Shown piece by piece: positions 1 to 64,000 of a stretch of 64,000 bases of DNA. The stretch's first letter is position 1. The number at the start of each line of letters is the position of its first letter. Source of the stretch: Commensalibacter nepenthis (GTDB lineage: Bacteria; Pseudomonadota; Alphaproteobacteria; Acetobacterales; Acetobacteraceae); NCBI RefSeq assembly GCF_029953305.1, contig NZ_JASBAN010000001.1, forward strand, positions 1,853,001 to 1,917,000. The letters are read 5' to 3'. A program made the position numbers and the translations under genes. The notes below the pieces were generated by a model. It was not told where the DNA came from. It was given only the letters and a program-made list of their open reading frames with translations, and did not search any database.

Positions 1-646
1 TCGTCCACGTGTTTACTTGTTTAATTTGCAAACGGGTCAACAAAGAATATTAGGCGATTTTTCTGGGATTTCTTTTGCACCCCGTTTCTCCCCTGACGGG
101 CGTTCAGTTGTGATGTCTGTGACTCGTGGTGCTGGATCAGATATTTACGTTGTTGATCTGGCTTCTGGTTCAAAAAGACAATTAACCAGTTCTGGCGCAA
201 TTGATACCAGTCCTTGTTATAGCCCAGATGGTTCTCAAATTGTGTTCTCTTCTGATCGTGGTGGAAAACAACAACTTTATATTATGAGTGCCAGTGGTGG
301 TGGTGCGCATCGTATTTCTTATGGTAGTGGAAGTTATGCTGGACCCGTTTGGTCTCCTCGCAAAGATGTGATTGCATTTGTGCGTATTTCTGGTGGTTTC
401 TCCTTAGGGGTGATGGCGCCTGATGGCAGTGGCGAACGTATTTTAACCCAAGGTTATACTGTTGAAAGCCCAACTTTTTGTCCAAATGGTCGTGTCCTAG
501 CTTTCTGTAATCAGTCAGCTGCTGGTGCTGGTGGGGCAGGGTTCTCGTCTTCTATTAAAACCATTGATGTAACTGGATTTAATGAACGTTCAATTCGTAC
601 ATCGACGATGGCATCAGGACCATCTTGGTCTTCTAGCAACACTTAA
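1..646 (+). CDS. tolB: TolB, C-terminal part (5' truncated by window edge)
   Basis: Periplasmic beta-propeller of the Tol-Pal envelope system; it binds Pal and helps outer-membrane constriction at division. The reading frame is open from base 2, so the start lies outside the window. About 214 residues are visible, made of WD40/PD40-like propeller blades with recurring SPDG motifs ([43 protein letters not shown]). The signal peptide and the N-terminal TolB domain are not visible. pal follows 193 bases downstream and cpoB after it, the standard tol operon order. Identification is firm from motifs and context. Confidence 0.95.
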
Positions 647-739
647 AAAATAAATATCAATTCTATTTAAAAATTATAAACAAAAAACAAACTTTTTGAT
701 AAAGTAGAATCAATCTTAACCTGATTGCAGGTTCGGGTG

Positions 740-768
740 AAAAGAACAGAGATATTCTTTGTTCTTTT
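740..768 (+). terminator. Hairpin between tolB and pal
   Basis: Inverted repeat AAAAGAACA / TGTTCTTTT (740-748 and 760-768) with an 11-base loop, followed by AATTTTTAT. It looks like an intrinsic terminator or attenuator behind tolB, 72 bases before pal. The A/T-rich stem makes its strength uncertain. Confidence 0.5.
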
Positions 769-839
769 AATTTTTATATTTGTTTTGCGATCATTTATCA
801 TTGGGATAATTTGAAAGCGATTTTGTAGGAATACAGATA

Positions 840-1319
840 ATGAAATTAAAGCTTCTTGGTGCTTTTGGTGCTGCATTGATGCTTGCTGCTTGCGGACACA
901 GTGATGATAAAGGTGCGTCAACAGGAAATGGTGCTGGCCAACAAACTGTTAGTGGAGTAGTTCCTGGTAGTCAAGCTGATTTGGTTGCTAATGTTGGTGA
1001 TCGTATTTTTTTCCCGTTCAATTCAAATAATTTGACTAGCGATGCACGTTCAACATTAAACCGTCAATCAGAATGGTTAAAACGTTATCCAAATGTACAA
1101 GTTATGGTTGCTGGTAACTGCGATGATCGCGGAACAGAAGAATATAACATTGCGTTGGGTTCACGTCGTGCAAATGCTGCTCGTGATTACTTGGTATCTT
1201 TGGGTGTATCTCCTGATCGTATTACAACGATCTCTTATGGTAAAGATCGCCCAGTTGCAGAAGGTGATAACGAAGAATCATACGCACAAAATCGTAATGC
1301 GACAACTTCTGTACGTTAA
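840..1319 (+). CDS. pal: Peptidoglycan-associated lipoprotein Pal
   Basis: Outer-membrane lipoprotein that anchors the envelope to peptidoglycan and is the OM partner of TolA/TolB. The 159-residue product has a lipoprotein signal peptide with lipobox LAAC, so Cys18 is the predicted lipidated residue. A short Gly/Ser/Thr-rich linker is followed by an OmpA-like domain from about residue 52. That domain keeps the peptidoglycan-binding pattern: Asp/Asn in the GNCDDRGT segment and Arg in ALGSRRANAARDYL. It sits between tolB and cpoB. A perfect 16-bp hairpin terminator lies just after the stop. Confidence 0.97.
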   Translation: MKLKLLGAFGAALMLAACGHSDDKGASTGNGAGQQTVSGVVPGSQADLVANVGDRIFFPFNSNNLTSDARSTLNRQSEWLKRYPNVQVMVAGNCDDRGTEEYNIALGSRRANAARDYLVSLGVSPDRITTISYGKDRPVAEGDNEESYAQNRNATTSVR

Positions 1320-1344
1320 AATATATTGATCTATCAATATTGAT

Positions 1345-1385
1345 AAAAAACCGATAAAACGTATGATATGTTTTATCGGTTTTTT
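1345..1385 (+). terminator. Rho-independent terminator after pal
   Basis: Perfect 16-bp inverted repeat (1345-1360 with 1370-1385) around a 9-base loop. The core is ACCGATAAAAC / GTTTTATCGGT and the descending arm ends in a T run. It lies 25 bases after the pal stop and separates pal from cpoB. Confidence 0.9.
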
Positions 1386-1477
1386 GTTATTCATAAAATA
1401 AAATTTGTTTGATGAATAAGGTATAGAGTTATTGGTAACCAGATCATCCTATAAAGATATCTCAAAGGGTAATGTAA

Positions 1478-2371
1478 ATGCTATTTTTTGAAACTCGTGT
1501 TGTAAAACAATCAGAATATTTATCGTATAAAAAACTATTTAGAGGCGCATTATTGGGGGTGTTTTTACTTTCAGGAGGGATGACTGGGCGTGCTTTTGCG
1601 CAAGATGTGTCCAGTCGCGATGTTATTTCATTGCAAAATCAAATCGAATCCTTAAAAGCACAGGTCACTCAATTACAACAAACAAATTCCTTTTCTGGTA
1701 ATTCAGATCGCCGTTCTAAGAGTAGTAACAGCAATACAAGCGACGGTAATCCCAGTGGGTTATTGCCTGAGTTATTGACAAGAGTAAATAATTTAGAAGA
1801 CCAGCAACGTGTGATGCGCGGTCAACTGGATGATTTAACCAACCAATTTCAAACAAAAATTGATTTATTAAATAAGAAAATTGATGATGCGAATTTTGCT
1901 GCGGGTGGAAATAGTAGTGGATCGGCTGCGCCTGTTGCTAAGGTGTCACAGGCTGAAACTGCTGCATCTGAAACATCAAAACCAGTAGCGAGAGCAGGGG
2001 ATTCTTTAAAGGATGGTCAACAAGCGTTGTTGGGTAAAAATTATTCTCAGGCAGAATCGATTGCTCGAAATATCATTGCGACTCCACAAGGTAAAAAATC
2101 TGTTCCTGCGCATTTCTTATTGGCACAATCTTTGGCTGGACAACAACGTTACAAAGATGCTTCTGTTGGGTATTTTGATATTTATAAAAAATTCCCAGAC
2201 TCAACCCGTGCCCCCGAAGCATTATTGGGCGTAGGGATTACATTATTGAAAAATGGTGATAGTGCAGCTTCTTGCCAAGCACTTAATTTATTGAATAGTA
2301 AATATCCAAATGCTTCTAGCCGTATTAAAAGCGCGGCATCAAGTTTACATAAAAGGGCAAAATGCCCTTAA
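1478..2371 (+). CDS. cpoB: Tol-Pal system protein YbgF/CpoB
   Basis: Periplasmic coordinator of peptidoglycan synthesis and OM constriction that works with TolA. The 297-residue product has a signal peptide whose hydrophobic core falls near residues 22-38 and whose likely cleavage site follows AFAQ. Next come coiled-coil heptads (about 48-75 and 98-135), a low-complexity Ser/Asn linker, and a C-terminal TPR domain (about 175-295) with the family pattern AHFLLAQSLAGQQRYKDA and APEALLGVGITLLKNGD. The N-region before the signal peptide is slightly long, but no better start is evident. tilS begins 9 bases downstream, so the two are probably co-transcribed. Confidence 0.93.
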   Translation: MLFFETRVVKQSEYLSYKKLFRGALLGVFLLSGGMTGRAFAQDVSSRDVISLQNQIESLKAQVTQLQQTNSFSGNSDRRSKSSNSNTSDGNPSGLLPELLTRVNNLEDQQRVMRGQLDDLTNQFQTKIDLLNKKIDDANFAAGGNSSGSAAPVAKVSQAETAASETSKPVARAGDSLKDGQQALLGKNYSQAESIARNIIATPQGKKSVPAHFLLAQSLAGQQRYKDASVGYFDIYKKFPDSTRAPEALLGVGITLLKNGDSAASCQALNLLNSKYPNASSRIKSAASSLHKRAKCP

Positions 2372-2380
2372 AATCACAGC

Positions 2381-3652
2381 ATGGATGAGTTAGACTTTGC
2401 TCCTTTGCTGCAAGAGGAGTTTAATCAATATATTGATCCTTTGGGACCATGGGGAGAGGATACAGAAAATACTCCTCCCGTAGCGATCGCTGTTTCAGGG
2501 GGGGCAGATAGTTTGTGCCTTGCGTTGCTGGCTTCTAGATGGCGTAGAAATATCTATGCGTTTATTGTCGATCATCAATTGCGGGCATCTTCTGGGCAAG
2601 AAGCAATGATTACTCAAAGATGCCTATCCAATTTATCTATTCCATCTAAAATTTTAACGCTAAATAATTTGAATGCAGGCGCTGCTTTAGAGGAGCGTGC
2701 AAGAATAGCCAGATATGATGCGTTATTTGAAGCTTGTTCCCAAAAAGGCTGTGTTGATTTATTGCTTGGGCACCATGCTGGGGATCAAGCCGAAACAGTC
2801 TTAATGCGTATTCGTGCGGGTAGTGCTGCAGATGGCTTGGCAGGTATGGCACTGATTATGGATTTACCTAATATAAGGTTAGTCAGACCATTATTATCTG
2901 TATCCCCACAACGATTACGTGCAACCCTTAAAAAAGAAAACATGTCTTGGGTAGAGGACCCATCAAACCAGGATATGCATATTCGACGGAATCAATTACG
3001 AAAAGAACTATCTACAAGCTCGAAAAAATCTGGTGTGATCTCTACTTTGTTACGGCGTTCTCGTGAAGAAGGACGCAATCGCATGAGCAAGGATAAAGAA
3101 CAAGCAGATTTATTGGTTCGGCAAGTTGAGGTAAGACCAGAAGGATTCGCACTTTTATCAGTAAAAACAATGACTCCTAGAGCCTTGGGGGCGGTTATTC
3201 GAACAATTTCAGGTTCTGTTTATGCACCAGTATCGCAGTCATTGGAGCGGTTGCGTCATTTACGTTCTATGACTGTTGGTGGTGTTAAAATACAACCTGC
3301 AGGACGGTTAGGCGATGGATGGTTAATGTTGCGTGAGGAAGCTGTCATGCAACAAAGAATAAAAATTGTTCCAGATTGTATTTGGGATCAACGTTTTCGT
3401 GTTGTGATTCCTGAGGGACAAATGAAAGACGGAATAGAGGTTGGCGCTTTGGGGGATGGATATAAACAATTTGCCAATCGTAATACATTTCCTTCGGCGT
3501 TATTAAGGGTATTACCCGCTTTTTGGAATGGTGAAACTTTAATTGCAGTACCGTATTTAGACGTATTTTTACAAGATCATGTTAAAAATTGGCGAATTAT
3601 TTTTCAGCCTAAACAACCAATGACACAAAGTTATCTTTTTTTAGGTATATAA
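2381..3652 (+). CDS. tilS: tRNA(Ile)-lysidine synthase TilS
   Basis: Converts C34 of the tRNA-Ile CAU anticodon to lysidine using ATP, allowing AUA decoding. The 423-residue product has the PP-loop ATP-pyrophosphatase signature SGGADS at residues 39-44 and the family motifs VDHQLRASSGQEA, EERARIARYDAL and LGHHAGDQAETVLMR. The C-terminal part is divergent and AT-rich, as is usual in alphaproteobacteria. It sits between cpoB and ftsH, the order seen in many alphaproteobacteria. A 186-base gap precedes ftsH. Confidence 0.95.
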   Translation: MDELDFAPLLQEEFNQYIDPLGPWGEDTENTPPVAIAVSGGADSLCLALLASRWRRNIYAFIVDHQLRASSGQEAMITQRCLSNLSIPSKILTLNNLNAGAALEERARIARYDALFEACSQKGCVDLLLGHHAGDQAETVLMRIRAGSAADGLAGMALIMDLPNIRLVRPLLSVSPQRLRATLKKENMSWVEDPSNQDMHIRRNQLRKELSTSSKKSGVISTLLRRSREEGRNRMSKDKEQADLLVRQVEVRPEGFALLSVKTMTPRALGAVIRTISGSVYAPVSQSLERLRHLRSMTVGGVKIQPAGRLGDGWLMLREEAVMQQRIKIVPDCIWDQRFRVVIPEGQMKDGIEVGALGDGYKQFANRNTFPSALLRVLPAFWNGETLIAVPYLDVFLQDHVKNWRIIFQPKQPMTQSYLFLGI

Positions 3653-3838
3653 CCAAGGTAATAAGTTTTAATGTAATGAATTAAAATGAGGAAAAATAAT
3701 TTTTGTGACTAGGAAAAAATCAGTTTAGTCCTTATGTTAAATAAGTAATAGTAATAATAAAACAAAATAATTTTCATTTTGTTTAAGGGATTTGTAAAAC
3801 AAGACGTGTTTGTTTTGAACATGGAAATATAAAAGAGT

Positions 3839-5806
3839 ATGAACAAAAAGAATTTTGGCCGTAATTTAAGTTTATGGGTTGTTGTGATCGTGATGGTCAT
3901 GCTGGCTGCTGGATTTTTCCGTCCAGATACAGCGCAAACTACTGGGGAACAAGTTAATTATTCACAGTTCATCAGTAATATCGATCAAGGAAAAGTTAAA
4001 TCTGTCGTTATTCAAGATCGTAATTTAAGCGGTAAATATAAGGACGACAAGACTTTTACCACCTATTTGCCGCCCTCTACGAATGATTTGCTTGCAAAAC
4101 TATCAAGTAAAGATGTCTCTATCGAAGCAAAACCATTGGATAATCAACCCAATTTATTTTGGCGTTTGATTATTAATTTGCTTCCGACTTTGTTGATTAT
4201 TGGGCTGTTTATTTTACTGATGCGCAATATGCAAGGTGCTGGTGGTAAAGCCATGGGATTTGGAAAATCCAAAGCCAAAATGTTGACCGAGAAGCAAGGT
4301 CGAGTCACATTTGCAGACGTTGCGGGTATTGATGAAGCCAAAGCTGAGTTAGAGGAAATTGTTGAGTATTTAAAAGATTCTCAAAAATTCCAACGTTTGG
4401 GTGGTAAAATCCCTAAAGGGGTTTTGTTGGTTGGACCTCCTGGAACAGGTAAAACATTATTGGCACGTGCTATTGCTGGTGAAGCAAATGTTCCATTCTT
4501 TACAATTTCAGGTTCAGACTTTGTTGAGATGTTTGTAGGGGTCGGGGCTTCTCGTGTTCGTGATATGTTTGAGCAAGGGAAAAAAGCTGCACCTTGTATT
4601 ATTTTTATCGATGAAATTGATGCTGTCGGTCGTCATCGTGGTGTCGGCATGGGTGGTGGAAACGATGAGCGTGAACAAACATTGAACCAAATGTTGGTAG
4701 AGATGGATGGGTTTGATAGTAGCGAAAGCGTTATTTTGATTGCTGCAACAAACCGTCCAGATGTTCTTGATCCTGCATTGTTGCGTCCTGGGCGTTTTGA
4801 CCGTCAAGTGGTTGTTCCAAATCCTGATGTTGCCGGGCGTGAAAAGATTTTGCGTGTGCATATGCGTAAAGTCCCCGTCACAAGTGATGTTGATCCAAAA
4901 GTAATTGCCAGAGGTACTCCAGGTTTTTCCGGTGCAGATCTTGCAAACCTAGTCAATGAAGCGGCTTTGTTGGCAGCACGTTTAAATCGTCGCACCGTTT
5001 CGATGCTCGAGTTTGAAAATGCCAAAGATAAAGTCATGATGGGTGCAGAGCGTCGCTCGTTGGTGATGAGTGATGAAGAGAAAAGAAATACGGCTTATCA
5101 TGAAGCAGGACATGCGCTTTGTGCGCTATTAATTCCTGGCTGTGATCCTGTGCATAAAGCTACCATTATTCCTCGTGGTCGTGCGTTGGGAATGGTGATG
5201 AGTTTGCCTGAAGGGGATCGCTATTCTGAAACCAAGTTAAGGTGTAAGGCTCGTCTTGTCTTGGCGATGGGCGGACGTTGTGGTGAAGAGCTGGCTTTTG
5301 GTTCTGAAAATATTACCAGTGGCGCGTCAAGTGATATTCAAATGGCAACAAACCTTGCCCATAATATGGTGACTGAATGGGGAATGAGTGAAAAGCTCGG
5401 TATGGTCAATTATGGTGATGGTGAGCAAGGTTATTGGCAAAAACCAAGCAAATCAGGGTTGACTATTCGAGAAATTGAAATTGAAGTGAAACAATTGATC
5501 GATGAAGCCTATACCCGTGCCATGAATTTGTTGACTGAACATAGGGAAAAATGGGAGCGCCTAGCCGAAGGATTGTTAGAATATGAAACATTAAACGCCG
5601 ATGAAATCCAACGTGTTTTACGTGGTGAAAAAATAGAGCGTAGTTTTGTAGACGATACAACAAAAAATCTTCGGTCATCTGTTCCTGAAATTGCACCTAC
5701 GGAAGAAATAGAGACTTCATCTGAAAAAAAACAGACAGAAGATGATCATAAAGAAACATCTTTGAAGCTGGATAAATCAGAAGATAAAACAGATCCAACA
5801 GCGTAG
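3839..5806 (+). CDS. ftsH: ATP-dependent zinc metalloprotease FtsH
   Basis: Inner-membrane AAA+ protease that degrades unassembled membrane proteins and regulators such as LpxC. The 655-residue product has an N-terminal TM segment (about 10-27), a small periplasmic domain, a second TM (about 105-123), the AAA module with Walker A GPPGTGKT (199-206) and Walker B IIFIDEID, and the zinc site HEAGH (421-425). The C-terminal tail is long, charged and probably disordered (Glu/Lys/Thr-rich). The ATG at 3839 follows AAAAGAG. A strong hairpin lies downstream. Length and motifs are those of the family. Confidence 0.98.
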
Positions 5807-5832
5807 TTTGTTGAATAATTAAACAAAGTGTT

Positions 5833-5860
5833 AAAGTGAAAGAAGAAATTCTTTCACTTT
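5833..5860 (+). terminator. Rho-independent terminator after ftsH
   Basis: Perfect 12-bp stem AAAGTGAAAGAA / TTCTTTCACTTT with loop GAAA (5845-5848), followed by TTTATAT, 27 bases after the ftsH stop. Confidence 0.88.
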
Positions 5861-5909
5861 TTTATATATAGGCTTGGCGAAATAATGATTTCTTCATAGT
5901 AGATAAGGA

Positions 5910-6932
5910 ATGCAAGATAATTTATTTTTAGAGCCAATGGCGTTTTTATATGATGATGTTGCTGAGCAAGCGATATATAAAAAGCATGCCTATCCTTTTT
6001 TGGGTCAGCAAAACCTAGCGTTTTCAATGGTAAGGCAAATCAGTGATTGTCAAAATCATCCTGCTTTGTCGACGGATTTATTTCCAACAATATGGCAACA
6101 ACAAATAAATCGGTTATCATCTCCATTACCGATGGCGGGTTTGCCTGCTGGTCCGTTAGTTATGGGAATATTAAATATTACCCCAGATAGTTTCAGTGAT
6201 GGTGGTAAGTATTATCAACTTAATGATGCTGTTTGTGCAGGTCATCAAATGGTAAAAGATGGCGCTGCGATTATTGATATTGGTGGTGAAAGCACCCGAC
6301 CAGGATCTATTCCAATAACACCGCAAGAGGAGTGTGAGCGCATCTTGCCAGTCATTAAGCAATTGCAAGGATGCGGTGCTTTGATCTCGGTGGATACACG
6401 GCACGCCCAAACCATGTATTATGCGTTAGAGGCTGGTGCAAATATTATTAATGATATTTCAGCCTTAGATGATCCTGAGAGCGCAAAGATTATAGCACAA
6501 GCAAAATGCCCAGTGATTTTGATGCATATGCGTGGAACGCCCCAGACAATGGGAAATCATGCAACTTATGATAACGTTGTTTATGTTGTGTTGTCAGAGC
6601 TTAGTAATAAGATTCAGAAAGCAGAGCAAGCTGGGGTTTTACGGAATCAAATTATCATTGATCCAGGTATTGGGTTTGCAAAAAATCAACAGCATAATTT
6701 GTTATTAATAAAGCATTTTTCAGTTTTCGCAAATTTAGGGTGTCGTTTATTATTGGCGGTATCAAGAAAACGATTTATTAAAGAGATTATGAGTAATATC
6801 GATTCTGACCATTATGATTGGGGAACTATGGTGGCCTCATTACCTTTTATGATGGTTGGCAATGGGATTATTCGAGTGCATAATGTACCGGCAATGGTAC
6901 AGACAATGAAAATATGGCAAGCTTTACATTAA
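5910..6932 (+). CDS. folP: Dihydropteroate synthase
   Basis: Condenses 6-hydroxymethyl-dihydropterin pyrophosphate with p-aminobenzoate in folate synthesis; this is the sulfonamide target. The 340-residue product shows the Pterin-binding signatures MGILNITPDSFSDGG (from about residue 86), DIGGESTRPGS, and a late SRKRFI motif. It carries about 80 residues before the TIM barrel, longer than the E. coli enzyme; such extensions are common in Acetobacteraceae and Rhodospirillales. The ATG at 5910 follows ATAAGGA. glmM follows after a short gap, a widespread folP-glmM pairing. Confidence 0.95.
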   Translation: MQDNLFLEPMAFLYDDVAEQAIYKKHAYPFLGQQNLAFSMVRQISDCQNHPALSTDLFPTIWQQQINRLSSPLPMAGLPAGPLVMGILNITPDSFSDGGKYYQLNDAVCAGHQMVKDGAAIIDIGGESTRPGSIPITPQEECERILPVIKQLQGCGALISVDTRHAQTMYYALEAGANIINDISALDDPESAKIIAQAKCPVILMHMRGTPQTMGNHATYDNVVYVVLSELSNKIQKAEQAGVLRNQIIIDPGIGFAKNQQHNLLLIKHFSVFANLGCRLLLAVSRKRFIKEIMSNIDSDHYDWGTMVASLPFMMVGNGIIRVHNVPAMVQTMKIWQALH

Positions 6933-6980
6933 AATAACAAAGCAAAGCGGCTGTAAAAACAAACAACCTTGGAAAGACAG

Positions 6981-8342
6981 ATGAGTAATCAAAGAGTTTT
7001 TTTTGGAACTGATGGAATTCGTGGCACTGCAAATAGTAACCCAATGACTGTAGAGGTTGCACAAAAGCTGGGGCAAGCGGTTGGTTTGTTATTTAAAAAT
7101 GAAGGCGATCAAAGGCGTCATCAGGTCTTGATCGGCAAAGATACACGTTTATCAGGCTATATGATTGAAAGTGCATTGATTGCAGGATTTTTATCCGCAG
7201 GAATCGATGTAATTGTGGTTGGACCAATGCCCACACCTGCGATTGCCATGTTGACACGGTCATTGCGTGCTGATTTAGGGGTTATGATTTCAGCGTCACA
7301 TAATCCTTATTATGATAATGGTATCAAGATTTTTGATCGTGACGGGTTTAAGCTCTCTGATGCGCAGGAAATTGAAATTGAACGATTAATACAATCCGAC
7401 CTTTCCCATCGTTTAGCTGGTCCTGAACAGATAGGGAGAGCCGTTCGTTTGGATGATGCCGCAGGACGTTATATTGAACATGCAAAGGCTTCTTTCCCAA
7501 GACAATATCGTCTTAATGGATTGAAAATTGTCATTGATTGTGCGAATGGCGCAGCATATAAAGTTGCCCCCGCAGCATTGTGGGAATTAGGAGCAGAAGT
7601 CATTTCTTTGGGATGTAAACCAAATGGATTTAACATTAATGACAAATGTGGTTCCACGCATCCAGAGGTTTTGTGCCAAGCCGTTATAGAGCATCAAGCG
7701 GATATTGGTATTGCGCTTGATGGTGACGCTGATCGAATGTTGTTGATTGATGAGACTGGAAAAGTTCTTGATGGCGATCAAATTCTTGCGGTGATTGCCT
7801 CCTCTTGGGCTGCCAAAGGTTATTTGCCAAACAAACATGTCGTTGCTACTATCATGTCAAATATGGGCTTGGAACGCTTTTTAAAATCTCAAAATCTTGA
7901 ACTGTTAAGAACGCAGGTGGGTGATCGTTATGTTGTCGAAAAAATGCGTGAGCTGGGATGTATTATTGGTGGGGAACAATCTGGACATATGATTTTGTCT
8001 AATTTTTCCACAACAGGCGATGGGCTGATTGCTGCATTACAAGTATTGGCTGTTTTAGTTGAAAGAAAACAAAAAGCCAGCGTTGTTTGTAATATGTTTT
8101 CCCCATTTCCTCAGGAATTAAGAAACATACGGTTTCAAGGGAATGATCCATTAACACATGAAAATGTTCAAAAAGCGTTGAAAGAAGCAGAAAAGGAATT
8201 GGGCAAGGACGGTCGTATTATTTTAAGGAAAAGTGGCACTGAACCTTTGATACGAGTGATGGCAGAGGCAGAGGATTATGCGAGTGTTGACCGTATCCTA
8301 ACACAACTATGTGGGGTTATTCACGACGTGAAGGATTGCTAG
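6981..8342 (+). CDS. glmM: Phosphoglucosamine mutase GlmM
   Basis: Interconverts glucosamine-6-phosphate and glucosamine-1-phosphate on the route to UDP-GlcNAc, for peptidoglycan and LPS. The product begins [18 protein letters not shown]. It has the phosphoserine loop [14 protein letters not shown] (catalytic Ser near residue 106), the metal loop DGDADR and the sugar-binding GGEQSGH. I chose ATG 6981, about 453 residues, because it has a GGAAAG ribosome site 5-10 bases upstream; an in-frame TTG at 6969 is less likely. Its TAG stop shares the palindrome CTAG with the stop of the opposing gene. Confidence 0.96.
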
Positions 8343-9049
8343 TACCGTTTTCTTTTGCATTTTAATAATAAATACGAAATTATATTATATATCAGCTGGT
8401 TACTTTGCACAAAGAAGCTGGCTGGTGCAGATAAAAGCTGTTGAGAGGGCTGAATATAAGGATCATTTGTAAGGTCCAAGGACGCGTTATTAATCATGCT
8501 TTGTAAGTGATATGGGGTTGTTTGTGCGTGAAATTGTAACCCGATAACATGATTTTTGATTTGAAACGCTTGGTTTTTGCAAATTGGACTGGATGCAAGT
8601 AATGTTGCCTCTTCTGGAAGTTCAAACTCATCTTTGTGCCAAAATAAACTTGTAAAATGATCTGGGAAGTGGAAACAATTTCTCTTTGAGGTTGATTCAG
8701 CTTTTATAGGATACCAACCGATCGCTTTATGGGGGGCAGAGTTTACTTTTGCTCCGAAAATATCAGCAATTAATTGCGCACCAAAACATATACCTAATGT
8801 CGGAATGTTATTTTCAATTGCTTTTTTAATAAGTTCTTTTTCTTTGGTGAGCCACGGGTATTGTTCTTCATCATAAATACTCATTGGTCCACCTAGAACA
8901 ATTAACAGGTTGGCAGATTCAATATTTGGAAGCGGAGAATCCGGTTTGTACAGGAAACAAATATCTGAAGCAATTCCTTGCTCATGTAACCATGATAAGA
9001 TATACCCAGGGCCTTCGAAAATCGCATGCTGTAAAATAATAGCTCTCAT
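8339..9049 (-). CDS. Class I glutamine amidotransferase-like protein (GMP synthase-type domain)
   Basis: Stand-alone GATase1 domain related to the amidotransferase half of GMP synthase. Such proteins hydrolyse glutamine or similar amides; the substrate here is unknown. The nucleophile elbow GICFGAQ carries the catalytic Cys, and [16 protein letters not shown] is typical of the subfamily. The catalytic His lies in [10 protein letters not shown], but the usual following Pro-Glu is replaced by Ala-Gln, so the His-Glu dyad may be altered. ATG 9049 is preferred over TTG 9070 (about 236 residues). It overlaps glmM tail to tail by 4 bases. Confidence 0.85.
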
Positions 9050-9176
9050 TTTAGACCATTTCAAATACAAAGTTTACTATTGTTTGTAGTATATAGTGCA
9101 AATATTAAACAAATAAGGCCCCTATTACATAATAAGGGCTTTATGATAAGGTTTATTTATAATTTTTTATGTAAAA

Positions 9177-9725
9177 TTATAGAGTTGCTTCACCTTTTTT
9201 CCAGCTACATGGGCATAGACCACCATCTTGTAACGCATCAAGAATGCGGATGAATTCAGCTGGATTACGACCAACTGATAAATCATTTGCGCTGACGTGG
9301 CGGATTACGCCTGTTGGGTCAACAATAAATGTTGCACGTAGGTTAACACCTGCAGCATAATGTAACACACCAAGTGCGGAAGAAAGCTCGCGTTTATTGT
9401 CTGCAAGCATTGGGATTTGAAGGTTTTTCAATTGGTCGTTGTGCAAACGCCAATTTAAATGAACGAAAGCAGAATCAATTGAGAGACCATAAACAGCGGT
9501 GTTACGTTCTGTGAATTCTTTGTGTAGATCGCTAAATGCAACGATTTCTGTTGGGCAAATAAAAGTAAAATCCATTGGCCAGAAAAAGAATAGTTTCCAT
9601 TTTCCACTGTCATCTTTGTTAGAGATGGTTTGGAATTTGCCTTCTGCACCTTGATCCAAGCCTGCTTGTCCAGCAGCAACTGCATCTAAACTAAATGAAG
9701 GGAATTGATCGCCAACTGTTAACAT
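9177..9725 (-). CDS. ahpC: Peroxiredoxin AhpC (three-cysteine type)
   Basis: 2-Cys peroxiredoxin that reduces H2O2, organic peroxides and peroxynitrite in the cytoplasm. The 182-residue product has the peroxidatic Cys57 in DFTFICPTEI. The C-terminus reads GGLCPCSWKKGEATL, so there are two nearby cysteines (171 and 173) in a C-P-C arrangement. That resembles mycobacterial-type AhpC reduced by AhpD rather than E. coli AhpC reduced by AhpF; this is an inference. ATG 9725 has GGAG six bases upstream, so the upstream in-frame ATG at 9737 is rejected. It is divergent from oxyR. Confidence 0.93.
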   Translation of the reverse strand: MLTVGDQFPSFSLDAVAAGQAGLDQGAEGKFQTISNKDDSGKWKLFFFWPMDFTFICPTEIVAFSDLHKEFTERNTAVYGLSIDSAFVHLNWRLHNDQLKNLQIPMLADNKRELSSALGVLHYAAGVNLRATFIVDPTGVIRHVSANDLSVGRNPAEFIRILDALQDGGLCPCSWKKGEATL

Positions 9726-9756
9726 TATTATCTCCATATAAAAATAAAAAACGGGA

Positions 9757-9783
9757 ATAGATTACTCTATACTCTATATCTAT
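9757..9783. promoter_or_regulatory. Possible OxyR operator between ahpC and oxyR
   Basis: The divergent ahpC/oxyR intergenic region holds an ATAG followed by three CTAT half-sites (9767, 9774, 9780) at 6-7 base spacing. This resembles the ATAG-N7-CTAT logic of OxyR sites, but the spacing is imperfect and the DNA is AT-rich. It is a guess from position and half-sites only. Confidence 0.3.
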
Positions 9784-9846
9784 TTATGGGTATGTATGAT
9801 TAAATATTCAAATGAATTCTTTTGTAATAAATGATTGAAAAAATCG

Positions 9847-10764
9847 ATGGACATTCTTCCTTCACCACAACAGCTGCGTTATTTGATTGCTCTTTCTGAA
9901 CAAAGACACTTTGGAAAAGCTGCAAATGTCTGTTCTGTCACACAATCGACATTGTCTGCGGGGATATTAAATCTTGAACGCCAATTTGATGTTGCCATTT
10001 TGGATCGAACTGCTGGGAAACGGGTCGTTTTTACACCAATAGGCGAAGAGGTAATTATTCAAGCAAAAGTTGCTTTACAAGGACTAGAATCGGTTCGGGA
10101 TGTAATCCATTTTGTACAAGAACCTTTTTCATCATCATTAAGATTAGGAATTATTCCAACAGTAGCCCCTTATATATTACCTGATGTTATTCAAAATATA
10201 CGGCAGAATTATCCTAAATTAACATTAAGTCTTCACGAAGATTTGACAGAAAATCTAATGGAGAAACTTGCCATTGGCCACTTAGATTTATTGGTTATTG
10301 CAATGCCTTGTGATTGCAGCGGTGCAGAAACTTTCTTTTTATTTAAAGATGAATTTTTTATCATTATGCCAAAGGGACATCCATTGGAAAAATTTGATCG
10401 GGTGCGTTTAGATCAAATAGAAGCCAAAGAAATCATTTCTTTACAAGATGGCCATTGTTTAAAAGATCAAACGTTGGATATGTGTCGACAAGGGCAAAAT
10501 TTTAAAACAGTTTCAGATTCGCAAAATGACTTTACGGCATCCTCTCTTAAAACAATTATTAATATGGTTGGTATTGGGCTAGGGGTGGCGTTTATTCCAA
10601 AAATGGCAATAGAGAGTGAAATTGGCGATCGTTCTGATATTGTGATTCGGCCTTTGGAAGGGAATCCGACATGCAGAACGATTGGTTTGGCTTGGCGAAG
10701 GAATTCTTTAAGGGCAAGCGAATTCAAACAATTCGAAAAAGTATTCCAAAATTTAAAAATATAG
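9847..10764 (+). CDS. oxyR: LysR-type peroxide sensor OxyR
   Basis: Transcriptional activator of peroxide defence. It has an N-terminal winged HTH (about residues 5-62, LRYLIALSEQRHFGKAA) and a C-terminal substrate-binding fold. The redox switch is clearly conserved: GHCLKDQTLDMC gives Cys204 and Cys213, the nine-residue spacing of E. coli Cys199/Cys208. Divergent transcription from ahpC fits direct control of that gene. Neither candidate start (TTG 9835 or ATG 9847) has a good ribosome site; I chose the ATG, giving 305 residues. Confidence 0.94.
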   Translation: MDILPSPQQLRYLIALSEQRHFGKAANVCSVTQSTLSAGILNLERQFDVAILDRTAGKRVVFTPIGEEVIIQAKVALQGLESVRDVIHFVQEPFSSSLRLGIIPTVAPYILPDVIQNIRQNYPKLTLSLHEDLTENLMEKLAIGHLDLLVIAMPCDCSGAETFFLFKDEFFIIMPKGHPLEKFDRVRLDQIEAKEIISLQDGHCLKDQTLDMCRQGQNFKTVSDSQNDFTASSLKTIINMVGIGLGVAFIPKMAIESEIGDRSDIVIRPLEGNPTCRTIGLAWRRNSLRASEFKQFEKVFQNLKI

Positions 10765-10844
10765 CCTTAGCATTTGACTTTTTCTTATTTTTCTTTATAT
10801 AAGAGCTAACTTTCGAATTTATTGCCTTGGGTGGAATTGAAATT

Positions 10845-10970
10845 ATGAAAATTAGAAACAGCTTACGTTCGGCTAAATTGCGTGACAAAGATTGCCGTAT
10901 CGTTCGTCGTCATGGAAGAGTATATGTTATTAATAAGAAAAACCCGCGTATGAAAGCACGTCAAGGTTAA
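10845..10970 (+). CDS. rpmJ: 50S ribosomal protein L36
   Basis: Small ribosomal protein of 41 residues, beginning [18 protein letters not shown] and ending [12 protein letters not shown]. It is the alphaproteobacterial form: only one Cys is left of the zinc-ribbon set, and the basic C-terminus is typical. The ATG at 10845 has GGTGGAA upstream. It stands alone between oxyR and a DJ-1-like gene, as rpmJ often does in this class, and is followed by two hairpins. Confidence 0.95.
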
Positions 10971-10993
10971 TCTTATTTCTTTACTTATCGGAT

Positions 10994-11011
10994 CGTCCTT
11001 TTACAAGGACG
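10994..11011 (+). terminator. Hairpin after rpmJ
   Basis: Stem CGTCCTT / AAGGACG with loop TTAC, then TTCTTTTAT, 23 bases after the rpmJ stop. A compact intrinsic terminator. Confidence 0.75.
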
Positions 11012-11032
11012 TTCTTTTATGAATATGAGTTT

Positions 11033-11066
11033 AAAAGGCTTCTATTATATATAATAGAAGCCTTTT
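11033..11066 (+). terminator. Second, long dyad after rpmJ
   Basis: Perfect 34-base dyad: the left arm begins AAAAGGCTTCTATTAT and its exact complement ends in AGAAGCCTTTT, followed by two more T. The high symmetry lets it act on either strand. It separates rpmJ from the next gene. Confidence 0.8.
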
Positions 11067-11123
11067 TTGCGTGGTTATGCTTATAATTAAAATATGAATA
11101 TTCCAGTTTAGAAGGATTGATAG

Positions 11124-11717
11124 ATGAATATTTATATTCTGTTATTTGATGATTTTCGCACGTTGGATGTTTTTGGCCCAGTTGATGTGTTTGGAGAAGT
11201 AGAGGAGTTTACCTTACATTATTGTTCAGTCGCAGAAGGCTTAATTTACAGTTCTCATCACGTTCCAATTATGACGACTGCTATGCCATCTATTTTACCT
11301 CCAGATTCTATTATATTTATCCCAGGAGGGATGGGAACACGGTCTTTAGTCCATGATCAATTGTTTATTACTTTCCTTACACAGATTATACCACAGGCAT
11401 CTTATTGCTTGACGGTGTGCACAGGATCAGCATTGGTTGCAAAAACTGGATTATTAGAAGGCAAAGTGGTTACGTCGAATAAAAATGCGTGGTCTTGGGT
11501 GACTTCTATAAATAGTCGAGTTCATTGGCAACATCATGCGCGTTGGTGTGTTGACGGTCGTTTTTATACGTCATCAGGCGTATCTGCTGGGATAGATATG
11601 GCACTTGGATTTGTTTCAGATTTATATGGTCAAGAGCGTGCAGTAAAGATCGCAAATTTGATGGAGTATGTATGGAATAGCGAGCCCGATAACGATCCTT
11701 TCTGTAAGGCATTATAA
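11124..11717 (+). CDS. DJ-1/PfpI family protein
   Basis: 197-residue protein of the class I glutamine-amidotransferase-like superfamily. The nucleophile elbow is CLTVCTGSALVAKTGLLEG, with Cys in TVCTG, preceded by the family segment FIPGGMGTR. The pattern VTSNKNAW and DGRFYTSSGVSAGIDMAL places it near the isonitrile hydratase / AraC-N-terminal-like DJ-1 branch, but no HTH domain is attached. The function (stress protein, glyoxalase-like or hydratase) cannot be decided. It is a single gene between rpmJ and a convergent OmpA-like gene. Confidence 0.85.
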   Translation: MNIYILLFDDFRTLDVFGPVDVFGEVEEFTLHYCSVAEGLIYSSHHVPIMTTAMPSILPPDSIIFIPGGMGTRSLVHDQLFITFLTQIIPQASYCLTVCTGSALVAKTGLLEGKVVTSNKNAWSWVTSINSRVHWQHHARWCVDGRFYTSSGVSAGIDMALGFVSDLYGQERAVKIANLMEYVWNSEPDNDPFCKAL

Positions 11718-11735
11718 AGCATTATTCCACTATAC

Positions 11736-12515
11736 TTAATGTTTTGCTTCTGTGTTTTTTGTTTTATTTACTAAATCTGATCGAATCATTTCTACATGAT
11801 CGGGGCTGAGGTCTTTGTCTTGAGTTTCTGGTATTCCTTTGGCGAGCAAATATATGCGCGTTGAAGGGATGCCTTGATTAATTAATACTGCACGAATAGC
11901 CAACCCACGGTTTAATGCAATACGACGTGGTGTTGATAAATCGTCAGAATTGCCATGGCTGTAGGCATTTAAATAGACTGTAGCTTCAGGATGTTGTTTT
12001 AACATATTGGCATAATCCATGATTGCTTTCATCATGGATTCATTTAAATCTACGCTATTTTCACCAAAAATAAGTATTGTATGTTTTGATGTAGCACGTA
12101 TTTCCCCTTTGGCATCTTTAATAACTTTTGGCATCTCAGGTGGTACAGGGGGATGCAAAGGCACAACAATATTTGCATCTTTGAATACAGGTACAGGAGG
12201 CGGTGCAGGCGGGATTGTTGGTGATACAGCAGGTTTAGAATTCGCTTGTGGCTTTGCCTCAACTGGCGCTACTGTAACTTTTTTAGAATTTTTCTCTTTT
12301 TGATGTTTTTTCTTATCAGAATGTTTATTTGTTTTTTTTGTTTCTTTGCTTTTGGCTTTATGACTTTCCCCTAAATTGCTTAAAGCTGAGTGATTAACAC
12401 TGACTTGAGCAATCGTATCTGACGCTGAAAACAGAAATAAAGCAGAAAAAGCAGCAGTTAAAAAAAGTTGATTTCTTTTTTTTAAAATAGAAAAAGGAGA
12501 TAAAGGAAAAATCAT
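11736..12515 (-). CDS. Secreted OmpA-like domain protein with Lys- and Pro-rich linker
   Basis: About 259 residues. A signal peptide (hydrophobic core about 16-33, cleavage near IAQ-V) is followed by a strongly Lys-rich stretch (about 50-80), a Pro-rich stretch with PPAPPPVPVF, and a C-terminal OmpA-like domain (about 145-259). The domain keeps the helix pattern PRRIALNRGLAIRAVLINQG, but the peptidoglycan-binding Asp loop reads AYSHGNSDDLS, so binding may differ. ATG 12515 is chosen over TTG 12530. The likely role is an envelope link to peptidoglycan. It lies downstream of suhB on the same strand. Confidence 0.7.
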   Translation of the reverse strand: MIFPLSPFSILKKRNQLFLTAAFSALFLFSASDTIAQVSVNHSALSNLGESHKAKSKETKKTNKHSDKKKHQKEKNSKKVTVAPVEAKPQANSKPAVSPTIPPAPPPVPVFKDANIVVPLHPPVPPEMPKVIKDAKGEIRATSKHTILIFGENSVDLNESMMKAIMDYANMLKQHPEATVYLNAYSHGNSDDLSTPRRIALNRGLAIRAVLINQGIPSTRIYLLAKGIPETQDKDLSPDHVEMIRSDLVNKTKNTEAKH

Positions 12516-12577
12516 GATATAGCCTAACAACCAACTTTCTTTAAAATAAACTTGCTTAAGAATAATATATCAATTCG

Positions 12578-13411
12578 TTATTTGTTTGGAGTATTATCCG
12601 AGATTATTTCTCTGATCGTAGAAAATAACGCTGCATTGGCGGCAACGGTATCCACAGACATCCCAATATCATTCAATGGGTTCCCTTGAATATCAGAGAC
12701 ATGACCGCCGGCTTCTCTGACTAATATTAATCCCGCAGCAACATCCCAAGGCTTTAATCCTAGCTCCCAAAAGCCTTCATATCGACCAGCAGCCACCCAT
12801 GCTAAATCCAACGCTGCTGCACCAAAACGGCGTAATCCAGCGATTTGAGGCATTAATGAGCTTACGGTTTGTACGAAACCTTTTCTTTTTTCTTCTGTAG
12901 AAATAGCAAAAGGAATTCCTGTTGCAAATACGGCTTGATACATATCTCTTCTTGCAGAAACACGCAGACGGCGCTCATTTAAAAATGCGCCAATCCCTTT
13001 TTCAGCCCAGAACATTTCGTTTGCGACTGGATTGTAAACAAGACCCGATACAATTTCAATATCACCATTGTCATTACGTTTTTGTAAAGCAATAGAGATC
13101 GCCCAATGTGGAATGCCATGTAAAAAATTGGTGGTACCATCCAAAGGATCAACAATCCAACGCCAGCTCCAATTATCACTGCCAGAATATCCACTTTCTT
13201 CCATTAAAAAAGCATATCCAGGACGGGCTTTTTCAAGCTCTGTGCGAATAGTCGATTCGGCTCTCAGATCGGCTTGAGACACGAAATCTCCTGGTCCTTT
13301 AACGCTGACTTGAAGCATTTCTACTTCGTTAAAATCTCGCAATAAACAGCGTGCAGCTTTTTGTGCAGCGTTTTGCATTACCATCATATGAGGAGAGAGT
13401 CGCATAGCCAT
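12578..13411 (-). CDS. suhB: Inositol monophosphatase family protein
   Basis: Mg-dependent phosphatase of the inositol monophosphatase/SuhB fold. The 277-residue product carries the metal-site motifs EESG, WIVDPLDGTTNFLHG and the C-terminal KPWDVAAGLILVREAGG. Substrates in bacteria may include myo-inositol-1-phosphate, and SuhB also acts in rRNA antitermination; which applies here is not visible. ATG 13411 has AGGAA eight bases upstream and is preferred over TTG 13417. It lies downstream of efp on the same strand, a frequent alphaproteobacterial neighbourhood. Confidence 0.92.
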   Translation of the reverse strand: MAMRLSPHMMVMQNAAQKAARCLLRDFNEVEMLQVSVKGPGDFVSQADLRAESTIRTELEKARPGYAFLMEESGYSGSDNWSWRWIVDPLDGTTNFLHGIPHWAISIALQKRNDNGDIEIVSGLVYNPVANEMFWAEKGIGAFLNERRLRVSARRDMYQAVFATGIPFAISTEEKRKGFVQTVSSLMPQIAGLRRFGAAALDLAWVAAGRYEGFWELGLKPWDVAAGLILVREAGGHVSDIQGNPLNDIGMSVDTVAANAALFSTIREIISDNTPNK

Positions 13412-13543
13412 AAGCAAAGTTCCTGAATATTATAAGAAAGGGCTTTGTAGAAAATATCAATAAAACAGCAAAAAATGTCTGTTGTATATCTAGTAAACAG
13501 ACACCTTTATATATGTCAAATAAAATCAAGACCTTAAAAAAAC

Positions 13544-14110
13544 CTAAGATTTAGCTCTTTCAACATAGCTGCCATCTTCGGTTTTAACAACGATTTTTTC
13601 TCCAGCTTCAACGAATGGAGGAACCATTGTTTTAACGCCATTAGATAACATTGCTGGTTTATAAGAAGAACTTGCTGTTTGACCTTTGACAACAGGTTCA
13701 GCTTCTACAACTTCCAAAGTCACTTGTGCAGGAAGCTCAACAGAAACTGGATCACCTTCAATTAATCTTACGATGACTTTCATATTATCTTGTAAGAAAG
13801 GTAATTGTTCACTGAAAATATCTTTATGAAGCAAAAATTGATCGTAAGTTTCTGGATCCATTAACACGATATTATCGCCATCTTCATAAGAATATGTAAA
13901 TTCTTTATCTTCGGCCATCAGACGCTCGACGGTATCAGCAGTACGCCAACGTTCGTTGGTTTTATTTCCTGTTTTCAAATCGCGCATTTCCACTTGGATA
14001 AACGCGCCACCTTTGCCTGGCGTGATAATTTGTTGTTTAAGGACAGACCAGCGACGACCTTCATGTTCAATAACTTGGCCTGCACGAATTTGGTTTGCCT
14101 GTTGTTTCAT
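13544..14110 (-). CDS. efp: Translation elongation factor P
   Basis: Relieves ribosome stalling at polyproline motifs. The 188-residue product has the three beta-barrel domains of EF-P. The modified Lys sits in the loop TPGKGGAF (Lys33), which fits beta-lysylation by the neighbouring EpmB/EpmA pair. The ribosome site GAGAGA precedes ATG 14110. epmB follows the same strand upstream and epmA is divergent from epmB, so substrate and both modification enzymes are together. Confidence 0.97.
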   Translation of the reverse strand: MKQQANQIRAGQVIEHEGRRWSVLKQQIITPGKGGAFIQVEMRDLKTGNKTNERWRTADTVERLMAEDKEFTYSYEDGDNIVLMDPETYDQFLLHKDIFSEQLPFLQDNMKVIVRLIEGDPVSVELPAQVTLEVVEAEPVVKGQTASSSYKPAMLSNGVKTMVPPFVEAGEKIVVKTEDGSYVERAKS

Positions 14111-14206
14111 TAGTTCTCTCTAAAAAATAAACGAGTAAAAGCGAGTAAAAGCAAGATGTATAATCTGCAAATTGGAAAAAGGCAAGTTATTCACATCCTT
14201 GATTCT

Positions 14207-15226
14207 TTAAATTTGATGTATTTTCTTATTTGGGTCAAGCACATAATTAGGGGTTTGTGGATTAAAATAATCAGGGCCAAGAGGTACTTTGCCATATCCA
14301 CCTGGAATATCCAGAATATAAGTCGGCCATGCCAGCCCCGTCACACGTCCACGTAAGGCACTTAATAAGTGTCTGCCTTTGTCAATGGGAACATAAAAAC
14401 GTGCTGTGCCTGGGGCTTTGTCTAATTGATGCAAATAATAAGGTTTAATACGCCATTCAACGAAATGACGTAATAAAGACTCAAGTGTTTCAACATTATC
14501 ATTTATATTTTTCAATAAAACAGATTGACTTAATAAAGGAATGCCATTTTTAATTAAGTTTTTTATAGCCTGTTGTGCTGCTGGTGTGAATTCTTTGGGA
14601 TGATTGGCATGTACTACAACCCATAAGGCTTTATCGGTTTCTAAACTATTAATAAATTCATGGGTCAGTTGGCTGGGAGCAGAAAAAGGAACGCGTGTGT
14701 GAAGACGGATGGTTGTAACATGTGGGATTTGATCGAGTTTTTGTATAATAAAACGCATACGACGAGGAGATAAGATCAAAGGATCGCCACCTGATAAGAT
14801 GACTTCTCGTATTTGCGGATGCTTTTCGATCCATTGTAATGCATTTTCAAGTTGAGTATCGGTTAATAATCCATTTTCAGGTCCTATTTGTTCTCTGCGG
14901 AAACAAAAACGACAATAAACAGGACAAATCAGCAACGGTTTTAATAAAACGCGATCTTCATAACGATGGACAATCCCAGGAATAGGCGAAAGCGCTTCAT
15001 CTCCAATAGGATCATTGAGTTCATCTGGATGGGTAATTAGCTCATCAATATGTGGAATATATTGTAATCCAATCGGATCATCAGGGGATTCAATTAAACC
15101 AGCCACTTCCGAAGAGATGGCAATTGTATAAATTTTTGATAATTCATTTAACTGTGTCAAATCTTGTTCTGAAATAAGATCATTTTGTAAAAGGTCATCA
15201 ACAGTGCGAAGGGTTTTAAGGGTCAT
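14207..15226 (-). CDS. epmB: EF-P beta-lysylation protein EpmB (radical SAM aminomutase)
   Basis: Radical SAM/PLP enzyme of the lysine 2,3-aminomutase family; it makes (R)-beta-lysine for EF-P. The 339-residue product has the 4Fe-4S motif CPVYCRFC (Cys101, 105, 108), the SAM segment SGGDPL and the late ILDIPGGYGKVPL. It lacks the long C-terminal oligomerisation part of clostridial KamA, consistent with the EpmB subgroup. It lies between efp (same strand) and epmA (divergent). Confidence 0.93.
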   Translation of the reverse strand: MTLKTLRTVDDLLQNDLISEQDLTQLNELSKIYTIAISSEVAGLIESPDDPIGLQYIPHIDELITHPDELNDPIGDEALSPIPGIVHRYEDRVLLKPLLICPVYCRFCFRREQIGPENGLLTDTQLENALQWIEKHPQIREVILSGGDPLILSPRRMRFIIQKLDQIPHVTTIRLHTRVPFSAPSQLTHEFINSLETDKALWVVVHANHPKEFTPAAQQAIKNLIKNGIPLLSQSVLLKNINDNVETLESLLRHFVEWRIKPYYLHQLDKAPGTARFYVPIDKGRHLLSALRGRVTGLAWPTYILDIPGGYGKVPLGPDYFNPQTPNYVLDPNKKIHQI

Positions 15227-15336
15227 AAAAAAACAAGACTTTTGTGTGAATCAAGATACAATTTTGTAAAATTGAAAAAATCGCATATTTAATAGAAAGA
15301 TGTAAAGTAAATTAAGAGAAATACAAGGACTCTTTA

Positions 15337-16326
15337 GTGAATAAATTAGATCGTGCCTCTCTTTTTGATCGTTTGCCATTGTTAAAACGAAGACAATTAA
15401 TGATAAAGGCAATCAGAAGTTTTTTTAATTCTCGGGATTATTTAGAAGTTGAAACGCCTTATTTAGTTCCTGCACCAGGTGAAGAGGTTCATTTGGAACC
15501 TTTTGGTTCAGTATATGAAACGCCCCAAGGTGAAAAGAGAAATGTATTTTTACATACCAGTCCTGAATTTGCCATGAAAAGGATTGTTGCCGAACTACAT
15601 CAACCTGTTTATCAATTGGCAAGAGTATGGCGTAATAAAGAAGGTGGGTCGACGCATTCCCCTGAATTTACCATGTTGGAATGGTATCGTCCTCATTGTT
15701 CTATGGTTGAATTGATGAATGAAACAGAGAAATTATGTAAAATTTTGTTTCCTCAACGAATAGAATATTCCAATCACGCCATTCGTTTTGATGTGCCATT
15801 TGAACGGTTGACGATACAACAGGCTTTTCAAAAATATGTTGGGATTGATATTTTGTCTTTACCCGACGATCCTCAATTATTCGCACAGGCGGCGGGATGT
15901 CAACTACGTTTGGGTGAAACATGGGAGGATTTGTTCTTTCGATTGTTGCTAGAAAAAATTGAACCGAATATTGGAAGGGATCGCCCGACTTTTTTAACCC
16001 ATTGGCCTGTGAAGCAAGCGGCTTTGGCAAAAATAGATTCGAAAAATCAAAAAGTTGCTTTGCGTTTTGAGCTTTATGCTGGTGGATTGGAGTTGGCTAA
16101 TGCTTTTGAAGAATTAACCGACCCCATAGAGCAACGCCAACGGTTTCTTATGGATCGGCAACAACGTGCAAGATTATATCCTAAAGCTGCAACATGGGAG
16201 ATAGACGAAGATTTTTTAAATGCATTGTCCAAGATGCCGTCTTGTTCAGGGATTGCGATGGGGGTTGATCGATTGGTGATGCTTGCAACAGGGGTTAAAA
16301 ATATTCGTGATATTTTATGGATATAA
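15337..16326 (+). CDS. epmA: EF-P--lysine ligase EpmA (GenX/PoxA)
   Basis: Truncated class II lysyl-tRNA synthetase paralogue that adenylates beta-lysine and transfers it to EF-P Lys33. The 329-residue product is a catalytic core only, with no anticodon-binding domain. Class II motifs include LHTSPEFAMKR, ARVWRNKEGG, FTMLEWYR and the motif-3 region SGIAMGVDRLVML. The start is GTG 15337 with AAGGA seven bases upstream. It is divergent from epmB. Confidence 0.94.
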   Translation: MNKLDRASLFDRLPLLKRRQLMIKAIRSFFNSRDYLEVETPYLVPAPGEEVHLEPFGSVYETPQGEKRNVFLHTSPEFAMKRIVAELHQPVYQLARVWRNKEGGSTHSPEFTMLEWYRPHCSMVELMNETEKLCKILFPQRIEYSNHAIRFDVPFERLTIQQAFQKYVGIDILSLPDDPQLFAQAAGCQLRLGETWEDLFFRLLLEKIEPNIGRDRPTFLTHWPVKQAALAKIDSKNQKVALRFELYAGGLELANAFEELTDPIEQRQRFLMDRQQRARLYPKAATWEIDEDFLNALSKMPSCSGIAMGVDRLVMLATGVKNIRDILWI

Positions 16327-16466
16327 AATAAAATATATTACCAAATTACTAAATATCTTTAGAAAAACAGAATAGAGAGCTTGTCGAAATGTTTAAGAAA
16401 AGATAAAACCTAGAGACAAGAATGATTTAATTCATTTCAACGGTTCTGTAAGGGAATAAAAAGATT

Positions 16467-17201
16467 ATGTCGCCATTCAAAGCACAAAAACTTGCTGTTA
16501 TTGTTCACAAAAGAAAATCCATCATTGGAACGCTTTTAGGAATGGCAGGCTTGCTTGCTGTGGCTGGATGTGGTGGTGTGCCAGAACATGAACGCGAATG
16601 TCAATGGCAAGGAACACCATCTTGGTATTGTCGCCATACTGCCAAAAAAGATACTTATTTTGTCAGAGGTAATACACAGTCTTATTTCATCCCTGTTTAT
16701 ACAGGTGCCAAAGAATTCCCTGTGCCAGATATGCCCGTTTATACAGATGAGACAATCGATCAAACATTGCGTGCTTCGATCGTGTTAACAGATTACAAAG
16801 AGGCTTTGAGAAAAACAGAACTATTAGCTTTGGTTGAACGTCAAGGACCTTATACTGTTTTTGCTGTTCCAAATCATCCTATGGAACATCCTTCTTTTGC
16901 TATTGAAGGTTCATTGATGGATGTTCAAAATGAAAATCTGTTAAAACAATTAATGGGTTACACCATTGTTTTGGGGGATTACCCACCTGAAAAACTTAGA
17001 AAATTAGCATTAAAAAATGGTGGGTCTGTTGAGTTAACAACATTTTATAATGAAAAATTGATTGTATCTATTAATCCTGAAACAGGTGAATTCGTCACTA
17101 AAAACAAAGCAGGTCAGATAAATAAAATTTGGGTCAATGGTATTCCCCAAGCAAATGGCACTTTATATGTCAGCCAAGGTCTGTTAAATTTTGTTAAATA
17201 A
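16467..17201 (+). CDS. Lipoprotein with fasciclin (FAS1)-like domain
   Basis: 244-residue predicted lipoprotein. After a basic N-terminus the hydrophobic stretch ends in a lipobox LLAVAGC, so Cys near 35 should be lipidated. The C-terminal 145 residues resemble FAS1: a helix LRKTELLALVERQGPYTVFAVPNH and a later LLKQLMGYTIVLGDY matching the two conserved FAS1 regions, then a beta segment ending NGTLYVSQGLLNFV. FAS1 domains mediate adhesion or ligand binding; the ligand is unknown. It is a single gene, ending in a strong bidirectional terminator. Confidence 0.78.
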   Translation: MSPFKAQKLAVIVHKRKSIIGTLLGMAGLLAVAGCGGVPEHERECQWQGTPSWYCRHTAKKDTYFVRGNTQSYFIPVYTGAKEFPVPDMPVYTDETIDQTLRASIVLTDYKEALRKTELLALVERQGPYTVFAVPNHPMEHPSFAIEGSLMDVQNENLLKQLMGYTIVLGDYPPEKLRKLALKNGGSVELTTFYNEKLIVSINPETGEFVTKNKAGQINKIWVNGIPQANGTLYVSQGLLNFVK

Positions 17202-17206
17202 TTAAA

Positions 17207-17254
17207 AATCAGTTTATTCTGTGAATAAAGAAATATTCACAGAATAAACTGATT
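17207..17254. terminator. Bidirectional terminator between fasciclin lipoprotein and thiE
   Basis: Perfect 21-bp inverted repeat (17207-17227 and 17234-17254) with a 6-base loop AAGAAA. The plus strand continues with ATTTTTC and the minus strand is T-rich after the stem. The distal arm overlaps the thiE stop codon by two bases. It serves the two convergent genes. Confidence 0.9.
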
Positions 17255-17891
17255 ATTTTTCTTCTTTAGCTTCCTCGATTGCTTTTAATAGACTTTGGAC
17301 ACCTTTTGCTGGCCCGTCAACATGCCTCCAAACTGCACCAATAACGGACAAGAAATCAGCCCCAGCTTTGACCAATGGTTTACAATTTTCTGCCGTAATT
17401 CCACCAATCGCAACAACAGGCAGCTCCATCATTTCTGACCACCAACTTAGTAATTCAATGGGAGCCCTGACATCTGTATCTTTGGATATTGTTGGAAAGA
17501 AAGCACCAAATGCAATATAGTCTGCTCCTTTTTCTCCTGCTTTCATTGCCATATCTCGGCTGTCATAGCAGGAAACGCCTAATTGCAAATCATTTCCTAG
17601 TTGTGATCTTGCCTGTTCGATTAGGGTATCTTCCATACCAACATGTGCACCGTCGCAGCCATATTCCTTTGCCAAATCAGGACGATCATTCAAAATAAAA
17701 GCGACATTTCGATCTTGGACAATGGGTTGTAAAATATCGATTGCTTTGCGAATTTCATCATCTGAAACATCTTTTAGTCTTAATTGAACGGCTGCAACAG
17801 GACCTGCATCCAGTGCTTCGATAAGCAAGGGTTTAAATTGTAAAGGATCAAGAGAGGAAGGGGTAATTAGATAAAGTTCACAAGAATTCAT
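17253..17891 (-). CDS. thiE: Thiamine-phosphate synthase ThiE
   Basis: Joins HMP-pyrophosphate and the thiazole phosphate carboxylate to give thiamine phosphate. The product is a TIM barrel of about 212 residues with VQLRLKD, FILNDRPDLA, DGAHVGMED and the phosphate-binding VVAIGGITAENCKPLVKAGADFLSVI. ATG 17891 is favoured over TTG 17903 because GAGA lies upstream. The gap to the IS element upstream is only 81 bases, too short for a TPP riboswitch. No other thi gene is in the window. Confidence 0.93.
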   Translation of the reverse strand: MNSCELYLITPSSLDPLQFKPLLIEALDAGPVAAVQLRLKDVSDDEIRKAIDILQPIVQDRNVAFILNDRPDLAKEYGCDGAHVGMEDTLIEQARSQLGNDLQLGVSCYDSRDMAMKAGEKGADYIAFGAFFPTISKDTDVRAPIELLSWWSEMMELPVVAIGGITAENCKPLVKAGADFLSVIGAVWRHVDGPAKGVQSLLKAIEEAKEEK

Positions 17892-17972
17892 TGTTTGTCT
17901 CAAATATGTTGAATTTTGTGATTAGAATAACATTAAGAGGCATAGGTTACTATAGAAGAGTATATCTAGTTG

Positions 17973-18853
17973 GGTCTTGTCGCAAATTTAATTATGTATT
18001 TTAGTATAATATAGAAATGGAGTGAGTATTTATATTTTAGGAACGATTTATGTCTATTGGTATCTATAGCAAGCTTATATTAAGATCTAGGGATGATTTT
18101 AAAGGTCGTCATTTTAATGGATTGATGATTATCCAAGTGGTAAACTGGTATTTACGCTATTGTCTTAGCTATCGAGACATTGAGGAATTGTTTTTAGAGC
18201 GTGGAGTAAGCGTTGATCATAGCACGTTAAATCGTTGGATATTACGCTATGCACCACTATTAGAAAAACGTTTGAGAAGCTATAGAAAACCTCATTGTGG
18301 TGAGGGTGAGGATTGATGAAACCTATATCAAAGTAAAAGGTCAGTGGAAGTATCTATATAGAGCCATTGATAAGAATGGAACTGCTATTGATTTCTTATT
18401 AACAGCTAAAAGAAATATCAAAGCAGCACAACGTTTCTTTAGAAAGGCGTTTAAAGAAGATGGTCTATTCGCACCCACTCATATTGGAACAGATAAAGCA
18501 TTACCGTTTCCAAAAACCATACAGACCATGAAGAATGAGCATATCCTTGCCAATCACTGCGTTCATGAAACAAGAAAGTCCTTACAACAGGGAATAGAAA
18601 ATGATCATTTTAGAGTAAAGAGAATTATCCCAAAGAATGGTTGCTTTCAGTTTTTTCATACCGCAAGGAAAACACTCAAAGGATATGAGGCCATTCTCTG
18701 GATTAAAAAAGGACTGGGTTTTAAAGGAAAATGGACAATCAACGAACAAATAAAACTCATTCAAAGCATATTCGGTCTAAATAATAATATACCCGTCTAA
18801 ATTAGCTAGCTTTATGGCTAATCACAGCACCATTCAATATTTGCGACAAGACC
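17973..18853 (+). mobile_element. IS6-family insertion sequence, copy 1 (inactive)
   Basis: 881-bp element with 15-bp terminal repeats GGTCTTGTCGCAAAT, close to the GG..CTGTTGCAAA ends known for IS6/IS26 relatives. It carries one transposase gene that is frameshifted here. It is nearly identical to the inverted copy at 30335-31218. The 8 bases on either side (TCTAGTTG and ATTTCAAG) do not form a direct target duplication. Its right end truncates a sugar isomerase gene. Confidence 0.92.
18050..18800 (+). pseudogene. IS6-family transposase, frameshifted
   Basis: DDE transposase disrupted by one extra G. The run GAGGGTGAGG here reads GAGGTGAGG in the intact copy, which breaks the frame near base 18303. 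The first 84 or so codons (N-terminal HTH part, MSIGIYSKLILRSRDD) and the remainder with RIDETYIKVKGQWKYLYRAID and GTDKALPFP lie in different frames. Repair would give 249 residues. The DDE triad residues are still present in the second frame. A programmed frameshift is unlikely because the sister copy is a single frame. Confidence 0.9.
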
Positions 18854-19238
18854 ATTTCAAGCCTTTTAGCGCTTTACGTAAATCTTGCTTTCGCTCTTGA
18901 GACGTCCGAGGGTCAGCTTTATCATTCAAAGGACAACAAACAATTGCTTTTGCTTTGATATTGGTTGCTACTTGTGCCAATTTGATGACTTGTTGCTCTC
19001 TTTCAGTATTCCATATATCAAAAGGATAAAGAGCATTAATGGTTAAAATACTGATATTATGTTTTTGGCATTTGGAAACGATGAACGAATGCTCTGATTT
19101 ATCGAAAATATCTATCCCTTGCAAATCATTACGCACTTCAATCGCGTCAATATTCAATGATATACATAATTTTAAATACTCATCCAATGATAGTTTAGGT
19201 GCAACAATACGATTCAAAGCAAATTTAGGAAATGTCAT
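18854..19238 (-). pseudogene. Sugar phosphate isomerase/epimerase (TIM barrel), 3' end lost at IS
   Basis: N-terminal 128 residues of a xylose-isomerase-like TIM barrel (hydroxypyruvate isomerase / IolI-type fold), beginning MTFPKFALNRIVAPKLSLDEY with INALYPFDIWNTEREQQ and IVCCPLNDKADPR. Relatives are about 260-280 residues. The reading frame runs straight into the IS end and stops about 20 bases inside it. A 21-codon fragment that matches the expected C-terminus of this family lies at 31219-31284 beside the other IS copy. Substrate unknown; almost certainly non-functional. Confidence 0.8.
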
Positions 19239-19518
19239 AAATTCACCCTTTCAAACAAGATTGTTTCGATAGAATAAAATTTTTTTATTGTTATAAAATT
19301 CACACCAGTGTGTTGTTGTATAATTAAAATATATGATTTTTTTATCAGTCAAACCTCTTTAATTAATTATATCGCTTTCACTCTAACCTTCCCCTTATCT
19401 TTTTCTCGATAAAAAGGTAGTATATCGTCCTAGCGATTTCGTCTTTCATAAAACCATTCACAATAATCATATTCTAACAAGATTTTTTCTTATACTATTT
19501 GTATCACGTTCAACATAA

Positions 19519-19911
19519 ATGATTTCAATTACAATGATTTTTCATCGCTCTATTTACAAACCCACAACGCTTCTTGTTTTATGTAGTTTATTAATCGCAT
19601 GCAGCCAGTCTCATAAAAACTTAACAACCATAGAAAAAGTGCAAAATAGCTATAATGATGCAGTCACGCTTAATCAAGATTATGTAAAAGGGAATTATGG
19701 ACAACCTGATCCAGCATCCCTGACTCGTCTGAAACGATATCGCTATGAAGCCTATCAAGCGTTAATGCAATTCAGGCAAGAATTTGATAAAAACAAACCT
19801 CTCCCCAAAGCATCTTTACAAAATGCTCAATTAAAAATTGATCAATATGTTTCTTACCTTAATACTTTGGGGGCAACATCAGCGACCAAAAATACCCTTA
19901 CTGGTTTTTAG
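19519..19911 (+). CDS. Small predicted lipoprotein, unknown function
   Basis: 130 residues (125 if the second ATG at 19534 is used). The N-terminal hydrophobic helix ends in the lipobox LLIACS, predicting a lipid-anchored Cys near residue 28. The mature part is short, charged and helical, with Tyr/Gln-rich segments such as LKRYRYEAYQALMQFRQEFDK. I recognise no domain. Its 3' end overlaps ruvX on the opposite strand by 14 bases. Confidence 0.65.
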   Translation: MISITMIFHRSIYKPTTLLVLCSLLIACSQSHKNLTTIEKVQNSYNDAVTLNQDYVKGNYGQPDPASLTRLKRYRYEAYQALMQFRQEFDKNKPLPKASLQNAQLKIDQYVSYLNTLGATSATKNTLTGF

Positions 19912-20365
19912 ACGCATCAAGGGCAGCTTGCAATGTGTAGCTTGCTGCCATTTTATCCACCACAGCATTGCGTTTTTTACGACTTAAATCTGCTTCTTCG
20001 ATTAAAAAACGATTCACCGCACTGCTGGACAATCGTTCATCCCATAAACATGCTGGCAATTGGCTCGTATTGGATACCGCTATTATCCAATCCCTCGCCG
20101 CTTGAGCGGCAGGACCAAAATCGCCATCTAAGGAAAGTGGTAACCCACAAATTAATCCTCCCACTTGCTCTTTTTGCGCCAATTCTTGTAAATATCGAGC
20201 AAAAACAGATACTTTTCCACGCTTGACCGTTGCATAAGGAGAGGCCAGCATTAATGATACATCAGATAAAGCCAATCCAATTTGTTTTGATCCTGGATCA
20301 ATACCCAATATTCGATATCCTTTGGGAAGCTGGTGTATTAATTCATAAGGGCTTGCATACAGCAT
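19898..20365 (-). CDS. ruvX: Holliday junction resolvase-like protein RuvX/YqgF
   Basis: RNase H-fold protein implicated in processing of pre-16S rRNA 5' ends. The 155-residue product has the first acidic motif LGIDPGSKQIGLALSD, the middle GLPLSLDGDFG and the late WDERLSSSAVNRFL of the family. Its length is typical (about 140-155). It is convergent with, and overlaps by 14 bases, the small lipoprotein gene. The opposite-facing quinone oxidoreductase starts 91 bases away, so the intervening DNA should hold divergent promoters. Confidence 0.93.
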   Translation of the reverse strand: MLYASPYELIHQLPKGYRILGIDPGSKQIGLALSDVSLMLASPYATVKRGKVSVFARYLQELAQKEQVGGLICGLPLSLDGDFGPAAQAARDWIIAVSNTSQLPACLWDERLSSSAVNRFLIEEADLSRKKRNAVVDKMAASYTLQAALDASKNQ

Positions 20366-20456
20366 TTTATTTACCTACGATAAAAATCTTATTCACTTCA
20401 TTCACTATTTTAAAACGCCTAAGATTTATAATATTTTCTTCAAAAGGTAAAATGAC

Positions 20457-21458
20457 ATGAACACGCAACAGATGAAAGCTATTATTGTTCAAAATCCAGG
20501 TGGTCCAGAAGAACTTACTCTCAGCACCTTACCTATTCCAACTTGTAAAGAAGGAGAAATTTTAGTTCGTGTTTTAGCAGCGGGCGTTAATCGCCCAGAC
20601 ATTATGCAACGCAAAGGATTATATTTACCCCCAGAAGGAGCCAGCCCGTTACTGGGGCTAGAAATTGCGGGTGAAGTGGTGTCTGCGCCATCAGCTTCGA
20701 TTTTTAGTCCAGGCGATCATGTTTGTGCATTAACAAATGGGGGTGGATATGCTGAATATTGCGCCGTTCCTGAACAACAATGTCTCCCATGGCCAAAAGA
20801 TTTTACAGTATATGAAGCCGCTGCCTTATCTGAGACTTTTTTTACCGTTTGGACAAATCTATTTGAAATAGGAAAATTAACCGCTGGGGAAACAGTCCTG
20901 ATTCATGGTGGAAGTGGTGGTGTTGGCACAGCAGCCATTCAACTGGCCAGTAATTTTGGAGCCACCGTTTACACCACTGTTGGCAGCCAAGAAAAAGGTG
21001 AACTATGCAAAAAATTAGGCGCTACGGATTATATTGATTATACCAAAGAGGACTTTGTCCAACGTATTCATGACTTCACCAATAAACAAGGGGTTCATAT
21101 CATTCTTGATATTATGGCCGCAGCTTATTTAAACCAAAATATCAATGTTTTAAGAGAAGATGGGCGTTTGATTATCATTTCTTTTCAAGGCGGTATCAAA
21201 GCCAATGATGTTAATTTGGCAAAAATTGTAACCAAGAGGCTAACTCTAAGTGGCAGTACCTTACGCCCACGTTCAAATGATTTCAAAGGACATATTGCCA
21301 AAGAACTTTATCATCATGTATGGCCTTTACTTTCCGCACGTAAAATATCCCCTTTAATCCATAAAATTTTTCCATTAACTGAAGTACGACAAGCTCATAA
21401 AATTATGGAAGCAGGACAACATAGTGGTAAAATGATTCTTGATTTATCCAATTTATAA
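20457..21458 (+). CDS. NAD(P)H quinone oxidoreductase, zinc-independent MDR family
   Basis: 333-residue medium-chain dehydrogenase/reductase of the zeta-crystallin/PIG3 type. It has an N-terminal GroES-like domain with AAGVNRPDIMQRKGLY, and a Rossmann fold with LIHGGSGGVGTAAIQLA near residues 145-160. Structural-zinc cysteines are absent, as in quinone reductases. It likely reduces quinones with NADPH; the physiological substrate is unknown. It ends tail to tail with the glycosylase gene, sharing the palindrome TTATAA. Confidence 0.88.
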   Translation: MNTQQMKAIIVQNPGGPEELTLSTLPIPTCKEGEILVRVLAAGVNRPDIMQRKGLYLPPEGASPLLGLEIAGEVVSAPSASIFSPGDHVCALTNGGGYAEYCAVPEQQCLPWPKDFTVYEAAALSETFFTVWTNLFEIGKLTAGETVLIHGGSGGVGTAAIQLASNFGATVYTTVGSQEKGELCKKLGATDYIDYTKEDFVQRIHDFTNKQGVHIILDIMAAAYLNQNINVLREDGRLIIISFQGGIKANDVNLAKIVTKRLTLSGSTLRPRSNDFKGHIAKELYHHVWPLLSARKISPLIHKIFPLTEVRQAHKIMEAGQHSGKMILDLSNL

Positions 21459-22118
21459 GGTCAGTGGATTTTGCTTATTTTGTGGTTTATTCTGTTCAAC
21501 GGCTCGCCATAAAAACCAAGCCCCAATAGATCGATAAGGACTCCAAGAAGAAGTTTTTTCTTTGAGTTCTTTTGGTTTGGGTTGTTCGGATAATTTTTTA
21601 CAAATCCTCCATCCTTCTCGAATACCAAAATCATGAACAGGCATTACATCCAAACGCCCCAATGTGAAAATCAATAACATTTCTACAGTCCATATCCCCA
21701 CCCCTGGCAGTTGAGTTAATAACTCTATTAATGCTTGATCTGTCATTGCCTGAGCTTGATCGTAAGAAGGGACATGCCCCTCTATGGTTGCTCTAGCTAA
21801 TTGTTGTAAAGTTGCGACTTTACGAAAAGAAAAGCCACAAGCTCGTAATTCTGTTTCTGTATAAGTTAATAATTGTTTTGCAGTTGGAAGCTGACCATTA
21901 TTTAGCAATTTTAAGCGATTTAAAATGGCTGTAACTGCCTTTGCATGAAGTTGCTGCCCAGCAATAGCTTCCAGCAATCCAAAATAAGGTTCTTGCTTGC
22001 CTTTAATCTGTAATCTGCATGTTTTTTCTTTTTGAATAACCAAAGCAAGATCTTGATCTATTGAAGATAGAAAATATGTCGCTTGTTGTATATTTTTTTG
22101 CCAATTCTCCGTAAACAT
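21453..22118 (-). CDS. DNA-3-methyladenine glycosylase II-type (HhH-GPD)
   Basis: Base-excision repair glycosylase of the AlkA type. About 221 residues, with the helix-hairpin-helix LPGVGIWTVEMLLIF followed by the catalytic Asp region MPVHDFGIREGW. It lacks the N-terminal AlkA-N domain of E. coli AlkA and is close in size to yeast Mag1-like and other short AlkA proteins. ATG 22118 is chosen because AGGA lies six bases upstream; an earlier in-frame start (22154) lacks a site. It overlaps the quinone reductase gene by 6 bases. Confidence 0.9.
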   Translation of the reverse strand: MFTENWQKNIQQATYFLSSIDQDLALVIQKEKTCRLQIKGKQEPYFGLLEAIAGQQLHAKAVTAILNRLKLLNNGQLPTAKQLLTYTETELRACGFSFRKVATLQQLARATIEGHVPSYDQAQAMTDQALIELLTQLPGVGIWTVEMLLIFTLGRLDVMPVHDFGIREGWRICKKLSEQPKPKELKEKTSSWSPYRSIGAWFLWRAVEQNKPQNKQNPLTL

Positions 22119-22217
22119 ATTTTTTCCTATTGCGTTTTTTAAAAGAAAATACAAATATCAAAAAAACATATTACACAATATTATCAAAAACAAACACAGG
22201 CGAAGATCAACAAACGA

Positions 22218-23432
22218 ATGACACAAAGCAACAGCCCTTTGAATCAAAAAGAACTCATGGCATCCTCCCATGATCGTTTTGTTGGGTCTGTTGTGCCTGC
22301 ACCTGTGAATAATGAAAAAATTCTTAGGGGTTTTCCCTTATTACGCAAAGAGCCTTACACAGAGACAAATTCTTTTGATAAAACCATAAAACAATCAAAC
22401 CAAACACAAAAGAACGGTTTCAATCAAAATACAAGACAGAATGTTACACTATCAACCAAATTACCCATTAACTATAATAAAAACTCCGCTTTGCTTTATA
22501 CAAGTAAATCGGATCAGCATTCTTTTATTTTTTACATTGCTGGATCAATTATTATTCACGGATTGCTGGTAATCAGTCTCTATCTTGCCACCTTAAAATT
22601 TCCACATCAACCTATGGGAAATAGTAGCGAAGGGCAGCCCGTTGATGTTGTTTTCACACCCACCCCAACAGGATCAAGCGGATTAACAGGTGACGGAATA
22701 AGTGGTGAAGAAGGAGAAAGCGCCCCACCACCCACGGCATTGCCAGAAGTTTCACCACCACCTGCCCCCGAACAAACCGTAACTGCACCAGAACCTCAAA
22801 CGGAAGAGCTGCCCCGAGATATTGGTGAAACACCAATGCCGATCCCACAACAGCAAAAACAAACGCCAACGAAACAACCTACTAAAAATCACCAATATAC
22901 TTATCGATATACACCGCCACGCCAACAACAACGCAGGCGACAACCTGTTCCTGAGCAGCCCAATAATCCTTTTGCGAATATGCAAACCCTTGATTTCAGT
23001 GAAAACCCAAATAAATCAAAACGTAAAGCAGCAACGCGCCGATTACCCCAAGGCTCTCGTTCAGGCATGGATATGTCCACTGGTCCTTTGGTTAAAAATG
23101 GCAAAATTAATGTTCCTTATGCTGCTAAAATCAATATAAAGGGGGTCAGTGATGATTATGGAGATGCCATTAATGCATGGATAAGACAACATTTATATTA
23201 TCCACCCGAAGCCGCCCAAAATGGTGAAGATGGCAGTGCCTCTGTTCATGTTGCTTTAAACAGAGATGGATATGTATTATCTGTCAGCTTAACCAACTCT
23301 TCAGGATCGGAGGCATTAGATTCCGCCATAACAGGAATGTTTAGGGGCGCAAAGCTTCCCAAAATCCCTCCTGATCTTCCCGATCATTTTGAGCTTGATT
23401 TAACCATTAATTACATCTTATTACGACATTAA
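22218..23432 (+). CDS. tonB: TonB-like energy transducer with long N-terminal extension
   Basis: 404 residues. About 100 polar residues come first, then a single TM segment (about 103-125, FYIAGSIIIHGLLVISLYLA), a Pro-rich periplasmic spacer (PPPTALPEVSPPPAPE, then Gln/Arg-rich) and a TonB C-terminal domain with LYYPPEAAQNGEDGSASVHVALNRDG and LPKIPPDLPD. TonB couples the ExbBD proton-motive force to OM receptors. Canonical TonB has its TM at the extreme N-terminus, so the extension, presumably cytoplasmic, is unusual. No exbB or exbD lies nearby. Confidence 0.82.
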   Translation: MTQSNSPLNQKELMASSHDRFVGSVVPAPVNNEKILRGFPLLRKEPYTETNSFDKTIKQSNQTQKNGFNQNTRQNVTLSTKLPINYNKNSALLYTSKSDQHSFIFYIAGSIIIHGLLVISLYLATLKFPHQPMGNSSEGQPVDVVFTPTPTGSSGLTGDGISGEEGESAPPPTALPEVSPPPAPEQTVTAPEPQTEELPRDIGETPMPIPQQQKQTPTKQPTKNHQYTYRYTPPRQQQRRRQPVPEQPNNPFANMQTLDFSENPNKSKRKAATRRLPQGSRSGMDMSTGPLVKNGKINVPYAAKINIKGVSDDYGDAINAWIRQHLYYPPEAAQNGEDGSASVHVALNRDGYVLSVSLTNSSGSEALDSAITGMFRGAKLPKIPPDLPDHFELDLTINYILLRH

Positions 23433-23458
23433 TTCGCACATCTAATAAGGTAAGCGGA

Positions 23459-24277
23459 TTAGTCCCATTTTGGCATAATCGGATCTAAATCGCCTTTTAA
23501 ACGAATAGGGGATATTCTTTTCGCAAGCCCTGTTCTGTCATCTGTTTCCACAATTAACCCACATAATGTGGCTACCCCTGCAGCAGGGCTTAACCGCATT
23601 CCTGGCATTTTCGTGACAAACCGATAAATTGCAGCTTCTTTTTGCATTCCAATCACACTATTATAATCGCCGCACATCCCCGCATCCGTTTGAAAAGCCG
23701 TTCCCGAAGGTAAAATACGATAATCAGCTGTAGGGATATGTGTATGTGTTCCAATCACCATTGAAACACGTCCATCAAAATAATGTGCCATCCCTGCTTT
23801 TTCACTGGTTGCCTCGGCATGAATATCAATCAAAATAGCATGCACATCAATCCCAAAGCGATATTTTGAAATAAGTTCGTCAATCATCCGAAATGGGTCG
23901 TCCAAGGGTTCCATAAATAAACGACCCATGGCATTAATCACTAAGAGCTTCTTACTATTCGGCAGCATATGGATATAATGTCCAGCCCCAGGCGTTTTGG
24001 GTGGATAATTCAAAGGGCGAATTACTTTAGGATTTTCACGAATATAAGGGATAATATCTTTGCGATCCCAGCTGTGATTACCCAGCGTAATGACATCAAC
24101 ACCTGCTTTAAATAACTCTTCTGCAATTGCGGGGGATAAACCAAAACCATGACTGGCATTCTCTGCATTCACAACCACTGCATCAATGGATAATTTACTT
24201 TTTAATGCTGGCAATTCTTGCATGACCACTTCTCTACCACTGCGACCAACAATATCCCCTAAAAAAACAATACGCAC
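23459..24277 (-). CDS. YmdB-family metallophosphoesterase
   Basis: 272-residue di-iron phosphodiesterase family (TIGR00282-like), close to B. subtilis YmdB, which acts on 2',3'-cAMP and controls sporulation and biofilm expression there. Metal motifs are FLGDIVGRSGR, NAENASHG, LGNHSWD and GTHTHIPTAD. The start is GTG 24277 with AAGGG six bases upstream. It lies 9 bases downstream of the cyclo-ligase gene on the same strand, so it is the likely last gene of the zapA-ssrS-fthC run. Confidence 0.9.
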   Translation of the reverse strand: MRIVFLGDIVGRSGREVVMQELPALKSKLSIDAVVVNAENASHGFGLSPAIAEELFKAGVDVITLGNHSWDRKDIIPYIRENPKVIRPLNYPPKTPGAGHYIHMLPNSKKLLVINAMGRLFMEPLDDPFRMIDELISKYRFGIDVHAILIDIHAEATSEKAGMAHYFDGRVSMVIGTHTHIPTADYRILPSGTAFQTDAGMCGDYNSVIGMQKEAAIYRFVTKMPGMRLSPAAGVATLCGLIVETDDRTGLAKRISPIRLKGDLDPIMPKWD

Positions 24278-24286
24278 AATAAACCC

Positions 24287-24850
24287 TTATGTATAAATAA
24301 TTTCTAATTCTGTAATGATCGCTGATAAACCAAAGTCGAATTGCTCTGTTGGCACCATTGGGACTTCTTGATATGAAAACGCAACCCCCGCAGATTTTGC
24401 ATCAGGGAAATGCTGTAACGTACGATCATAATATCCCCCACCGTAACCCAAACGGTTCCCTTTACGATCAAATCCCATTAATGGAACCAAAATAAAATCA
24501 GGCTTGATGATTTCTGTATTAGGATAGATCGTTTTATATCGCCCTTCTTGCATCAACGCCGTTGGATACCAAGAGTAAAAAGTCAACGGATTGCCTTTAA
24601 TAGGCGTTTTAGGAAGTGCTACTTGGAATCCTTGTTGATATAATTGATGCATTAATGGTCTTAAATCAGCTTCATCTTCCAAAGGCCAAAAACAAGCAAT
24701 GACATCTTCTTGGTTACAAACTGTAGGAATGAAACGGAGTATATTTTCAATAAGAGGCAATATATATTGATTGTGAGATTGCTTAAATTGGTTTCTTAAG
24801 CTTTTGAGCTGATGCCTTAATTGCTGTTTTTGTTGTAAAATATCACTCAT
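24287..24850 (-). CDS. 5-formyltetrahydrofolate cyclo-ligase
   Basis: Converts 5-formyl-THF to 5,10-methenyl-THF with ATP. The 187-residue product has the C-terminal signature PLMGFDRKGNRLGYGGGYYDRTL and the N-terminal basic helix KQQLRHQLKSLRNQF. It corresponds to YgfA in E. coli, where 6S RNA is co-transcribed immediately upstream; the same arrangement is seen here with zapA beyond. Confidence 0.93.
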   Translation of the reverse strand: MSDILQQKQQLRHQLKSLRNQFKQSHNQYILPLIENILRFIPTVCNQEDVIACFWPLEDEADLRPLMHQLYQQGFQVALPKTPIKGNPLTFYSWYPTALMQEGRYKTIYPNTEIIKPDFILVPLMGFDRKGNRLGYGGGYYDRTLQHFPDAKSAGVAFSYQEVPMVPTEQFDFGLSAIITELEIIYT

Positions 24851-24867
24851 TTACTTAACTAAATTAT

Positions 24868-25024
24868 ATGAAGCCGCCTTAGCCGTCGGTCTATCAACTC
24901 TTCCAGACCTGTCAATACAGGTGGGTGCCAGTATAACGAGACCACGGTCACGACAGCGCCAGCTCCCTAGGAAGTGATTATCGGCCCGGGAGTATGTTTT
25001 ACCTAACAAACTAGGCAGCCCCAT
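24868..25024 (-). ncRNA. ssrS: 6S RNA (probable)
   Basis: The 183-base gap between zapA and the cyclo-ligase gene is visibly richer in G+C than its surroundings and holds paired segments. On the minus strand the 5' GGCTGCCT (25020-25013) can pair with 3' AGGCGGCT (24879-24872), closing a rod of about 150 bases. Internal complementary stretches include ACCTGTATTGACAGGT. zapA-ssrS-fthC is the classical 6S location in proteobacteria. 6S RNA sequesters sigma-70 RNA polymerase. The exact ends are estimated. Confidence 0.75.
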
Positions 25025-25033
25025 AAATGGACT

Positions 25034-25375
25034 TTATGATAAATTTAATTTCTCTGCAATAGATTCGGCTCGTTCGGCAAAATCATCAAGTTTTTTTCTT
25101 AATTCTTGGTTTTCTTTTTGCAATTGCTTCAATTTTTGCTTGTCTAATTGCTTTTCTAAACTGGCAATATATTTTTCCATTTCATAGAGCTTGTCCGCCA
25201 TTAATAAACTCGACAAGGCAAGAATTCTGCCCTCGCCGCTTTGACCGCCAATTTGGCGGATAAGATCAATATGTTGCTCTACGACTTTTGCCATTGCTTG
25301 CAAATGTGGCTCTTCACCATCGTTACATCCAACAGTATATCCATATCCATTAATTGTGATTGTTACTTGCGCCAT
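25034..25375 (-). CDS. zapA: Cell division protein ZapA
   Basis: Z-ring-associated protein that crosslinks FtsZ filaments. The 113-residue product has the N-terminal ZapA core (VTITINGYGYTVGCNDGEE; RILALSSLLMADKLYEME) and a C-terminal coiled coil rich in Lys/Gln/Glu. A coiled-coil gene precedes it by 3 bases and the 6S RNA follows. The operon position supports the call. Confidence 0.92.
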   Translation of the reverse strand: MAQVTITINGYGYTVGCNDGEEPHLQAMAKVVEQHIDLIRQIGGQSGEGRILALSSLLMADKLYEMEKYIASLEKQLDKQKLKQLQKENQELRKKLDDFAERAESIAEKLNLS

Positions 25376-25378
25376 TTA

Positions 25379-25660
25379 TTATTCTCTGAGTCCGTCTATT
25401 TGTTCTGCTGCTTCTAGTTGTTCCAGTATCTCTTGCATATGGGTGATTAAATTATCTAAATTTGCAAGAACAACTTCTTTTCTCTCTAGATCTTCTTGTA
25501 CCTGTAGATTGGCACGATTGCTCTGGTCTGCAAGAAAATTTTCAAGAGATGTAAGGGCATTGTCCAAACGTTGTTCAGAAGAGGAAGGCACAATTGGTTG
25601 AGGTGATATTTGTAAATTTTCATCTTGAACATTGATATCTATCGTGTCTGATTCTACCAC
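25379..25660 (-). CDS. Small coiled-coil protein upstream of zapA (DUF4164-like)
   Basis: 93 acidic residues, predicted mostly helical, with a coiled coil from about residue 30 (RLDNALTSLENFLADQ, LERKEVVLANLDNLITHMQ). It starts at GTG 25660 with a very good AGGGGG site eight bases upstream, which argues that the gene is real. It ends 3 bases before zapA. Alphaproteobacteria often carry a DUF4164-type coiled-coil gene in this position; a division-related role is an inference from location. Confidence 0.75.
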   Translation of the reverse strand: MVESDTIDINVQDENLQISPQPIVPSSSEQRLDNALTSLENFLADQSNRANLQVQEDLERKEVVLANLDNLITHMQEILEQLEAAEQIDGLRE

Positions 25661-25791
25661 TTCTTTTGCCCCCTGTTTATTATAGCAAACAAATAACTTT
25701 ACTATTCATCAAAGGTTCTTTATCTAAAGTTTCATTACAATACAAGCTAATCTGTGATATACAGAAAAACCCTTAAAAACTGTTTGTAATA

Positions 25792-26277
25792 ATGATAGAA
25801 AACCCTTATATTTTTTTGCACAAAAAAACATTCACAACAGCATTAAACCAATATTTAACACAAGTTAAAACGCCTTGCTTTGTTGTCAACCATCTTGCAC
25901 ATATCTACTTTATTGCAGAAATTGCCAAAAAAACAAGTATAAATGCACGAAATACTTTTGAAAATGATCCTGTTTTTAGTATCATATCCCCACCAAATGC
26001 AGTAACTTATCTGGGGGTACGTTGGTGGCTTGCATTTATCAGTCAAGCGTTAATGATCTTGCCTCAACAGAAATTTATTAATATTTTAGACTGTTACGAT
26101 CACGCTGGATTGGCAATGGCTGCAATCAGAGAAGGACAACAATATATTTTGTTCGAATCGACCTCTCCATATTTTATAACTTTAAATAACCGTGCTCAAA
26201 ATTCAAATACGCAAATCATCAGCACCAAACCAAATCCATTTGATTTACTGAATTTACGTTTTAAAAAGCATAACTGA
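25792..26277 (+). CDS. Conserved hypothetical protein
   Basis: 161 residues with no signal peptide or clear TM. A globular composition with Trp/Tyr (LGVRWWLAFISQALMILP, ILDCYDHAGLAMAAIREGQQYILFE) suggests a soluble folded protein. I recognise no catalytic motif. No strong ribosome site precedes ATG 25792. It lies divergent from the zapA run and upstream of the aldolase on the same strand. Confidence 0.6.
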   Translation: MIENPYIFLHKKTFTTALNQYLTQVKTPCFVVNHLAHIYFIAEIAKKTSINARNTFENDPVFSIISPPNAVTYLGVRWWLAFISQALMILPQQKFINILDCYDHAGLAMAAIREGQQYILFESTSPYFITLNNRAQNSNTQIISTKPNPFDLLNLRFKKHN

Positions 26278-26381
26278 CGAGCTTACGTAATATCTATTGC
26301 TCACTATAATATGAATAGCATTATTTAGTGATCTATACTAGATTCCTAGCTATAAAATCAACATATATAGGTAAATTAAGC

Positions 26382-27299
26382 ATGAAACTCACTTCTGAAG
26401 TGAAGCGTATTCTTGACAATTATGAAACAGATAGCGCCGCAACGAAAGCTAACCTTGCCCGTCTTTTGATGCACGGAAAACTAGGTGGTACAGGAAAATT
26501 ATTGATCCTGCCAGTCGATCAAGGCATGGAACATGGACCTGCACGTTCGTTTGCTGCTAATCCTGCTGCTTATGACCCACATTATCATTATAAAATAGCA
26601 ATTGATGCGGGCTTAAGTGCTTATGCCGCTCCGCTAGGCGCGTTGGAATGTGGTGCATTTACTTATGGGGATCAAATTCCTACCATCCTCAAATTAAATA
26701 ATGCCAATAGCCTAAGCGATATTAAAAACCAAGCTATTACAGGATCCGTTCAAGAAGCTGTACGACTTGGCTGTATTGGTATTGGATATACAATTTATCC
26801 CGGCAGTGATTATTGCTATGAACAAATGGATTTCTTACAAGAATTAATCAGAGAAGCCAAAGCCGCTGGATTGATTGCTGTTGTATGGAGCTATCCTCGT
26901 GGTGGTCCATTCTTGGATAAAGCCGGCGAAACAGCAGTGGATATTTGTGCATATGCCGCGCATATTGCCGCACAAATGGGCGCACATATCATTAAAGTAA
27001 AACCCCCATCAGACCATTTATGTTTGCCCGCTGCTAAAAAAGTATATGAAGATCAAAAAATTGATATTTCCACATTGACGAAACGTGCAGAACATATCAT
27101 GCAATCTGCCTTTGCTGGACGTCGCTTGGTCTTATTTTCTGGCGGAGAACAAACAAGCGAAAACAGCTTATTTGAAACTTTCCAAAGCTTAAAAGACGGT
27201 GGCGCAAGCGGTGGTATCATCGGCAGGAACACTTTCCAACGCAAACGCGAAGATGCATTGGTCATGCTAGATAAACTGATTAATATCTTTAAAAATTAA
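26382..27299 (+). CDS. Class I fructose-bisphosphate aldolase (DhnA/archaeal type)
   Basis: Schiff-base aldolase of the DhnA/FbaB family acting on fructose-1,6-bisphosphate. The 305-residue product has LLILPVDQGMEHGPARSF, AYAAPLGALE, VVWSYPRGGPF and the Schiff-base Lys region HIIKVKPPSDH. ATG 26382 starts the conserved MKLTSEVKRILDNYE; the in-frame start at 26328 adds 18 unlikely residues. Many acetic acid bacteria lack phosphofructokinase, so it may serve mainly gluconeogenesis or the pentose phosphate cycle (inference). A terminator follows. Confidence 0.93.
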   Translation: MKLTSEVKRILDNYETDSAATKANLARLLMHGKLGGTGKLLILPVDQGMEHGPARSFAANPAAYDPHYHYKIAIDAGLSAYAAPLGALECGAFTYGDQIPTILKLNNANSLSDIKNQAITGSVQEAVRLGCIGIGYTIYPGSDYCYEQMDFLQELIREAKAAGLIAVVWSYPRGGPFLDKAGETAVDICAYAAHIAAQMGAHIIKVKPPSDHLCLPAAKKVYEDQKIDISTLTKRAEHIMQSAFAGRRLVLFSGGEQTSENSLFETFQSLKDGGASGGIIGRNTFQRKREDALVMLDKLINIFKN

Positions 27300-27305
27300 T
27301 ACCAG

Positions 27306-27342
27306 AAAAATCATAATGTAGAAAAACTACATTATGATTTTT
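27306..27342 (+). terminator. Rho-independent terminator after aldolase
   Basis: 16-bp stem AAAAATCATAATGTAG / CTACATTATGATTTTT with loop AAAAA (27322-27326) and a following TT run, 6 bases after the stop. The opposing gtr gene ends 23 bases further on, so it can serve both strands. Confidence 0.88.
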
Positions 27343-27364
27343 TTATTGACGTACTATGTATCGT

Positions 27365-28768
27365 TTATTTGTAATTTTTTGCTTTTCTTAATAAATCTGC
27401 ACAATGAATGATTATACAATTATTTTTACATTTATCAGCAGATTCTAAAACTAGACTGCTATTATCAATTTGGTAACTTAATCCTTTTAATTGTTTAATT
27501 GACCGAGCAATCCCTCTTAAAGCCCATGATGTTTGTATAGATGTGTGACCAATTTCATCAAATAGATTTATTTTGGTGAACGCACTTTCTACTGGATTTG
27601 AAATATCAAATCTAATTAATCCACTATATCTTGCTGGTAATATACTCATTATCTCTTGAGTTAATGCTTGATATTCTGCTTGTTGCTGCCTAATAAAACC
27701 ACTATAAATATAATGTTGAGTATAAATACCAATCATAAACAACATACAACCTAAAATAATCTTTATATTAAATTTAGGTAGGTATTGATTATAAATATTT
27801 ACTAAACCAAATAAAATTATAGTTATAATTATAAAATACAACCCAACAGAAGACCTTGTTGCAATCCAACTCTCTTTTGCCAACAAGGCAGGAACCATAA
27901 TTCCAATTGTTAACAATAATGTAAGTAATATTTTTAAAAATCCTTGACGTTCTTTAAAAATATAAACAAGACCACAAAAAATAAATATTATACTTATAAT
28001 GGTATAAATCAAACTAGGAGTAATATTATAATTATTAACTGCTATTTTTAATGGTCCATAGAAAAACCATTTCACCTTTGATATAAAATCAGTATTTAGA
28101 TTGCTTCTATCAATAACATATCCATATAATAATTTTGGCACTACTTTTATAGAAAGAAAGGCAGCTATCATAGCAATCATAAGAGCAATAGCACTTAAAA
28201 CTAAATTTAATAAATTTAGTTTTCGATTATCAATACAATTATGTAAAAAAACAAAGTATAAAAATAACATAGCAGTGGGTTGATATATAAAAAAAGAACA
28301 TATCAAAAAAACATTACTAATTAAAAATCGAGAAATTGTTGTATTTTTATTTTCATCAAACATATTATAATATGCTAAACCAGCAAGCAAAACTGACAAT
28401 ACAAAAACAAAACACGTAGCCCATGAGTTATAAACAACAATCGAAGGTAAAAAAACGAGAAATAGAGGCAAAAATAAAACAAAGTTTTTATTGGTTACTT
28501 GTACTCTACGGCTAAGAAAAAAATAGGTAAAGCTACATAATATAATAGTTGTAATGACTGAAAATAATCTTAACCAAGATAATCTTGGTACATTAACCAT
28601 ATGAGATTGTACTAAATATTGAAATAGACCATAAATGGAGCGCCCATTTTCAACATCCCACTCTAACAAGCTTCCTGAATGCCCAATAGCAATATCAAGC
28701 ATTGCATAATCATCTGTCATGGCGTAATGCTGTGATATTACAGGAAAATAAATAAATAAATAAAACAA
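27365..28768 (-). CDS. GtrII-like glucosyltransferase membrane protein, 5' end disrupted
   Basis: Polytopic membrane protein related to the serotype-specific Gtr glucosyltransferases that decorate O-antigen in the periplasm. At least ten hydrophobic segments follow an N-terminal loop HYAMTDDYAMLDIA with the DD pair and WDVENGRS typical of the GtrII family. The listed 467 residues start at TTG 28768, inside the first TM. The natural start is probably ATG 28843, overlapping the gtrB stop as ATGA just as gtrB overlaps gtrA. That frame hits TAA at codon 12 (28810-28808) next to a 10-A tract, then stays open. The gene may therefore be a pseudogene. Confidence 0.75.
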   Translation of the reverse strand: MFYLFIYFPVISQHYAMTDDYAMLDIAIGHSGSLLEWDVENGRSIYGLFQYLVQSHMVNVPRLSWLRLFSVITTIILCSFTYFFLSRRVQVTNKNFVLFLPLFLVFLPSIVVYNSWATCFVFVLSVLLAGLAYYNMFDENKNTTISRFLISNVFLICSFFIYQPTAMLFLYFVFLHNCIDNRKLNLLNLVLSAIALMIAMIAAFLSIKVVPKLLYGYVIDRSNLNTDFISKVKWFFYGPLKIAVNNYNITPSLIYTIISIIFIFCGLVYIFKERQGFLKILLTLLLTIGIMVPALLAKESWIATRSSVGLYFIIITIILFGLVNIYNQYLPKFNIKIILGCMLFMIGIYTQHYIYSGFIRQQQAEYQALTQEIMSILPARYSGLIRFDISNPVESAFTKINLFDEIGHTSIQTSWALRGIARSIKQLKGLSYQIDNSSLVLESADKCKNNCIIIHCADLLRKAKNYK

Positions 28769-28839
28769 CAGCAGTATAAAATAAATATACTCTATATTGT
28801 TTTTTTTTTAAACAATCCAAAATAAATTTAATTCTTTTT

Positions 28840-29844
28840 TCATTCCCAATGTCCTAATTTTATATTTGTTTTTTCATCGATAAAAAATTTAGGACGTCGC
28901 TTCGTTTCCATATATATTTTACCAATATACTCCCCAATGACACCCAGGGATAGCAGCTGAACACCGCTTAAAAAGAAAATAGAAATAATCACTGAGGACC
29001 ACCCCTCAATAACTTGTCCAGTAAATTTAGCAATTAAAATATAAATAATCGCTAGAAAAGAAAAGAAACATGTCAAAAACCCTAATGCACAAATTAAACG
29101 CAAAGGAGTTACTGTCAACGAAGTAACTCCTTCTATCGCCACCCCTAACATCTTTTTCAATGGATATTTTGATTCACCTGCAACACGTTCTTCACGTGTA
29201 TAAAATACTTTATCACTATTAAAACCAAGTAACGGAATTAATCCTCTGATATAAAGATTCTGTTCTTTAAATTCTAATAAAGCAGCCAAAGCTCTTTTAC
29301 TTAACAACCGATAGTCAGCATGATTTTCAATCTGATTAACGCCCATTGCTGACATAGATCCATAAAATATATTTGCTGTATTTCGTTTAAAAAAACTATC
29401 ACTCGAACGATTGTTTCTCACGCCGTAAACAATTTCATTACCTAGCATATATTTATCAACCATTTGTTCAATACATTTGGTATCATCTTGTAAATCAGCA
29501 TCAATACTTATACAAATATCTGTTTCAACAACAGATAACCCTGCGATCAAAGCTGTTTGATGCCCACGATTGCGCGATAATTTTAATCCTTGAACATAGT
29601 GTGATTGTTTGGCTGCTTCTGTAATTTGTAACCATGTATTATCTTTACTGCCATCATCGACGAATAAAATATGACTATTCTGTTGAATTTTTTGTCTTGA
29701 AACCAAATCGGTTATAATTGCCTTTAATGCCTGAACACAATAGATAAAGGCTTCTGCCTCGTTATAACAAGGCACCACAATGGTCAAAGAAGGAATAGTC
29801 TCCCTGATTTGCAAATTCTTATCGCTTAATATCTGATTATTCAT
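28840..29844 (-). CDS. gtrB: GtrB-type bactoprenol glucosyltransferase
   Basis: GT2 enzyme that moves glucose from UDP-glucose to undecaprenyl phosphate at the inner membrane. The 334-residue product has the nucleotide fold VVPCYNEAEAF, DDGSKDNT, the acidic motif SIDADLQDD, and two C-terminal TM helices (about 235-300). ATG 29844 overlaps the gtrA stop as ATGA, indicating translational coupling. It lies between gtrA and the GtrII-like gene in the classic three-gene gtr order. Confidence 0.92.
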   Translation of the reverse strand: MNNQILSDKNLQIRETIPSLTIVVPCYNEAEAFIYCVQALKAIITDLVSRQKIQQNSHILFVDDGSKDNTWLQITEAAKQSHYVQGLKLSRNRGHQTALIAGLSVVETDICISIDADLQDDTKCIEQMVDKYMLGNEIVYGVRNNRSSDSFFKRNTANIFYGSMSAMGVNQIENHADYRLLSKRALAALLEFKEQNLYIRGLIPLLGFNSDKVFYTREERVAGESKYPLKKMLGVAIEGVTSLTVTPLRLICALGFLTCFFSFLAIIYILIAKFTGQVIEGWSSVIISIFFLSGVQLLSLGVIGEYIGKIYMETKRRPKFFIDEKTNIKLGHWE

Positions 29845-30224
29845 TTCATAACCCACATTTTATTCAAAACAAAGCCAGTAATTGTATAAAATCCCATACC
29901 ACATAGCTGTGCAAGATATAGTCTATAGTCTGCAAGATATGTTTGATTTCGAAAAAGTAAGAAAAAAACCTTTATTGCTATCAAATTAACAAGGTAAGCA
30001 ATTAAACAAGCAATCAGAAATTTTAAAAGTTTCTTAAAACTTAATACCGCAGAAAACGTAAAAAGAGAGTTGAGAATAAAACTAAAGATAATACCCACAG
30101 CATAGCCAGTTGCATTTGCGACATAAAGACCTATACCATAATAAGTCAAAGCACAAATCACAATCATAGTCAATAAAGTATTCGCAAGACCAACGATGAT
30201 GTATTTACTAAAAACAACCCACAT
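29841..30224 (-). CDS. gtrA: GtrA-family flippase
   Basis: 127-residue membrane protein with four TM helices, of the GtrA/DPMS family. GtrA is thought to flip undecaprenyl-phosphate-glucose to the periplasmic face. Motifs are FSKYIIVGLANTLLTM, ATGYAVGIIFSFILNSLFTF and the C-terminal TGFVLNKMWVM. It is the first gene of the gtr operon. The left end of IS copy 2 lies 110 bases further on, so the operon promoter must lie in that gap or in the IS. Confidence 0.9.
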   Translation of the reverse strand: MWVVFSKYIIVGLANTLLTMIVICALTYYGIGLYVANATGYAVGIIFSFILNSLFTFSAVLSFKKLLKFLIACLIAYLVNLIAIKVFFLLFRNQTYLADYRLYLAQLCGMGFYTITGFVLNKMWVMK

Positions 30225-30334
30225 TTTATCGATTTCAAAATTATATATAAAACATTAATCATTTAAATCATATTTTAATCTAAGACAAAACATCTAATAT
30301 CAAAATACCGATTTATAAAGCGATAAATACAATC

Positions 30335-31218
30335 GGTCTTGTCGCAAATATTGAATGGTGCTGTGATTAGCCATAAAGCTAGCTAGCTAATTTAGACGGG
30401 TATATTATTATTTAAACCGAATATGCTTTGAATGAGCTTTATTTGTTCGTTGATTGTCCATTTTCCTTTAAAACCCAGTCCTTTTTTAATCCAGAGAATG
30501 GCCTCATATCCTTTGAGTGTTTTCCTTGCGGTATGAAAAGACTGAAAGCAACCATTCTTTGGGATAATTCTCTTTACTCTAAAATGATCATTTTCTATTC
30601 CCTGTTGTAAAGATTTCTTGGTTTCATGAACGCAGTGATTGGGAAGGATATACTCATTCTTCATGGTTTGTATGGTTTTTGGAAACGGTAATGCTTTATC
30701 TGTTCCAATATGGGTTGGAGCGAATAGACCCTCTTCTTTAAACGCCTTTCTAAAGAAACGTTGTGCTGCTTTGATATTTCTTTTAGCTGTTAATAAGAAA
30801 TCAATAGCAGTTCCATTCTTATCAATGGCTCTATATAGATACTTCCACTGACCTTTTACTTTGATATAGGTTTCATCAATCCTCACCTCACCACAATGGG
30901 GTTTTCTATAGCTTCTCAAACGTTTTTCTAATAGAGGAGCATAGCGTAATACCCAACGGTTTAACGTGCTATGATCTATATTTATCCCACGTTCTAAAAA
31001 CAATTCCTCAATGTCTCGATAGCTAAGACAATAGCGTAAATACCAGTTTACCGCTTGGATAATCATCAACCCACTAAAGTGGCGACCTTTAAAATCATCC
31101 TTAGATCTTAATATAAGCTTGCTATAGATACCAATAGACATAAATCGTTCCTAAAATATAAATACTCACTCCATTTCTACATCATACTAAAATACATAAT
31201 TAAATTTGCGACAAGATC
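30335..31218 (-). mobile_element. IS6-family insertion sequence, copy 2 (intact)
   Basis: 884-bp copy in inverted orientation to copy 1. The left end is GGTCTTGTCGCAAAT; the right end, read inward, is GATCTTGTCGCAAAT, one substitution from it. It is 3 bp longer than copy 1: it lacks the extra G in the transposase and has one more AGCT-type 4-base unit after the stop. There is no direct 8-bp duplication (flanks ATACAATC and CATGATAT). Together with copy 1 it brackets 11,481 bp. Confidence 0.93.
30392..31141 (-). CDS. IS6-family transposase
   Basis: 249-residue intact DDE transposase. An N-terminal HTH region (YLRYCLSYRDIEELFLERG) is followed by the catalytic core with Asp in RIDETYIKVKGQWKY, Asp in GTDKALPFP, and Glu in GIENDHFRVKR, plus the C-terminal ARKTLKGYEAILWIKKG. 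Length and motifs match IS6/IS26 relatives. Upstream of ATG lie 77 bases to the IS end. It differs from the broken copy at a few residues (for example RSKDD versus RSRDD, GINIDH versus GVSVDH). Confidence 0.95.
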   Translation of the reverse strand: MSIGIYSKLILRSKDDFKGRHFSGLMIIQAVNWYLRYCLSYRDIEELFLERGINIDHSTLNRWVLRYAPLLEKRLRSYRKPHCGEVRIDETYIKVKGQWKYLYRAIDKNGTAIDFLLTAKRNIKAAQRFFRKAFKEEGLFAPTHIGTDKALPFPKTIQTMKNEYILPNHCVHETKKSLQQGIENDHFRVKRIIPKNGCFQSFHTARKTLKGYEAILWIKKGLGFKGKWTINEQIKLIQSIFGLNNNIPV

Positions 31219-31284
31219 CATGATATGCAAGACATCGAAAGTGAACTCAAAGACAGTATGAATTTTATCCGTAATAATCTTTAA
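31219..31284 (+). pseudogene. C-terminal remnant of sugar isomerase/epimerase next to IS copy 2
   Basis: 21 codons and a TAA immediately outside the IS end. They encode HDMQDIESELKDSMNFIRNN plus a final Leu. This matches the usual C-terminus of the same TIM-barrel isomerase family (pattern H-x-L-x-D-x-E-x-x-L-x-x-S-M-x-F-I-R). The N-terminal part of such a gene is at 18854-19238 beside IS copy 1. About 110-120 middle residues are missing. Its stop shares the palindrome TTAA with the stop of the opposing GTPase gene. Confidence 0.55.
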
Positions 31285-32243
31285 AGATCATTAAATGCTT
31301 TTCTGAATTCTTGTTCAGGCAAAGCAATGCCAATAAAAACCAGCTCTGAAAAAGGTGCCTCTGATCCTGTCCACGGGGATCCAAATTCGCTATTATGAAT
31401 TTGCTGTATTCCTTGCAGTAAAAGGCGTTCTGGGATGTCTTTTATATAAAGAATAGCTTTATATCGTAACAGTTGATCTTTAAAATTAATTAGTATTTTG
31501 TCAAAAAGCAAAGATAGGGTCTGTAATTCAAAAGGTTCAGATCGTCTAATAACAAATGAATTGACCTGTGTATCTAATGGATTTGAAGGTAATTCTTGGC
31601 ATTTAAAATTGGGCTGAGAAGATAAAGAAAAACCATTAAGTTGATCCAAGAGTGTTAAATCTAATCGTCCATTGATAATGGAATGAATCTTTGCTCTGCT
31701 ATTCATATAAGCAAGTTGTTTGATAAAATCCTGATATCGGTTTTGTATCAGGTCTGTTTTACTTACTAAAATTAAATCAGCATACCCAATTTGCGCCTGT
31801 GTGACATGAAAATGTTGGAACTGATATGGTGCATTGACGGCATCAACAAGGGTAATGACGCCCTGTAGCTGAAAATAATTTGAGATAAGATCATGTGTTA
31901 AAAATTTTTTGATAATCGAACCAGGATCCGCCATACCAGTGCATTCAATCATCAGTCGAGAAAATTCAGTTTGATGAGTTGATAACTGATTAATGAGCTC
32001 TAATAAAGTCATTTCCAGTTCAGCATGGCTGCTGCAACAGATGCAGCCATTTTGTAAAGTCTTGATATGTAAAGATTGATTTTCTTGTGATAAGACGATG
32101 CTATCTAACGCAGTATTGCCCAATTCATTTTCAATAACTGCGATTTTATGTGTCGTTTGATGATATAAGATATGATTGAGTAAGGTTGTTTTTCCTGCTC
32201 CAAGAAAACCAGTAATTATAAACACAGGAATAGGGGAAATCAT
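31281..32243 (-). CDS. CobW/COG0523-family GTPase (putative metallochaperone)
   Basis: 320-residue G3E GTPase. The P-loop is ITGFLGAGKTTLLNH (about 10-24), the metal-binding CxCC motif is in NGCICCSSHAE, Walker B is LMIECTGMADPG and the specificity loop is LVSKTDL. The C-terminal CobW_C-like domain is short. Family members load Zn, Co or Fe/nitrile hydratase metals; no metal enzyme is adjacent to tell which. It is a single gene between the isomerase remnant and fsa. Confidence 0.88.
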   Translation of the reverse strand: MISPIPVFIITGFLGAGKTTLLNHILYHQTTHKIAVIENELGNTALDSIVLSQENQSLHIKTLQNGCICCSSHAELEMTLLELINQLSTHQTEFSRLMIECTGMADPGSIIKKFLTHDLISNYFQLQGVITLVDAVNAPYQFQHFHVTQAQIGYADLILVSKTDLIQNRYQDFIKQLAYMNSRAKIHSIINGRLDLTLLDQLNGFSLSSQPNFKCQELPSNPLDTQVNSFVIRRSEPFELQTLSLLFDKILINFKDQLLRYKAILYIKDIPERLLLQGIQQIHNSEFGSPWTGSEAPFSELVFIGIALPEQEFRKAFNDL

Positions 32244-32293
32244 GAGTGAGCTCTTTATTACAAGTCAGAAAAATATTCGCAATGTTATAAATA

Positions 32294-32325
32294 AAACGCG
32301 AAACATAAAATTATATTTCGCGTTT
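32294..32325 (-). terminator. Terminator after fructose-6-phosphate aldolase
   Basis: 10-bp stem AAACGCGAAA / TTTCGCGTTT (32294-32303 and 32316-32325) with a 12-base loop. On the minus strand it is followed by TATTTATAA, 42 bases beyond the aldolase stop. Confidence 0.7.
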
Positions 32326-32366
32326 GCTTAAACTATCCAGAGATAAAAAGATTAGATAAAACTATT

Positions 32367-33029
32367 TTACAAGTAGTCTGTGCTAAAAGCACCTTTCCAC
32401 TTTTCTTCGAATTGTGTCACTGCAATTGCAACCGCAGGATCGGCAAGGAACAAATCAAATACTTCAGGAGATAAAGTGATCCCTTTACAACCAATTAACA
32501 TACATTCTAAAGCCTGTCTTGGGCTTTTAAAGCTGGCTGCAATAAGTTCACTTTCTGGTGCATGCATTGATAACAGAGATTGAAGTTCAGAGACAACTTC
32601 TGGACCGTTTCCGCCTTGCGCGTCAATGCGGCTGACATACGGAGAAACATATTTAGCACCAGCAAGAATACCCAATAAACCTTGAGCTGAACCATATACG
32701 GCAGTTGCCAAGGTTGGTATATTTTGTGCACTTAATTCTTTGATAACTTGCAGACCCTTTGGGGTTACAGGCACTTTTACAACCAGATTATCAACACGTT
32801 CATATAGCTTTTGTGCATCAGTAATCATACCTTCTACTGAAGATGAAATAACTTGCGCGAAAAGTGTGCCTTTGCCACCTAGAGCATCTCTAATCGCAGG
32901 GAGTAGGTCAAATAATTGGACCCTGCCAGTCGCAACAATTGCTGGGTTTGTGGTTACCCCCCAAACAGGGAACGTGGCGGCGATTCTTTTGATTGCTTGA
33001 ACGTCAGAGGTATCTAAAAGTATTTTCAT
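32367..33029 (-). CDS. fsa: Fructose-6-phosphate aldolase / small transaldolase
   Basis: 220-residue TIM-barrel aldolase with Schiff-base Lys in VVKVPVTPKG and the family segment AKYVSPYVSRIDAQGG. The length and the Tyr in that segment fit FsaA-type fructose-6-phosphate aldolase or TalC-like transaldolase; the two cannot be fully separated by eye. It would interconvert F6P with dihydroxyacetone and glyceraldehyde-3-phosphate, or act in the pentose phosphate pathway that dominates in acetic acid bacteria. No operon partner. Confidence 0.87.
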   Translation of the reverse strand: MKILLDTSDVQAIKRIAATFPVWGVTTNPAIVATGRVQLFDLLPAIRDALGGKGTLFAQVISSSVEGMITDAQKLYERVDNLVVKVPVTPKGLQVIKELSAQNIPTLATAVYGSAQGLLGILAGAKYVSPYVSRIDAQGGNGPEVVSELQSLLSMHAPESELIAASFKSPRQALECMLIGCKGITLSPEVFDLFLADPAVAIAVTQFEEKWKGAFSTDYL

Positions 33030-33327
33030 AGTCTTATAAACCTTTTATTGGAATTAAAAGAAATCAAAATAGTTATTTATATATTGAAATTAATAAAAAG
33101 AATAAATTGAAAGAAAATATATATATCTAAATAATTTAAATTATAAAAACAACGGCATAGATATCTTCTGTTGGTTGTTTTTACTTTATTTCAAAAGAGC
33201 AAAAAGAATTAAATATTTTAATTACTTTAATGAGAACCAGTTTAATCCAAAAAGGCTTTTTTGTTAAGTCATAATCAAAAAAATTAATTTTTTGTGATGA
33301 TCTAACAAAAAAGCACATATTCAGTTT

Positions 33328-34755
33328 TTAGACAGAGTAATACATTTCAAATTCTATAGGATGAGGCATATGTTCAAAGCGATATACTTCTTCCCATTTG
33401 ATTTTTGCGTAGCTTTCAATTTGATCTTTGGTAAAGACATCGCCCGCTAACAAGAAATCATGATCCGCAGCCAAAGCGTCCAATGCTTCACGTAAAGAGC
33501 CACAAACGGTTGGGATTTCTTTAAGCTCTTCTGGAGGAAGATCATATAAATCTTTGTCCATTGCATCACCAGGATGGATTTTATTTTTAATACCATCAAT
33601 ACCAGCCATCAACATTGCTGCAAATGCAAGATATGGATTAGCTGTTGGATCTGGGAAACGAATTTCAACGCGTTTCGCTTTTGGACTGGTTACATATGGA
33701 ATACGGCAAGAAGCAGAACGATTACGAGCAGAATAAGCCAATAGTACAGGGGCTTCAAATCCAGGAATCAAGCGTTTATAAGAGTTTGTTGATGGATTTG
33801 TAAACGCATTTAATGCTTTGGCATGTTTAATGATACCACCAATATAATAAAGTGCTTGATCTGAAAGATCAGCATAGCCATTACCAGCAAAATTAGGTTT
33901 GCCATCCTTCCAAATTGATTGGTGAACATGCATTCCTGTGCCGTTATCACCATAAATCGGTTTTGGCATAAAGGTTGCTGTTTTTCCATAAGAATGGGCG
34001 ACGTTATGCACACAATATTTATAGATTTGCATGTAGTCAGCAGAACGAACTAAAGTAGAGAATTCAATCCCTAGTTCATGTTGAGACTGAGCAACTTCAT
34101 GATGTTGCTTTTCAATAGGAAGTCCCATTTCCCCCATTGTTGTTAACATTTCTGCACGAAGATCATTTTCGCTGTCTACTGGAGGTACAGGGAAATAACC
34201 ACCTTTAACGCCTGGGCGATGTCCCATATTTCCTTCTGGATAATCTTTTAGATTAGAGCCAGGTCCTTCAATGCTGTCGAGTTGGTGAATTGCAAAGTTA
34301 GGACCTGTTCCGAATTTAACATTATCAAAAATAAAGAATTCAGCTTCTGGACCAAAGAAAGCTGTATCCCCAATCCCTGTGGATTTTAAATATTGTTCTG
34401 CCAATTTTGCAGTAGAGCGTGGATCACGGTTATAAGCGACACCCGTTGCTGGATCAATAATATCACAAATCAAGATTAATTGTGGCTTTGCCGTAAATGG
34501 ATCCATAACTGCGCTGGTTGGATCTGGCATTAAAATCATATCGCTTTCGTTGATTGCTTTCCAACCTTTGATAGAAGAGCCATCAAACATAATACCATCT
34601 TCAAAGATTTCTGCTTTGATGGTGGTCACATATTGCGTTGTATGGTGCCATTTTCCACATGGGTCAGTAAAACGAAAATCCACAAATTCAATTGAATTTT
34701 CTTGGATCATATCCATGACTTTGGAAATGGATTCTTCTTTGGAGATATTAGACAT
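33328..34755 (-). CDS. glnA: Glutamine synthetase type I
   Basis: ATP-dependent ammonia assimilation, dodecameric. The 475-residue product has the beta-Grasp N-domain ([13 protein letters not shown]), ATP/metal segments ([22 protein letters not shown]-type [23 protein letters not shown]), [17 protein letters not shown] and the adenylylation-loop Tyr in [10 protein letters not shown], suggesting GlnE control. AGGAAAG precedes ATG 34755. glnB lies 82 bases upstream on the same strand, the standard glnBA operon. Confidence 0.98.
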
Positions 34756-34837
34756 TTTTAATCTTTCCTGTGCCTTTTGACTTAAAAATATGAAAACTAT
34801 AATGAGTCATTATTTAGAGTTGATTTTGAATGATATG

Positions 34838-35179
<342 letters not shown>

Positions 35180-35458
35180 TCAATTTCTCTTAAATAAAGT
35201 TAAGCAAATAGTGTTTGCCTCGTTATTCAGATAGAATTTCATAGTTTCTATGAAGGGTATTAAAGACCATTTTATAAGTAATTGTCCAGCAAAAATTATT
35301 GCGCGTTTTGTTGTTTCCGCCTAAAAATTAAGCAGAATTTGATTAAAACAAATCCTTGTGTATAGATTTTATGCAAATTTAGATGGATATAATTGCTGGA
35401 TAAAGTTGATCTGAATAAAGTGCCTTTTTCTTAGTCAAATTTTTATTGATTGAAAGAA

Positions 35459-36934
35459 TTACATCTTGCAAAAATCTTTTTTAGCGGTATGAAAATCAAT
35501 AAAGATATTTCCTTGATAAAAATAAAGCGTATAAATTTTTGTTTTGATAGAGTGTATGTTTGTATTTCCTATTGACGCTAATTCAGTCGTAAATTGGCAC
35601 ATTTTTTTTGTATCGCCTGAAAACGTATAAGGTAATATAGTGGACATTTTTACTGCGATAAGCCAATCGAAATTTTGCTCGCCATATAATGGTAAGAACA
35701 AGGGAATTCTGGAGGCTAGTTTCTGATTGCTTTCTGACAATGGAAAAGGATTTAATACAAATATTTGTGCAGAGGATATGTTCGGTGTATGTCCGATATC
35801 ATAGCTAATATTTGTCATGGTCATATCAAAAAATTGGTTTTGATCTTTTAAAAAATTCCCATAGCTATAGCTGAATGAAAAACAAAAACAACAAAATAAA
35901 AAGTAAAATATATAATAAAGTGTTCTAGAAGCAAGGGATATAATATAAAAGGAAAATACCCATAAAAAAGAGACCGCAATCAGCAATCGTACGTCGCTGA
36001 TGTCTGTTTTAAAAAGAAGGCTGGCACCTTCAGCCGTTAATAAGAAGATACTATAGATTAAGCAGACGATTGCAAAATTAATAACAATATGAATTGGTTT
36101 GATTTGTTTTTTCTTGATTTGTTGATACTGAAAGACAACAAAAGAAAGGAAGGTCACCACCGCAGTGATATAGAAAAGATAGTTACTCTTAAAAAACAGT
36201 AATTTAATGTAAGAAATGGTTTGTAGGATATTGGTTTTTACATTGGCAAGGTTGATAATAATGCGATCTGCCGAGCCACCAAATAAATATGGATATGTCT
36301 GTTTGTATATGAAACAAAAAAGAAAATAAATACCTAGGCTAATGAGTGCTTTTATATAAATCTTTTGCTCATTATTCCAATTATTTTGCAGATAATAAAT
36401 AAATAATACAAATACCAAAGTATTTACATATATTCCTATGGTAGTTTGATATGAAAATATAATGATAAAAGTCAGTAACGCTGTTAATGGAATATAATAT
36501 TTTGTTCTTATAATGAGTAACGCAGAGATGACCGCACAACAGGTTGCAATTGTCATGGGAAGGCTGTCGTAACCAAAACTCATATTTTGCAGATAAAAAG
36601 GGTTTAAAAAAATCAAAGAAATTAAAGAGCAAGAATAAAAATCAATTTTTTTAAAGAGCGTTTGTGCTGAATAAAGAATGGTAAACGTGATACAGGCAAG
36701 GGATAAAATCTGCGTTAAGGGTGCTGTATAAACACCATCCGAAAAAGTAAAAAAATTAATAATCCACTTGCTGATAAAACGTCCTTCGCCAACCCACCCA
36801 AGATTTAGAAATAAAACTCGGATATAATCATCTCTATATTTCATATTCAACGAGATAATCGGGTAATAATAAAAGTCAAAGAAAATAAAAATGAATAAAA
36901 AGTTAATCTTATTCTTTATAATAAATTGCTTCAT
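35459..36934 (-). CDS. Orphan GtrII-like membrane glycosyltransferase
   Basis: 491-residue polytopic membrane protein with about 11 hydrophobic segments. After TM1 the loop MKYRDDYIRVLFLNLGWVGEGR carries the DD pair and GR motif of the GtrII family and aligns in position with the one at 27365. A long C-terminal periplasmic tail follows the last TM. No gtrA or gtrB is adjacent, so it may borrow the gtrAB pair 5.6 kb away. The coding region is strikingly AT-rich with many Ile/Phe/Tyr, suggesting transfer or relaxed selection. Confidence 0.72.
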   Translation of the reverse strand: MKQFIIKNKINFLFIFIFFDFYYYPIISLNMKYRDDYIRVLFLNLGWVGEGRFISKWIINFFTFSDGVYTAPLTQILSLACITFTILYSAQTLFKKIDFYSCSLISLIFLNPFYLQNMSFGYDSLPMTIATCCAVISALLIIRTKYYIPLTALLTFIIIFSYQTTIGIYVNTLVFVLFIYYLQNNWNNEQKIYIKALISLGIYFLFCFIYKQTYPYLFGGSADRIIINLANVKTNILQTISYIKLLFFKSNYLFYITAVVTFLSFVVFQYQQIKKKQIKPIHIVINFAIVCLIYSIFLLTAEGASLLFKTDISDVRLLIAVSFLWVFSFYIISLASRTLYYIFYFLFCCFCFSFSYSYGNFLKDQNQFFDMTMTNISYDIGHTPNISSAQIFVLNPFPLSESNQKLASRIPLFLPLYGEQNFDWLIAVKMSTILPYTFSGDTKKMCQFTTELASIGNTNIHSIKTKIYTLYFYQGNIFIDFHTAKKDFCKM

Positions 36935-37039
36935 TTATATTCTCTATTTCTAACCCTTAGTATATAGAATATAATCTATACACCAAGTTCCTTGCTTTTA
37001 AAATATAATTGGTTAGTGAAGAGTAATTCCTCTCACATC

Positions 37040-37147
37040 TTACTTACTATAATAAGTGTGATGAATTGAGTTTAATCGTTGAAAGAGGGCTAAACTTAGT
37101 CCAATAACACCCAAGGTGATGATGAAAATATATTCAGTTGCGATCAT
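37040..37147 (-). CDS. 35-residue single-TM membrane peptide downstream of padR
   Basis: Short reading frame starting at the ATG directly abutting the padR TAA (TAAATG). It encodes MIATEYIFIITLGVIGLSLA, then LFQRLNSIHHTYYSK. One hydrophobic helix (about residues 6-22) is followed by a basic, His-containing tail. The zero-base spacing suggests translational coupling to the metal-sensor-like PadR protein. Coupling and composition support it; no homologue is known to me. Confidence 0.5.
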   Translation of the reverse strand: MIATEYIFIITLGVIGLSLALFQRLNSIHHTYYSK

Positions 37148-37792
37148 TTATTTATGCTCTTCATTGATGTTTTGAAGAATTTCTTCGGTGGCTTTTTTAA
37201 GGATATTTTCAATTCGTTCTAACTCCTCTTCGGAAGCATTTTGTTTTCCTCGTAATGCTATTTTCAGAGCGTGACGGGCTTCATAGAGTTGATAGGATTG
37301 TTTGGTTTTCTTTGGATTGTCTGAAAAAATATCGCGTACTTCGTTCATATGTTGACCAATACTGGCCAATTTATCCCATAATAAAGTCGCTTGCGCTTTT
37401 GATTCTTCCAAGGAATCTTTGCCTTCTTGAGTAATATGATATTGTTTGCGATTACCTTGTTTTTCTACGGAAACTTTATCAGTTTCATGTAAAAAGGTGA
37501 GGGCAGGATAAATGATTCCCGGGCTTGGGGTATACATGCCGTTGGAATGTTCCTCGAAAAATTTGATCAGCTCATATCCATGAGCAGGCTGCGTATTAAG
37601 TTGTTTCAGAATCAATAGTTGCAATTCTTCCGAGGTGAGCTTGCGACCTCTGGTTAATAAATGATGGTCACCACCTGATAAAAAAGCATGTTTTTTTCTG
37701 TAATGATGGTGATGTCGTTCATTCATATCATCATGATGAAAACGGTGTTGATTGTGATGATGTAAGTTGTGATGTCTTGAATGGTATTTCAT
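37148..37792 (-). CDS. PadR-family regulator with His-rich N-terminus (YqjI-like)
   Basis: 214 residues. The first 45 hold about 18 His in clusters (RHHNLHHHNQHRFHHDD, RHHHHYRK). A PadR winged helix follows (about 50-125: LTSEELQLLILKQLNTQPAHGYELI, YTPSPGIIYPALTFLHE), then a C-terminal helical dimerisation part. The layout matches E. coli YqjI, a Ni/Fe-responsive repressor with a metal-binding N-terminus; metal sensing here is inferred. There is no siderophore-reductase (yqjH) neighbour. It is followed at once by a 35-residue membrane peptide. Confidence 0.87.
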   Translation of the reverse strand: MKYHSRHHNLHHHNQHRFHHDDMNERHHHHYRKKHAFLSGGDHHLLTRGRKLTSEELQLLILKQLNTQPAHGYELIKFFEEHSNGMYTPSPGIIYPALTFLHETDKVSVEKQGNRKQYHITQEGKDSLEESKAQATLLWDKLASIGQHMNEVRDIFSDNPKKTKQSYQLYEARHALKIALRGKQNASEEELERIENILKKATEEILQNINEEHK

Positions 37793-37836
37793 ATTGTAAA
37801 AATATCTTTCATTATAGAGTTGTATGTTAAAGAATA

Positions 37837-38025
37837 TTATAAGGATTCTTTATATTCACGTAAGCGCAGCTGTTGACCAGTATAGTTCCTGAAAACATTT
37901 ATTTGGATACGCTGCTTACGGTGTGTGTTTAGTAGTCGAAAGGTAGGAGGGGAACGATCATGATTATTATCATAACAACGATGATCGTTTGGATGCCTAT
38001 TGGCATGTATAATTATTTTATTCAT
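37837..38025 (-). CDS. Possible small protein upstream of padR
   Basis: 62 codons from ATG 38025, ending 44 bases before padR on the same strand. The N-terminal half is His/Asn/Asp-rich (NRHPNDHRCYDNNHD) and the C-terminal half reads like a folded or conserved segment (RIQINVFRNYTGQQLRLREYKE). The ribosome site is weak (GAG). I recognise no family. It could be a real leader protein of the padR operon or a chance frame. Confidence 0.4.
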   Translation of the reverse strand: MNKIIIHANRHPNDHRCYDNNHDRSPPTFRLLNTHRKQRIQINVFRNYTGQQLRLREYKESL

Positions 38026-38033
38026 GACTCGTT

Positions 38034-38049
38034 TATATCTTAAGATATA
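38034..38049. promoter_or_regulatory. 16-bp palindrome upstream of the padR transcription unit
   Basis: Perfect palindrome TATATCTTAAGATATA, 9 bases before the ATG of the small upstream gene. A second perfect dyad, ATGATATATCAT, lies at 38219-38230. PadR regulators bind AT-rich dyads in their own promoter, so autoregulation is plausible; this is inference from position and symmetry. Confidence 0.4.
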
Positions 38050-38397
38050 TTTTATGTCAAATATATTTTTTTACAGCTTGTTATTATTTTAATAATCGAT
38101 TGATATGATATATATATTTTGAAACCCGAAAAGATATTTTGTGAGTTGTCCTAAGCATAAAAATCAATTCAATATAAAAGGCATCAACCCTATATTTGTA
38201 ATATTGTTTATCGTGACGATGATATATCATATTTTTGATAATTCGTGCCTTTGACTGATCTTATATCGTTTACACTGTATTTAAACCATCCAAATTTACC
38301 TCATTTCATCGCATAGTTTCATATAAAAACCCTTTAAAGAAATTAAAATATTATCTAGACTACGTAACGTATATCATTAAGAGCAATAATAAATATC
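38050..38397. other. Gene-free region between the padR unit and uvrA
   Basis: Very AT-rich divergent intergenic region of 348 bases. Apart from the 12-bp dyad at 38219-38230 I see no gene, RNA or repeat. It should hold the promoters of the leftward padR unit and of uvrA. No GTTC-N7-GTTC LexA-type box of alphaproteobacteria was found before uvrA. Confidence 0.5.
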
Positions 38398-41277
38398 ATG
38401 AATTCAAAGCAAGTCTCCCCCCTCACAACTTTGGTTGTCAGAGGTGCTAAAGTCCATAATCTTAAAAATATTGATGTGAATATTCCTAAACACCAATTAA
38501 CAGTGATTACAGGGTTATCAGGTTCAGGAAAATCCTCTTTGGCATTTGATACGATTTATGCTGAGGGACAACGTCGTTATGTCGAAAGTCTTTCTGCGTA
38601 TGCGCGTCAATTTCTGGAGTTAATGGGAAAGCCTGATGTTGAATCGATTGAAGGTTTGTCGCCTGCAATTTCAATAGAACAGAAAACAACCTCTAAAAAT
38701 CCACGGTCAACAGTGGGAACCATCACAGAAATTCATGATTATATGCGTTTGCTTTGGGCGAGGGCGGGAACCCCTTACTCTCCAGCAACGGGGTTACCGA
38801 TTGAGGCACAAACGGTCAGTCAAATGGTTGATCGAGTGATGGAGTTACCTGCAAAAACACGATTAATGTTGTTGGCACCTGTGGTTCGGGCTCGTAAGGG
38901 GGAATATAAAAAAGAACTGGCAGAGCTGCAACGCAAAGGCTTTACTCGTGTTAAAGTAGACGGAGATTTGTACGATATTGGCGATGTTCCCAATCTAAAT
39001 CGTAAAGTTAAACACACGATTGAAGTTATTATTGATCGTGTTGTTATCAAAGAGGGCATTGAAGGGCGTTTGGCGGATAGTTTTGAAATTGCTCTTTCTT
39101 TATCTGATGGTTTGGCAAGCGTTGAAGAAGTCTTGCGCGAAGGTGATGATAAGCAACCCATTACATTGAGTTTTTCTGCTCGTTATTCTTGTCCAGAAAG
39201 TGGTTTTACACTTGAGGAAATTGAACCGCGACTTTTTTCCTTTAACGCACCGCAAGGGGCTTGTCCTGCTTGTGACGGGATTGGTACAGAAAGTTTTTTT
39301 GATCCACAATTGATTATTCCTAATGAGTCTCTATCGCTTCAAAAAGGGGCTATTTTGCCATGGAGCAATAGCTCACTCCCTTACTACAAACAGGCATTAG
39401 AAAGTATTGCTCGTCATTTTAAATTTGATATGGATACGCCTTGGGAAAAAATTCCAAAAGCAGTACAAGAAATCATCTTACATGGTTCTACTAAAGGTAT
39501 TCCTATTACTTATCATGATGAAAAACAATCTTATACGTTGAATCAGCCTTTTGAAGGGGTGATCCGTAACCTTCAAAAAAGATATCATGCAACGGACAGT
39601 CTGTCTGTCAAGGAAGAGCTGAATAAATATCGTGCTGATTATCCTTGTCATACTTGTCATGGTGCGAGATTAAAGCCAGAGGCTTTATGCGTTAAAATCG
39701 ATCAAAAAAATATTGCCGAGATTTCAGAGTTTGCGATTCAACAAGCGTTAGACTGGTTTTCAACGGTTGAAGGAACCTTGACACCACAAAAAGCAGAAAT
39801 TGCCCATCGTATTTTACGGGAAATCATTGAACGGTTACATTTCTTGAATGATGTTGGACTGGATTATTTAACCCTTTCTCGAGGCTCGGCAACCTTGTCT
39901 GGTGGAGAAAGCCAACGTATTCGGTTAGCCAGCCAAATTGGTTCTGGATTAACAGGTGTTCTTTATGTGCTTGATGAGCCCTCAATTGGATTGCATCAGC
40001 GCGATAATGAACGTTTACTCGGCACATTAGAACGTTTAAAAGGCTTGGGAAATACCTTGATTGTTGTTGAACATGATGAGGATACGATCAAAGCCTCTGA
40101 CTACTTAATTGATATGGGACCTGGCGCAGGTATTCTGGGAGGGAATGTTGTTGCCGTTGGCACCCCAGATGAGGTCGCAGCTAATCCAAAGAGCCTTACA
40201 GGGGATTATTTAAGTGGTCGAAAATATATTCCGATTCCAAAAAAACGTCGTAAGCTTAACAAGAAACAACTTTTGACGCTTGCTGGTGCGACGGGGAATA
40301 ATTTGCGGGATGTTACTGTTGATTTTCCGTTGGGAAGTTTTATTGCCGTTACAGGGGTTTCTGGGGGTGGGAAATCAACCTTGATTATCGATACGTTATA
40401 TAAAGCCTTATCTCGGCAATTGATGAAATCCAATATGGTTCCGTTTCCTTATAAAAATATCAAGGGGCTAGAGCATCTTGATAAAATTATCGATATTGAC
40501 CAATCCCCCATCGGGCGCACGCCAAGATCAAACCCAGCAACTTATACCGATTTATTCACGCCTATTCGTGAATGGTTTGCAGAATTACCGGAAAGTCGTG
40601 CTAGAGGATATAAACCTGGACGCTTTTCTTTTAATGTCAAAGGTGGGCGATGTGAAGCATGTCAGGGTGATGGTGTTATTAAAATTGAAATGCATTTCTT
40701 ACCTGATATGTTTGTGACCTGTGATGCGTGTAAAGGTGCCAGATATAATCGTGAAACGTTAGAGATCAAATTTAAAGGACATTCTATTGCTGATATTTTA
40801 AACCTGTCTGTTGATGAGGCGGTTCCTTTGTTTGAAGCTGCACCTCGGATACATGATCGTTTGAATATTCTCCAGCAAGTTGGTTTGGGATATATCCACC
40901 TTGGGCAACAAGCAACGACCCTTTCTGGAGGAGAAGCACAACGCATAAAACTCTCCAAAGAACTTGCCCGACGTGCGACAGGACGGACTTTATATATTCT
41001 CGATGAACCCACAACAGGATTACATACCGAAGATGTGCGTAAATTATTAGAAGTCTTGCACACCTTAGTAGAGCAAGGCAACACCATCATTGTGATTGAA
41101 CATAATTTAGAGGTCATTAAAACCGCAGACTGGGTCATTGATCTTGGGCCAGAAGGTGGTAATGGTGGTGGACAAATTGTTGCAATCGGCACGCCAGAGG
41201 ATATTGCCAAGGTTAAAGCAAGTTATACGGGGCGCTTTTTGAAGCCCATTTTACAGAAAAAACATTATCTAGAGTGA
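38398..41277 (+). CDS. uvrA: Excinuclease ABC subunit A
   Basis: DNA-damage recognition ATPase of nucleotide excision repair, partner of UvrB. The 959-residue product has two ABC modules: Walker [15 protein letters not shown] near residue 40 and [14 protein letters not shown] near 655. Signature motifs are [12 protein letters not shown] and [11 protein letters not shown]. Zinc-finger cysteines appear in [32 protein letters not shown] and [10 protein letters not shown]. Length and domain order are standard. ssb lies 243 bases downstream, a common uvrA-ssb neighbourhood. Confidence 0.98.
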
Positions 41278-41520
41278 AATAGCGTGCTTTAGTTCAAAGG
41301 TGACATAAAATGATATTAATTTTTACAGAGAACGATTTCTAATGGAAAAATATAGTGAAGTTTATGTTTGCATTGAGTTAAAAGCGGTGGTTGTAAGTAA
41401 GATTGATAATATTATATGTGCAATTTGAATAAAAACCTTGAGCTTAGATGTGAAAAAATAGTAAATATTAAGTCAACGATATACGAGATTAAATATTATT
41501 TGTGATTAAGGTAAAAGATA

Positions 41521-42036
41521 ATGGCTGGCAGTGTTAATAAAGTAATTTTGGTTGGGAATTTGGGTAAGGATCCTGATGTCAGAACCACTCAGATGGGTAC
41601 CAAAGTGGTTAATTTGACATTGGCAACCAGTGACACTTGGAATGATCGTCAAACGGGCGAACGCAAAGAAAATACAGAATGGCATCGCGTTGTTATTTTT
41701 AATGAACGTTTGGCAGATGTTGCAGAAAAATATCTACGGAAAGGTCGTAAAGTTTTCATCGAAGGACAATTAAAAACACGTAAATGGACAGATCAACAAG
41801 GAATGGAACGTTATACAACCGAAGTTGTTGTGGATCGTTTCCGTGGAGAGTTGGTATTGTTAGATAGCAATCGTAGTGGCGGTGATGACATGGGATATGA
41901 ATATGGTTCCTCCACCACACCGATGGCACCAGCATCACGTCCAGCGATGTCTTCGCCTTCTCAAAATAAATCTGGTGGTGGTTGGGATTCCTCTATGCCA
42001 GGAAATAATGATTTAGATGATGAAATTCCATTCTAA
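41521..42036 (+). CDS. ssb: Single-stranded DNA-binding protein
   Basis: 171 residues. The N-terminal OB fold (MAGSVNKVILVGNLGKDPDVR; ATSDTWNDRQTGERKENTEWH; KGRKVFIEGQLKTRKW) is followed by a Gly/Ser/Pro-rich linker and the acidic tip DLDDEIPF that recruits repair and replication partners. ATG 41521 follows a weak AAGG site. Confidence 0.97.
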   Translation: MAGSVNKVILVGNLGKDPDVRTTQMGTKVVNLTLATSDTWNDRQTGERKENTEWHRVVIFNERLADVAEKYLRKGRKVFIEGQLKTRKWTDQQGMERYTTEVVVDRFRGELVLLDSNRSGGDDMGYEYGSSTTPMAPASRPAMSSPSQNKSGGGWDSSMPGNNDLDDEIPF

Positions 42037-42071
42037 ATTCCTGTTTTTAAAAGATTTGGAATAGTCATAAC

Positions 42072-42413
42072 ATGTTTATGGTAATTCTTTTTTTGGTATT
42101 TATTTCTATTATTTTGCTGTTAGTCAAACATAAAAGAAGTCGGCATAAAAAATTGATTACCATTGCAATCATGATGTTAATGGTTGGTATGATATGTTGG
42201 GGATACACTGATCTTATTTTCGCGCTTGCGCCTTCGCCGAAAAGTGGGAACGGTTACTTCTTTGCACTGGTAAATAAATCTTGGGTTTGGACAATTGGGA
42301 TGGGGTTTTTGATGCTATCGGTTCCAATTACTCTATTTTGTTTGTTCAGCAAACCCAAAATGCTGGATGAGACTGAAAAGCTCTTAGAAGACAATAATGA
42401 TTTATACGGATAA
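42072..42413 (+). CDS. Small three-TM membrane protein, unknown function
   Basis: 113 residues with hydrophobic segments near 2-18, 29-50 and 72-93, and a charged C-terminal tail KMLDETEKLLEDNNDLYG. No recognisable domain. It lies 35 bases after ssb and 6 bases before the YhcH-family gene, so the three may be co-transcribed. Confidence 0.65.
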   Translation: MFMVILFLVFISIILLLVKHKRSRHKKLITIAIMMLMVGMICWGYTDLIFALAPSPKSGNGYFFALVNKSWVWTIGMGFLMLSVPITLFCLFSKPKMLDETEKLLEDNNDLYG

Positions 42414-42419
42414 TTACAC

Positions 42420-42884
42420 ATGATTTTAGGTCATATTCATCACAAAACACCTTTCCTTTTTCCAACAATTATACAAAAAGGATTGGATTTTCTGAGTAAT
42501 TTAGATCCACAACAAATCAAACTAGGAAAAGTTGAAATTGATGGCGACAAGCTCTTTGCTGAGATTGTAGATACGGTGACGCATTTAAAAGAGGAATCTA
42601 AGCCAGAAAGTCATCAGAAATATATCGATATTCACTATTTAATTTCTGGTACAGAATATATTGGTGTCAGTATTGATACCAAAAATAATCCAATCTATCG
42701 ACCTTTTGCATCGGGAAAAGATATTCAGTTTTATGAATCTGTAGAACATGAAAATTTTATAAAATTATTCCCTGGTAGTTTTGTGATTTTGTTCCCTCTA
42801 GACATTCACAGACCTTGTTGCTGTTTACAAGAACCTGTTTCTATTCGTAAAGTCATTGTTAAAATCGCGATGAGCGAAATATAG
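42420..42884 (+). CDS. YhcH/YjgK/YiaL family protein
   Basis: 154-residue cupin-like beta-sandwich family found with sugar (sialic acid, N-acetylmannosamine-type or pentose) metabolism genes. Motifs are ESHQKYIDIHYLISGTEYIGV, the mid segment FASGKDIQFYE and the metal-site-like FPLDIHRPCCC. In typical members the last motif is PxDxHxP; here it carries three consecutive Cys. No sugar pathway is adjacent, so the substrate is unknown. Confidence 0.85.
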   Translation: MILGHIHHKTPFLFPTIIQKGLDFLSNLDPQQIKLGKVEIDGDKLFAEIVDTVTHLKEESKPESHQKYIDIHYLISGTEYIGVSIDTKNNPIYRPFASGKDIQFYESVEHENFIKLFPGSFVILFPLDIHRPCCCLQEPVSIRKVIVKIAMSEI

Positions 42885-43509
42885 TTCGTCAGAGAGATAA
42901 GTAAACCTTTACCAAAGGCTTGTTGGCATACCAGACTTAAATCATTATCATGAGTAATTCGATGTTTTGCCCCTTGTATAAGGGTGATTAAATCGTATTT
43001 AACAGGCGTATTATGGGTTTCAATTACTCCAAATGATATGTTTTGATACTGTTATCGTCAATATCACGAGAGAGTATTGATATGTTAATATTCTTTACAA
43101 AATCATTTATTAAAATATTTGTGTATAAACAAAATATATAGCATCAATTTCTACATTTTAATCTTTTTACCAAGGTTAAATGGACGGCTTTGAAGGTCAA
43201 AAGCAAGTCTTGTTGAATATGTCATTTGCATTTTTTGTGATAATTAACGAAACATCTCATAGATTACAGTGCTAATCACGATAACGATGAAGTCTTACTT
43301 GTTTTTTTCTTATAAAAAACTTATAGTTAATGGCTGTAAATGATCGTTTTTATATAAAGTATTTATATAGCTTGATAGCTCGTTGTGCATATGAATAACA
43401 ATGTTACAAGCAGAGCAAAATGTGAATATATAACTGCTTTACGATAATGTTATGATCTATCTTTAAAATTTTTATTTTATAATAATTGTAATTAAATACT
43501 GGATCTACC
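42885..43509. other. Gene-free region before gyrA
   Basis: 625 bases without a convincing gene. The first 170 bases hold an open minus-strand frame (about 43051 down into the end of the YhcH gene) whose translation includes IETHNTPVKYDLITLIQGA and ITHDNDLSLVCQQAFGKG. It lacks a start codon and may be a gene remnant. The rest is AT-rich, with no hairpin or RNA that I can recognise; the gyrA promoter should be near its right end. Confidence 0.4.
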
Positions 43510-46278
43510 TTGACCGATTTGCCAGAAAACACCCTTACTCCGTTGACTGATATTGTTCCTGTAACCGTAGAAGAGGAAATGCAGACCTCTTATTTGGCGT
43601 ATGCTATGTCAGTTATTGTTAGTCGTGCTTTGCCAGATGTGCGTGATGGGTTAAAACCTGTCCATCGTCGTATTTTATATTCTATGTTTGAAAGCGGTTT
43701 GACCGCCGATAAACCTTATCGCAAATCAGCCCGTGCAGTTGGGGATGTGATGAGTAAATATCATCCTCATGGGGATTCATCCATTTATGATGCAATGGTG
43801 CGGATGGCGCAACATTGGTCGATGCGTGTTCGTTTGGTTGATGGGCAAGGGAATTTCGGTTCTGTTGATGGGGATTCTCCTGCTGCGATGCGTTATACCG
43901 AAGCACGTTTGGGAAAGCCTGCAACGTTTTTGTTGGAAGATATCAATCAAGATACGGTTGATTTTCAGGCAAATTATGATGAAACAGAGTCAGAGCCTGT
44001 TATTCTTCCTGCCATCTATCCCAATCTATTGATTAATGGTGCCTCTGGGATTGCGGTGGGGATGGCAACGAATATCCCTACGCATAATCCAACTGAAATT
44101 ATTGATGCGACATTAGCATTGATTGAAAATCCAGAAATGGATTTGCCGGAACTTATGCAAATTGTGACGGGACCAGATTTCCCTACGGGTGGGGTCATCC
44201 TTGGGCGTTCAGGTATTCGTAGTGCTTATGCCACAGGTCGAGGCTCTGTCTTAATACGCGGTCGTGCAAATATTGAGGAAATCCGTAAAGATCGCCAAGC
44301 GATTATTATTACTGAAATCCCGTATCAAGTGAATAAAGCCACGTTACAAGAAAAAATTGCAGAGTTGGTTCGTGCTAAGCAAATTGAGGGCGTATCTGAT
44401 ATTCGTGATGAAAGTGATCGTTCAGGAATGCGGATTGTTATCGAAATTAAACGCGATGCAACGCCTGATGTGGTTTTAAATCAGCTATATCGCTTTACGC
44501 AATTGCAAACCTCGTTTGGTGTCAATATGTTGGCACTCAATAATGGTAAACCTCAATTATTGGGGCTAAAAGATGCATTAACGGCATTTATTACATTCCG
44601 TGAGGAAGTGATTTTACGTCGTGCAAGATTTGAACTGAATAAAGCAAGAGATCGTGCGCACTTATTACTTGGGTTAATGTTGGCAGTCGCCAATATTGAC
44701 GAAGTAATTGCGTTAATTCGCTCTGCTCCTGATGCAGCGACGGCACGTGAACAATTAATGCAACGCTCTTGGGCAGCAGCAGATATTCAATCTTATTTAG
44801 ACCTTATTCAAGATGACGGAAATATCTTGGAAGATGGACGAGTTTATCTTAGTGAAACCCAAGTTCGCGGGATTCTTGAGTTGCGTTTGCAACGTTTGAC
44901 AGGGTTAGAACGTGAGAAAATCCAAAGTGAACTTATTGAAGTTTCTAAACGGATTGAAGAATTACTAGAAATTATTGCAAGCCATATTCGTCGTATGGAA
45001 ATTATGCGTGATGAGTTATTGCGCGTGCGTGGGGAAATTGGATGTCCTCGTGCAACTGAGATTGTCGATTATGAAGGCGACCAAACTGATGAAAGTCTAA
45101 TCGAGCCTGGTCAAATGGTGGTGACCATTACCAGAGATGGCTTTATTAAACGCACACCATTAGAAGCCTTTAGATCTCAAAATAGAGGTGGGCGCGGTCG
45201 AAGAGGTGCAGGTAGAAGAGGGGATGATATTATCACGCGTTCCTTTAATGCACATACCCATCAATGGGTAATCTTTTTTTCTTCAGGGGGGAAGGCATAT
45301 CGTGCAAAGATTTGGCATTTACCAGAAGCCAGCCCAACTTCAAAAGGTCGGGCATTGGTCAATTTATTACCTGATCTTGGAGGGGATGAAATTACTGCTG
45401 TTCTACCATTGCCTCAAGATGAGGAGTTATGGGCAAATCTTTACCTTATCTTTGCGACTTCCAAAGGGGGTGTTAGAAGAAATAGACTGAGTGACTTTGG
45501 TAATATTCGTTCCTCTGGTTTGATTGCTATGAAACTGGACGAGGGTGAACGTTTAATTGGGGTTGCGACTTGTCATGAAGGGCAAGATATTTTCTTGGCT
45601 TCTAAAAAAGGGCGTGCTGTTCGATTCCAAATTACTGATGACACGGTTCGTGTGTTCTCTGGTCGTGCCAGCACGGGTGTACGTGGTATTCGCTTAGCAG
45701 ATGATGATGAAGTGATGTCTTTATGTATCTTAAATCACGTCGATGCCTCTGTTGCAGAAAGAACAGCTTATATCCGTTACAGCAACGCCAAACGCCGTGC
45801 AGAAAATGTCGATATCGCGGAAGATGTTGAAGAAATATTTGAAGCTGAGGAAGATGATGGCAGTGCAGATACAGAATTAACGACTGAACGTTTAAGTGAA
45901 CTGCAACAGGGTGAAGAAATCTTATTAACAGTGACGAATGCGGGTTTTGGTAAACGTTCAACGGCTTATGATTATCGTGTCAGTGGTCGTGGTGGTTTGG
46001 GTTTATCAAATATGAATCTAGCAGGTCGAAATGGTACGGAAATTGTTGCTACTTTTGCGGTGTTGGACAATACAGATGTGATGTTGATCACCGATAAGGG
46101 ACGTTTGATCCGAGTCCCTGTCAATCAAGTTCGTATTACGTCTCGTACCAGTATGGGTGTGACGTTGTTCCGTATCGATGAGGGCGAAACTGTCAGCAGT
46201 GTTTTCCCAGTTATTGATGATTCTGTGGATGATGAAGATGGCGAAATTGCCGAAAGTCAAGAAAATGATGAGGTATAG
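43510..46278 (+). CDS. gyrA: DNA gyrase subunit A
   Basis: Breakage-reunion subunit of gyrase. The 922-residue product begins at TTG 43510. The quinolone-determining segment reads [17 protein letters not shown], with Ser and Asp at the two usual resistance positions, so no classical resistance change is seen. The catalytic Tyr is in AMRYTEARL (Tyr129). The GyrA-box-like [10 protein letters not shown] lies at the start of the beta-pinwheel C-domain, followed by an acidic tail. coaD follows 8 bases later. Confidence 0.98.
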
Positions 46279-46286
46279 ATCATAGA

Positions 46287-46820
46287 ATGATCGATAACAA
46301 AGAAACAACGCGGATCGGATTTTATCCAGGTACGTTTGATCCCATTACTAACGGTCATCTTGATATCATCAAGCGGGCAGTTGGTTTGGTTGACGAGCTG
46401 ATTATTGGGGTTGCGCTGAATGAGAATAAGAGCCCTTTATGGTCTCTTCAGGATCGAGTTGAATGTATTCATGAGGCGTTAATCGAGGAGTTCGGTGAAT
46501 CGTGTCGGATTCTTGGTCATAAAGACTGTGCAATCAGGGTTATCGGGTTTGATAATTTATTGGTTGATTGCGTCAAAGCACATAACGCCAGCGTGATTAT
46601 TAGAGGACTACGACAGGCGACTGATTTTGATATGGAATTTCAAATGTGCCTGATGAATCAACGTTTGGCTCCGGATATAGAAACACTTTTTTTGGTTGCA
46701 ACAGAACAGAATCGTAGTATTGCATCTAGTGTTGTGAAAGAGGTCGGTCGTTTAGGAGGGGATATTTCCTCTTTTGTACCCAGAGCGACTCTTCGTAAAT
46801 TTACGAATCAATTTAAATAA
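46287..46820 (+). CDS. coaD: Pantetheine-phosphate adenylyltransferase
   Basis: Penultimate step of CoA synthesis (4'-phosphopantetheine plus ATP to dephospho-CoA). The 177-residue product has the nucleotidyltransferase HxGH region YPGTFDPITNGHLDIIKRA, IRGLRQATDFDMEFQM and the ISSxxxR-like SIASSVVKEVGRLGGD. It is translationally close to gyrA (8 bases) and to the cyclophilin gene (19 bases), suggesting one operon. Confidence 0.97.
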   Translation: MIDNKETTRIGFYPGTFDPITNGHLDIIKRAVGLVDELIIGVALNENKSPLWSLQDRVECIHEALIEEFGESCRILGHKDCAIRVIGFDNLLVDCVKAHNASVIIRGLRQATDFDMEFQMCLMNQRLAPDIETLFLVATEQNRSIASSVVKEVGRLGGDISSFVPRATLRKFTNQFK

Positions 46821-46839
46821 TAATGAAGGATATTTAAAA

Positions 46840-47322
46840 ATGGATACAACAGATCAAAATAAGATGCTTCAAATGGAATTAAAGCACGGGAATGTAAAAA
46901 TTAAATTATATCCAGATTTGGCACCATTGGCTGCAGAACGTTTATTAACGTTATCCCAACAAGGATTTTATGATAATACCCCTTTTCATCGTGTCATCGA
47001 AGGATTCATGGCACAAGGTGGTGATCCAAGTGGTACAGGAACTAAAGGCAGTGATTTGCCTGATTTAAAAGCTGAGTTTACAAAAGCCGAATCATTTCGT
47101 AGAGGTACGATTGGGATGGCACGGACAATGGATCCTAATAGTGCAAATAGTCAATTTTTTATCATGTTCGATGATGCGCCACATTTAAATGGGCAATACA
47201 CAATCGTTGGACAAGTTATTGAAGGAATGGAGTTTGTTGATCAAATTAAGCGCGGTGGTGGTGCCAACGGTATGGTCAATGATCCAGATCGCATTATTAA
47301 AATGTCAGTAGTGAACGAATAA
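46840..47322 (+). CDS. Cyclophilin-type peptidyl-prolyl cis-trans isomerase
   Basis: Cytoplasmic cyclophilin of about 160 residues. There is no signal peptide. Core motifs are NTPFHRVIEGFMAQGGDPSG, GTIGMARTMDPNSANSQFFIM and LNGQYTIVGQVIEGMEFVD, containing the catalytic Arg (FHRV) and the QFFIM segment. ATG 46840 is chosen because GAAGGA lies nine bases upstream; an earlier in-frame start would overlap coaD by 47 bases. Third gene of the gyrA-coaD unit. Confidence 0.94.
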   Translation: MDTTDQNKMLQMELKHGNVKIKLYPDLAPLAAERLLTLSQQGFYDNTPFHRVIEGFMAQGGDPSGTGTKGSDLPDLKAEFTKAESFRRGTIGMARTMDPNSANSQFFIMFDDAPHLNGQYTIVGQVIEGMEFVDQIKRGGGANGMVNDPDRIIKMSVVNE

Positions 47323-47413
47323 TTTTTTAAAAAAGTTGAAATAGTGGTTGACTTCTTTCTAAATAACCACTATTTCAATGTTCATCGCTTGATACAAGCG
47401 GTTCAAAAAAGAA

Positions 47414-47489
47414 GAGCCGGTAGCTCAGTTGGTAGAGCATTCGACTTTTAATCGAATGGTCGAGGGTTCGAATCCCTCCCGGCTCACCA
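47414..47489 (+). tRNA. tRNA-Lys (anticodon UUU)
   Basis: A full cloverleaf can be drawn: acceptor GAGCCGG/CCGGCTC, D-arm GCTC..GAGC, anticodon stem TTCGA/TCGAA with loop CTTTTAA (anticodon TTT at 47447-47449), T-arm with GGTTCGAATCC, discriminator A and an encoded CCA (47487-47489). Confidence 0.98.
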
Positions 47490-47951
47490 AGATCATTAAT
47501 TGGTCTTGTAACAGTTTTGATAATTGAACTTATATATCATTATTGAATTGTAGTAAAGAAAAAATAATATATTATAAGTTGAATTTTAAAACAGAGAATA
47601 CAACCTTCGGTATCTACATTTTACATCCCATATATTTTCTTGTTTCTTTCCCTATATTCTAAGCAATTCATCTATTTCAATAAAATCACTAGATTGAAAA
47701 ATTTTGATTCATGCTTATATAAAAATCGAAATATATTTTGTTATCTGACTTTGTCTTGCAACGATAGAATTGTGTTTTCTTTGTTCCATCACAATATTGC
47801 GATATAAAAAATGCTATGTTAGGCTAAACAAGGTTATTTAAGTGGCTTCTTATTAATGTTTTGATAATGTATTTATTGGATATTTTTAAAACACAAAAAA
47901 GTCATTTTAAAACATTAGTATTTAAGAAACTTATAAAATTAAGACTATTAT
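47490..47951. other. Gene-free region between tRNA-Lys and pdc
   Basis: 462 AT-rich bases. No reading frame, hairpin or RNA stands out. The pdc promoter probably lies in its right half, but no confident -35/-10 pair could be picked in DNA this AT-rich. tRNA 3' flanks are common integration sites, but no integrase or repeated tRNA end is present. Confidence 0.5.
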
Positions 47952-47969
47952 ATGTATAGGAGATTTCTG

Positions 47970-49661
47970 GTGGAATATACTGTTGGACAATATCTTGCTA
48001 CCCGTTTAGCACAGCTTGGTTTGAACCATGTCTTTGCTGTTGCTGGCGATTACAATCTGACTTTGCTTGATGAAATGGCAAAAGTTGAGGATTTAGAGCA
48101 AGTTTATTGTTGTAATGAATTAAACTGCGGTTTCGCAGGTGAAGGCTATGCGCGTTCTCGTGTGATGGGTGCTTCTGTTGTGACGTTCAGTGTGGGTGCA
48201 TTTAGTGCTTTTAATGCTGTTGGTGGTGCTTTTGCCGAGAATTTGCCTTTATTATTGATCTCTGGTGCTCCAAACAATAATGATTATGGCAGTGGTCATA
48301 TATTACATCACACGATGGGATATTCTGATTATCGCTATCAATTAGAAATGGCTAAACAAATTACTTGTGAAGCTGTCTCTATTGCTCATGCGAACGAAGC
48401 ACCTTGTTTGATTGACCATGCTATTCGTTCAGCATTACGTAATCGTAAACCTGCTTATATTGAGATTTCTTGTAATATTGCGAACGAACCTTGCACAGAG
48501 CCAGGTCCCATCAGCAGTATTACAAATAGCTTGATAAGCGATGATGAAAGCCTCAAAGCTGCTGCACAAGCATGTCTTGAAGCACTTGAAAATGCAAAAA
48601 ATCCAGTGATGATTATTGGCGGTAAAATACGCTCTGCTGGATGTGTGATTTCAAAAAAGATTACTCAGCTTGGTAAGCAACTTGGATGTCCTGTTGCCAC
48701 CATGGCACAAGCAAAAGGTCTGTTCCCAGAAGAAGAGCCAGAATATGTTGGCACATACTGGGGAGAAATCAGCTCTACTGGTGTAGAAGAGCTTGTAAGG
48801 AACTCAGATTGTCGCATTTATATTGGTGCTGTATTTAACGATTACTCAACTGTTGGCTGGGAATGTCAATTGCTTGATGACCACGATATTTGGATTTCTA
48901 CACATCATACACGTATTGGTAAAAAAGAATTTAGCGGTGTTTATTTAAAAGATTTTATTCCAGTTCTAACCCCGCTTGTGAAAAAGAATTCAGCCTATTT
49001 GGAACAATTCAGAGCTAAAAATCACGCCGCTAAAACGATTCCTGTAGCAGAAGGTCAGGCACCATTAACCACAGTCGAGCTATGTCGTCAGATCCAAGGG
49101 ATGATTACGGGTGATACAACATTATATCTTGAAACTGGGGATTCATGGTTCCATGGTATGCATTTCAAACTTCCTAATGGTGCACGTGTGGAATCAGAAA
49201 TGCAGTGGGGGCATATTGGTTGGTCTATTCCTTCTATGTTTGGGTACGCAGTTTCAGAGCCAAACCGTCGTAATATTATCATGGTTGGGGATGGATCATT
49301 CCAATTGACAGCACAAGAAGTATGTCAGATGATTCGTCGTAATTTGCCTGTGATTATTATTTTGATTAATAATGCTGGCTATACGATTGAAGTGAAGATC
49401 CATGATGGTCCATATAATCGTATTAAAAACTGGGATTATGCAGGTCTGATTGATGTCTTTAATGCCGAAGATGGTAAAGGTCTTGGGATTAAAGCTAAGA
49501 ATGGTGCGGAACTTGAAAAAGCTGTACAAACAGCATTGGCACACAAAGATGGACCGACTTTAATTGAAGTAGAGATCGATGCCCAAGATTGTTCTCCTGA
49601 CCTTGTCGTTTGGGGTAAAAAAGTTGCTAAGGCAAATGGTAGAGCGCCTCGCCGAGGATAA
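47970..49661 (+). CDS. pdc: Pyruvate decarboxylase
   Basis: ThDP-dependent non-oxidative decarboxylation of pyruvate to acetaldehyde, a rare bacterial enzyme known from Zymomonas and acetic acid bacteria. The 563-residue product has MEYTVGQYLATRLAQLGL, the catalytic Glu50 in CNELNCGFAGEGYA, the His-His pair in ILHHTMG, and the ThDP motif GDGSFQLTAQEV...ILINNAGYTIE. GTG 47970 is the start: AGGAG lies seven bases upstream, and an in-frame ATG at 47952 would place that site inside the gene. Acetaldehyde would feed aldehyde dehydrogenase or ethanol formation. Confidence 0.97.
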   Translation: MEYTVGQYLATRLAQLGLNHVFAVAGDYNLTLLDEMAKVEDLEQVYCCNELNCGFAGEGYARSRVMGASVVTFSVGAFSAFNAVGGAFAENLPLLLISGAPNNNDYGSGHILHHTMGYSDYRYQLEMAKQITCEAVSIAHANEAPCLIDHAIRSALRNRKPAYIEISCNIANEPCTEPGPISSITNSLISDDESLKAAAQACLEALENAKNPVMIIGGKIRSAGCVISKKITQLGKQLGCPVATMAQAKGLFPEEEPEYVGTYWGEISSTGVEELVRNSDCRIYIGAVFNDYSTVGWECQLLDDHDIWISTHHTRIGKKEFSGVYLKDFIPVLTPLVKKNSAYLEQFRAKNHAAKTIPVAEGQAPLTTVELCRQIQGMITGDTTLYLETGDSWFHGMHFKLPNGARVESEMQWGHIGWSIPSMFGYAVSEPNRRNIIMVGDGSFQLTAQEVCQMIRRNLPVIIILINNAGYTIEVKIHDGPYNRIKNWDYAGLIDVFNAEDGKGLGIKAKNGAELEKAVQTALAHKDGPTLIEVEIDAQDCSPDLVVWGKKVAKANGRAPRRG

Positions 49662-49682
49662 AACTTAACTAATATTGAATTT

Positions 49683-49717
49683 AAAAGCCCTCTTTACTTT
49701 GCATAAAGAGGGCTTTT
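49683..49717. terminator. Bidirectional terminator between pdc and wzt
   Basis: 14-bp stem AAAAGCCCTCTTTA / TAAAGAGGGCTTTT with a 7-base loop and flanking A and T runs. It lies between the stops of the convergent pdc and wzt genes. Confidence 0.93.
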
Positions 49718-49744
49718 TATTATAATGCAATATAAAGTGGCATA

Positions 49745-50512
49745 TTAGTCTTTTTTTACAATTTCCTCATAAGGTTTGTTTAAATAAACAGGCAATACTT
49801 CTTCGGGGGTACCATCCATTTTCAAAAACCCTTGATCTAGCCATAATACACGATTACACCATTTGGCTATTGTTTCAGCCGAATGGGTAGAAATGACCAG
49901 AATTTGTGAATTATGAACCATATTTTCTATACGTTTGGTCGCTTTTAAAATAAAGCCAGCATCTCCAGTGAGAAACCATTCATCCATCATCAGGATTTGA
50001 GGGGGGATAGCCGTTGCAAGACCAAATCCTAGTCTTAATTGCATCCCAGAGCTATAAGTTCTGACTGGTAAATCAAGATAAGTCCCTAGTTCAGAGAATT
50101 CAGCAACACTTTCTGCTATTTCCAGCGTTTGTTGCTTTGAATATCCATTAAGAGAACATTTTAAATTAATATTTTCTCTGCCTGTCAGACCAAAATTCAT
50201 TCCTGCATTTGGGTCGAGTAAAGTGCTTATGGTGCCTTCAACACGAATATGCCCTACGATAGGTTCATAGATGCCCGTCATAGTGCGTAGTAAAGTGGTT
50301 TTACCCGCACCATTTTGACCAATCAAACCAACCTTGTCGCCTTGGCGCAATGTAAAATTAATATCCCTTAAACTTTGAACAAGAATTTTTTTATGTTGAT
50401 CTTGCCTCAAGCGACCAGAAATGAATAAATGTGTCATTTTACGCAAATTGCGTGTGTTCTCGTGGTATAAAGGAAATGAAATAGAAAGGTTTTTTACAGT
50501 AATACTGGGCAT
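49745..50512 (-). CDS. wzt: Polysaccharide ABC exporter ATPase (Wzt-like)
   Basis: 255-residue ABC ATPase of the O-antigen/teichoic-acid export class. Walker A is LIGQNGAGKTTLLRTM, the signature YSSGMQLRLGFGLA and Walker B ILMMDEWFLTGDAGF, with the H-loop in ISTHSAE. It ends shortly after the nucleotide domain, so it lacks the C-terminal carbohydrate-binding domain of E. coli O9a Wzt. It should form an exporter with the permease encoded 7 bases upstream. No glycosyltransferases lie beside it. Confidence 0.9.
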   Translation of the reverse strand: MPSITVKNLSISFPLYHENTRNLRKMTHLFISGRLRQDQHKKILVQSLRDINFTLRQGDKVGLIGQNGAGKTTLLRTMTGIYEPIVGHIRVEGTISTLLDPNAGMNFGLTGRENINLKCSLNGYSKQQTLEIAESVAEFSELGTYLDLPVRTYSSGMQLRLGFGLATAIPPQILMMDEWFLTGDAGFILKATKRIENMVHNSQILVISTHSAETIAKWCNRVLWLDQGFLKMDGTPEEVLPVYLNKPYEEIVKKD

Positions 50513-50519
50513 GGTTTTT

Positions 50520-51368
50520 TTACATCCAGTAAGGAATTCGAAAACGAGTTTTACTAAATATCAATAATGCTGCTATCCATAAAAGAATGCTATAACCAAT
50601 AGCAGCAATCCATATTGAAGCAGACAAACTTTCACCTAGAATAGGAGATCTGACGATTTCAAATAATGGATAAAGGGGATTTAGCAAAATATAGTTACTA
50701 TTAAAATGCAGTGAGCTGGCTTTCCAAATGATTGGCGTAATGAAGAAAAGGGATTGCATAACACCAGCAACAATAGGTGGGATATCTTTAAAACGTGTGC
50801 CCAATATTCCAAATATAATACCCAGAGCAAGGCTGTTTGCAAGCCACAAAAATGTTGCGGGCAACAGAAAATACAATGTATAGGGAACAATTTTGAAAAT
50901 AGTAAAAACTACAATAATAACTAGTAAATTATGTAAAAGAATCAAAATGTTACAAAAAACATTGCGCCATACATAGATACTATAGGGAAGCCGTTGTGAT
51001 AAGATAAGTTGGCTTGAATTGGTGAAAATGAGACAGCTATCGTTAACCATACCATTTACATATGTCCATAGAACAACAGATATAGCGACGTAAGTAAAAT
51101 AATGCTGCAAGTCTAAATGTAACAAATAAGCATATAAAATACCAATTGTAGAAATCTTAGCACCCATAATAATGGTAATCCAAAAAGGTCCCAATATCGA
51201 TCCGCGATAGCGTAACTTAATATCGAGTAACGCCAATTTCCATCCTAGTCGCCATTGTATCACTCCTTGAAGAAGGTCTGTTAACGCAAGTTTTATGTTT
51301 TGGCTGAGGCTGACGGACCTGAGGTCAATGACAGGTTCCTTGATTATTGTTGGATCATGATCCGACAT
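50520..51368 (-). CDS. wzm: Polysaccharide ABC exporter permease (Wzm-like)
   Basis: 282-residue ABC-2 type permease with about six TM helices. The N-terminal segment RYRGSILGPFWITIIMGAKI and the C-terminal FFITPIIWKASSLHFN and LLNPLYPLFEIVRSP are typical of O-antigen and capsule exporters (Wzm/TagG/KpsM). ATG 51368 has AAGGA seven bases upstream; the earlier TTG 51404 is rejected. It lies directly upstream of wzt on the same strand. Confidence 0.9.
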   Translation of the reverse strand: MSDHDPTIIKEPVIDLRSVSLSQNIKLALTDLLQGVIQWRLGWKLALLDIKLRYRGSILGPFWITIIMGAKISTIGILYAYLLHLDLQHYFTYVAISVVLWTYVNGMVNDSCLIFTNSSQLILSQRLPYSIYVWRNVFCNILILLHNLLVIIVVFTIFKIVPYTLYFLLPATFLWLANSLALGIIFGILGTRFKDIPPIVAGVMQSLFFITPIIWKASSLHFNSNYILLNPLYPLFEIVRSPILGESLSASIWIAAIGYSILLWIAALLIFSKTRFRIPYWM

Positions 51369-51404
51369 TATAATATCCTTGGAAGAGATAGAGTATGGCA
51401 ACAA

Positions 51405-51757
51405 ATAATTGCTGCGATTTTACTGTATAAATATTAAATGAGAAAGAGGTAATTGTTTTTGATTTTTTAAAATTGAGTATGGTGTTTTGTGACAAGCGAA
51501 TTATAATGAATTGACAATATGTATATTAATATTAAAAATTTTAATTTGTAATATAATATTTGAAATGTTACGAACATTATTTTGTTCAAATTTTATATAC
51601 AATTTTTTTAAAGTAAATAATATTCTATATTTATAATTATTTTTATTTTTTCTGTTCTCGAAAATATTATCAGGCTTTATATAGGTCATTTTTCAATTTT
51701 GGAGTATATTGACCAAATGATTAGTAATTCTGCTTGGTAATATAAACGTGCGGTAAA
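51405..51757. other. Gene-free divergent region between wzm and mqo
   Basis: 353 extremely AT-rich bases. A 62-codon minus-strand frame (51501-51689) is made of Lys, Asn and Ile and is judged a chance frame. I see no RNA or clear hairpin. It should carry the divergent wzm and mqo promoters. Confidence 0.5.
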
Positions 51758-53245
51758 ATGAAAAATATATCTACAAATGAAGTTAAAGATGCGGTCTTAA
51801 TAGGCGCTGGTATCGTCAGCGCAACATTAGGAGCATTATTAAAAGAGTTTAATCCAGACATTAAAATGGCAATTTTAGAAGTGCGCAATACAGGAGCAGA
51901 AGAAAGCTCAAGTGCATGGAACAATGCTGGAACAGGTCATGCTGGATTATGTGAATTAAATTATACGCCTTTTATTCCTGGGCAACAGGTGAATTTAAAA
52001 AAAGCAATTTTTACCAATGCGCAATTTGAAGTATCCAGATCGTTCTGGAGTCATCTTGTGGCAAATGGTGCTTTTAAAACGCCAACAGATTTTATTAATC
52101 CTGTTCCTCACATGAGCTTTGTGCAGGGTGAAGCCAACGTTGCCTTTTTGAAGGAACGTTTTGAAAAGTTGAAACAGCATCCTGGTTTCAGCAAAATGTC
52201 TTTTTCAGATGATAATCAACAAATCCAAGACTGGGCACCTTTGGTTGCCAAAGGCAGACCAGCAAGAGAAAAGATGGCTTTGACTCGTGTCGAAGGTGGA
52301 ACTGATGTTAGTTTTGGTGCGTTGACACGCAAACTACTTTCTCATCTAGAGGAACAACAAAATATTGATGTTGGATATTGCGAAAGAGTAGAAGACATCA
52401 AACGCATCGGTGATGTTTGGGAAGTTAAAAGTAAAAACATTATCACAGGTGAAGAAAAATCAATTCGATCTCGCTTTGTGTTTATTGGTGCGGGTGGTGC
52501 AGCTTTGTTGTTGTTGCAAAAATCTGGTATTCCCGAAGGTCGTGGAATTGGTGGTTTTCCAGTCAGTGGGCAATGGTTGCGTTGTGATAGTCCTGATATT
52601 GTTGAGCAACATCATGCTAAAGTATATGGATTATCCACAGAGGGATTACCCACCGTTGTTGCGCCTCATTTGGACACGCGGATTATTGATGGTAAGAAAT
52701 CGCTTTTATTTGGACCTTATGCAGGATTTACGACTAAGTTTTTAAAGAAGGGATCTTATTTTGATGTATTGTCTTCAATACGTTTAGACAATATCGAATC
52801 TTTGGTTTCTGTTGGTATTCACAATCTTGACTTTATTCGCTATTTGATCGATCAATCAACACAAACAATGGGAAAACGGATGGCTGCGTTACATCGTTTT
52901 TATCCTTTGGCAAAAGAAGGGGATTGGAAACGGCAAATTGCGGGGCAACGCGTTCAAATTATCAAAAGAGATCAATATGGTCGCTCTATTTTGCAAATGG
53001 GAACCGAGGTTATTACGTCTAGTGATAAATCTTTAGCTGCATTATTAGGGGCATCGCCTGGGGCTTCTGTTTCAGTTTCCGTCATGTTGAACTTAATTGA
53101 AAATTGTTTCCCTGAACAGGTCAAAGGTGCTTGGGCTGAGAAAATTAAAAAAATCTTCCCAGCACGTGAGGCTGAATTGCAAACAGATGCTGCGCTTTAT
53201 AATAAAGTGCATGATTTTGCAAATAAAGTTTTACAATTAACTTAG
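51758..53245 (+). CDS. mqo: Malate:quinone oxidoreductase
   Basis: Membrane-associated FAD enzyme that oxidises malate and passes electrons to ubiquinone, replacing NAD-malate dehydrogenase in acetic acid bacteria. The 495-residue product has the FAD dinucleotide fold AVLIGAGIVSATLGALLKE (about 13-31), NNAGTGHAGLCELNYTP, VEGGTDVSFGALTR, and the late LLGASPGASVSVSVMLNLI. Length is typical (about 490-500). A terminator follows the stop. Confidence 0.97.
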   Translation: MKNISTNEVKDAVLIGAGIVSATLGALLKEFNPDIKMAILEVRNTGAEESSSAWNNAGTGHAGLCELNYTPFIPGQQVNLKKAIFTNAQFEVSRSFWSHLVANGAFKTPTDFINPVPHMSFVQGEANVAFLKERFEKLKQHPGFSKMSFSDDNQQIQDWAPLVAKGRPAREKMALTRVEGGTDVSFGALTRKLLSHLEEQQNIDVGYCERVEDIKRIGDVWEVKSKNIITGEEKSIRSRFVFIGAGGAALLLLQKSGIPEGRGIGGFPVSGQWLRCDSPDIVEQHHAKVYGLSTEGLPTVVAPHLDTRIIDGKKSLLFGPYAGFTTKFLKKGSYFDVLSSIRLDNIESLVSVGIHNLDFIRYLIDQSTQTMGKRMAALHRFYPLAKEGDWKRQIAGQRVQIIKRDQYGRSILQMGTEVITSSDKSLAALLGASPGASVSVSVMLNLIENCFPEQVKGAWAEKIKKIFPAREAELQTDAALYNKVHDFANKVLQLT

Positions 53246-53267
53246 GTTAATGATGGAACTACGATAA

Positions 53268-53295
53268 AAAAAACCTACCATTTGGTAGGTTTTTT
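53268..53295. terminator. Bidirectional terminator between mqo and MFS gene
   Basis: 12-bp stem AAAAAACCTACC / GGTAGGTTTTTT with loop ATTT. It lies between two convergent stops and has A and T runs on the two sides. Confidence 0.92.
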
Positions 53296-53305
53296 ATTCA
53301 TTATT

Positions 53306-54622
53306 TCAGTCTAAGTCTTTTAAGAACGCATAATAATTATGTTGTCCTTGTCTTACACCAGCTTTCATTTTTTTGATGATGGTTCTTGTTGTATTCTTAC
53401 GCCATAAATTAAATATAAACATTCCTAGCACCCCGATGAATACGCCGATTGCAACGGATAACATATTGGTGGCGGGAAGTTTACTCATCATCCAGCTGCT
53501 CATTGCTCCAAGAAGGAATTGAATTGTGCCTAATAAAGCCGATGCACTGCCAACGCGTCGACCATGGAGAATAAAGGCAAATATGGTACAATTAGGGAAT
53601 ACGAACCCTAGGCATCCCATAATGATAACAATGGGAGCACAGTGAAGCACAATACCCATTGTATTCAAAGGGATTGGTAATAAACAAATAATAATAAATA
53701 AAATACTGGTTACAAATGCGATGTTCGTTGCGACATTTAGCATAATATACGGACGGATTTTATTTAATAATAATCCGTTAACTTGGTTACATGCTGCGAT
53801 AATAAAGGAGTTAATTCCAAACCATATTGCTAATTGCAATTTTGTAAATCCCATGGATTTGCTTAGCACATCAGGCGTGCCACTAAGGTACGCAAAAATC
53901 ATGAAAAGGGCAAATCCAGTAATCATTGTATTGGTGAGAAATATTGGCTCACGGACAATACGAATATAACGCCAAAAAATAGAGCTGACAGAAGAATAAA
54001 TACGGTATCTTAGCAGTAACGTATCGGGTAAGTAGAAGAATACGACAAAGCTGCCGATAATGCCGTAAATTCCCATAATCCAAAATAATATTTGCCAAGG
54101 AAATTTGATAACAATTAGCCCACCTAGGGTTGGTGCGACAATTGGAACGATACAACTGACCAAAGCTAATTGTGCCATAATTTTAATCCCAGCAGAGCCA
54201 GATGAAATATCGCGAACCATTGCTCTTGGGATTACCATTCCCGCTGATCCACCGAGGGAAGATAAAAAGCGAAAAAAACAAAAAACGTAAAAATCTGAAA
54301 AAATCGCACAGCCAATAGAGCCGATGGTAAAAATAATTATTCCAATTAAAAGAGGGGTTCTGCGTCCCAGACGATCTGATATGGGACCAATGGAAAGTTG
54401 ACCCAGTGCCAGGCCGATAAACCATACAGTTAATGTCATTTTAGCAGCACCATCGCCGTAACCAGCTAAATCTTGATTGATTTGCGGAAAAGCGGGGAGG
54501 TACATGTCTGTTGCCAAAGGTCCAATCGCTGTAAGCAAGCCAAGTATAATAATGACCCACATGGACAGCTTTTCGTTAAAGCTATTCTCAGTTGAAGGGG
54601 GCGTTGTAGAGATATTACTCAA
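53306..54622 (-). CDS. Bcr/CflA-type multidrug efflux MFS transporter
   Basis: 438-residue 12-TM major facilitator. The Bcr/CflA signatures are visible: IGPLATDMYLPAFPQI in TM1, QLSIGPISDRLGRRTPLLIG (motif A of the DHA1 group), and GSAGMVIPRAMVRD. The family exports bicyclomycin, chloramphenicol, sulfathiazole or cysteine-like compounds; the substrate cannot be assigned. It starts at TTG 54622 with GGAAA upstream; the next Met is at residue 21, at the edge of TM1. A single gene convergent with mqo. Confidence 0.88.
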   Translation of the reverse strand: MSNISTTPPSTENSFNEKLSMWVIIILGLLTAIGPLATDMYLPAFPQINQDLAGYGDGAAKMTLTVWFIGLALGQLSIGPISDRLGRRTPLLIGIIIFTIGSIGCAIFSDFYVFCFFRFLSSLGGSAGMVIPRAMVRDISSGSAGIKIMAQLALVSCIVPIVAPTLGGLIVIKFPWQILFWIMGIYGIIGSFVVFFYLPDTLLLRYRIYSSVSSIFWRYIRIVREPIFLTNTMITGFALFMIFAYLSGTPDVLSKSMGFTKLQLAIWFGINSFIIAACNQVNGLLLNKIRPYIMLNVATNIAFVTSILFIIICLLPIPLNTMGIVLHCAPIVIIMGCLGFVFPNCTIFAFILHGRRVGSASALLGTIQFLLGAMSSWMMSKLPATNMLSVAIGVFIGVLGMFIFNLWRKNTTRTIIKKMKAGVRQGQHNYYAFLKDLD

Positions 54623-55035
54623 AATTTAGTTTCCACAAAATAATTGAAAATTATACAATAATTAACTGTTTTACGATGGGTGTTCGGTAATGATTGATTG
54701 AGTTAAACATCAGAATTTATAGAACTACATGTAAACAGACAAATGTGATTTTCTCTTTAAATCACAAAATCTTTACCCCTTCCTTATCCTAATTCTACAA
54801 AGGACGTAAAGTCTTATTTTAGATATTCAGGGATGTATTTCACATTATTTTTAAATGTTTATTATATATGCAACAAAAATTGCTTATTAATTTCAAAAAA
54901 GAATAATCAATTATATTATAATTGTTTTACAGCCAAGTTATTAATTTTAATTATCTAAAGCAATCTTGCTCTTGTTTGTTTTATTTGTTCTGCTATCCTA
55001 CTCATTATTCATATAAGGAAGGATGTATATATATT
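54623..55035. other. Gene-free region upstream of the repeat protein
   Basis: 413 AT-rich bases between divergent genes. The reading frame of the next gene extends back to 54922, but that part is Cys/Tyr/Phe-rich and precedes the signal peptide, so it is treated as untranslated. Near the right end lies AAGGAAGGA. No RNA or repeat is seen. Confidence 0.45.
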
Positions 55036-55470
55036 ATGCGGTTAAGTTTTCTCAATAAAACAACATTAGGCATGGCTGTTGCTGGAACTGTATTATTGCT
55101 ATCAACATCTAACGTTATGGCAAAAGGTCAGATCTATAATAATGTCGGTAAAGAAGTTGGGCATATTGATAACCAAGGAAATATTTACGACAATATCAGC
55201 GGCTTTAAAGGACGTTTACAACAAGATGGCTCTGTATTTGGATCTGATAATCAATTAGTTGGACGTGTGGATAACAAAGGTTCAATTTTTGATAAGAATA
55301 ATGTCCAAGTAGGACAATATGATGCATCCAATGGAAATATTTATGATGCACATCGTCAAATTATCGGGCATTTGCAAAAAGACGGTAATGTGTATGCACC
55401 AGATTCTTCCTTGATTGGAAAAGTTGATCCAGGAAATATCATTGGTGCAATTATGTTATTAAAACATTAA
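55036..55470 (+). CDS. Secreted tandem beta-repeat protein
   Basis: 144 residues. A signal peptide (MRLSFLNKTTLGMAVAGTVL; cleavage likely after NVMA) is followed by about five repeats of 18-20 residues with the pattern G-x-I/V-Y/F-D/G-x(5-7)-h-V/I-G-x-h-x-x-x-G: GQIYNNVGKEVGHIDNQG, GNIYDNISGFKGRLQQDG, GSVFGSDNQLVGRVDNKG, GSIFDKNNVQVGQYD, GNIYDAHRQIIGHLQKDG, then a last partial unit. The regularity suggests a small beta-propeller, beta-flower or beta-helix fold. No Cys in the mature part. Function unknown; a periplasmic or surface role is inferred from the signal peptide. Confidence 0.72.
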   Translation: MRLSFLNKTTLGMAVAGTVLLLSTSNVMAKGQIYNNVGKEVGHIDNQGNIYDNISGFKGRLQQDGSVFGSDNQLVGRVDNKGSIFDKNNVQVGQYDASNGNIYDAHRQIIGHLQKDGNVYAPDSSLIGKVDPGNIIGAIMLLKH

Positions 55471-55498
55471 TTTTTGCTTTAATTTTATATTTTTTAGC

Positions 55499-56260
55499 CT
55501 ATCCCTTTACTATAAAAGTCGCTGTGGGTAGGCTGAAATTATGATTTTCTTTGAATTTTAATATTGATTTTACATGAGCTGGGGCTACTCGTTGCAGTTC
55601 AATAATAGCTTGAACACAATTCATAGAAGGTTTGGTTCTGTTGATCCAGCCATTAAACTCTAAATCCAACTCTCGTTGTGTAATAGAATGTAACGTAAAT
55701 CCATGAATAGCAAATAGTTGGGTATATTCTGCGATATTATAATTTCTGACGTGTGAGTGGTCTCTTAATAATTCGATTGTTTGTAAAAAGCTGTCTGCGG
55801 TTTTATCCAAAGGGGCGATTGTATCGATGATAATTACCGTGCCATTTGGGTGAAGTACGCGTTTGATTTCTGCAATTCCTTGTGCCAAATTGTGCCAGTG
55901 ATGGCTACTAAAACGGCTAATTACCCAGTCAAATTGGTGATCTTTAAAAGGTAACTGCTCTGCGGGTGCTTTTTGGGTTGTGATGTTGTTTAAGGCTTTT
56001 TCTTGAGCGGTTTGTAATACGGCATCCAACATGGTTTGACTGATATCACAAGCCACAACTTCTTTTACCAAAGGTGCAGCACAATAGCTGACATGTCCAC
56101 CACCACATCCTAAATCTAATAAAGAGGCTTTATTTTCGTTTTTTAGTAACTCTTTAATTTGTTCGAGGTCTGGTCCAAACGCATGGACTTGGCTGGTAAC
56201 ATACTGTTTTGCACGAGGGTTATAGCTTTGTGCAACATAGTCTTGAGGGATGTTCATCAT
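55499..56260 (-). CDS. Class I SAM-dependent methyltransferase (UbiE/Methyltransf_11-like)
   Basis: About 253 residues. SAM-binding motif I is LLDLGCGGGHVSYCAA, motif II region VVACDISQTML, then APAEQLPFKDHQFDWVISRFSSHHW and LHPNGTVIIID. Resembles small-molecule or ubiquinone-type methyltransferases; the substrate is unknown. ATG 56260 (GGAT nine bases upstream) or 56257 is preferred over TTG 56275. It starts 21 bases downstream of the fructosamine kinase gene on the same strand, so the three genes 57564-55499 may be one operon. Confidence 0.87.
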   Translation of the reverse strand: MMNIPQDYVAQSYNPRAKQYVTSQVHAFGPDLEQIKELLKNENKASLLDLGCGGGHVSYCAAPLVKEVVACDISQTMLDAVLQTAQEKALNNITTQKAPAEQLPFKDHQFDWVISRFSSHHWHNLAQGIAEIKRVLHPNGTVIIIDTIAPLDKTADSFLQTIELLRDHSHVRNYNIAEYTQLFAIHGFTLHSITQRELDLEFNGWINRTKPSMNCVQAIIELQRVAPAHVKSILKFKENHNFSLPTATFIVKG

Positions 56261-56281
56261 CAGTAAAATATCCAAAAGAAG

Positions 56282-57094
56282 TTATATTTTTAAACGGGTT
56301 AATAAGGTTTGGATCATATCAACATAATAATTGCCAAACAGAATATAATGGACAATCGCTGGAAAGAGTTGATAGACCGGTAAACGTTCTTGCCAGTTGG
56401 GTTCCAAGAGGGAATAGCTGTTATAAAAAGCGTCCGGTGGGCTACCAAAAATATTTAACATAGCAATATCAACTTCGTTATGACCAAAGTAACATGCTGG
56501 ATCAATCAAATAGGGTCGATTGATATGGGTAATGATATTACCAGACCATAAATCCCCATGTAACAAAGATATAGGGGGATGCTCGGGAATATAATGATCT
56601 AAGTTTGTCGTTAATTTTTCAATTTGGACAGCAATATGGATAGGTAATTGATCAATATAGCATAATAAACGATTTTCTCGCCAAAACTCGACCCAATTAT
56701 TGCTAAAGCTATTTTTAAGTGGCACTTTCCCGAACCCATAATCTTCTTGCCATCCATAAGAAGGGTTGTGGATTTGGTGTAATTGATTCAGAGTCAATCC
56801 AAGATTTTGCCAAGCCTCTTTGGATAAGCAATTGGTTTCTTGGATAGCTTCCATAATTAAAAGCGTATCATTTGCAAAAATTACTTTTGGAACATCAATA
56901 TGATGCTGATCTAGAAATTTCAGCATATTGCCCTCAGTGTTGGGCGATGCACCATTTTTGATAACATAATTTTGCTCCGCGCTGGTGGTAATCATGAATG
57001 TTTCAGAAAGATCGCCCTGTGTCAAAGGTTGCGTATTCTCTATTTTATTTTCAAGATATTGTTCTGCGACTTGAATTAATGAAATTTTATTCAT
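56282..57094 (-). CDS. Fructosamine kinase family protein
   Basis: Phosphorylates sugar adducts (fructosamines or, in most bacteria, ribulosamines/erythrulosamines) on glycated proteins as a first step of deglycation. The 270-residue product has the aminoglycoside-kinase-like catalytic site LLHGDLWSGNIITH, the metal motif LIDPACYFGHNEVDIAML and the N-terminal nucleotide segment LTQGDLSETFMI. Its start overlaps the stop of the LMW phosphatase gene by 4 bases. That pairing supports a joint role in protein repair. Confidence 0.92.
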   Translation of the reverse strand: MNKISLIQVAEQYLENKIENTQPLTQGDLSETFMITTSAEQNYVIKNGASPNTEGNMLKFLDQHHIDVPKVIFANDTLLIMEAIQETNCLSKEAWQNLGLTLNQLHQIHNPSYGWQEDYGFGKVPLKNSFSNNWVEFWRENRLLCYIDQLPIHIAVQIEKLTTNLDHYIPEHPPISLLHGDLWSGNIITHINRPYLIDPACYFGHNEVDIAMLNIFGSPPDAFYNSYSLLEPNWQERLPVYQLFPAIVHYILFGNYYVDMIQTLLTRLKI

Positions 57095-57564
57095 AGTTTT
57101 TTCTCAAAATAATCAGCCAAACCAACAACACCCAAATAAACTTGATTCCAAGTTGTTTCGAAATCGAGTTGATCTCCATAATAAGGATCAGCGATTTCTT
57201 GTCCTTTATGGGTCATAGAGTAATCCATTAACAAAGATATTTTGTGAAGACATTCTGGCGGGGCTATTTTTTTTAATTGATGAATATTTCTATGATCCAT
57301 ACCGATAATATGGGTAAAACTTACAAAATCCTCTAGTTGAATTTGTCGTCCACGATAGGTATTAATATCAATATTATGGCGTGCAGTTTCTTTGATTGCC
57401 CGATTATCAGGTGGATTATCGATGTGCCATGAACCAAGCCCAGCAGAATCAACTTTGATGTGTAGGTGTCGCTTTTGAATTTCACTTGTAAAGGCTGCTT
57501 GTGCCATCGGAGAGCGACAAATATTGCCAAGACAAACGAATAATACAGAAAAAGAAGAGTGCAT
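57091..57564 (-). CDS. Low-molecular-weight protein-tyrosine phosphatase
   Basis: 157-residue LMW-PTP. The P-loop CLGNICRS has nucleophile Cys11 and Arg17, and the general acid Asp is in IADPYYGD. ATG 57564 (GGAT upstream) gives the family length; in-frame ATGs at 57597 and 57576 add a non-conserved leader. It overlaps the fructosamine kinase gene by ATGA. LMW-PTPs encoded beside fructosamine-kinase homologues are thought to dephosphorylate protein-bound ribulosamine-5-phosphate, so the target may be glycated protein rather than phosphotyrosine. Confidence 0.92.
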   Translation of the reverse strand: MHSSFSVLFVCLGNICRSPMAQAAFTSEIQKRHLHIKVDSAGLGSWHIDNPPDNRAIKETARHNIDINTYRGRQIQLEDFVSFTHIIGMDHRNIHQLKKIAPPECLHKISLLMDYSMTHKGQEIADPYYGDQLDFETTWNQVYLGVVGLADYFEKKL

Positions 57565-57860
57565 TTTATGATCCATATATAGGCTGAGGGTAATCATTGA
57601 AAATGATAGGCGCTTATTTTTGAATAAGTAATAACTTAATCATATATAACAGAATGATAAAAAAATTATTGAAATTCAATGATAATTATAAGCTTGAATT
57701 ATTGGGATGTTGAAATTTAATATAATTATAGATATAAATAATGGGTATATTTGTATACTATAATTAATTTGATCGGTTTAATTAGTTTTAAAATAATATT
57801 ATTTAATGATTATTTTACGGATGAGAAAGCCTTTTATTTATTAGCTGTGGGGAATTTTAA

Positions 57861-60311
57861 GTGCCTGCTGGTGAAATTGTTGATCCAACCAAGGATTCAG
57901 TAAATCGTTTCTGGCGTTTATTTTTACGGATAGGCGTTCCTATTTTGGGCGTGATTTTGGTTGTTTTCGTTGTTGTAGGGGTAACGTTACATTCCTATCG
58001 TCAAACCAAATCTGGAATTTTAAAACTTACCCACATTATTTTAAAAACTGAACAGTCACGTGTATCTCAAGAGGTTATGAGTTACCTTTCCCCTGCGACG
58101 GTCAGCAGCAAATTGGTTGTTGATATGCTTTCTCATATTCCTTCTGAATATGAAACAGGGATGTTTTATACATATGTGATGAGCAGCTTGCGTCAAACAA
58201 AACAGTTACAATCATTTTACCTTGCTGACGAAAAAGGTAACTTTACGATGATTGAACGTATTGTTGATAATCCCAATAAGGTGAGGATAGTCACCTTAAA
58301 ACCAGATCAGAATGGAGGACAATTTTTAGAGGAGTTCTCTACGTTCGATGGTAAAAAAATATCCAGAACATCACGCCCAGCCAATGCTTATGATCCTCGT
58401 TTACGGTCTTGGTATGAGCAAGCTATGAAAAATGGTAAATTAACATGGTCTCGACCTTCGTTAATGCCGTCTAAAAAAGGGTTAGTGATTACAGCCTCAA
58501 TCCCATTTCAAGATCGAGACGGTAAAAAGGGCGTTTTCGCAGTTAGTATTTCCTTGCAGCAATTAACGACGTTTTTAAGTTCATTAAATATCAGCCAGCA
58601 TGCCAGAGCCATTATTGTGGATCGTCAAAAGAATATTATTGCGTCACCAGGGTTGTTAATGCAATTTGGTGATAATGAGTGGAACTCGGAAGCAAGCAAG
58701 ATTAATCCAAAATTTAGCCCCGTTATTGCACGTGCATATGATCAATTTTTGGTCGATGGAATTGGTGTTCGTTCATTTAAAATTAAAAAAGATGAACAAA
58801 CGAGTCATGACAAGGATACGCCTTTATCCTCTTCACTCGAATCTATTGCTGGAAATTATATTAGTATCACGTCACAACTTCCTGAATCCGTTCAAAGTTG
58901 GGTAGTTTTGATCGTTATTCCAGAAAGTGACTTTTCCAATTTTGCGGTTACGAGTGGTAAGCAAAATTTACTGTTTTCATTATTGGTAGTTGCTCTTGCT
59001 GCGGCGATGGCAGGTGTGTTGATCTATCAAGGTCACAGAATGGATCGATTATGGAAACGGTTTAAATATGTTCAAAATATTGCCGAGCAAGAAAATAATG
59101 CGATTGAGATGATTGCGTCTAAGTCAGAGATATTTGATCCTAATAATGAAGCCTTAATTTTAACAGAAGGGCTGTGTAATCTGGTTTCTGCGAAAAGGGT
59201 CAGTGTTTGGCATATTTCAGAAAGTCAGAAGTCATTAATTTGTAATGATCTATATAATAGCGAGGATGGGAATCATGCTGAAGGTGTACAATATTCTATC
59301 CAAGAAGTCCCAGATTTCTATAAAGCGATTACGGAAGGTGAGACTCTTGAAATAGAAGATGCTGTTAATGATGGTCGTATTTCGAATTTTTATAGATCGT
59401 TCATGCGCTCTGCGGAGACAAAATCTGTATTGATTACACCAGTCCTTGGAAAAGATGGCGTTATCGGAGCCGTCATCATCGAGGACACGCCACATCTTCA
59501 TAATATCCGTCATATTACCAAGATTTTTGCAGGTTTGGTTGCTATGCGTTTCGTTGCTGCAGAAATCCAGCTAAAAGAATTAAATCTTGTTGGTGGTGAG
59601 ACTGAGAAAAGCCATGCGACTTCTATAGAGAAAATTACTCATGATGTTCAAGATAGTTTATCAACCTTGTCAAATGAAGCGAAAACAGAGTTTCTGGTTA
59701 AACCTGGTGCTGTAAAATATCATAATTTTGATTTTGGTGATTTGAGTGAAGATGAACAACAAGGTATTTATCCAGCCGTTGCTGTGATGAACATCACTTT
59801 TAGTGGTTACTTAACTTCTGATATTGAGGAATCTTCGAAATTGGTGACGCCAATACGTGAATTGGTCATTGTTTTACAAGATATTGCTAAGAAATATGGT
59901 CTTTTCTATGTAAAAATTATGGGTGGTCATTTAGTTGCTGTTGCGGGATGCATGAAAGAGCCTGATATTACCGCACCGATTCGATTGGCACATGCCGCAT
60001 TGGATATGCGAGCAGCTTGTATCGAAATGATTCCTGGGATGGGAACCGAATCTAATTTTGGTATTGGAATAGATGTGGGACCTGTTTTGGGATCGTGGTT
60101 TGGTAAAGAGCCCAGAACATTTAATTTATGGGGACCAGCCGTCGGAATGTCGGGGTTAATGGCAAATATGGCAACTGATGGCAGCGCAGTACAAGTGACT
60201 CAAAGTGCTTATATGGCTCTTAAAAATGACTTTTTATTCAGACCAAGAGGAACTTTTTATATTCCAAAGGTTGGTATTTCACATACATTTATTCTTGCTG
60301 GTAGACGATGA
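57861..60311 (+). CDS. dCache-GAF sensor with degenerate class III cyclase domain
   Basis: 816 residues. TM1 (about 21-44) and TM2 (about 369-389) enclose a periplasmic dCache-like sensor domain (YDPRLRSWYEQAMKNGKLTW is a dCache hallmark). A cytoplasmic GAF-like domain (about 420-575) and a class III nucleotide cyclase fold (about 635-815) follow. The cyclase has lost its chemistry: first metal Asp is Asn (VMNITFSGY), second is Gly (KIMGGHLVAVAG), and the VNxAxR motif reads VGMSGLM. It probably acts as a nucleotide or protein-binding regulator. It starts at GTG 57861 with TGGGGA upstream and is coupled by ATGA to the MlaE-like gene. Confidence 0.82.
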   Translation: MPAGEIVDPTKDSVNRFWRLFLRIGVPILGVILVVFVVVGVTLHSYRQTKSGILKLTHIILKTEQSRVSQEVMSYLSPATVSSKLVVDMLSHIPSEYETGMFYTYVMSSLRQTKQLQSFYLADEKGNFTMIERIVDNPNKVRIVTLKPDQNGGQFLEEFSTFDGKKISRTSRPANAYDPRLRSWYEQAMKNGKLTWSRPSLMPSKKGLVITASIPFQDRDGKKGVFAVSISLQQLTTFLSSLNISQHARAIIVDRQKNIIASPGLLMQFGDNEWNSEASKINPKFSPVIARAYDQFLVDGIGVRSFKIKKDEQTSHDKDTPLSSSLESIAGNYISITSQLPESVQSWVVLIVIPESDFSNFAVTSGKQNLLFSLLVVALAAAMAGVLIYQGHRMDRLWKRFKYVQNIAEQENNAIEMIASKSEIFDPNNEALILTEGLCNLVSAKRVSVWHISESQKSLICNDLYNSEDGNHAEGVQYSIQEVPDFYKAITEGETLEIEDAVNDGRISNFYRSFMRSAETKSVLITPVLGKDGVIGAVIIEDTPHLHNIRHITKIFAGLVAMRFVAAEIQLKELNLVGGETEKSHATSIEKITHDVQDSLSTLSNEAKTEFLVKPGAVKYHNFDFGDLSEDEQQGIYPAVAVMNITFSGYLTSDIEESSKLVTPIRELVIVLQDIAKKYGLFYVKIMGGHLVAVAGCMKEPDITAPIRLAHAALDMRAACIEMIPGMGTESNFGIGIDVGPVLGSWFGKEPRTFNLWGPAVGMSGLMANMATDGSAVQVTQSAYMALKNDFLFRPRGTFYIPKVGISHTFILAGRR

Positions 60312-61327
60312 AATATTCAGATGATTTTGAAAATAATCCTTTGGAAAAAAAGGAAAAACAAAATCGAATAGAAGCAATGCTATCTGATTTGGATAAAGAT
60401 GGTATCAACGATCTCGATCAATATGTTGAAGATATTCGTAACCGCGAGATCGATCAGGCACAACGTCTGTCTGTTCAATTAAAAATGGTCAAGGACGGTC
60501 GTTTTGCGTGGTTGCAAAAAATTGGAATTATTCTTTTTTGGTATTCGTGCCCAATATTATATGCTATTGGTGCAAAAACTCGCAGTTATTTTAGATTTTT
60601 ACTTGGGGTGCTAGCCGCATCATGGGGAGTGTTGGTCGAAAGTATTTCGCCGATCACTTGGCGTCGCACGGTAAAATATGAATTCAAAAGATCGTTGGGT
60701 CAAGTTGTTTGCGGAGGCTTTTTTAGCACCTTTTTTATAGCAACATTGGCTGGACTAGCTGTGGTATCTCAGGCAATTTTTTGGCTGGGTGCGGCTGGGT
60801 TGACCAAGATGACAGGACCGATCTTAATCACGATTTTAGTCAGAGAAGTAGCTCCTATCCTAGTTGGAATGATTTTATTGGGACGTAATGGTATTTTGAC
60901 CGTTACAGAATGTAGTCTGTTGGCTATGGGCGGGCAGCTCAAATCATTGACAGTCATGGGGATTGATCCTTTTATTACGATTGTCTTACCTAGGGTATGG
61001 GCTTTTACAATCGGTAGTTTTACTTTGGGAATGATTTTTGGTACGACTTCATTATTTATGGGGTATGTTGTTACCTATGCTTTGGGAACGATGCAGGATT
61101 CTATCTGGACTTTTTATAGCAATATTTTGGCAGCAATGTCTGTGGCTGATTACGTTTTGGTTCCTTTGAAATTTATTATTATGGGATTTATGATTGGGGT
61201 TGGCTCTTGTATTACGGGTATGAACGTGAAGGTGAATGATGAACCATCAACGTTATTGCCCAAAGGGTTTACACGTGGAATCATGTTAATCATGGTGGTT
61301 AATATTTTGTTTACGTTGGATTTTTAA
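60308..61327 (+). CDS. MlaE-family ABC permease with N-terminal extension
   Basis: 339 residues. The MlaE core (about 105-339) shows FFIATLAGLAVVSQAIFWLG, TILVREVAPILVGMILLGRNG, ALGVMGIDP-like SLTVMGIDPFITIVLPRVWAF and C-terminal TM helices. This class moves phospholipids between outer and inner membranes with MlaF and MlaD. About 90 extra residues precede the core, mostly charged (DLDKDGINDLDQYVEDIRNRE, calcium-loop-like) plus one hydrophobic stretch. It starts inside the stop of the sensor gene (ATGA) and ends 3 bases before the pseudo-ATPase gene. Confidence 0.87.
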   Translation: MKYSDDFENNPLEKKEKQNRIEAMLSDLDKDGINDLDQYVEDIRNREIDQAQRLSVQLKMVKDGRFAWLQKIGIILFWYSCPILYAIGAKTRSYFRFLLGVLAASWGVLVESISPITWRRTVKYEFKRSLGQVVCGGFFSTFFIATLAGLAVVSQAIFWLGAAGLTKMTGPILITILVREVAPILVGMILLGRNGILTVTECSLLAMGGQLKSLTVMGIDPFITIVLPRVWAFTIGSFTLGMIFGTTSLFMGYVVTYALGTMQDSIWTFYSNILAAMSVADYVLVPLKFIIMGFMIGVGSCITGMNVKVNDEPSTLLPKGFTRGIMLIMVVNILFTLDF

Positions 61328-61330
61328 AAA

Positions 61331-62023
61331 ATGGCAAATAAAATATTACTAGATATCCATGAGGCAAAACCTTCGTTTGATGAAAATTATTTGCCGCCTG
61401 TTACTTTTAATTTAAAGGTAAAATCAGGTGAATGCGTGATTATTGAATCACGAGATCCGGAAACTGCAACCGCTTTTGCTGATTTATGTAGCGGTATGAT
61501 TGCTTTGAGAGAAGGTAAAGCTTTATTCAAAGGCTTAGATTGGTTTGAGTTAAAAGAACCACGATTATCCGCATTGCGGGGATCTATTGGTCGGGTTTTT
61601 CAAAAAAACGGATGGATGGAAATGTATTCCGTTGCCGTGAATATTTTATTGCCTTCATTGCATCATACCCGAATTCATGAAGATAAATTGGTTGATCAAG
61701 CGATGATACTTTGTCATAAATTTGGATTGCCAGGATTGCCTATGGATACATCGAGAGAAGTAACAATGATTGACCTAGCTCGTGCATCATGTGTGCGTGC
61801 TTTGTTAAATAATCCAGATTTGTTATTATTAGAATATCCAGCAGAGGGTTCTTCTGCTGAACTGATGCCTCCTTTGTTGGAGATGTTGAATGTTGCTCAA
61901 AATAGAGGGGCGAGTATCATTTGTTTTACACGTCAATTTAGTTTGTGGAATGATTATAAAGATCGTGTAACGCATTGGATGCGTTTACAAGAAAAAGGTT
62001 TAACCTCAATACGGCTGGGATGA
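61331..62023 (+). CDS. ABC ATPase-like pseudoenzyme (MlaF position)
   Basis: 230 residues with the overall fold and spacing of an MlaF-type ABC ATPase: start of domain LKVKSGECVIIE, Q-loop-like GRVFQKNGWMEMYSVAVNILLP, then PDLLLLEYPAEGSS. Every catalytic motif is lost. Walker A is SRDPETAT (residues 40-47) instead of GxxxxGKS, the LSGGQ position reads EVTMIDLARA, Walker B DE is EY, and the H-loop is FTRQ. The frame is intact and coupled on both sides, so this is a maintained pseudo-ATPase rather than decay (inference). It lies between the MlaE-like and MCE genes. Confidence 0.8.
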   Translation: MANKILLDIHEAKPSFDENYLPPVTFNLKVKSGECVIIESRDPETATAFADLCSGMIALREGKALFKGLDWFELKEPRLSALRGSIGRVFQKNGWMEMYSVAVNILLPSLHHTRIHEDKLVDQAMILCHKFGLPGLPMDTSREVTMIDLARASCVRALLNNPDLLLLEYPAEGSSAELMPPLLEMLNVAQNRGASIICFTRQFSLWNDYKDRVTHWMRLQEKGLTSIRLG

Positions 62024-62024
62024 A

Positions 62025-63002
62025 ATGTTTAACAGTAAACAATATACGAAAACACGACAATTATTTCAGTTAAGATATGCCAATGAATGGACAGGTGGAT
62101 TGGTGTTATTATGCCTGTTGGCTTTTGTCGGAGCCGTGATTGAGGCAGGTGTGTTAAGAGACTGGATGACACCCGCAGCAGAGTTAAATATTGTTTTGCC
62201 CCAAACTGGGGTGGATAATTTATCTGTTGGGGATAATGTCGAGGTTTTTGGGATTAGTGCGGGAACTATTAAGAAGATTAATGTTAATCCTGATGGTGGG
62301 CTATCCGCTGTTGCTGCGATTGATCCGAAATTAACCACTTTTATTCGACGCGATAGCCAAGCAACTATCAAAAGACAGTTTGCGGTTGCTGGGGCGGCAT
62401 ATGTATCAATTACACGGGGATATAGTACAAAACTTGATTGGAAATATGCAGTATTGGTGGCGAAAACAGAGCCTAATCCTGCGGATCAGATTTCTCAAAT
62501 GGTCATGCAGATTCATGAACGCATCGTTCCAACAATGGATAGTGCGAAGAATATGATGGCTTCTTTGGAAATGATTGTTGAAAATATTCAACAGGGTAAA
62601 GGGTCTATTGGTCAGCTTGTGAATAATGATGAATTGATACGTCGTGCCGAAAATATGGTTCAGACATTGAATAATATCATTGAACAATTACAACCGATCG
62701 AAAATAATTTGAATAAAGTTGTAACCCACGCAGATACAATGGTCGTTAATTTTGGTAAAGTTTCCAAAAATATTGCGCAGGCTTCACCAAGCTTGGTTCC
62801 TATTGCTAAAAATTTAGTTCCAATTAGTAAGAATGTAAAAGATTCTACAGAGCAATTACCTGCAATGATGACGCAATTACAATCTACTGTTGCTGATTTA
62901 CAGAAGTTAATTGTTCAAGTTAAAGGATTGTGGCTATTGGGGGGGAATGGAAAAGAGCCTCGCCGTTCAAAACGCTTGCCAGCACGTGAGGTCAGACCAT
63001 GA
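62025..63002 (+). CDS. MCE/MlaD-family substrate-binding protein
   Basis: 325 residues. One N-terminal TM (about 24-44) is followed by the MCE domain (about 52-132: LNIVLPQTGVDNLSVGDNVEVFGISAG; FIRRDSQATIKRQFAVAGAAYVSI). A long helical C-terminal region with phase-repeating Asn/Ile/Val (about 160-300) resembles the needle-forming helices of longer MCE proteins. The C-terminus is basic (EPRRSKRLPAREVRP). It would sit in the inner membrane with the MCE ring in the periplasm. It starts 1 base after the pseudo-ATPase stop and overlaps the lipoprotein gene by ATGA. Confidence 0.9.
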   Translation: MFNSKQYTKTRQLFQLRYANEWTGGLVLLCLLAFVGAVIEAGVLRDWMTPAAELNIVLPQTGVDNLSVGDNVEVFGISAGTIKKINVNPDGGLSAVAAIDPKLTTFIRRDSQATIKRQFAVAGAAYVSITRGYSTKLDWKYAVLVAKTEPNPADQISQMVMQIHERIVPTMDSAKNMMASLEMIVENIQQGKGSIGQLVNNDELIRRAENMVQTLNNIIEQLQPIENNLNKVVTHADTMVVNFGKVSKNIAQASPSLVPIAKNLVPISKNVKDSTEQLPAMMTQLQSTVADLQKLIVQVKGLWLLGGNGKEPRRSKRLPAREVRP

Positions 63003-63925
63003 GGTTTTTTTATAAAAATTGTGCATTATTCGTACCGGTCCTTATAGGATTGGCTGCTTGTGGTGGTGGACAAGAGCCTGATCCTGTGCGGGATGATCCT
63101 TTTGATCGCACGATGAATGTTGCGGATGAGGCGGTTTTTTATGATCGTTTGCAACAAGCTGAAACCAGTTATCAAAAATCTTTTGACTATGCGATTACCA
63201 GTGATGACGCAGCGAATATCAATGATGCGGGTTATAATTTAGCTATTATTCAACTTGGATTGAATAATGTACAAGATGCATTAAAAACTGTGGCAAAAAC
63301 CAGTAACGAGCTGAAAATTCGAAGACAAGAAAACAGCCCTCAATTAGAGTTGATAAGTGCTGCTATATTTTATCGTATGAATCGGTTTTTAGACGCCGCT
63401 TTGGCAGCAAAGCAAGCGGAGAAAAGCAAAGATGAAGATATCCAAGAACGTGCGTATTTTTTATCAGCTTTGATTGCAAATGATGAAAATAATTTAAATG
63501 AGGTTGCTCAGTATTCTCAAAAATTAGATCAACTTTTATCGCAAAGCAAAGCTAAAATAGAAGAGAGTTGGAAAGCGGATCAAAAAGAATTACATGCTTT
63601 GCTAGCTTACAAACAAGGGGAATTTGATCAAGCTATGACCAACGCCAAAGAGGCGCAAGACATTCGTCGTAACCAAGTCGAATATCGTGCAATGGTCAGG
63701 ACATTGGCGTTGCAAGGATTGATTAGTGAAGGTGAAAAAAACTTTATTTCAGCGGCACAATTTTATGTCAGAGCTGGAAAAAGTGCATTATTACTGAAAG
63801 ATTATGCAGAGGCAAAAAAATATTTAGATCGTGCAGCTGGCCTTCATGCTGATCAATTAACATATCAATTAGCGTCTGATGCTTTGATTGATTTGGGGAA
63901 AAAAACAAAGAAAACATCAGAGTAA
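62999..63925 (+). CDS. TPR-type lipoprotein of the MCE operon
   Basis: 308 residues. The signal peptide ends in lipobox GLAAC, so Cys near residue 21 is the predicted lipid anchor, followed by GGGQEPDP. The rest is all-helical with TPR-like pairs (ANINDAGYNLAIIQLGLNNVQDA; AYFLSALIANDENNLNEV; AQFYVRAGKSALLLKDYAEAKKYLDRAAG). No enzymatic motif is visible. Position and coupling suggest it is the outer-membrane or periplasmic partner of the MCE protein, like the lipoproteins of Pqi, Let or Mla-type systems (inference). Confidence 0.78.
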   Translation: MRFFYKNCALFVPVLIGLAACGGGQEPDPVRDDPFDRTMNVADEAVFYDRLQQAETSYQKSFDYAITSDDAANINDAGYNLAIIQLGLNNVQDALKTVAKTSNELKIRRQENSPQLELISAAIFYRMNRFLDAALAAKQAEKSKDEDIQERAYFLSALIANDENNLNEVAQYSQKLDQLLSQSKAKIEESWKADQKELHALLAYKQGEFDQAMTNAKEAQDIRRNQVEYRAMVRTLALQGLISEGEKNFISAAQFYVRAGKSALLLKDYAEAKKYLDRAAGLHADQLTYQLASDALIDLGKKTKKTSE

Positions 63926-63946
63926 TTGTTTATAAGATCGTCATTA

Positions 63947-64000
63947 TTAATGATTATGGCGGTCTTTAATTAAAAATGCTGCAATGGTTAAATAGAGCCA
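63947..64000 (-). CDS. 3' end of a minus-strand gene (partial)
   Basis: The minus strand is open from the window edge to a TAA at 63949-63947, giving the C-terminal residues WLYLTIAAFLIKDRHNH. A hydrophobic run followed by a charged tail looks like the end of a membrane protein. It is convergent with the MCE operon. Only 17 codons are visible, so this is tentative. Confidence 0.35.
   Translation of the reverse strand, partial: WLYLTIAAFLIKDRHNH

Follow-up and report, generated by a model that had tools for sequence, protein, structure and literature searches.

The window analysed here, a 64,000-nucleotide stretch of Commensalibacter DNA, contains five consecutive genes on one strand (+), which we term S (sensor), P (permease), A (ABC-like), M (MCE) and T (lipoprotein). 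Their intergenic spacings, in that order, are -4, 3, 1 and -4 bases, and the open reading frames bear out the five-gene operon with these gaps that had been described in a first-pass annotation. None of the five proteins contains a STAS domain detectable with Pfam. A scan for promoter-like and terminator-like sites gave 28 of the former, where 22.8 were expected, and 8 of the latter, where 4.4 were expected.

P (60308..61327, +; 339 aa) is an MlaE-type permease. It matches PF02405 (MlaE) with an E value of 1.4e-30 and 106.9 bits (cut-off 22.5), and TIGR00056 below the cut-off. The MlaE core is kept among 67 aligned rows (R179 in 64/67, E180 in 66/67), as is the motif G192-R193-x-G195 (66, 67 and 66 of 67 rows). 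Inspection by eye of the conserved positions of these rows alongside two MlaE proteins of the same genome showed nothing distinctive, and no new intramembrane charge in P that would point to another source of energy; coupling to the proton-motive force through such charges was hence rejected, and this absence counts against the best explanation given below. M (62025..63002, +; 325 aa) has an N-terminal membrane helix, a single MCE match (PF02470, MlaD; 41.7 bits, cut-off 25.1) and about 150 residues of predicted helix. The best structural match of its model is Mce1, followed by MlaD, and its long helical tail is predicted to be of the kind that forms the periplasmic needle in Mce1. The prediction is of low confidence from residue 171 onwards (block means 44-63), which counts against reading M as a conduit. 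T (62999..63925, +) carries a lipobox Cys at residue 21 that is invariant in 45/45 aligned T proteins (44 of 54 T sequences, with starts picked by a simple rule, plus the window's own). Of the TPR lipoprotein proposed at first, the lipoprotein signal therefore stands, and the TPR nature is at most suggested by weak matches, all below the Pfam cut-off.

A (61331..62023, +; 230 aa) finds a single, sub-threshold match in Pfam (ABC_tran, 18.5 bits, cut-off 25), and in NCBIfam it scores best with FtsE, above MlaF, all 25 matches listed lying below the cut-off. Its AlphaFold2 model (mean pLDDT 92.8) superimposes on the ABC nucleotide-binding domains (NBDs) of LolD, FtsE and MlaF with a TM of about 0.8, and on the strength of this model we are confident that A retains the fold. 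The active site is another matter: none of the Walker A, signature, Walker B and H-loop motifs is present in functional form, and in the model residue 43, at the expected place of the P-loop, is the start of a helix. In an alignment with the two MlaF-type ATPases of its own genome, A keeps only the Gln of the Q-loop and the Ser/Thr position of Walker A, which is a Thr, the Lys being absent. Motif loss is common to the orthologues of 71 loci (72 less L061, whose gene is truncated). The Walker A Lys and the third P-loop Gly are found in 0/71, and so are both signature glycines together; the Walker B Asp is found in 2/71 and the Walker B Glu in 9/71, never together, Asp having become Glu in 67/71; the H-loop His is found in 2/71. 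A also has strongly conserved residues of its own that are missing in MlaF, for example W71, R83, P134, P137 and H112. Judged by its motifs, A does not qualify as a catalytically competent ABC ATPase.

S (57861..60311, +; 816 aa, GTG start) is a membrane sensor with Pfam matches to dCache_1 (residues 121-285; 58221..58715, +), GAF (residues 434-562; 59160..59546, +) and, at the C terminus, Guanylate_cyc (residues 655-812; 59823..60296, +), a class III cyclase-like domain without catalytic residues. Alignment to solved class III cyclases places G, P, G and L at the positions of the second metal Asp, the substrate Asp, the Asn and the Arg; the Lys is kept. We scored six active-site positions (two metal Asp, substrate Lys and Asp/Thr, transition-state Asn and Arg), five of them set by this alignment and the sixth, the first metal Asp, by its known sequence motif. 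For this tally L041 and L061 were dropped, six loci have no S, and L121, one of the remaining 64, is a fragment of 8 residues that carries no information. In the resulting 63 orthologues the complete site occurs in 0/63 and both metal Asp in 0/63; no protein has more than three of the six residues, and 52/63 have none or one. By these residues S does not qualify as an active class III nucleotide cyclase. No active class III partner is encoded in the genome either, where S is the sole PF00211 match. S resembles the dCache class III adenylate cyclases of Alphaproteobacteria in its periplasmic dCache and C-terminal cyclase fold, and in a relative, L134, the cyclase motifs look intact by eye. In contrast to these, S has lost the catalytic residues, contains a GAF domain and is tied to transporter genes. 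The available excerpt of PMC5561183 mentions neither adenylate cyclases nor Cache domains. The earlier description of an MCE operon built around two pseudoenzymes is thus supported across the relatives examined: intact motifs, which would have pointed to local decay, were looked for in relatives and found in none, the motifs of A being lost in 71/71 and the site of S incomplete in 63/63.

The same annotation had proposed searching relatives for a shared gene order, and we found S-P-A-M-T on one strand in 60/72 loci fetched (tblastn, E <= 1e-3, intact frames not being a condition). Because the same genes recur in the same order and on the same strand, conservation of the arrangement is far beyond chance. 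Flanking genes vary by clade around a constant block, with no flank cluster in more than 20/72 loci. A is present in 136/397 Acetobacteraceae genomes and, patchily, in 38/102 genera; beyond the family it was found in two genomes among 385 of the class Alphaproteobacteria. Within a sample of 200 genomes, 61 bear A and all 61 also have S. Six genomes, all of one genus, hold P-A-M-T without S, a state that apparently arose by loss. Since this genus keeps the other four genes, S would modulate the machine and not power it. Among 65 rows of A from outside the S-less genus, D51, R88 and V155 (window numbering) each reach at least 85% conservation, yet they are altered in the six rows of that genus, although for V155 in only five; R88 is, moreover, missing from 4 of the 65. 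As the six rows form one clade, these positions are only a hint of an S-docking surface on A. The tree comprised 63 loci, leaving out L041, L061, L062, L083, L115, L118, L120 and L121 (because of broken frames, truncated ends or short contigs) as well as L110, which has no M. At L110, S-P-A stands with neither M nor T adjoining, which is at odds with an obligate M conduit unless this copy is decaying. At L061 (genome G126, another genus) the operon is broken, so it is dispensable in that species. Both this loss and the patchy spread were counted against our best explanation.

Within Commensalibacter all five genes are under purifying selection. Comparison of the window genes with those of two Commensalibacter species (NG86) gave dN/dS values of 0.08-0.09 for A and 0.06-0.09 for S, and in the closest pair the most constrained genes were M (0.014) and P (0.024).

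We then compared the operon with known MCE systems. As in MlaFEDB of E. coli, an MlaE-type permease, an ABC-fold protein and an MCE protein are encoded together; lipid transport across the envelope, putative for the window operon, is a further likeness. Both the permease and the MCE protein of MlaFED are thus found, but the block has no match to the STAS domain of MlaB and no MlaC-like gene, it adds a sensor and a lipoprotein, and its M has a long predicted helical tail. Above all, MlaF is an active ATPase, whereas the catalytic residues are missing from A in each of the 71 orthologues. MlaF variants K47A and E170Q do not complement in E. coli, as described in the excerpted text of PMC7367683, which implies that A by itself could not drive a machine of the MlaFEDB kind. 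Lack of MlaB is not in itself unusual, a Mla-type system without it being described for Veillonella in the part of PMC10665443 at hand. Mpc of Brucella abortus and the L069 operon of the window's own genome are alphaproteobacterial combinations of MlaE, ABC, MCE and outer-membrane partner, as is the window operon. Mpc relies on the ABC ATPase MpcF and on a fused STAS-MlaE protein (excerpt of PMC12436622), in contrast to P, which has no STAS match, and A, which has no ATPase motifs; the operon is hence not of the Mpc type. L069 keeps the P-loop, LSGG and DEP motifs that A lacks, and has no added sensor. PqiABC and LetAB are MCE systems without an ATPase, PqiABC also having an outer-membrane lipoprotein. 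Their inner-membrane proteins are not MlaE-type and there is no ABC subunit, whereas the window operon, with P in the MlaE family and a single MCE match in M by Pfam, retains permease and ABC fold and has lost the chemistry. Having neither a PqiA/LetA-type inner-membrane protein nor a multi-MCE protein, the operon does not belong with PqiABC or LetAB. That ATPase-less MCE systems exist is stated in the accessible portion of PMC12436622, according to which PqiA and LetA have no ATPase domain. Finally, Veillonella MlaEFD and mycobacterial Mce1, the latter being the top structural match of M, have MCE proteins with long helical extensions for which a trans-envelope conduit has been proposed or shown. 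Contrary to the window operon, both rely on active ATPases, MceG in the case of Mce1, and we know of no pseudo-cyclase sensor in either. The Veillonella MlaF homologue closely resembles that of model diderms (PMC10665443, in part). Among the records listed by searches of open-access papers other than bioRxiv preprints, none describes the five-gene operon, and a published characterisation could have been missed.

Because catalytic residues are lost in all relatives examined while A and S remain under selection, the operon is probably a sensor-regulated lipid conduit that does not itself use ATP. More specifically, we give about even odds (0.5) to a conserved MCE conduit with a regulatory pseudo-NBD, gated by the periplasmic sensor, in which A burns no ATP. 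P and six copies of M would form the conduit, which would start at the inner membrane and lead toward the outer membrane, where T would be the docking partner. A dimer of A would sit on the cytoplasmic side of P in the place of MlaF, as a regulatory clamp rather than a motor. The dCache domain of S would sense a periplasmic ligand and the signal would run through the GAF domain and a pseudo-cyclase dimer and reach A or P, so that the conduit opens or closes. The cargo, a lipid or other hydrophobic molecule, would then follow its own gradient, unless a source other than ATP hydrolysis in A drives it. The energy-free, sensor-gated channel put forward in the first-pass annotation therefore remains the best reading, with gating as an inferred step and with a sensor that, given the six genomes without S, is not obligatory. 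The genome also has a squalene-hopene cyclase match, which makes hopanoid cargo no more than a lead.

That annotation had offered a borrowed ATPase as the other option, which we now consider unlikely. Here A would serve in assembly or regulation, and ATP would be hydrolysed by an intact protein of the MlaF or MpcF kind encoded elsewhere in the genome, in a mixed NBD dimer or by exchange with A. The genome does supply two MlaF-type ATPases with intact motifs, one in an MlaE-MlaF pair and the other in the MlaE-MlaF-MCE-lipoprotein operon at L069, and other transporters offer familiar examples of half-degenerate ABC dimers. In the known cases, however, the signature of the inactive half is still intact and completes the second site. 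As A has lost both the signature and Walker A, neither composite ATP site would be complete in a 1:1 NBD dimer with MlaF; such a dimer is unlikely, and other stoichiometries may occur. Furthermore, A is shorter than the MlaF of its own genome (230 aa against 265 aa), which fits a missing C-terminal extension, in MlaF the dimer handshake (PMC7367683, excerpted text). A hidden ATPase adjoining the operon was also rejected: among 1544 flank ORFs of 71 loci, with flanks from almost nothing to several kb, three passed a screen for a P-loop and an LSGG-like motif, of which two, both beside L060, are ABC-like (1/71 loci) and the third (L050) is not, by eye.

It is also rather improbable that P, A and M form a trans-envelope strut or a sensor of lipid state, moving no lipid in bulk and signalling through S. 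The near-constant co-occurrence of S and A, the build of S as a membrane sensor with an intracellular output-type domain, and the retention of S-P-A at L110 would all suit such a complex. Nevertheless, the cyclase site of S is not a working one, selection in the closest Commensalibacter pair is tightest on M and P, and S as the output makes little sense in six genomes that dispense with it. We are still more doubtful that A is an unorthodox enzyme, with a remodelled site where a nucleotide or some other ligand binds and with the ability to drive the cycle all the same; its own conserved residues and the specific, rather than random, change of the Walker B Asp to Glu would agree with this, but the phosphate-binding elements are gone from all 71 orthologues and a helix occupies the place of the P-loop. 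Local pseudogene decay in the window strain can be dismissed for practical purposes, as motif loss is shared by all informative A and S orthologues and the five window frames are open and under purifying selection, even if L061 shows that loss can happen.

The energy supply of MCE systems and the direction of their lipid transport are open questions in the field. With a natural, conserved system in which an Mla-type permease runs on a dead ATPase, ATP-free lipid movement through an MlaE-MCE conduit could be tested directly, in acetic acid bacteria that are amenable to genetics. Such a system would also clearly exemplify an ABC domain that is retained family-wide as a regulatory pseudoenzyme and paired with a pseudo-cyclase. 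More tentatively, it is possible that, early in a large part of Acetobacteraceae, an MlaE-type ABC transporter became a ligand-gated, ATP-independent trans-envelope lipid conduit, with the ABC dimer as allosteric clamp and the dead cyclase as coupler between sensor and clamp. If the clamp reading is true, two enzymes have been turned into a relay.

The operon (57861-63925, + strand) consists of five open reading frames, S (sensor, 57861-60311), P (MlaE-type permease, 60308-61327), A (ABC-like protein, 61331-62023), M (MCE protein, 62025-63002) and T (lipoprotein, 62999-63925), with the spacings of -4, 3, 1 and -4 bases reported in the first-pass annotation, which had described an MCE/Mla-like operon containing two pseudoenzymes. 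In Pfam, S matches dCache_1, GAF and Guanylate_cyc, P matches MlaE and M matches MlaD, while the ABC_tran match of A lies below the cut-off and the TPR-family matches of T are weak. P retains core positions of the MlaE family, among them R179-E180 and G192-R193-x-G195, and the lipobox Cys of T is invariant (45/45 aligned rows). Structure prediction gives M a membrane helix (6-41), an MCE fold (about 50-148) and, with low confidence in the final part, helices at 152-189, 202-253, 261-275 and 278-304; structural comparison ranks Mce1 chains first and MlaD next. Upstream of the operon lie a small repeat protein matching Pfam beta-flower families (54922-55470, +) and methyltransferase, fructosamine-kinase-family and low-molecular-weight phosphatase genes (Pfam; 55499-57597, -); the kinase and phosphatase flank clusters are each found upstream of seven Commensalibacter loci and of no other locus.

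The motifs of A were tallied over 71 distinct orthologues, in an alignment that included both MlaF-type ATPases of the window's genome (loci L068 and L069), whose motifs are intact by eye. The Walker A Lys is kept in none of the 71, and the three P-loop Gly residues in 4, 1 and 0; the Walker A Ser/Thr persists in 34, the Q-loop Gln in 22 and the signature Ser in 43. The signature Gly residues (2/71 and 4/71) never occur together, nor do the Walker B Asp (2/71, replaced by Glu in 67/71) and Glu (9/71), and the D-loop Asp and H-loop His remain in 1 and 2 orthologues. No row holds more than 4 of these 13 canonical residues. Judged by sequence, A is thus a pseudoenzyme family-wide, and the absence of catalytic motifs claimed in the first-pass annotation extends well beyond the window. 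The predicted structure of A is nevertheless a confident ABC domain fold (pLDDT 92.8), with a TM of about 0.8 to LolD, FtsE, MacB and MlaF, and its sequence is well conserved, with twelve invariant positions of its own in 44 aligned rows (G33, G55, G62, W71, R83, G87, P134, G135, P137, D148, R156 and A157). Its sequence scores against E. coli MlaF are lower than those against FtsE, LolD, MacB and BceA, so A may not descend from MlaF itself.

In the cyclase domain of the window's S, comparison with solved adenylate cyclases places G, P, G and L at what we take to be the second metal Asp, substrate Asp, Asn and Arg. Among 63 informative S proteins, 18 keep none of six canonical residues, 34 keep one, 9 two and 2 three; the two metal Asp never co-occur, although each residue by itself survives in some rows (the substrate Lys in 25, the second metal Asp in 5 and the first in 2). 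The dead cyclase of the earlier claim therefore holds family-wide, where the domain is a predicted pseudoenzyme. S is the sole class III cyclase match found in the window's genome. Of 190 genomes sampled from the class, G235, which lies outside the family, has a full-length S next to its A; in five further genomes the match to S (E <= 1e-40) is confined to the dCache part. Among these five, L134 has a cyclase intact by eye, so an active sensor cyclase is plausibly the ancestor of S.

The A profile (E <= 1e-30) matches 136/397 Acetobacteraceae genomes in 38/102 genera, one of them (G126) carrying a truncated copy. Outside the family, two genomes in the class sample (385 genomes) match at about 1e-71; subsequent matches drop to 5e-23 and weaker and are taken to be ordinary ABC proteins. 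A phylum sample of 398 genomes, overlapping the class sample, yields A in five, four from Acetobacteraceae and the fifth G235. A complete operon is present in two genomes labelled non-Acetobacteraceae, at L107 (G550) and L108 (G235); in the P+A+M tree L107 is placed beside L053, a locus from Acetobacteraceae (support 1.0), suggesting that the operon was transferred horizontally or that the label is at fault.

The five-gene order seen in the window recurs in relatives: among 72 loci, tallied from tblastn matches with broken copies included, genes lie on one strand as S-P-A-M-T in 60, P-A-M-T in 6, S-P-A-M in 5 and S-P-A in 1. Four of the T-less S-P-A-M loci break off where their contig begins or ends, and in the fifth (L121) M is frame-broken and T short. 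At the sole S-P-A locus (L110, 4854-10001), no M or T match was found in the next 4 kb, which holds other frames. In one 200-genome sample, S (E <= 1e-60) accompanies A in 61/61 genomes; three genomes have S without A, each S fragment running off the contig start. At L061 (G126, 3053-7050) the entire operon is broken into short frames while that of a congeneric species (L052, G046) is intact, so it was apparently lost recently, as one unit. Downstream of the operon at L071 (3428-9237), two opgG- and opgH-like genes (periplasmic glucan) were recognized by eye.

S is missing beside the operon in 6/6 genomes of one genus, g95, found with A (the L115 contig ends within P), and genome-wide in all six. 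As a control, the S query was positive in 4/4 related-genus genomes and in 0/2 g95 genomes on repeat search. The P+A+M tree covers 63 loci, and the five g95 loci in it are nested within S-bearing lineages, in a clade with L049, L109, L117 and L119 (support 0.98), so S was probably lost in g95. A is still degenerate in these genomes. The sensor is hence dispensable. Residues 51, 88 and 155 of A, conserved in most A and altered in the S-less genus, are a possible sensor contact, a pattern drawn from one clade only.

NG86 dN/dS values against C. communis and C. intestini are 0.082 and 0.089 for A, 0.057 and 0.094 for S, 0.024 and 0.090 for P, 0.014 and 0.053 for M, and 0.057 and 0.085 for T, all approximate because dS is high (0.6-1.9). 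Against C. melissae they are 0.155 (S), 0.039 (M) and 0.256 (T), dS not being computable for P and A. The window (positions 1853001-1917000 of its contig) belongs to Commensalibacter on the evidence of its A, whose identity is 90% to C. communis, 82% to C. intestini and 63% to C. melissae.

The dead E. coli MlaF variants K47A and E170Q do not complement (PMC7367683), so the window machine cannot work in the manner of MlaFEDB unless its motor is borrowed. PqiA and LetA, described in PMC12436622 as having no ATPase domain, offer a precedent for ATPase-free MCE systems. We propose that P and M would form a conduit on which A may act as a clamp, with T as the outer-membrane anchor of the complex and S as an optional regulator. 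A motor borrowed from another ATPase is less likely, because A also lacks the signature half-site. At L060, two neighbouring ORFs on the - strand, roughly 0.1 and 0.9 kb upstream of S, carry intact P-loop and LSGGQ motifs; they are the only ABC-type ATPase ORFs found by motif screen in the flanks of 71 loci.

Neither a description nor a published characterization of the operon was found among the top literature matches listed (open-access, without bioRxiv), so one may have been overlooked, and we class it as an MCE/MlaE-kind system in a new form. Besides the MlaE-MlaF pair at L068, the window's genome has an MlaE-MlaF-MCE-lipoprotein operon at L069 (3199-6690, -), whose ATPase motifs are intact and which resembles Brucella Mpc. 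Two more of its proteins have a single MCE domain, and one frame of 571 aa contains three MCE matches. The operon described here is therefore an addition in this genome, not its sole envelope lipid system.
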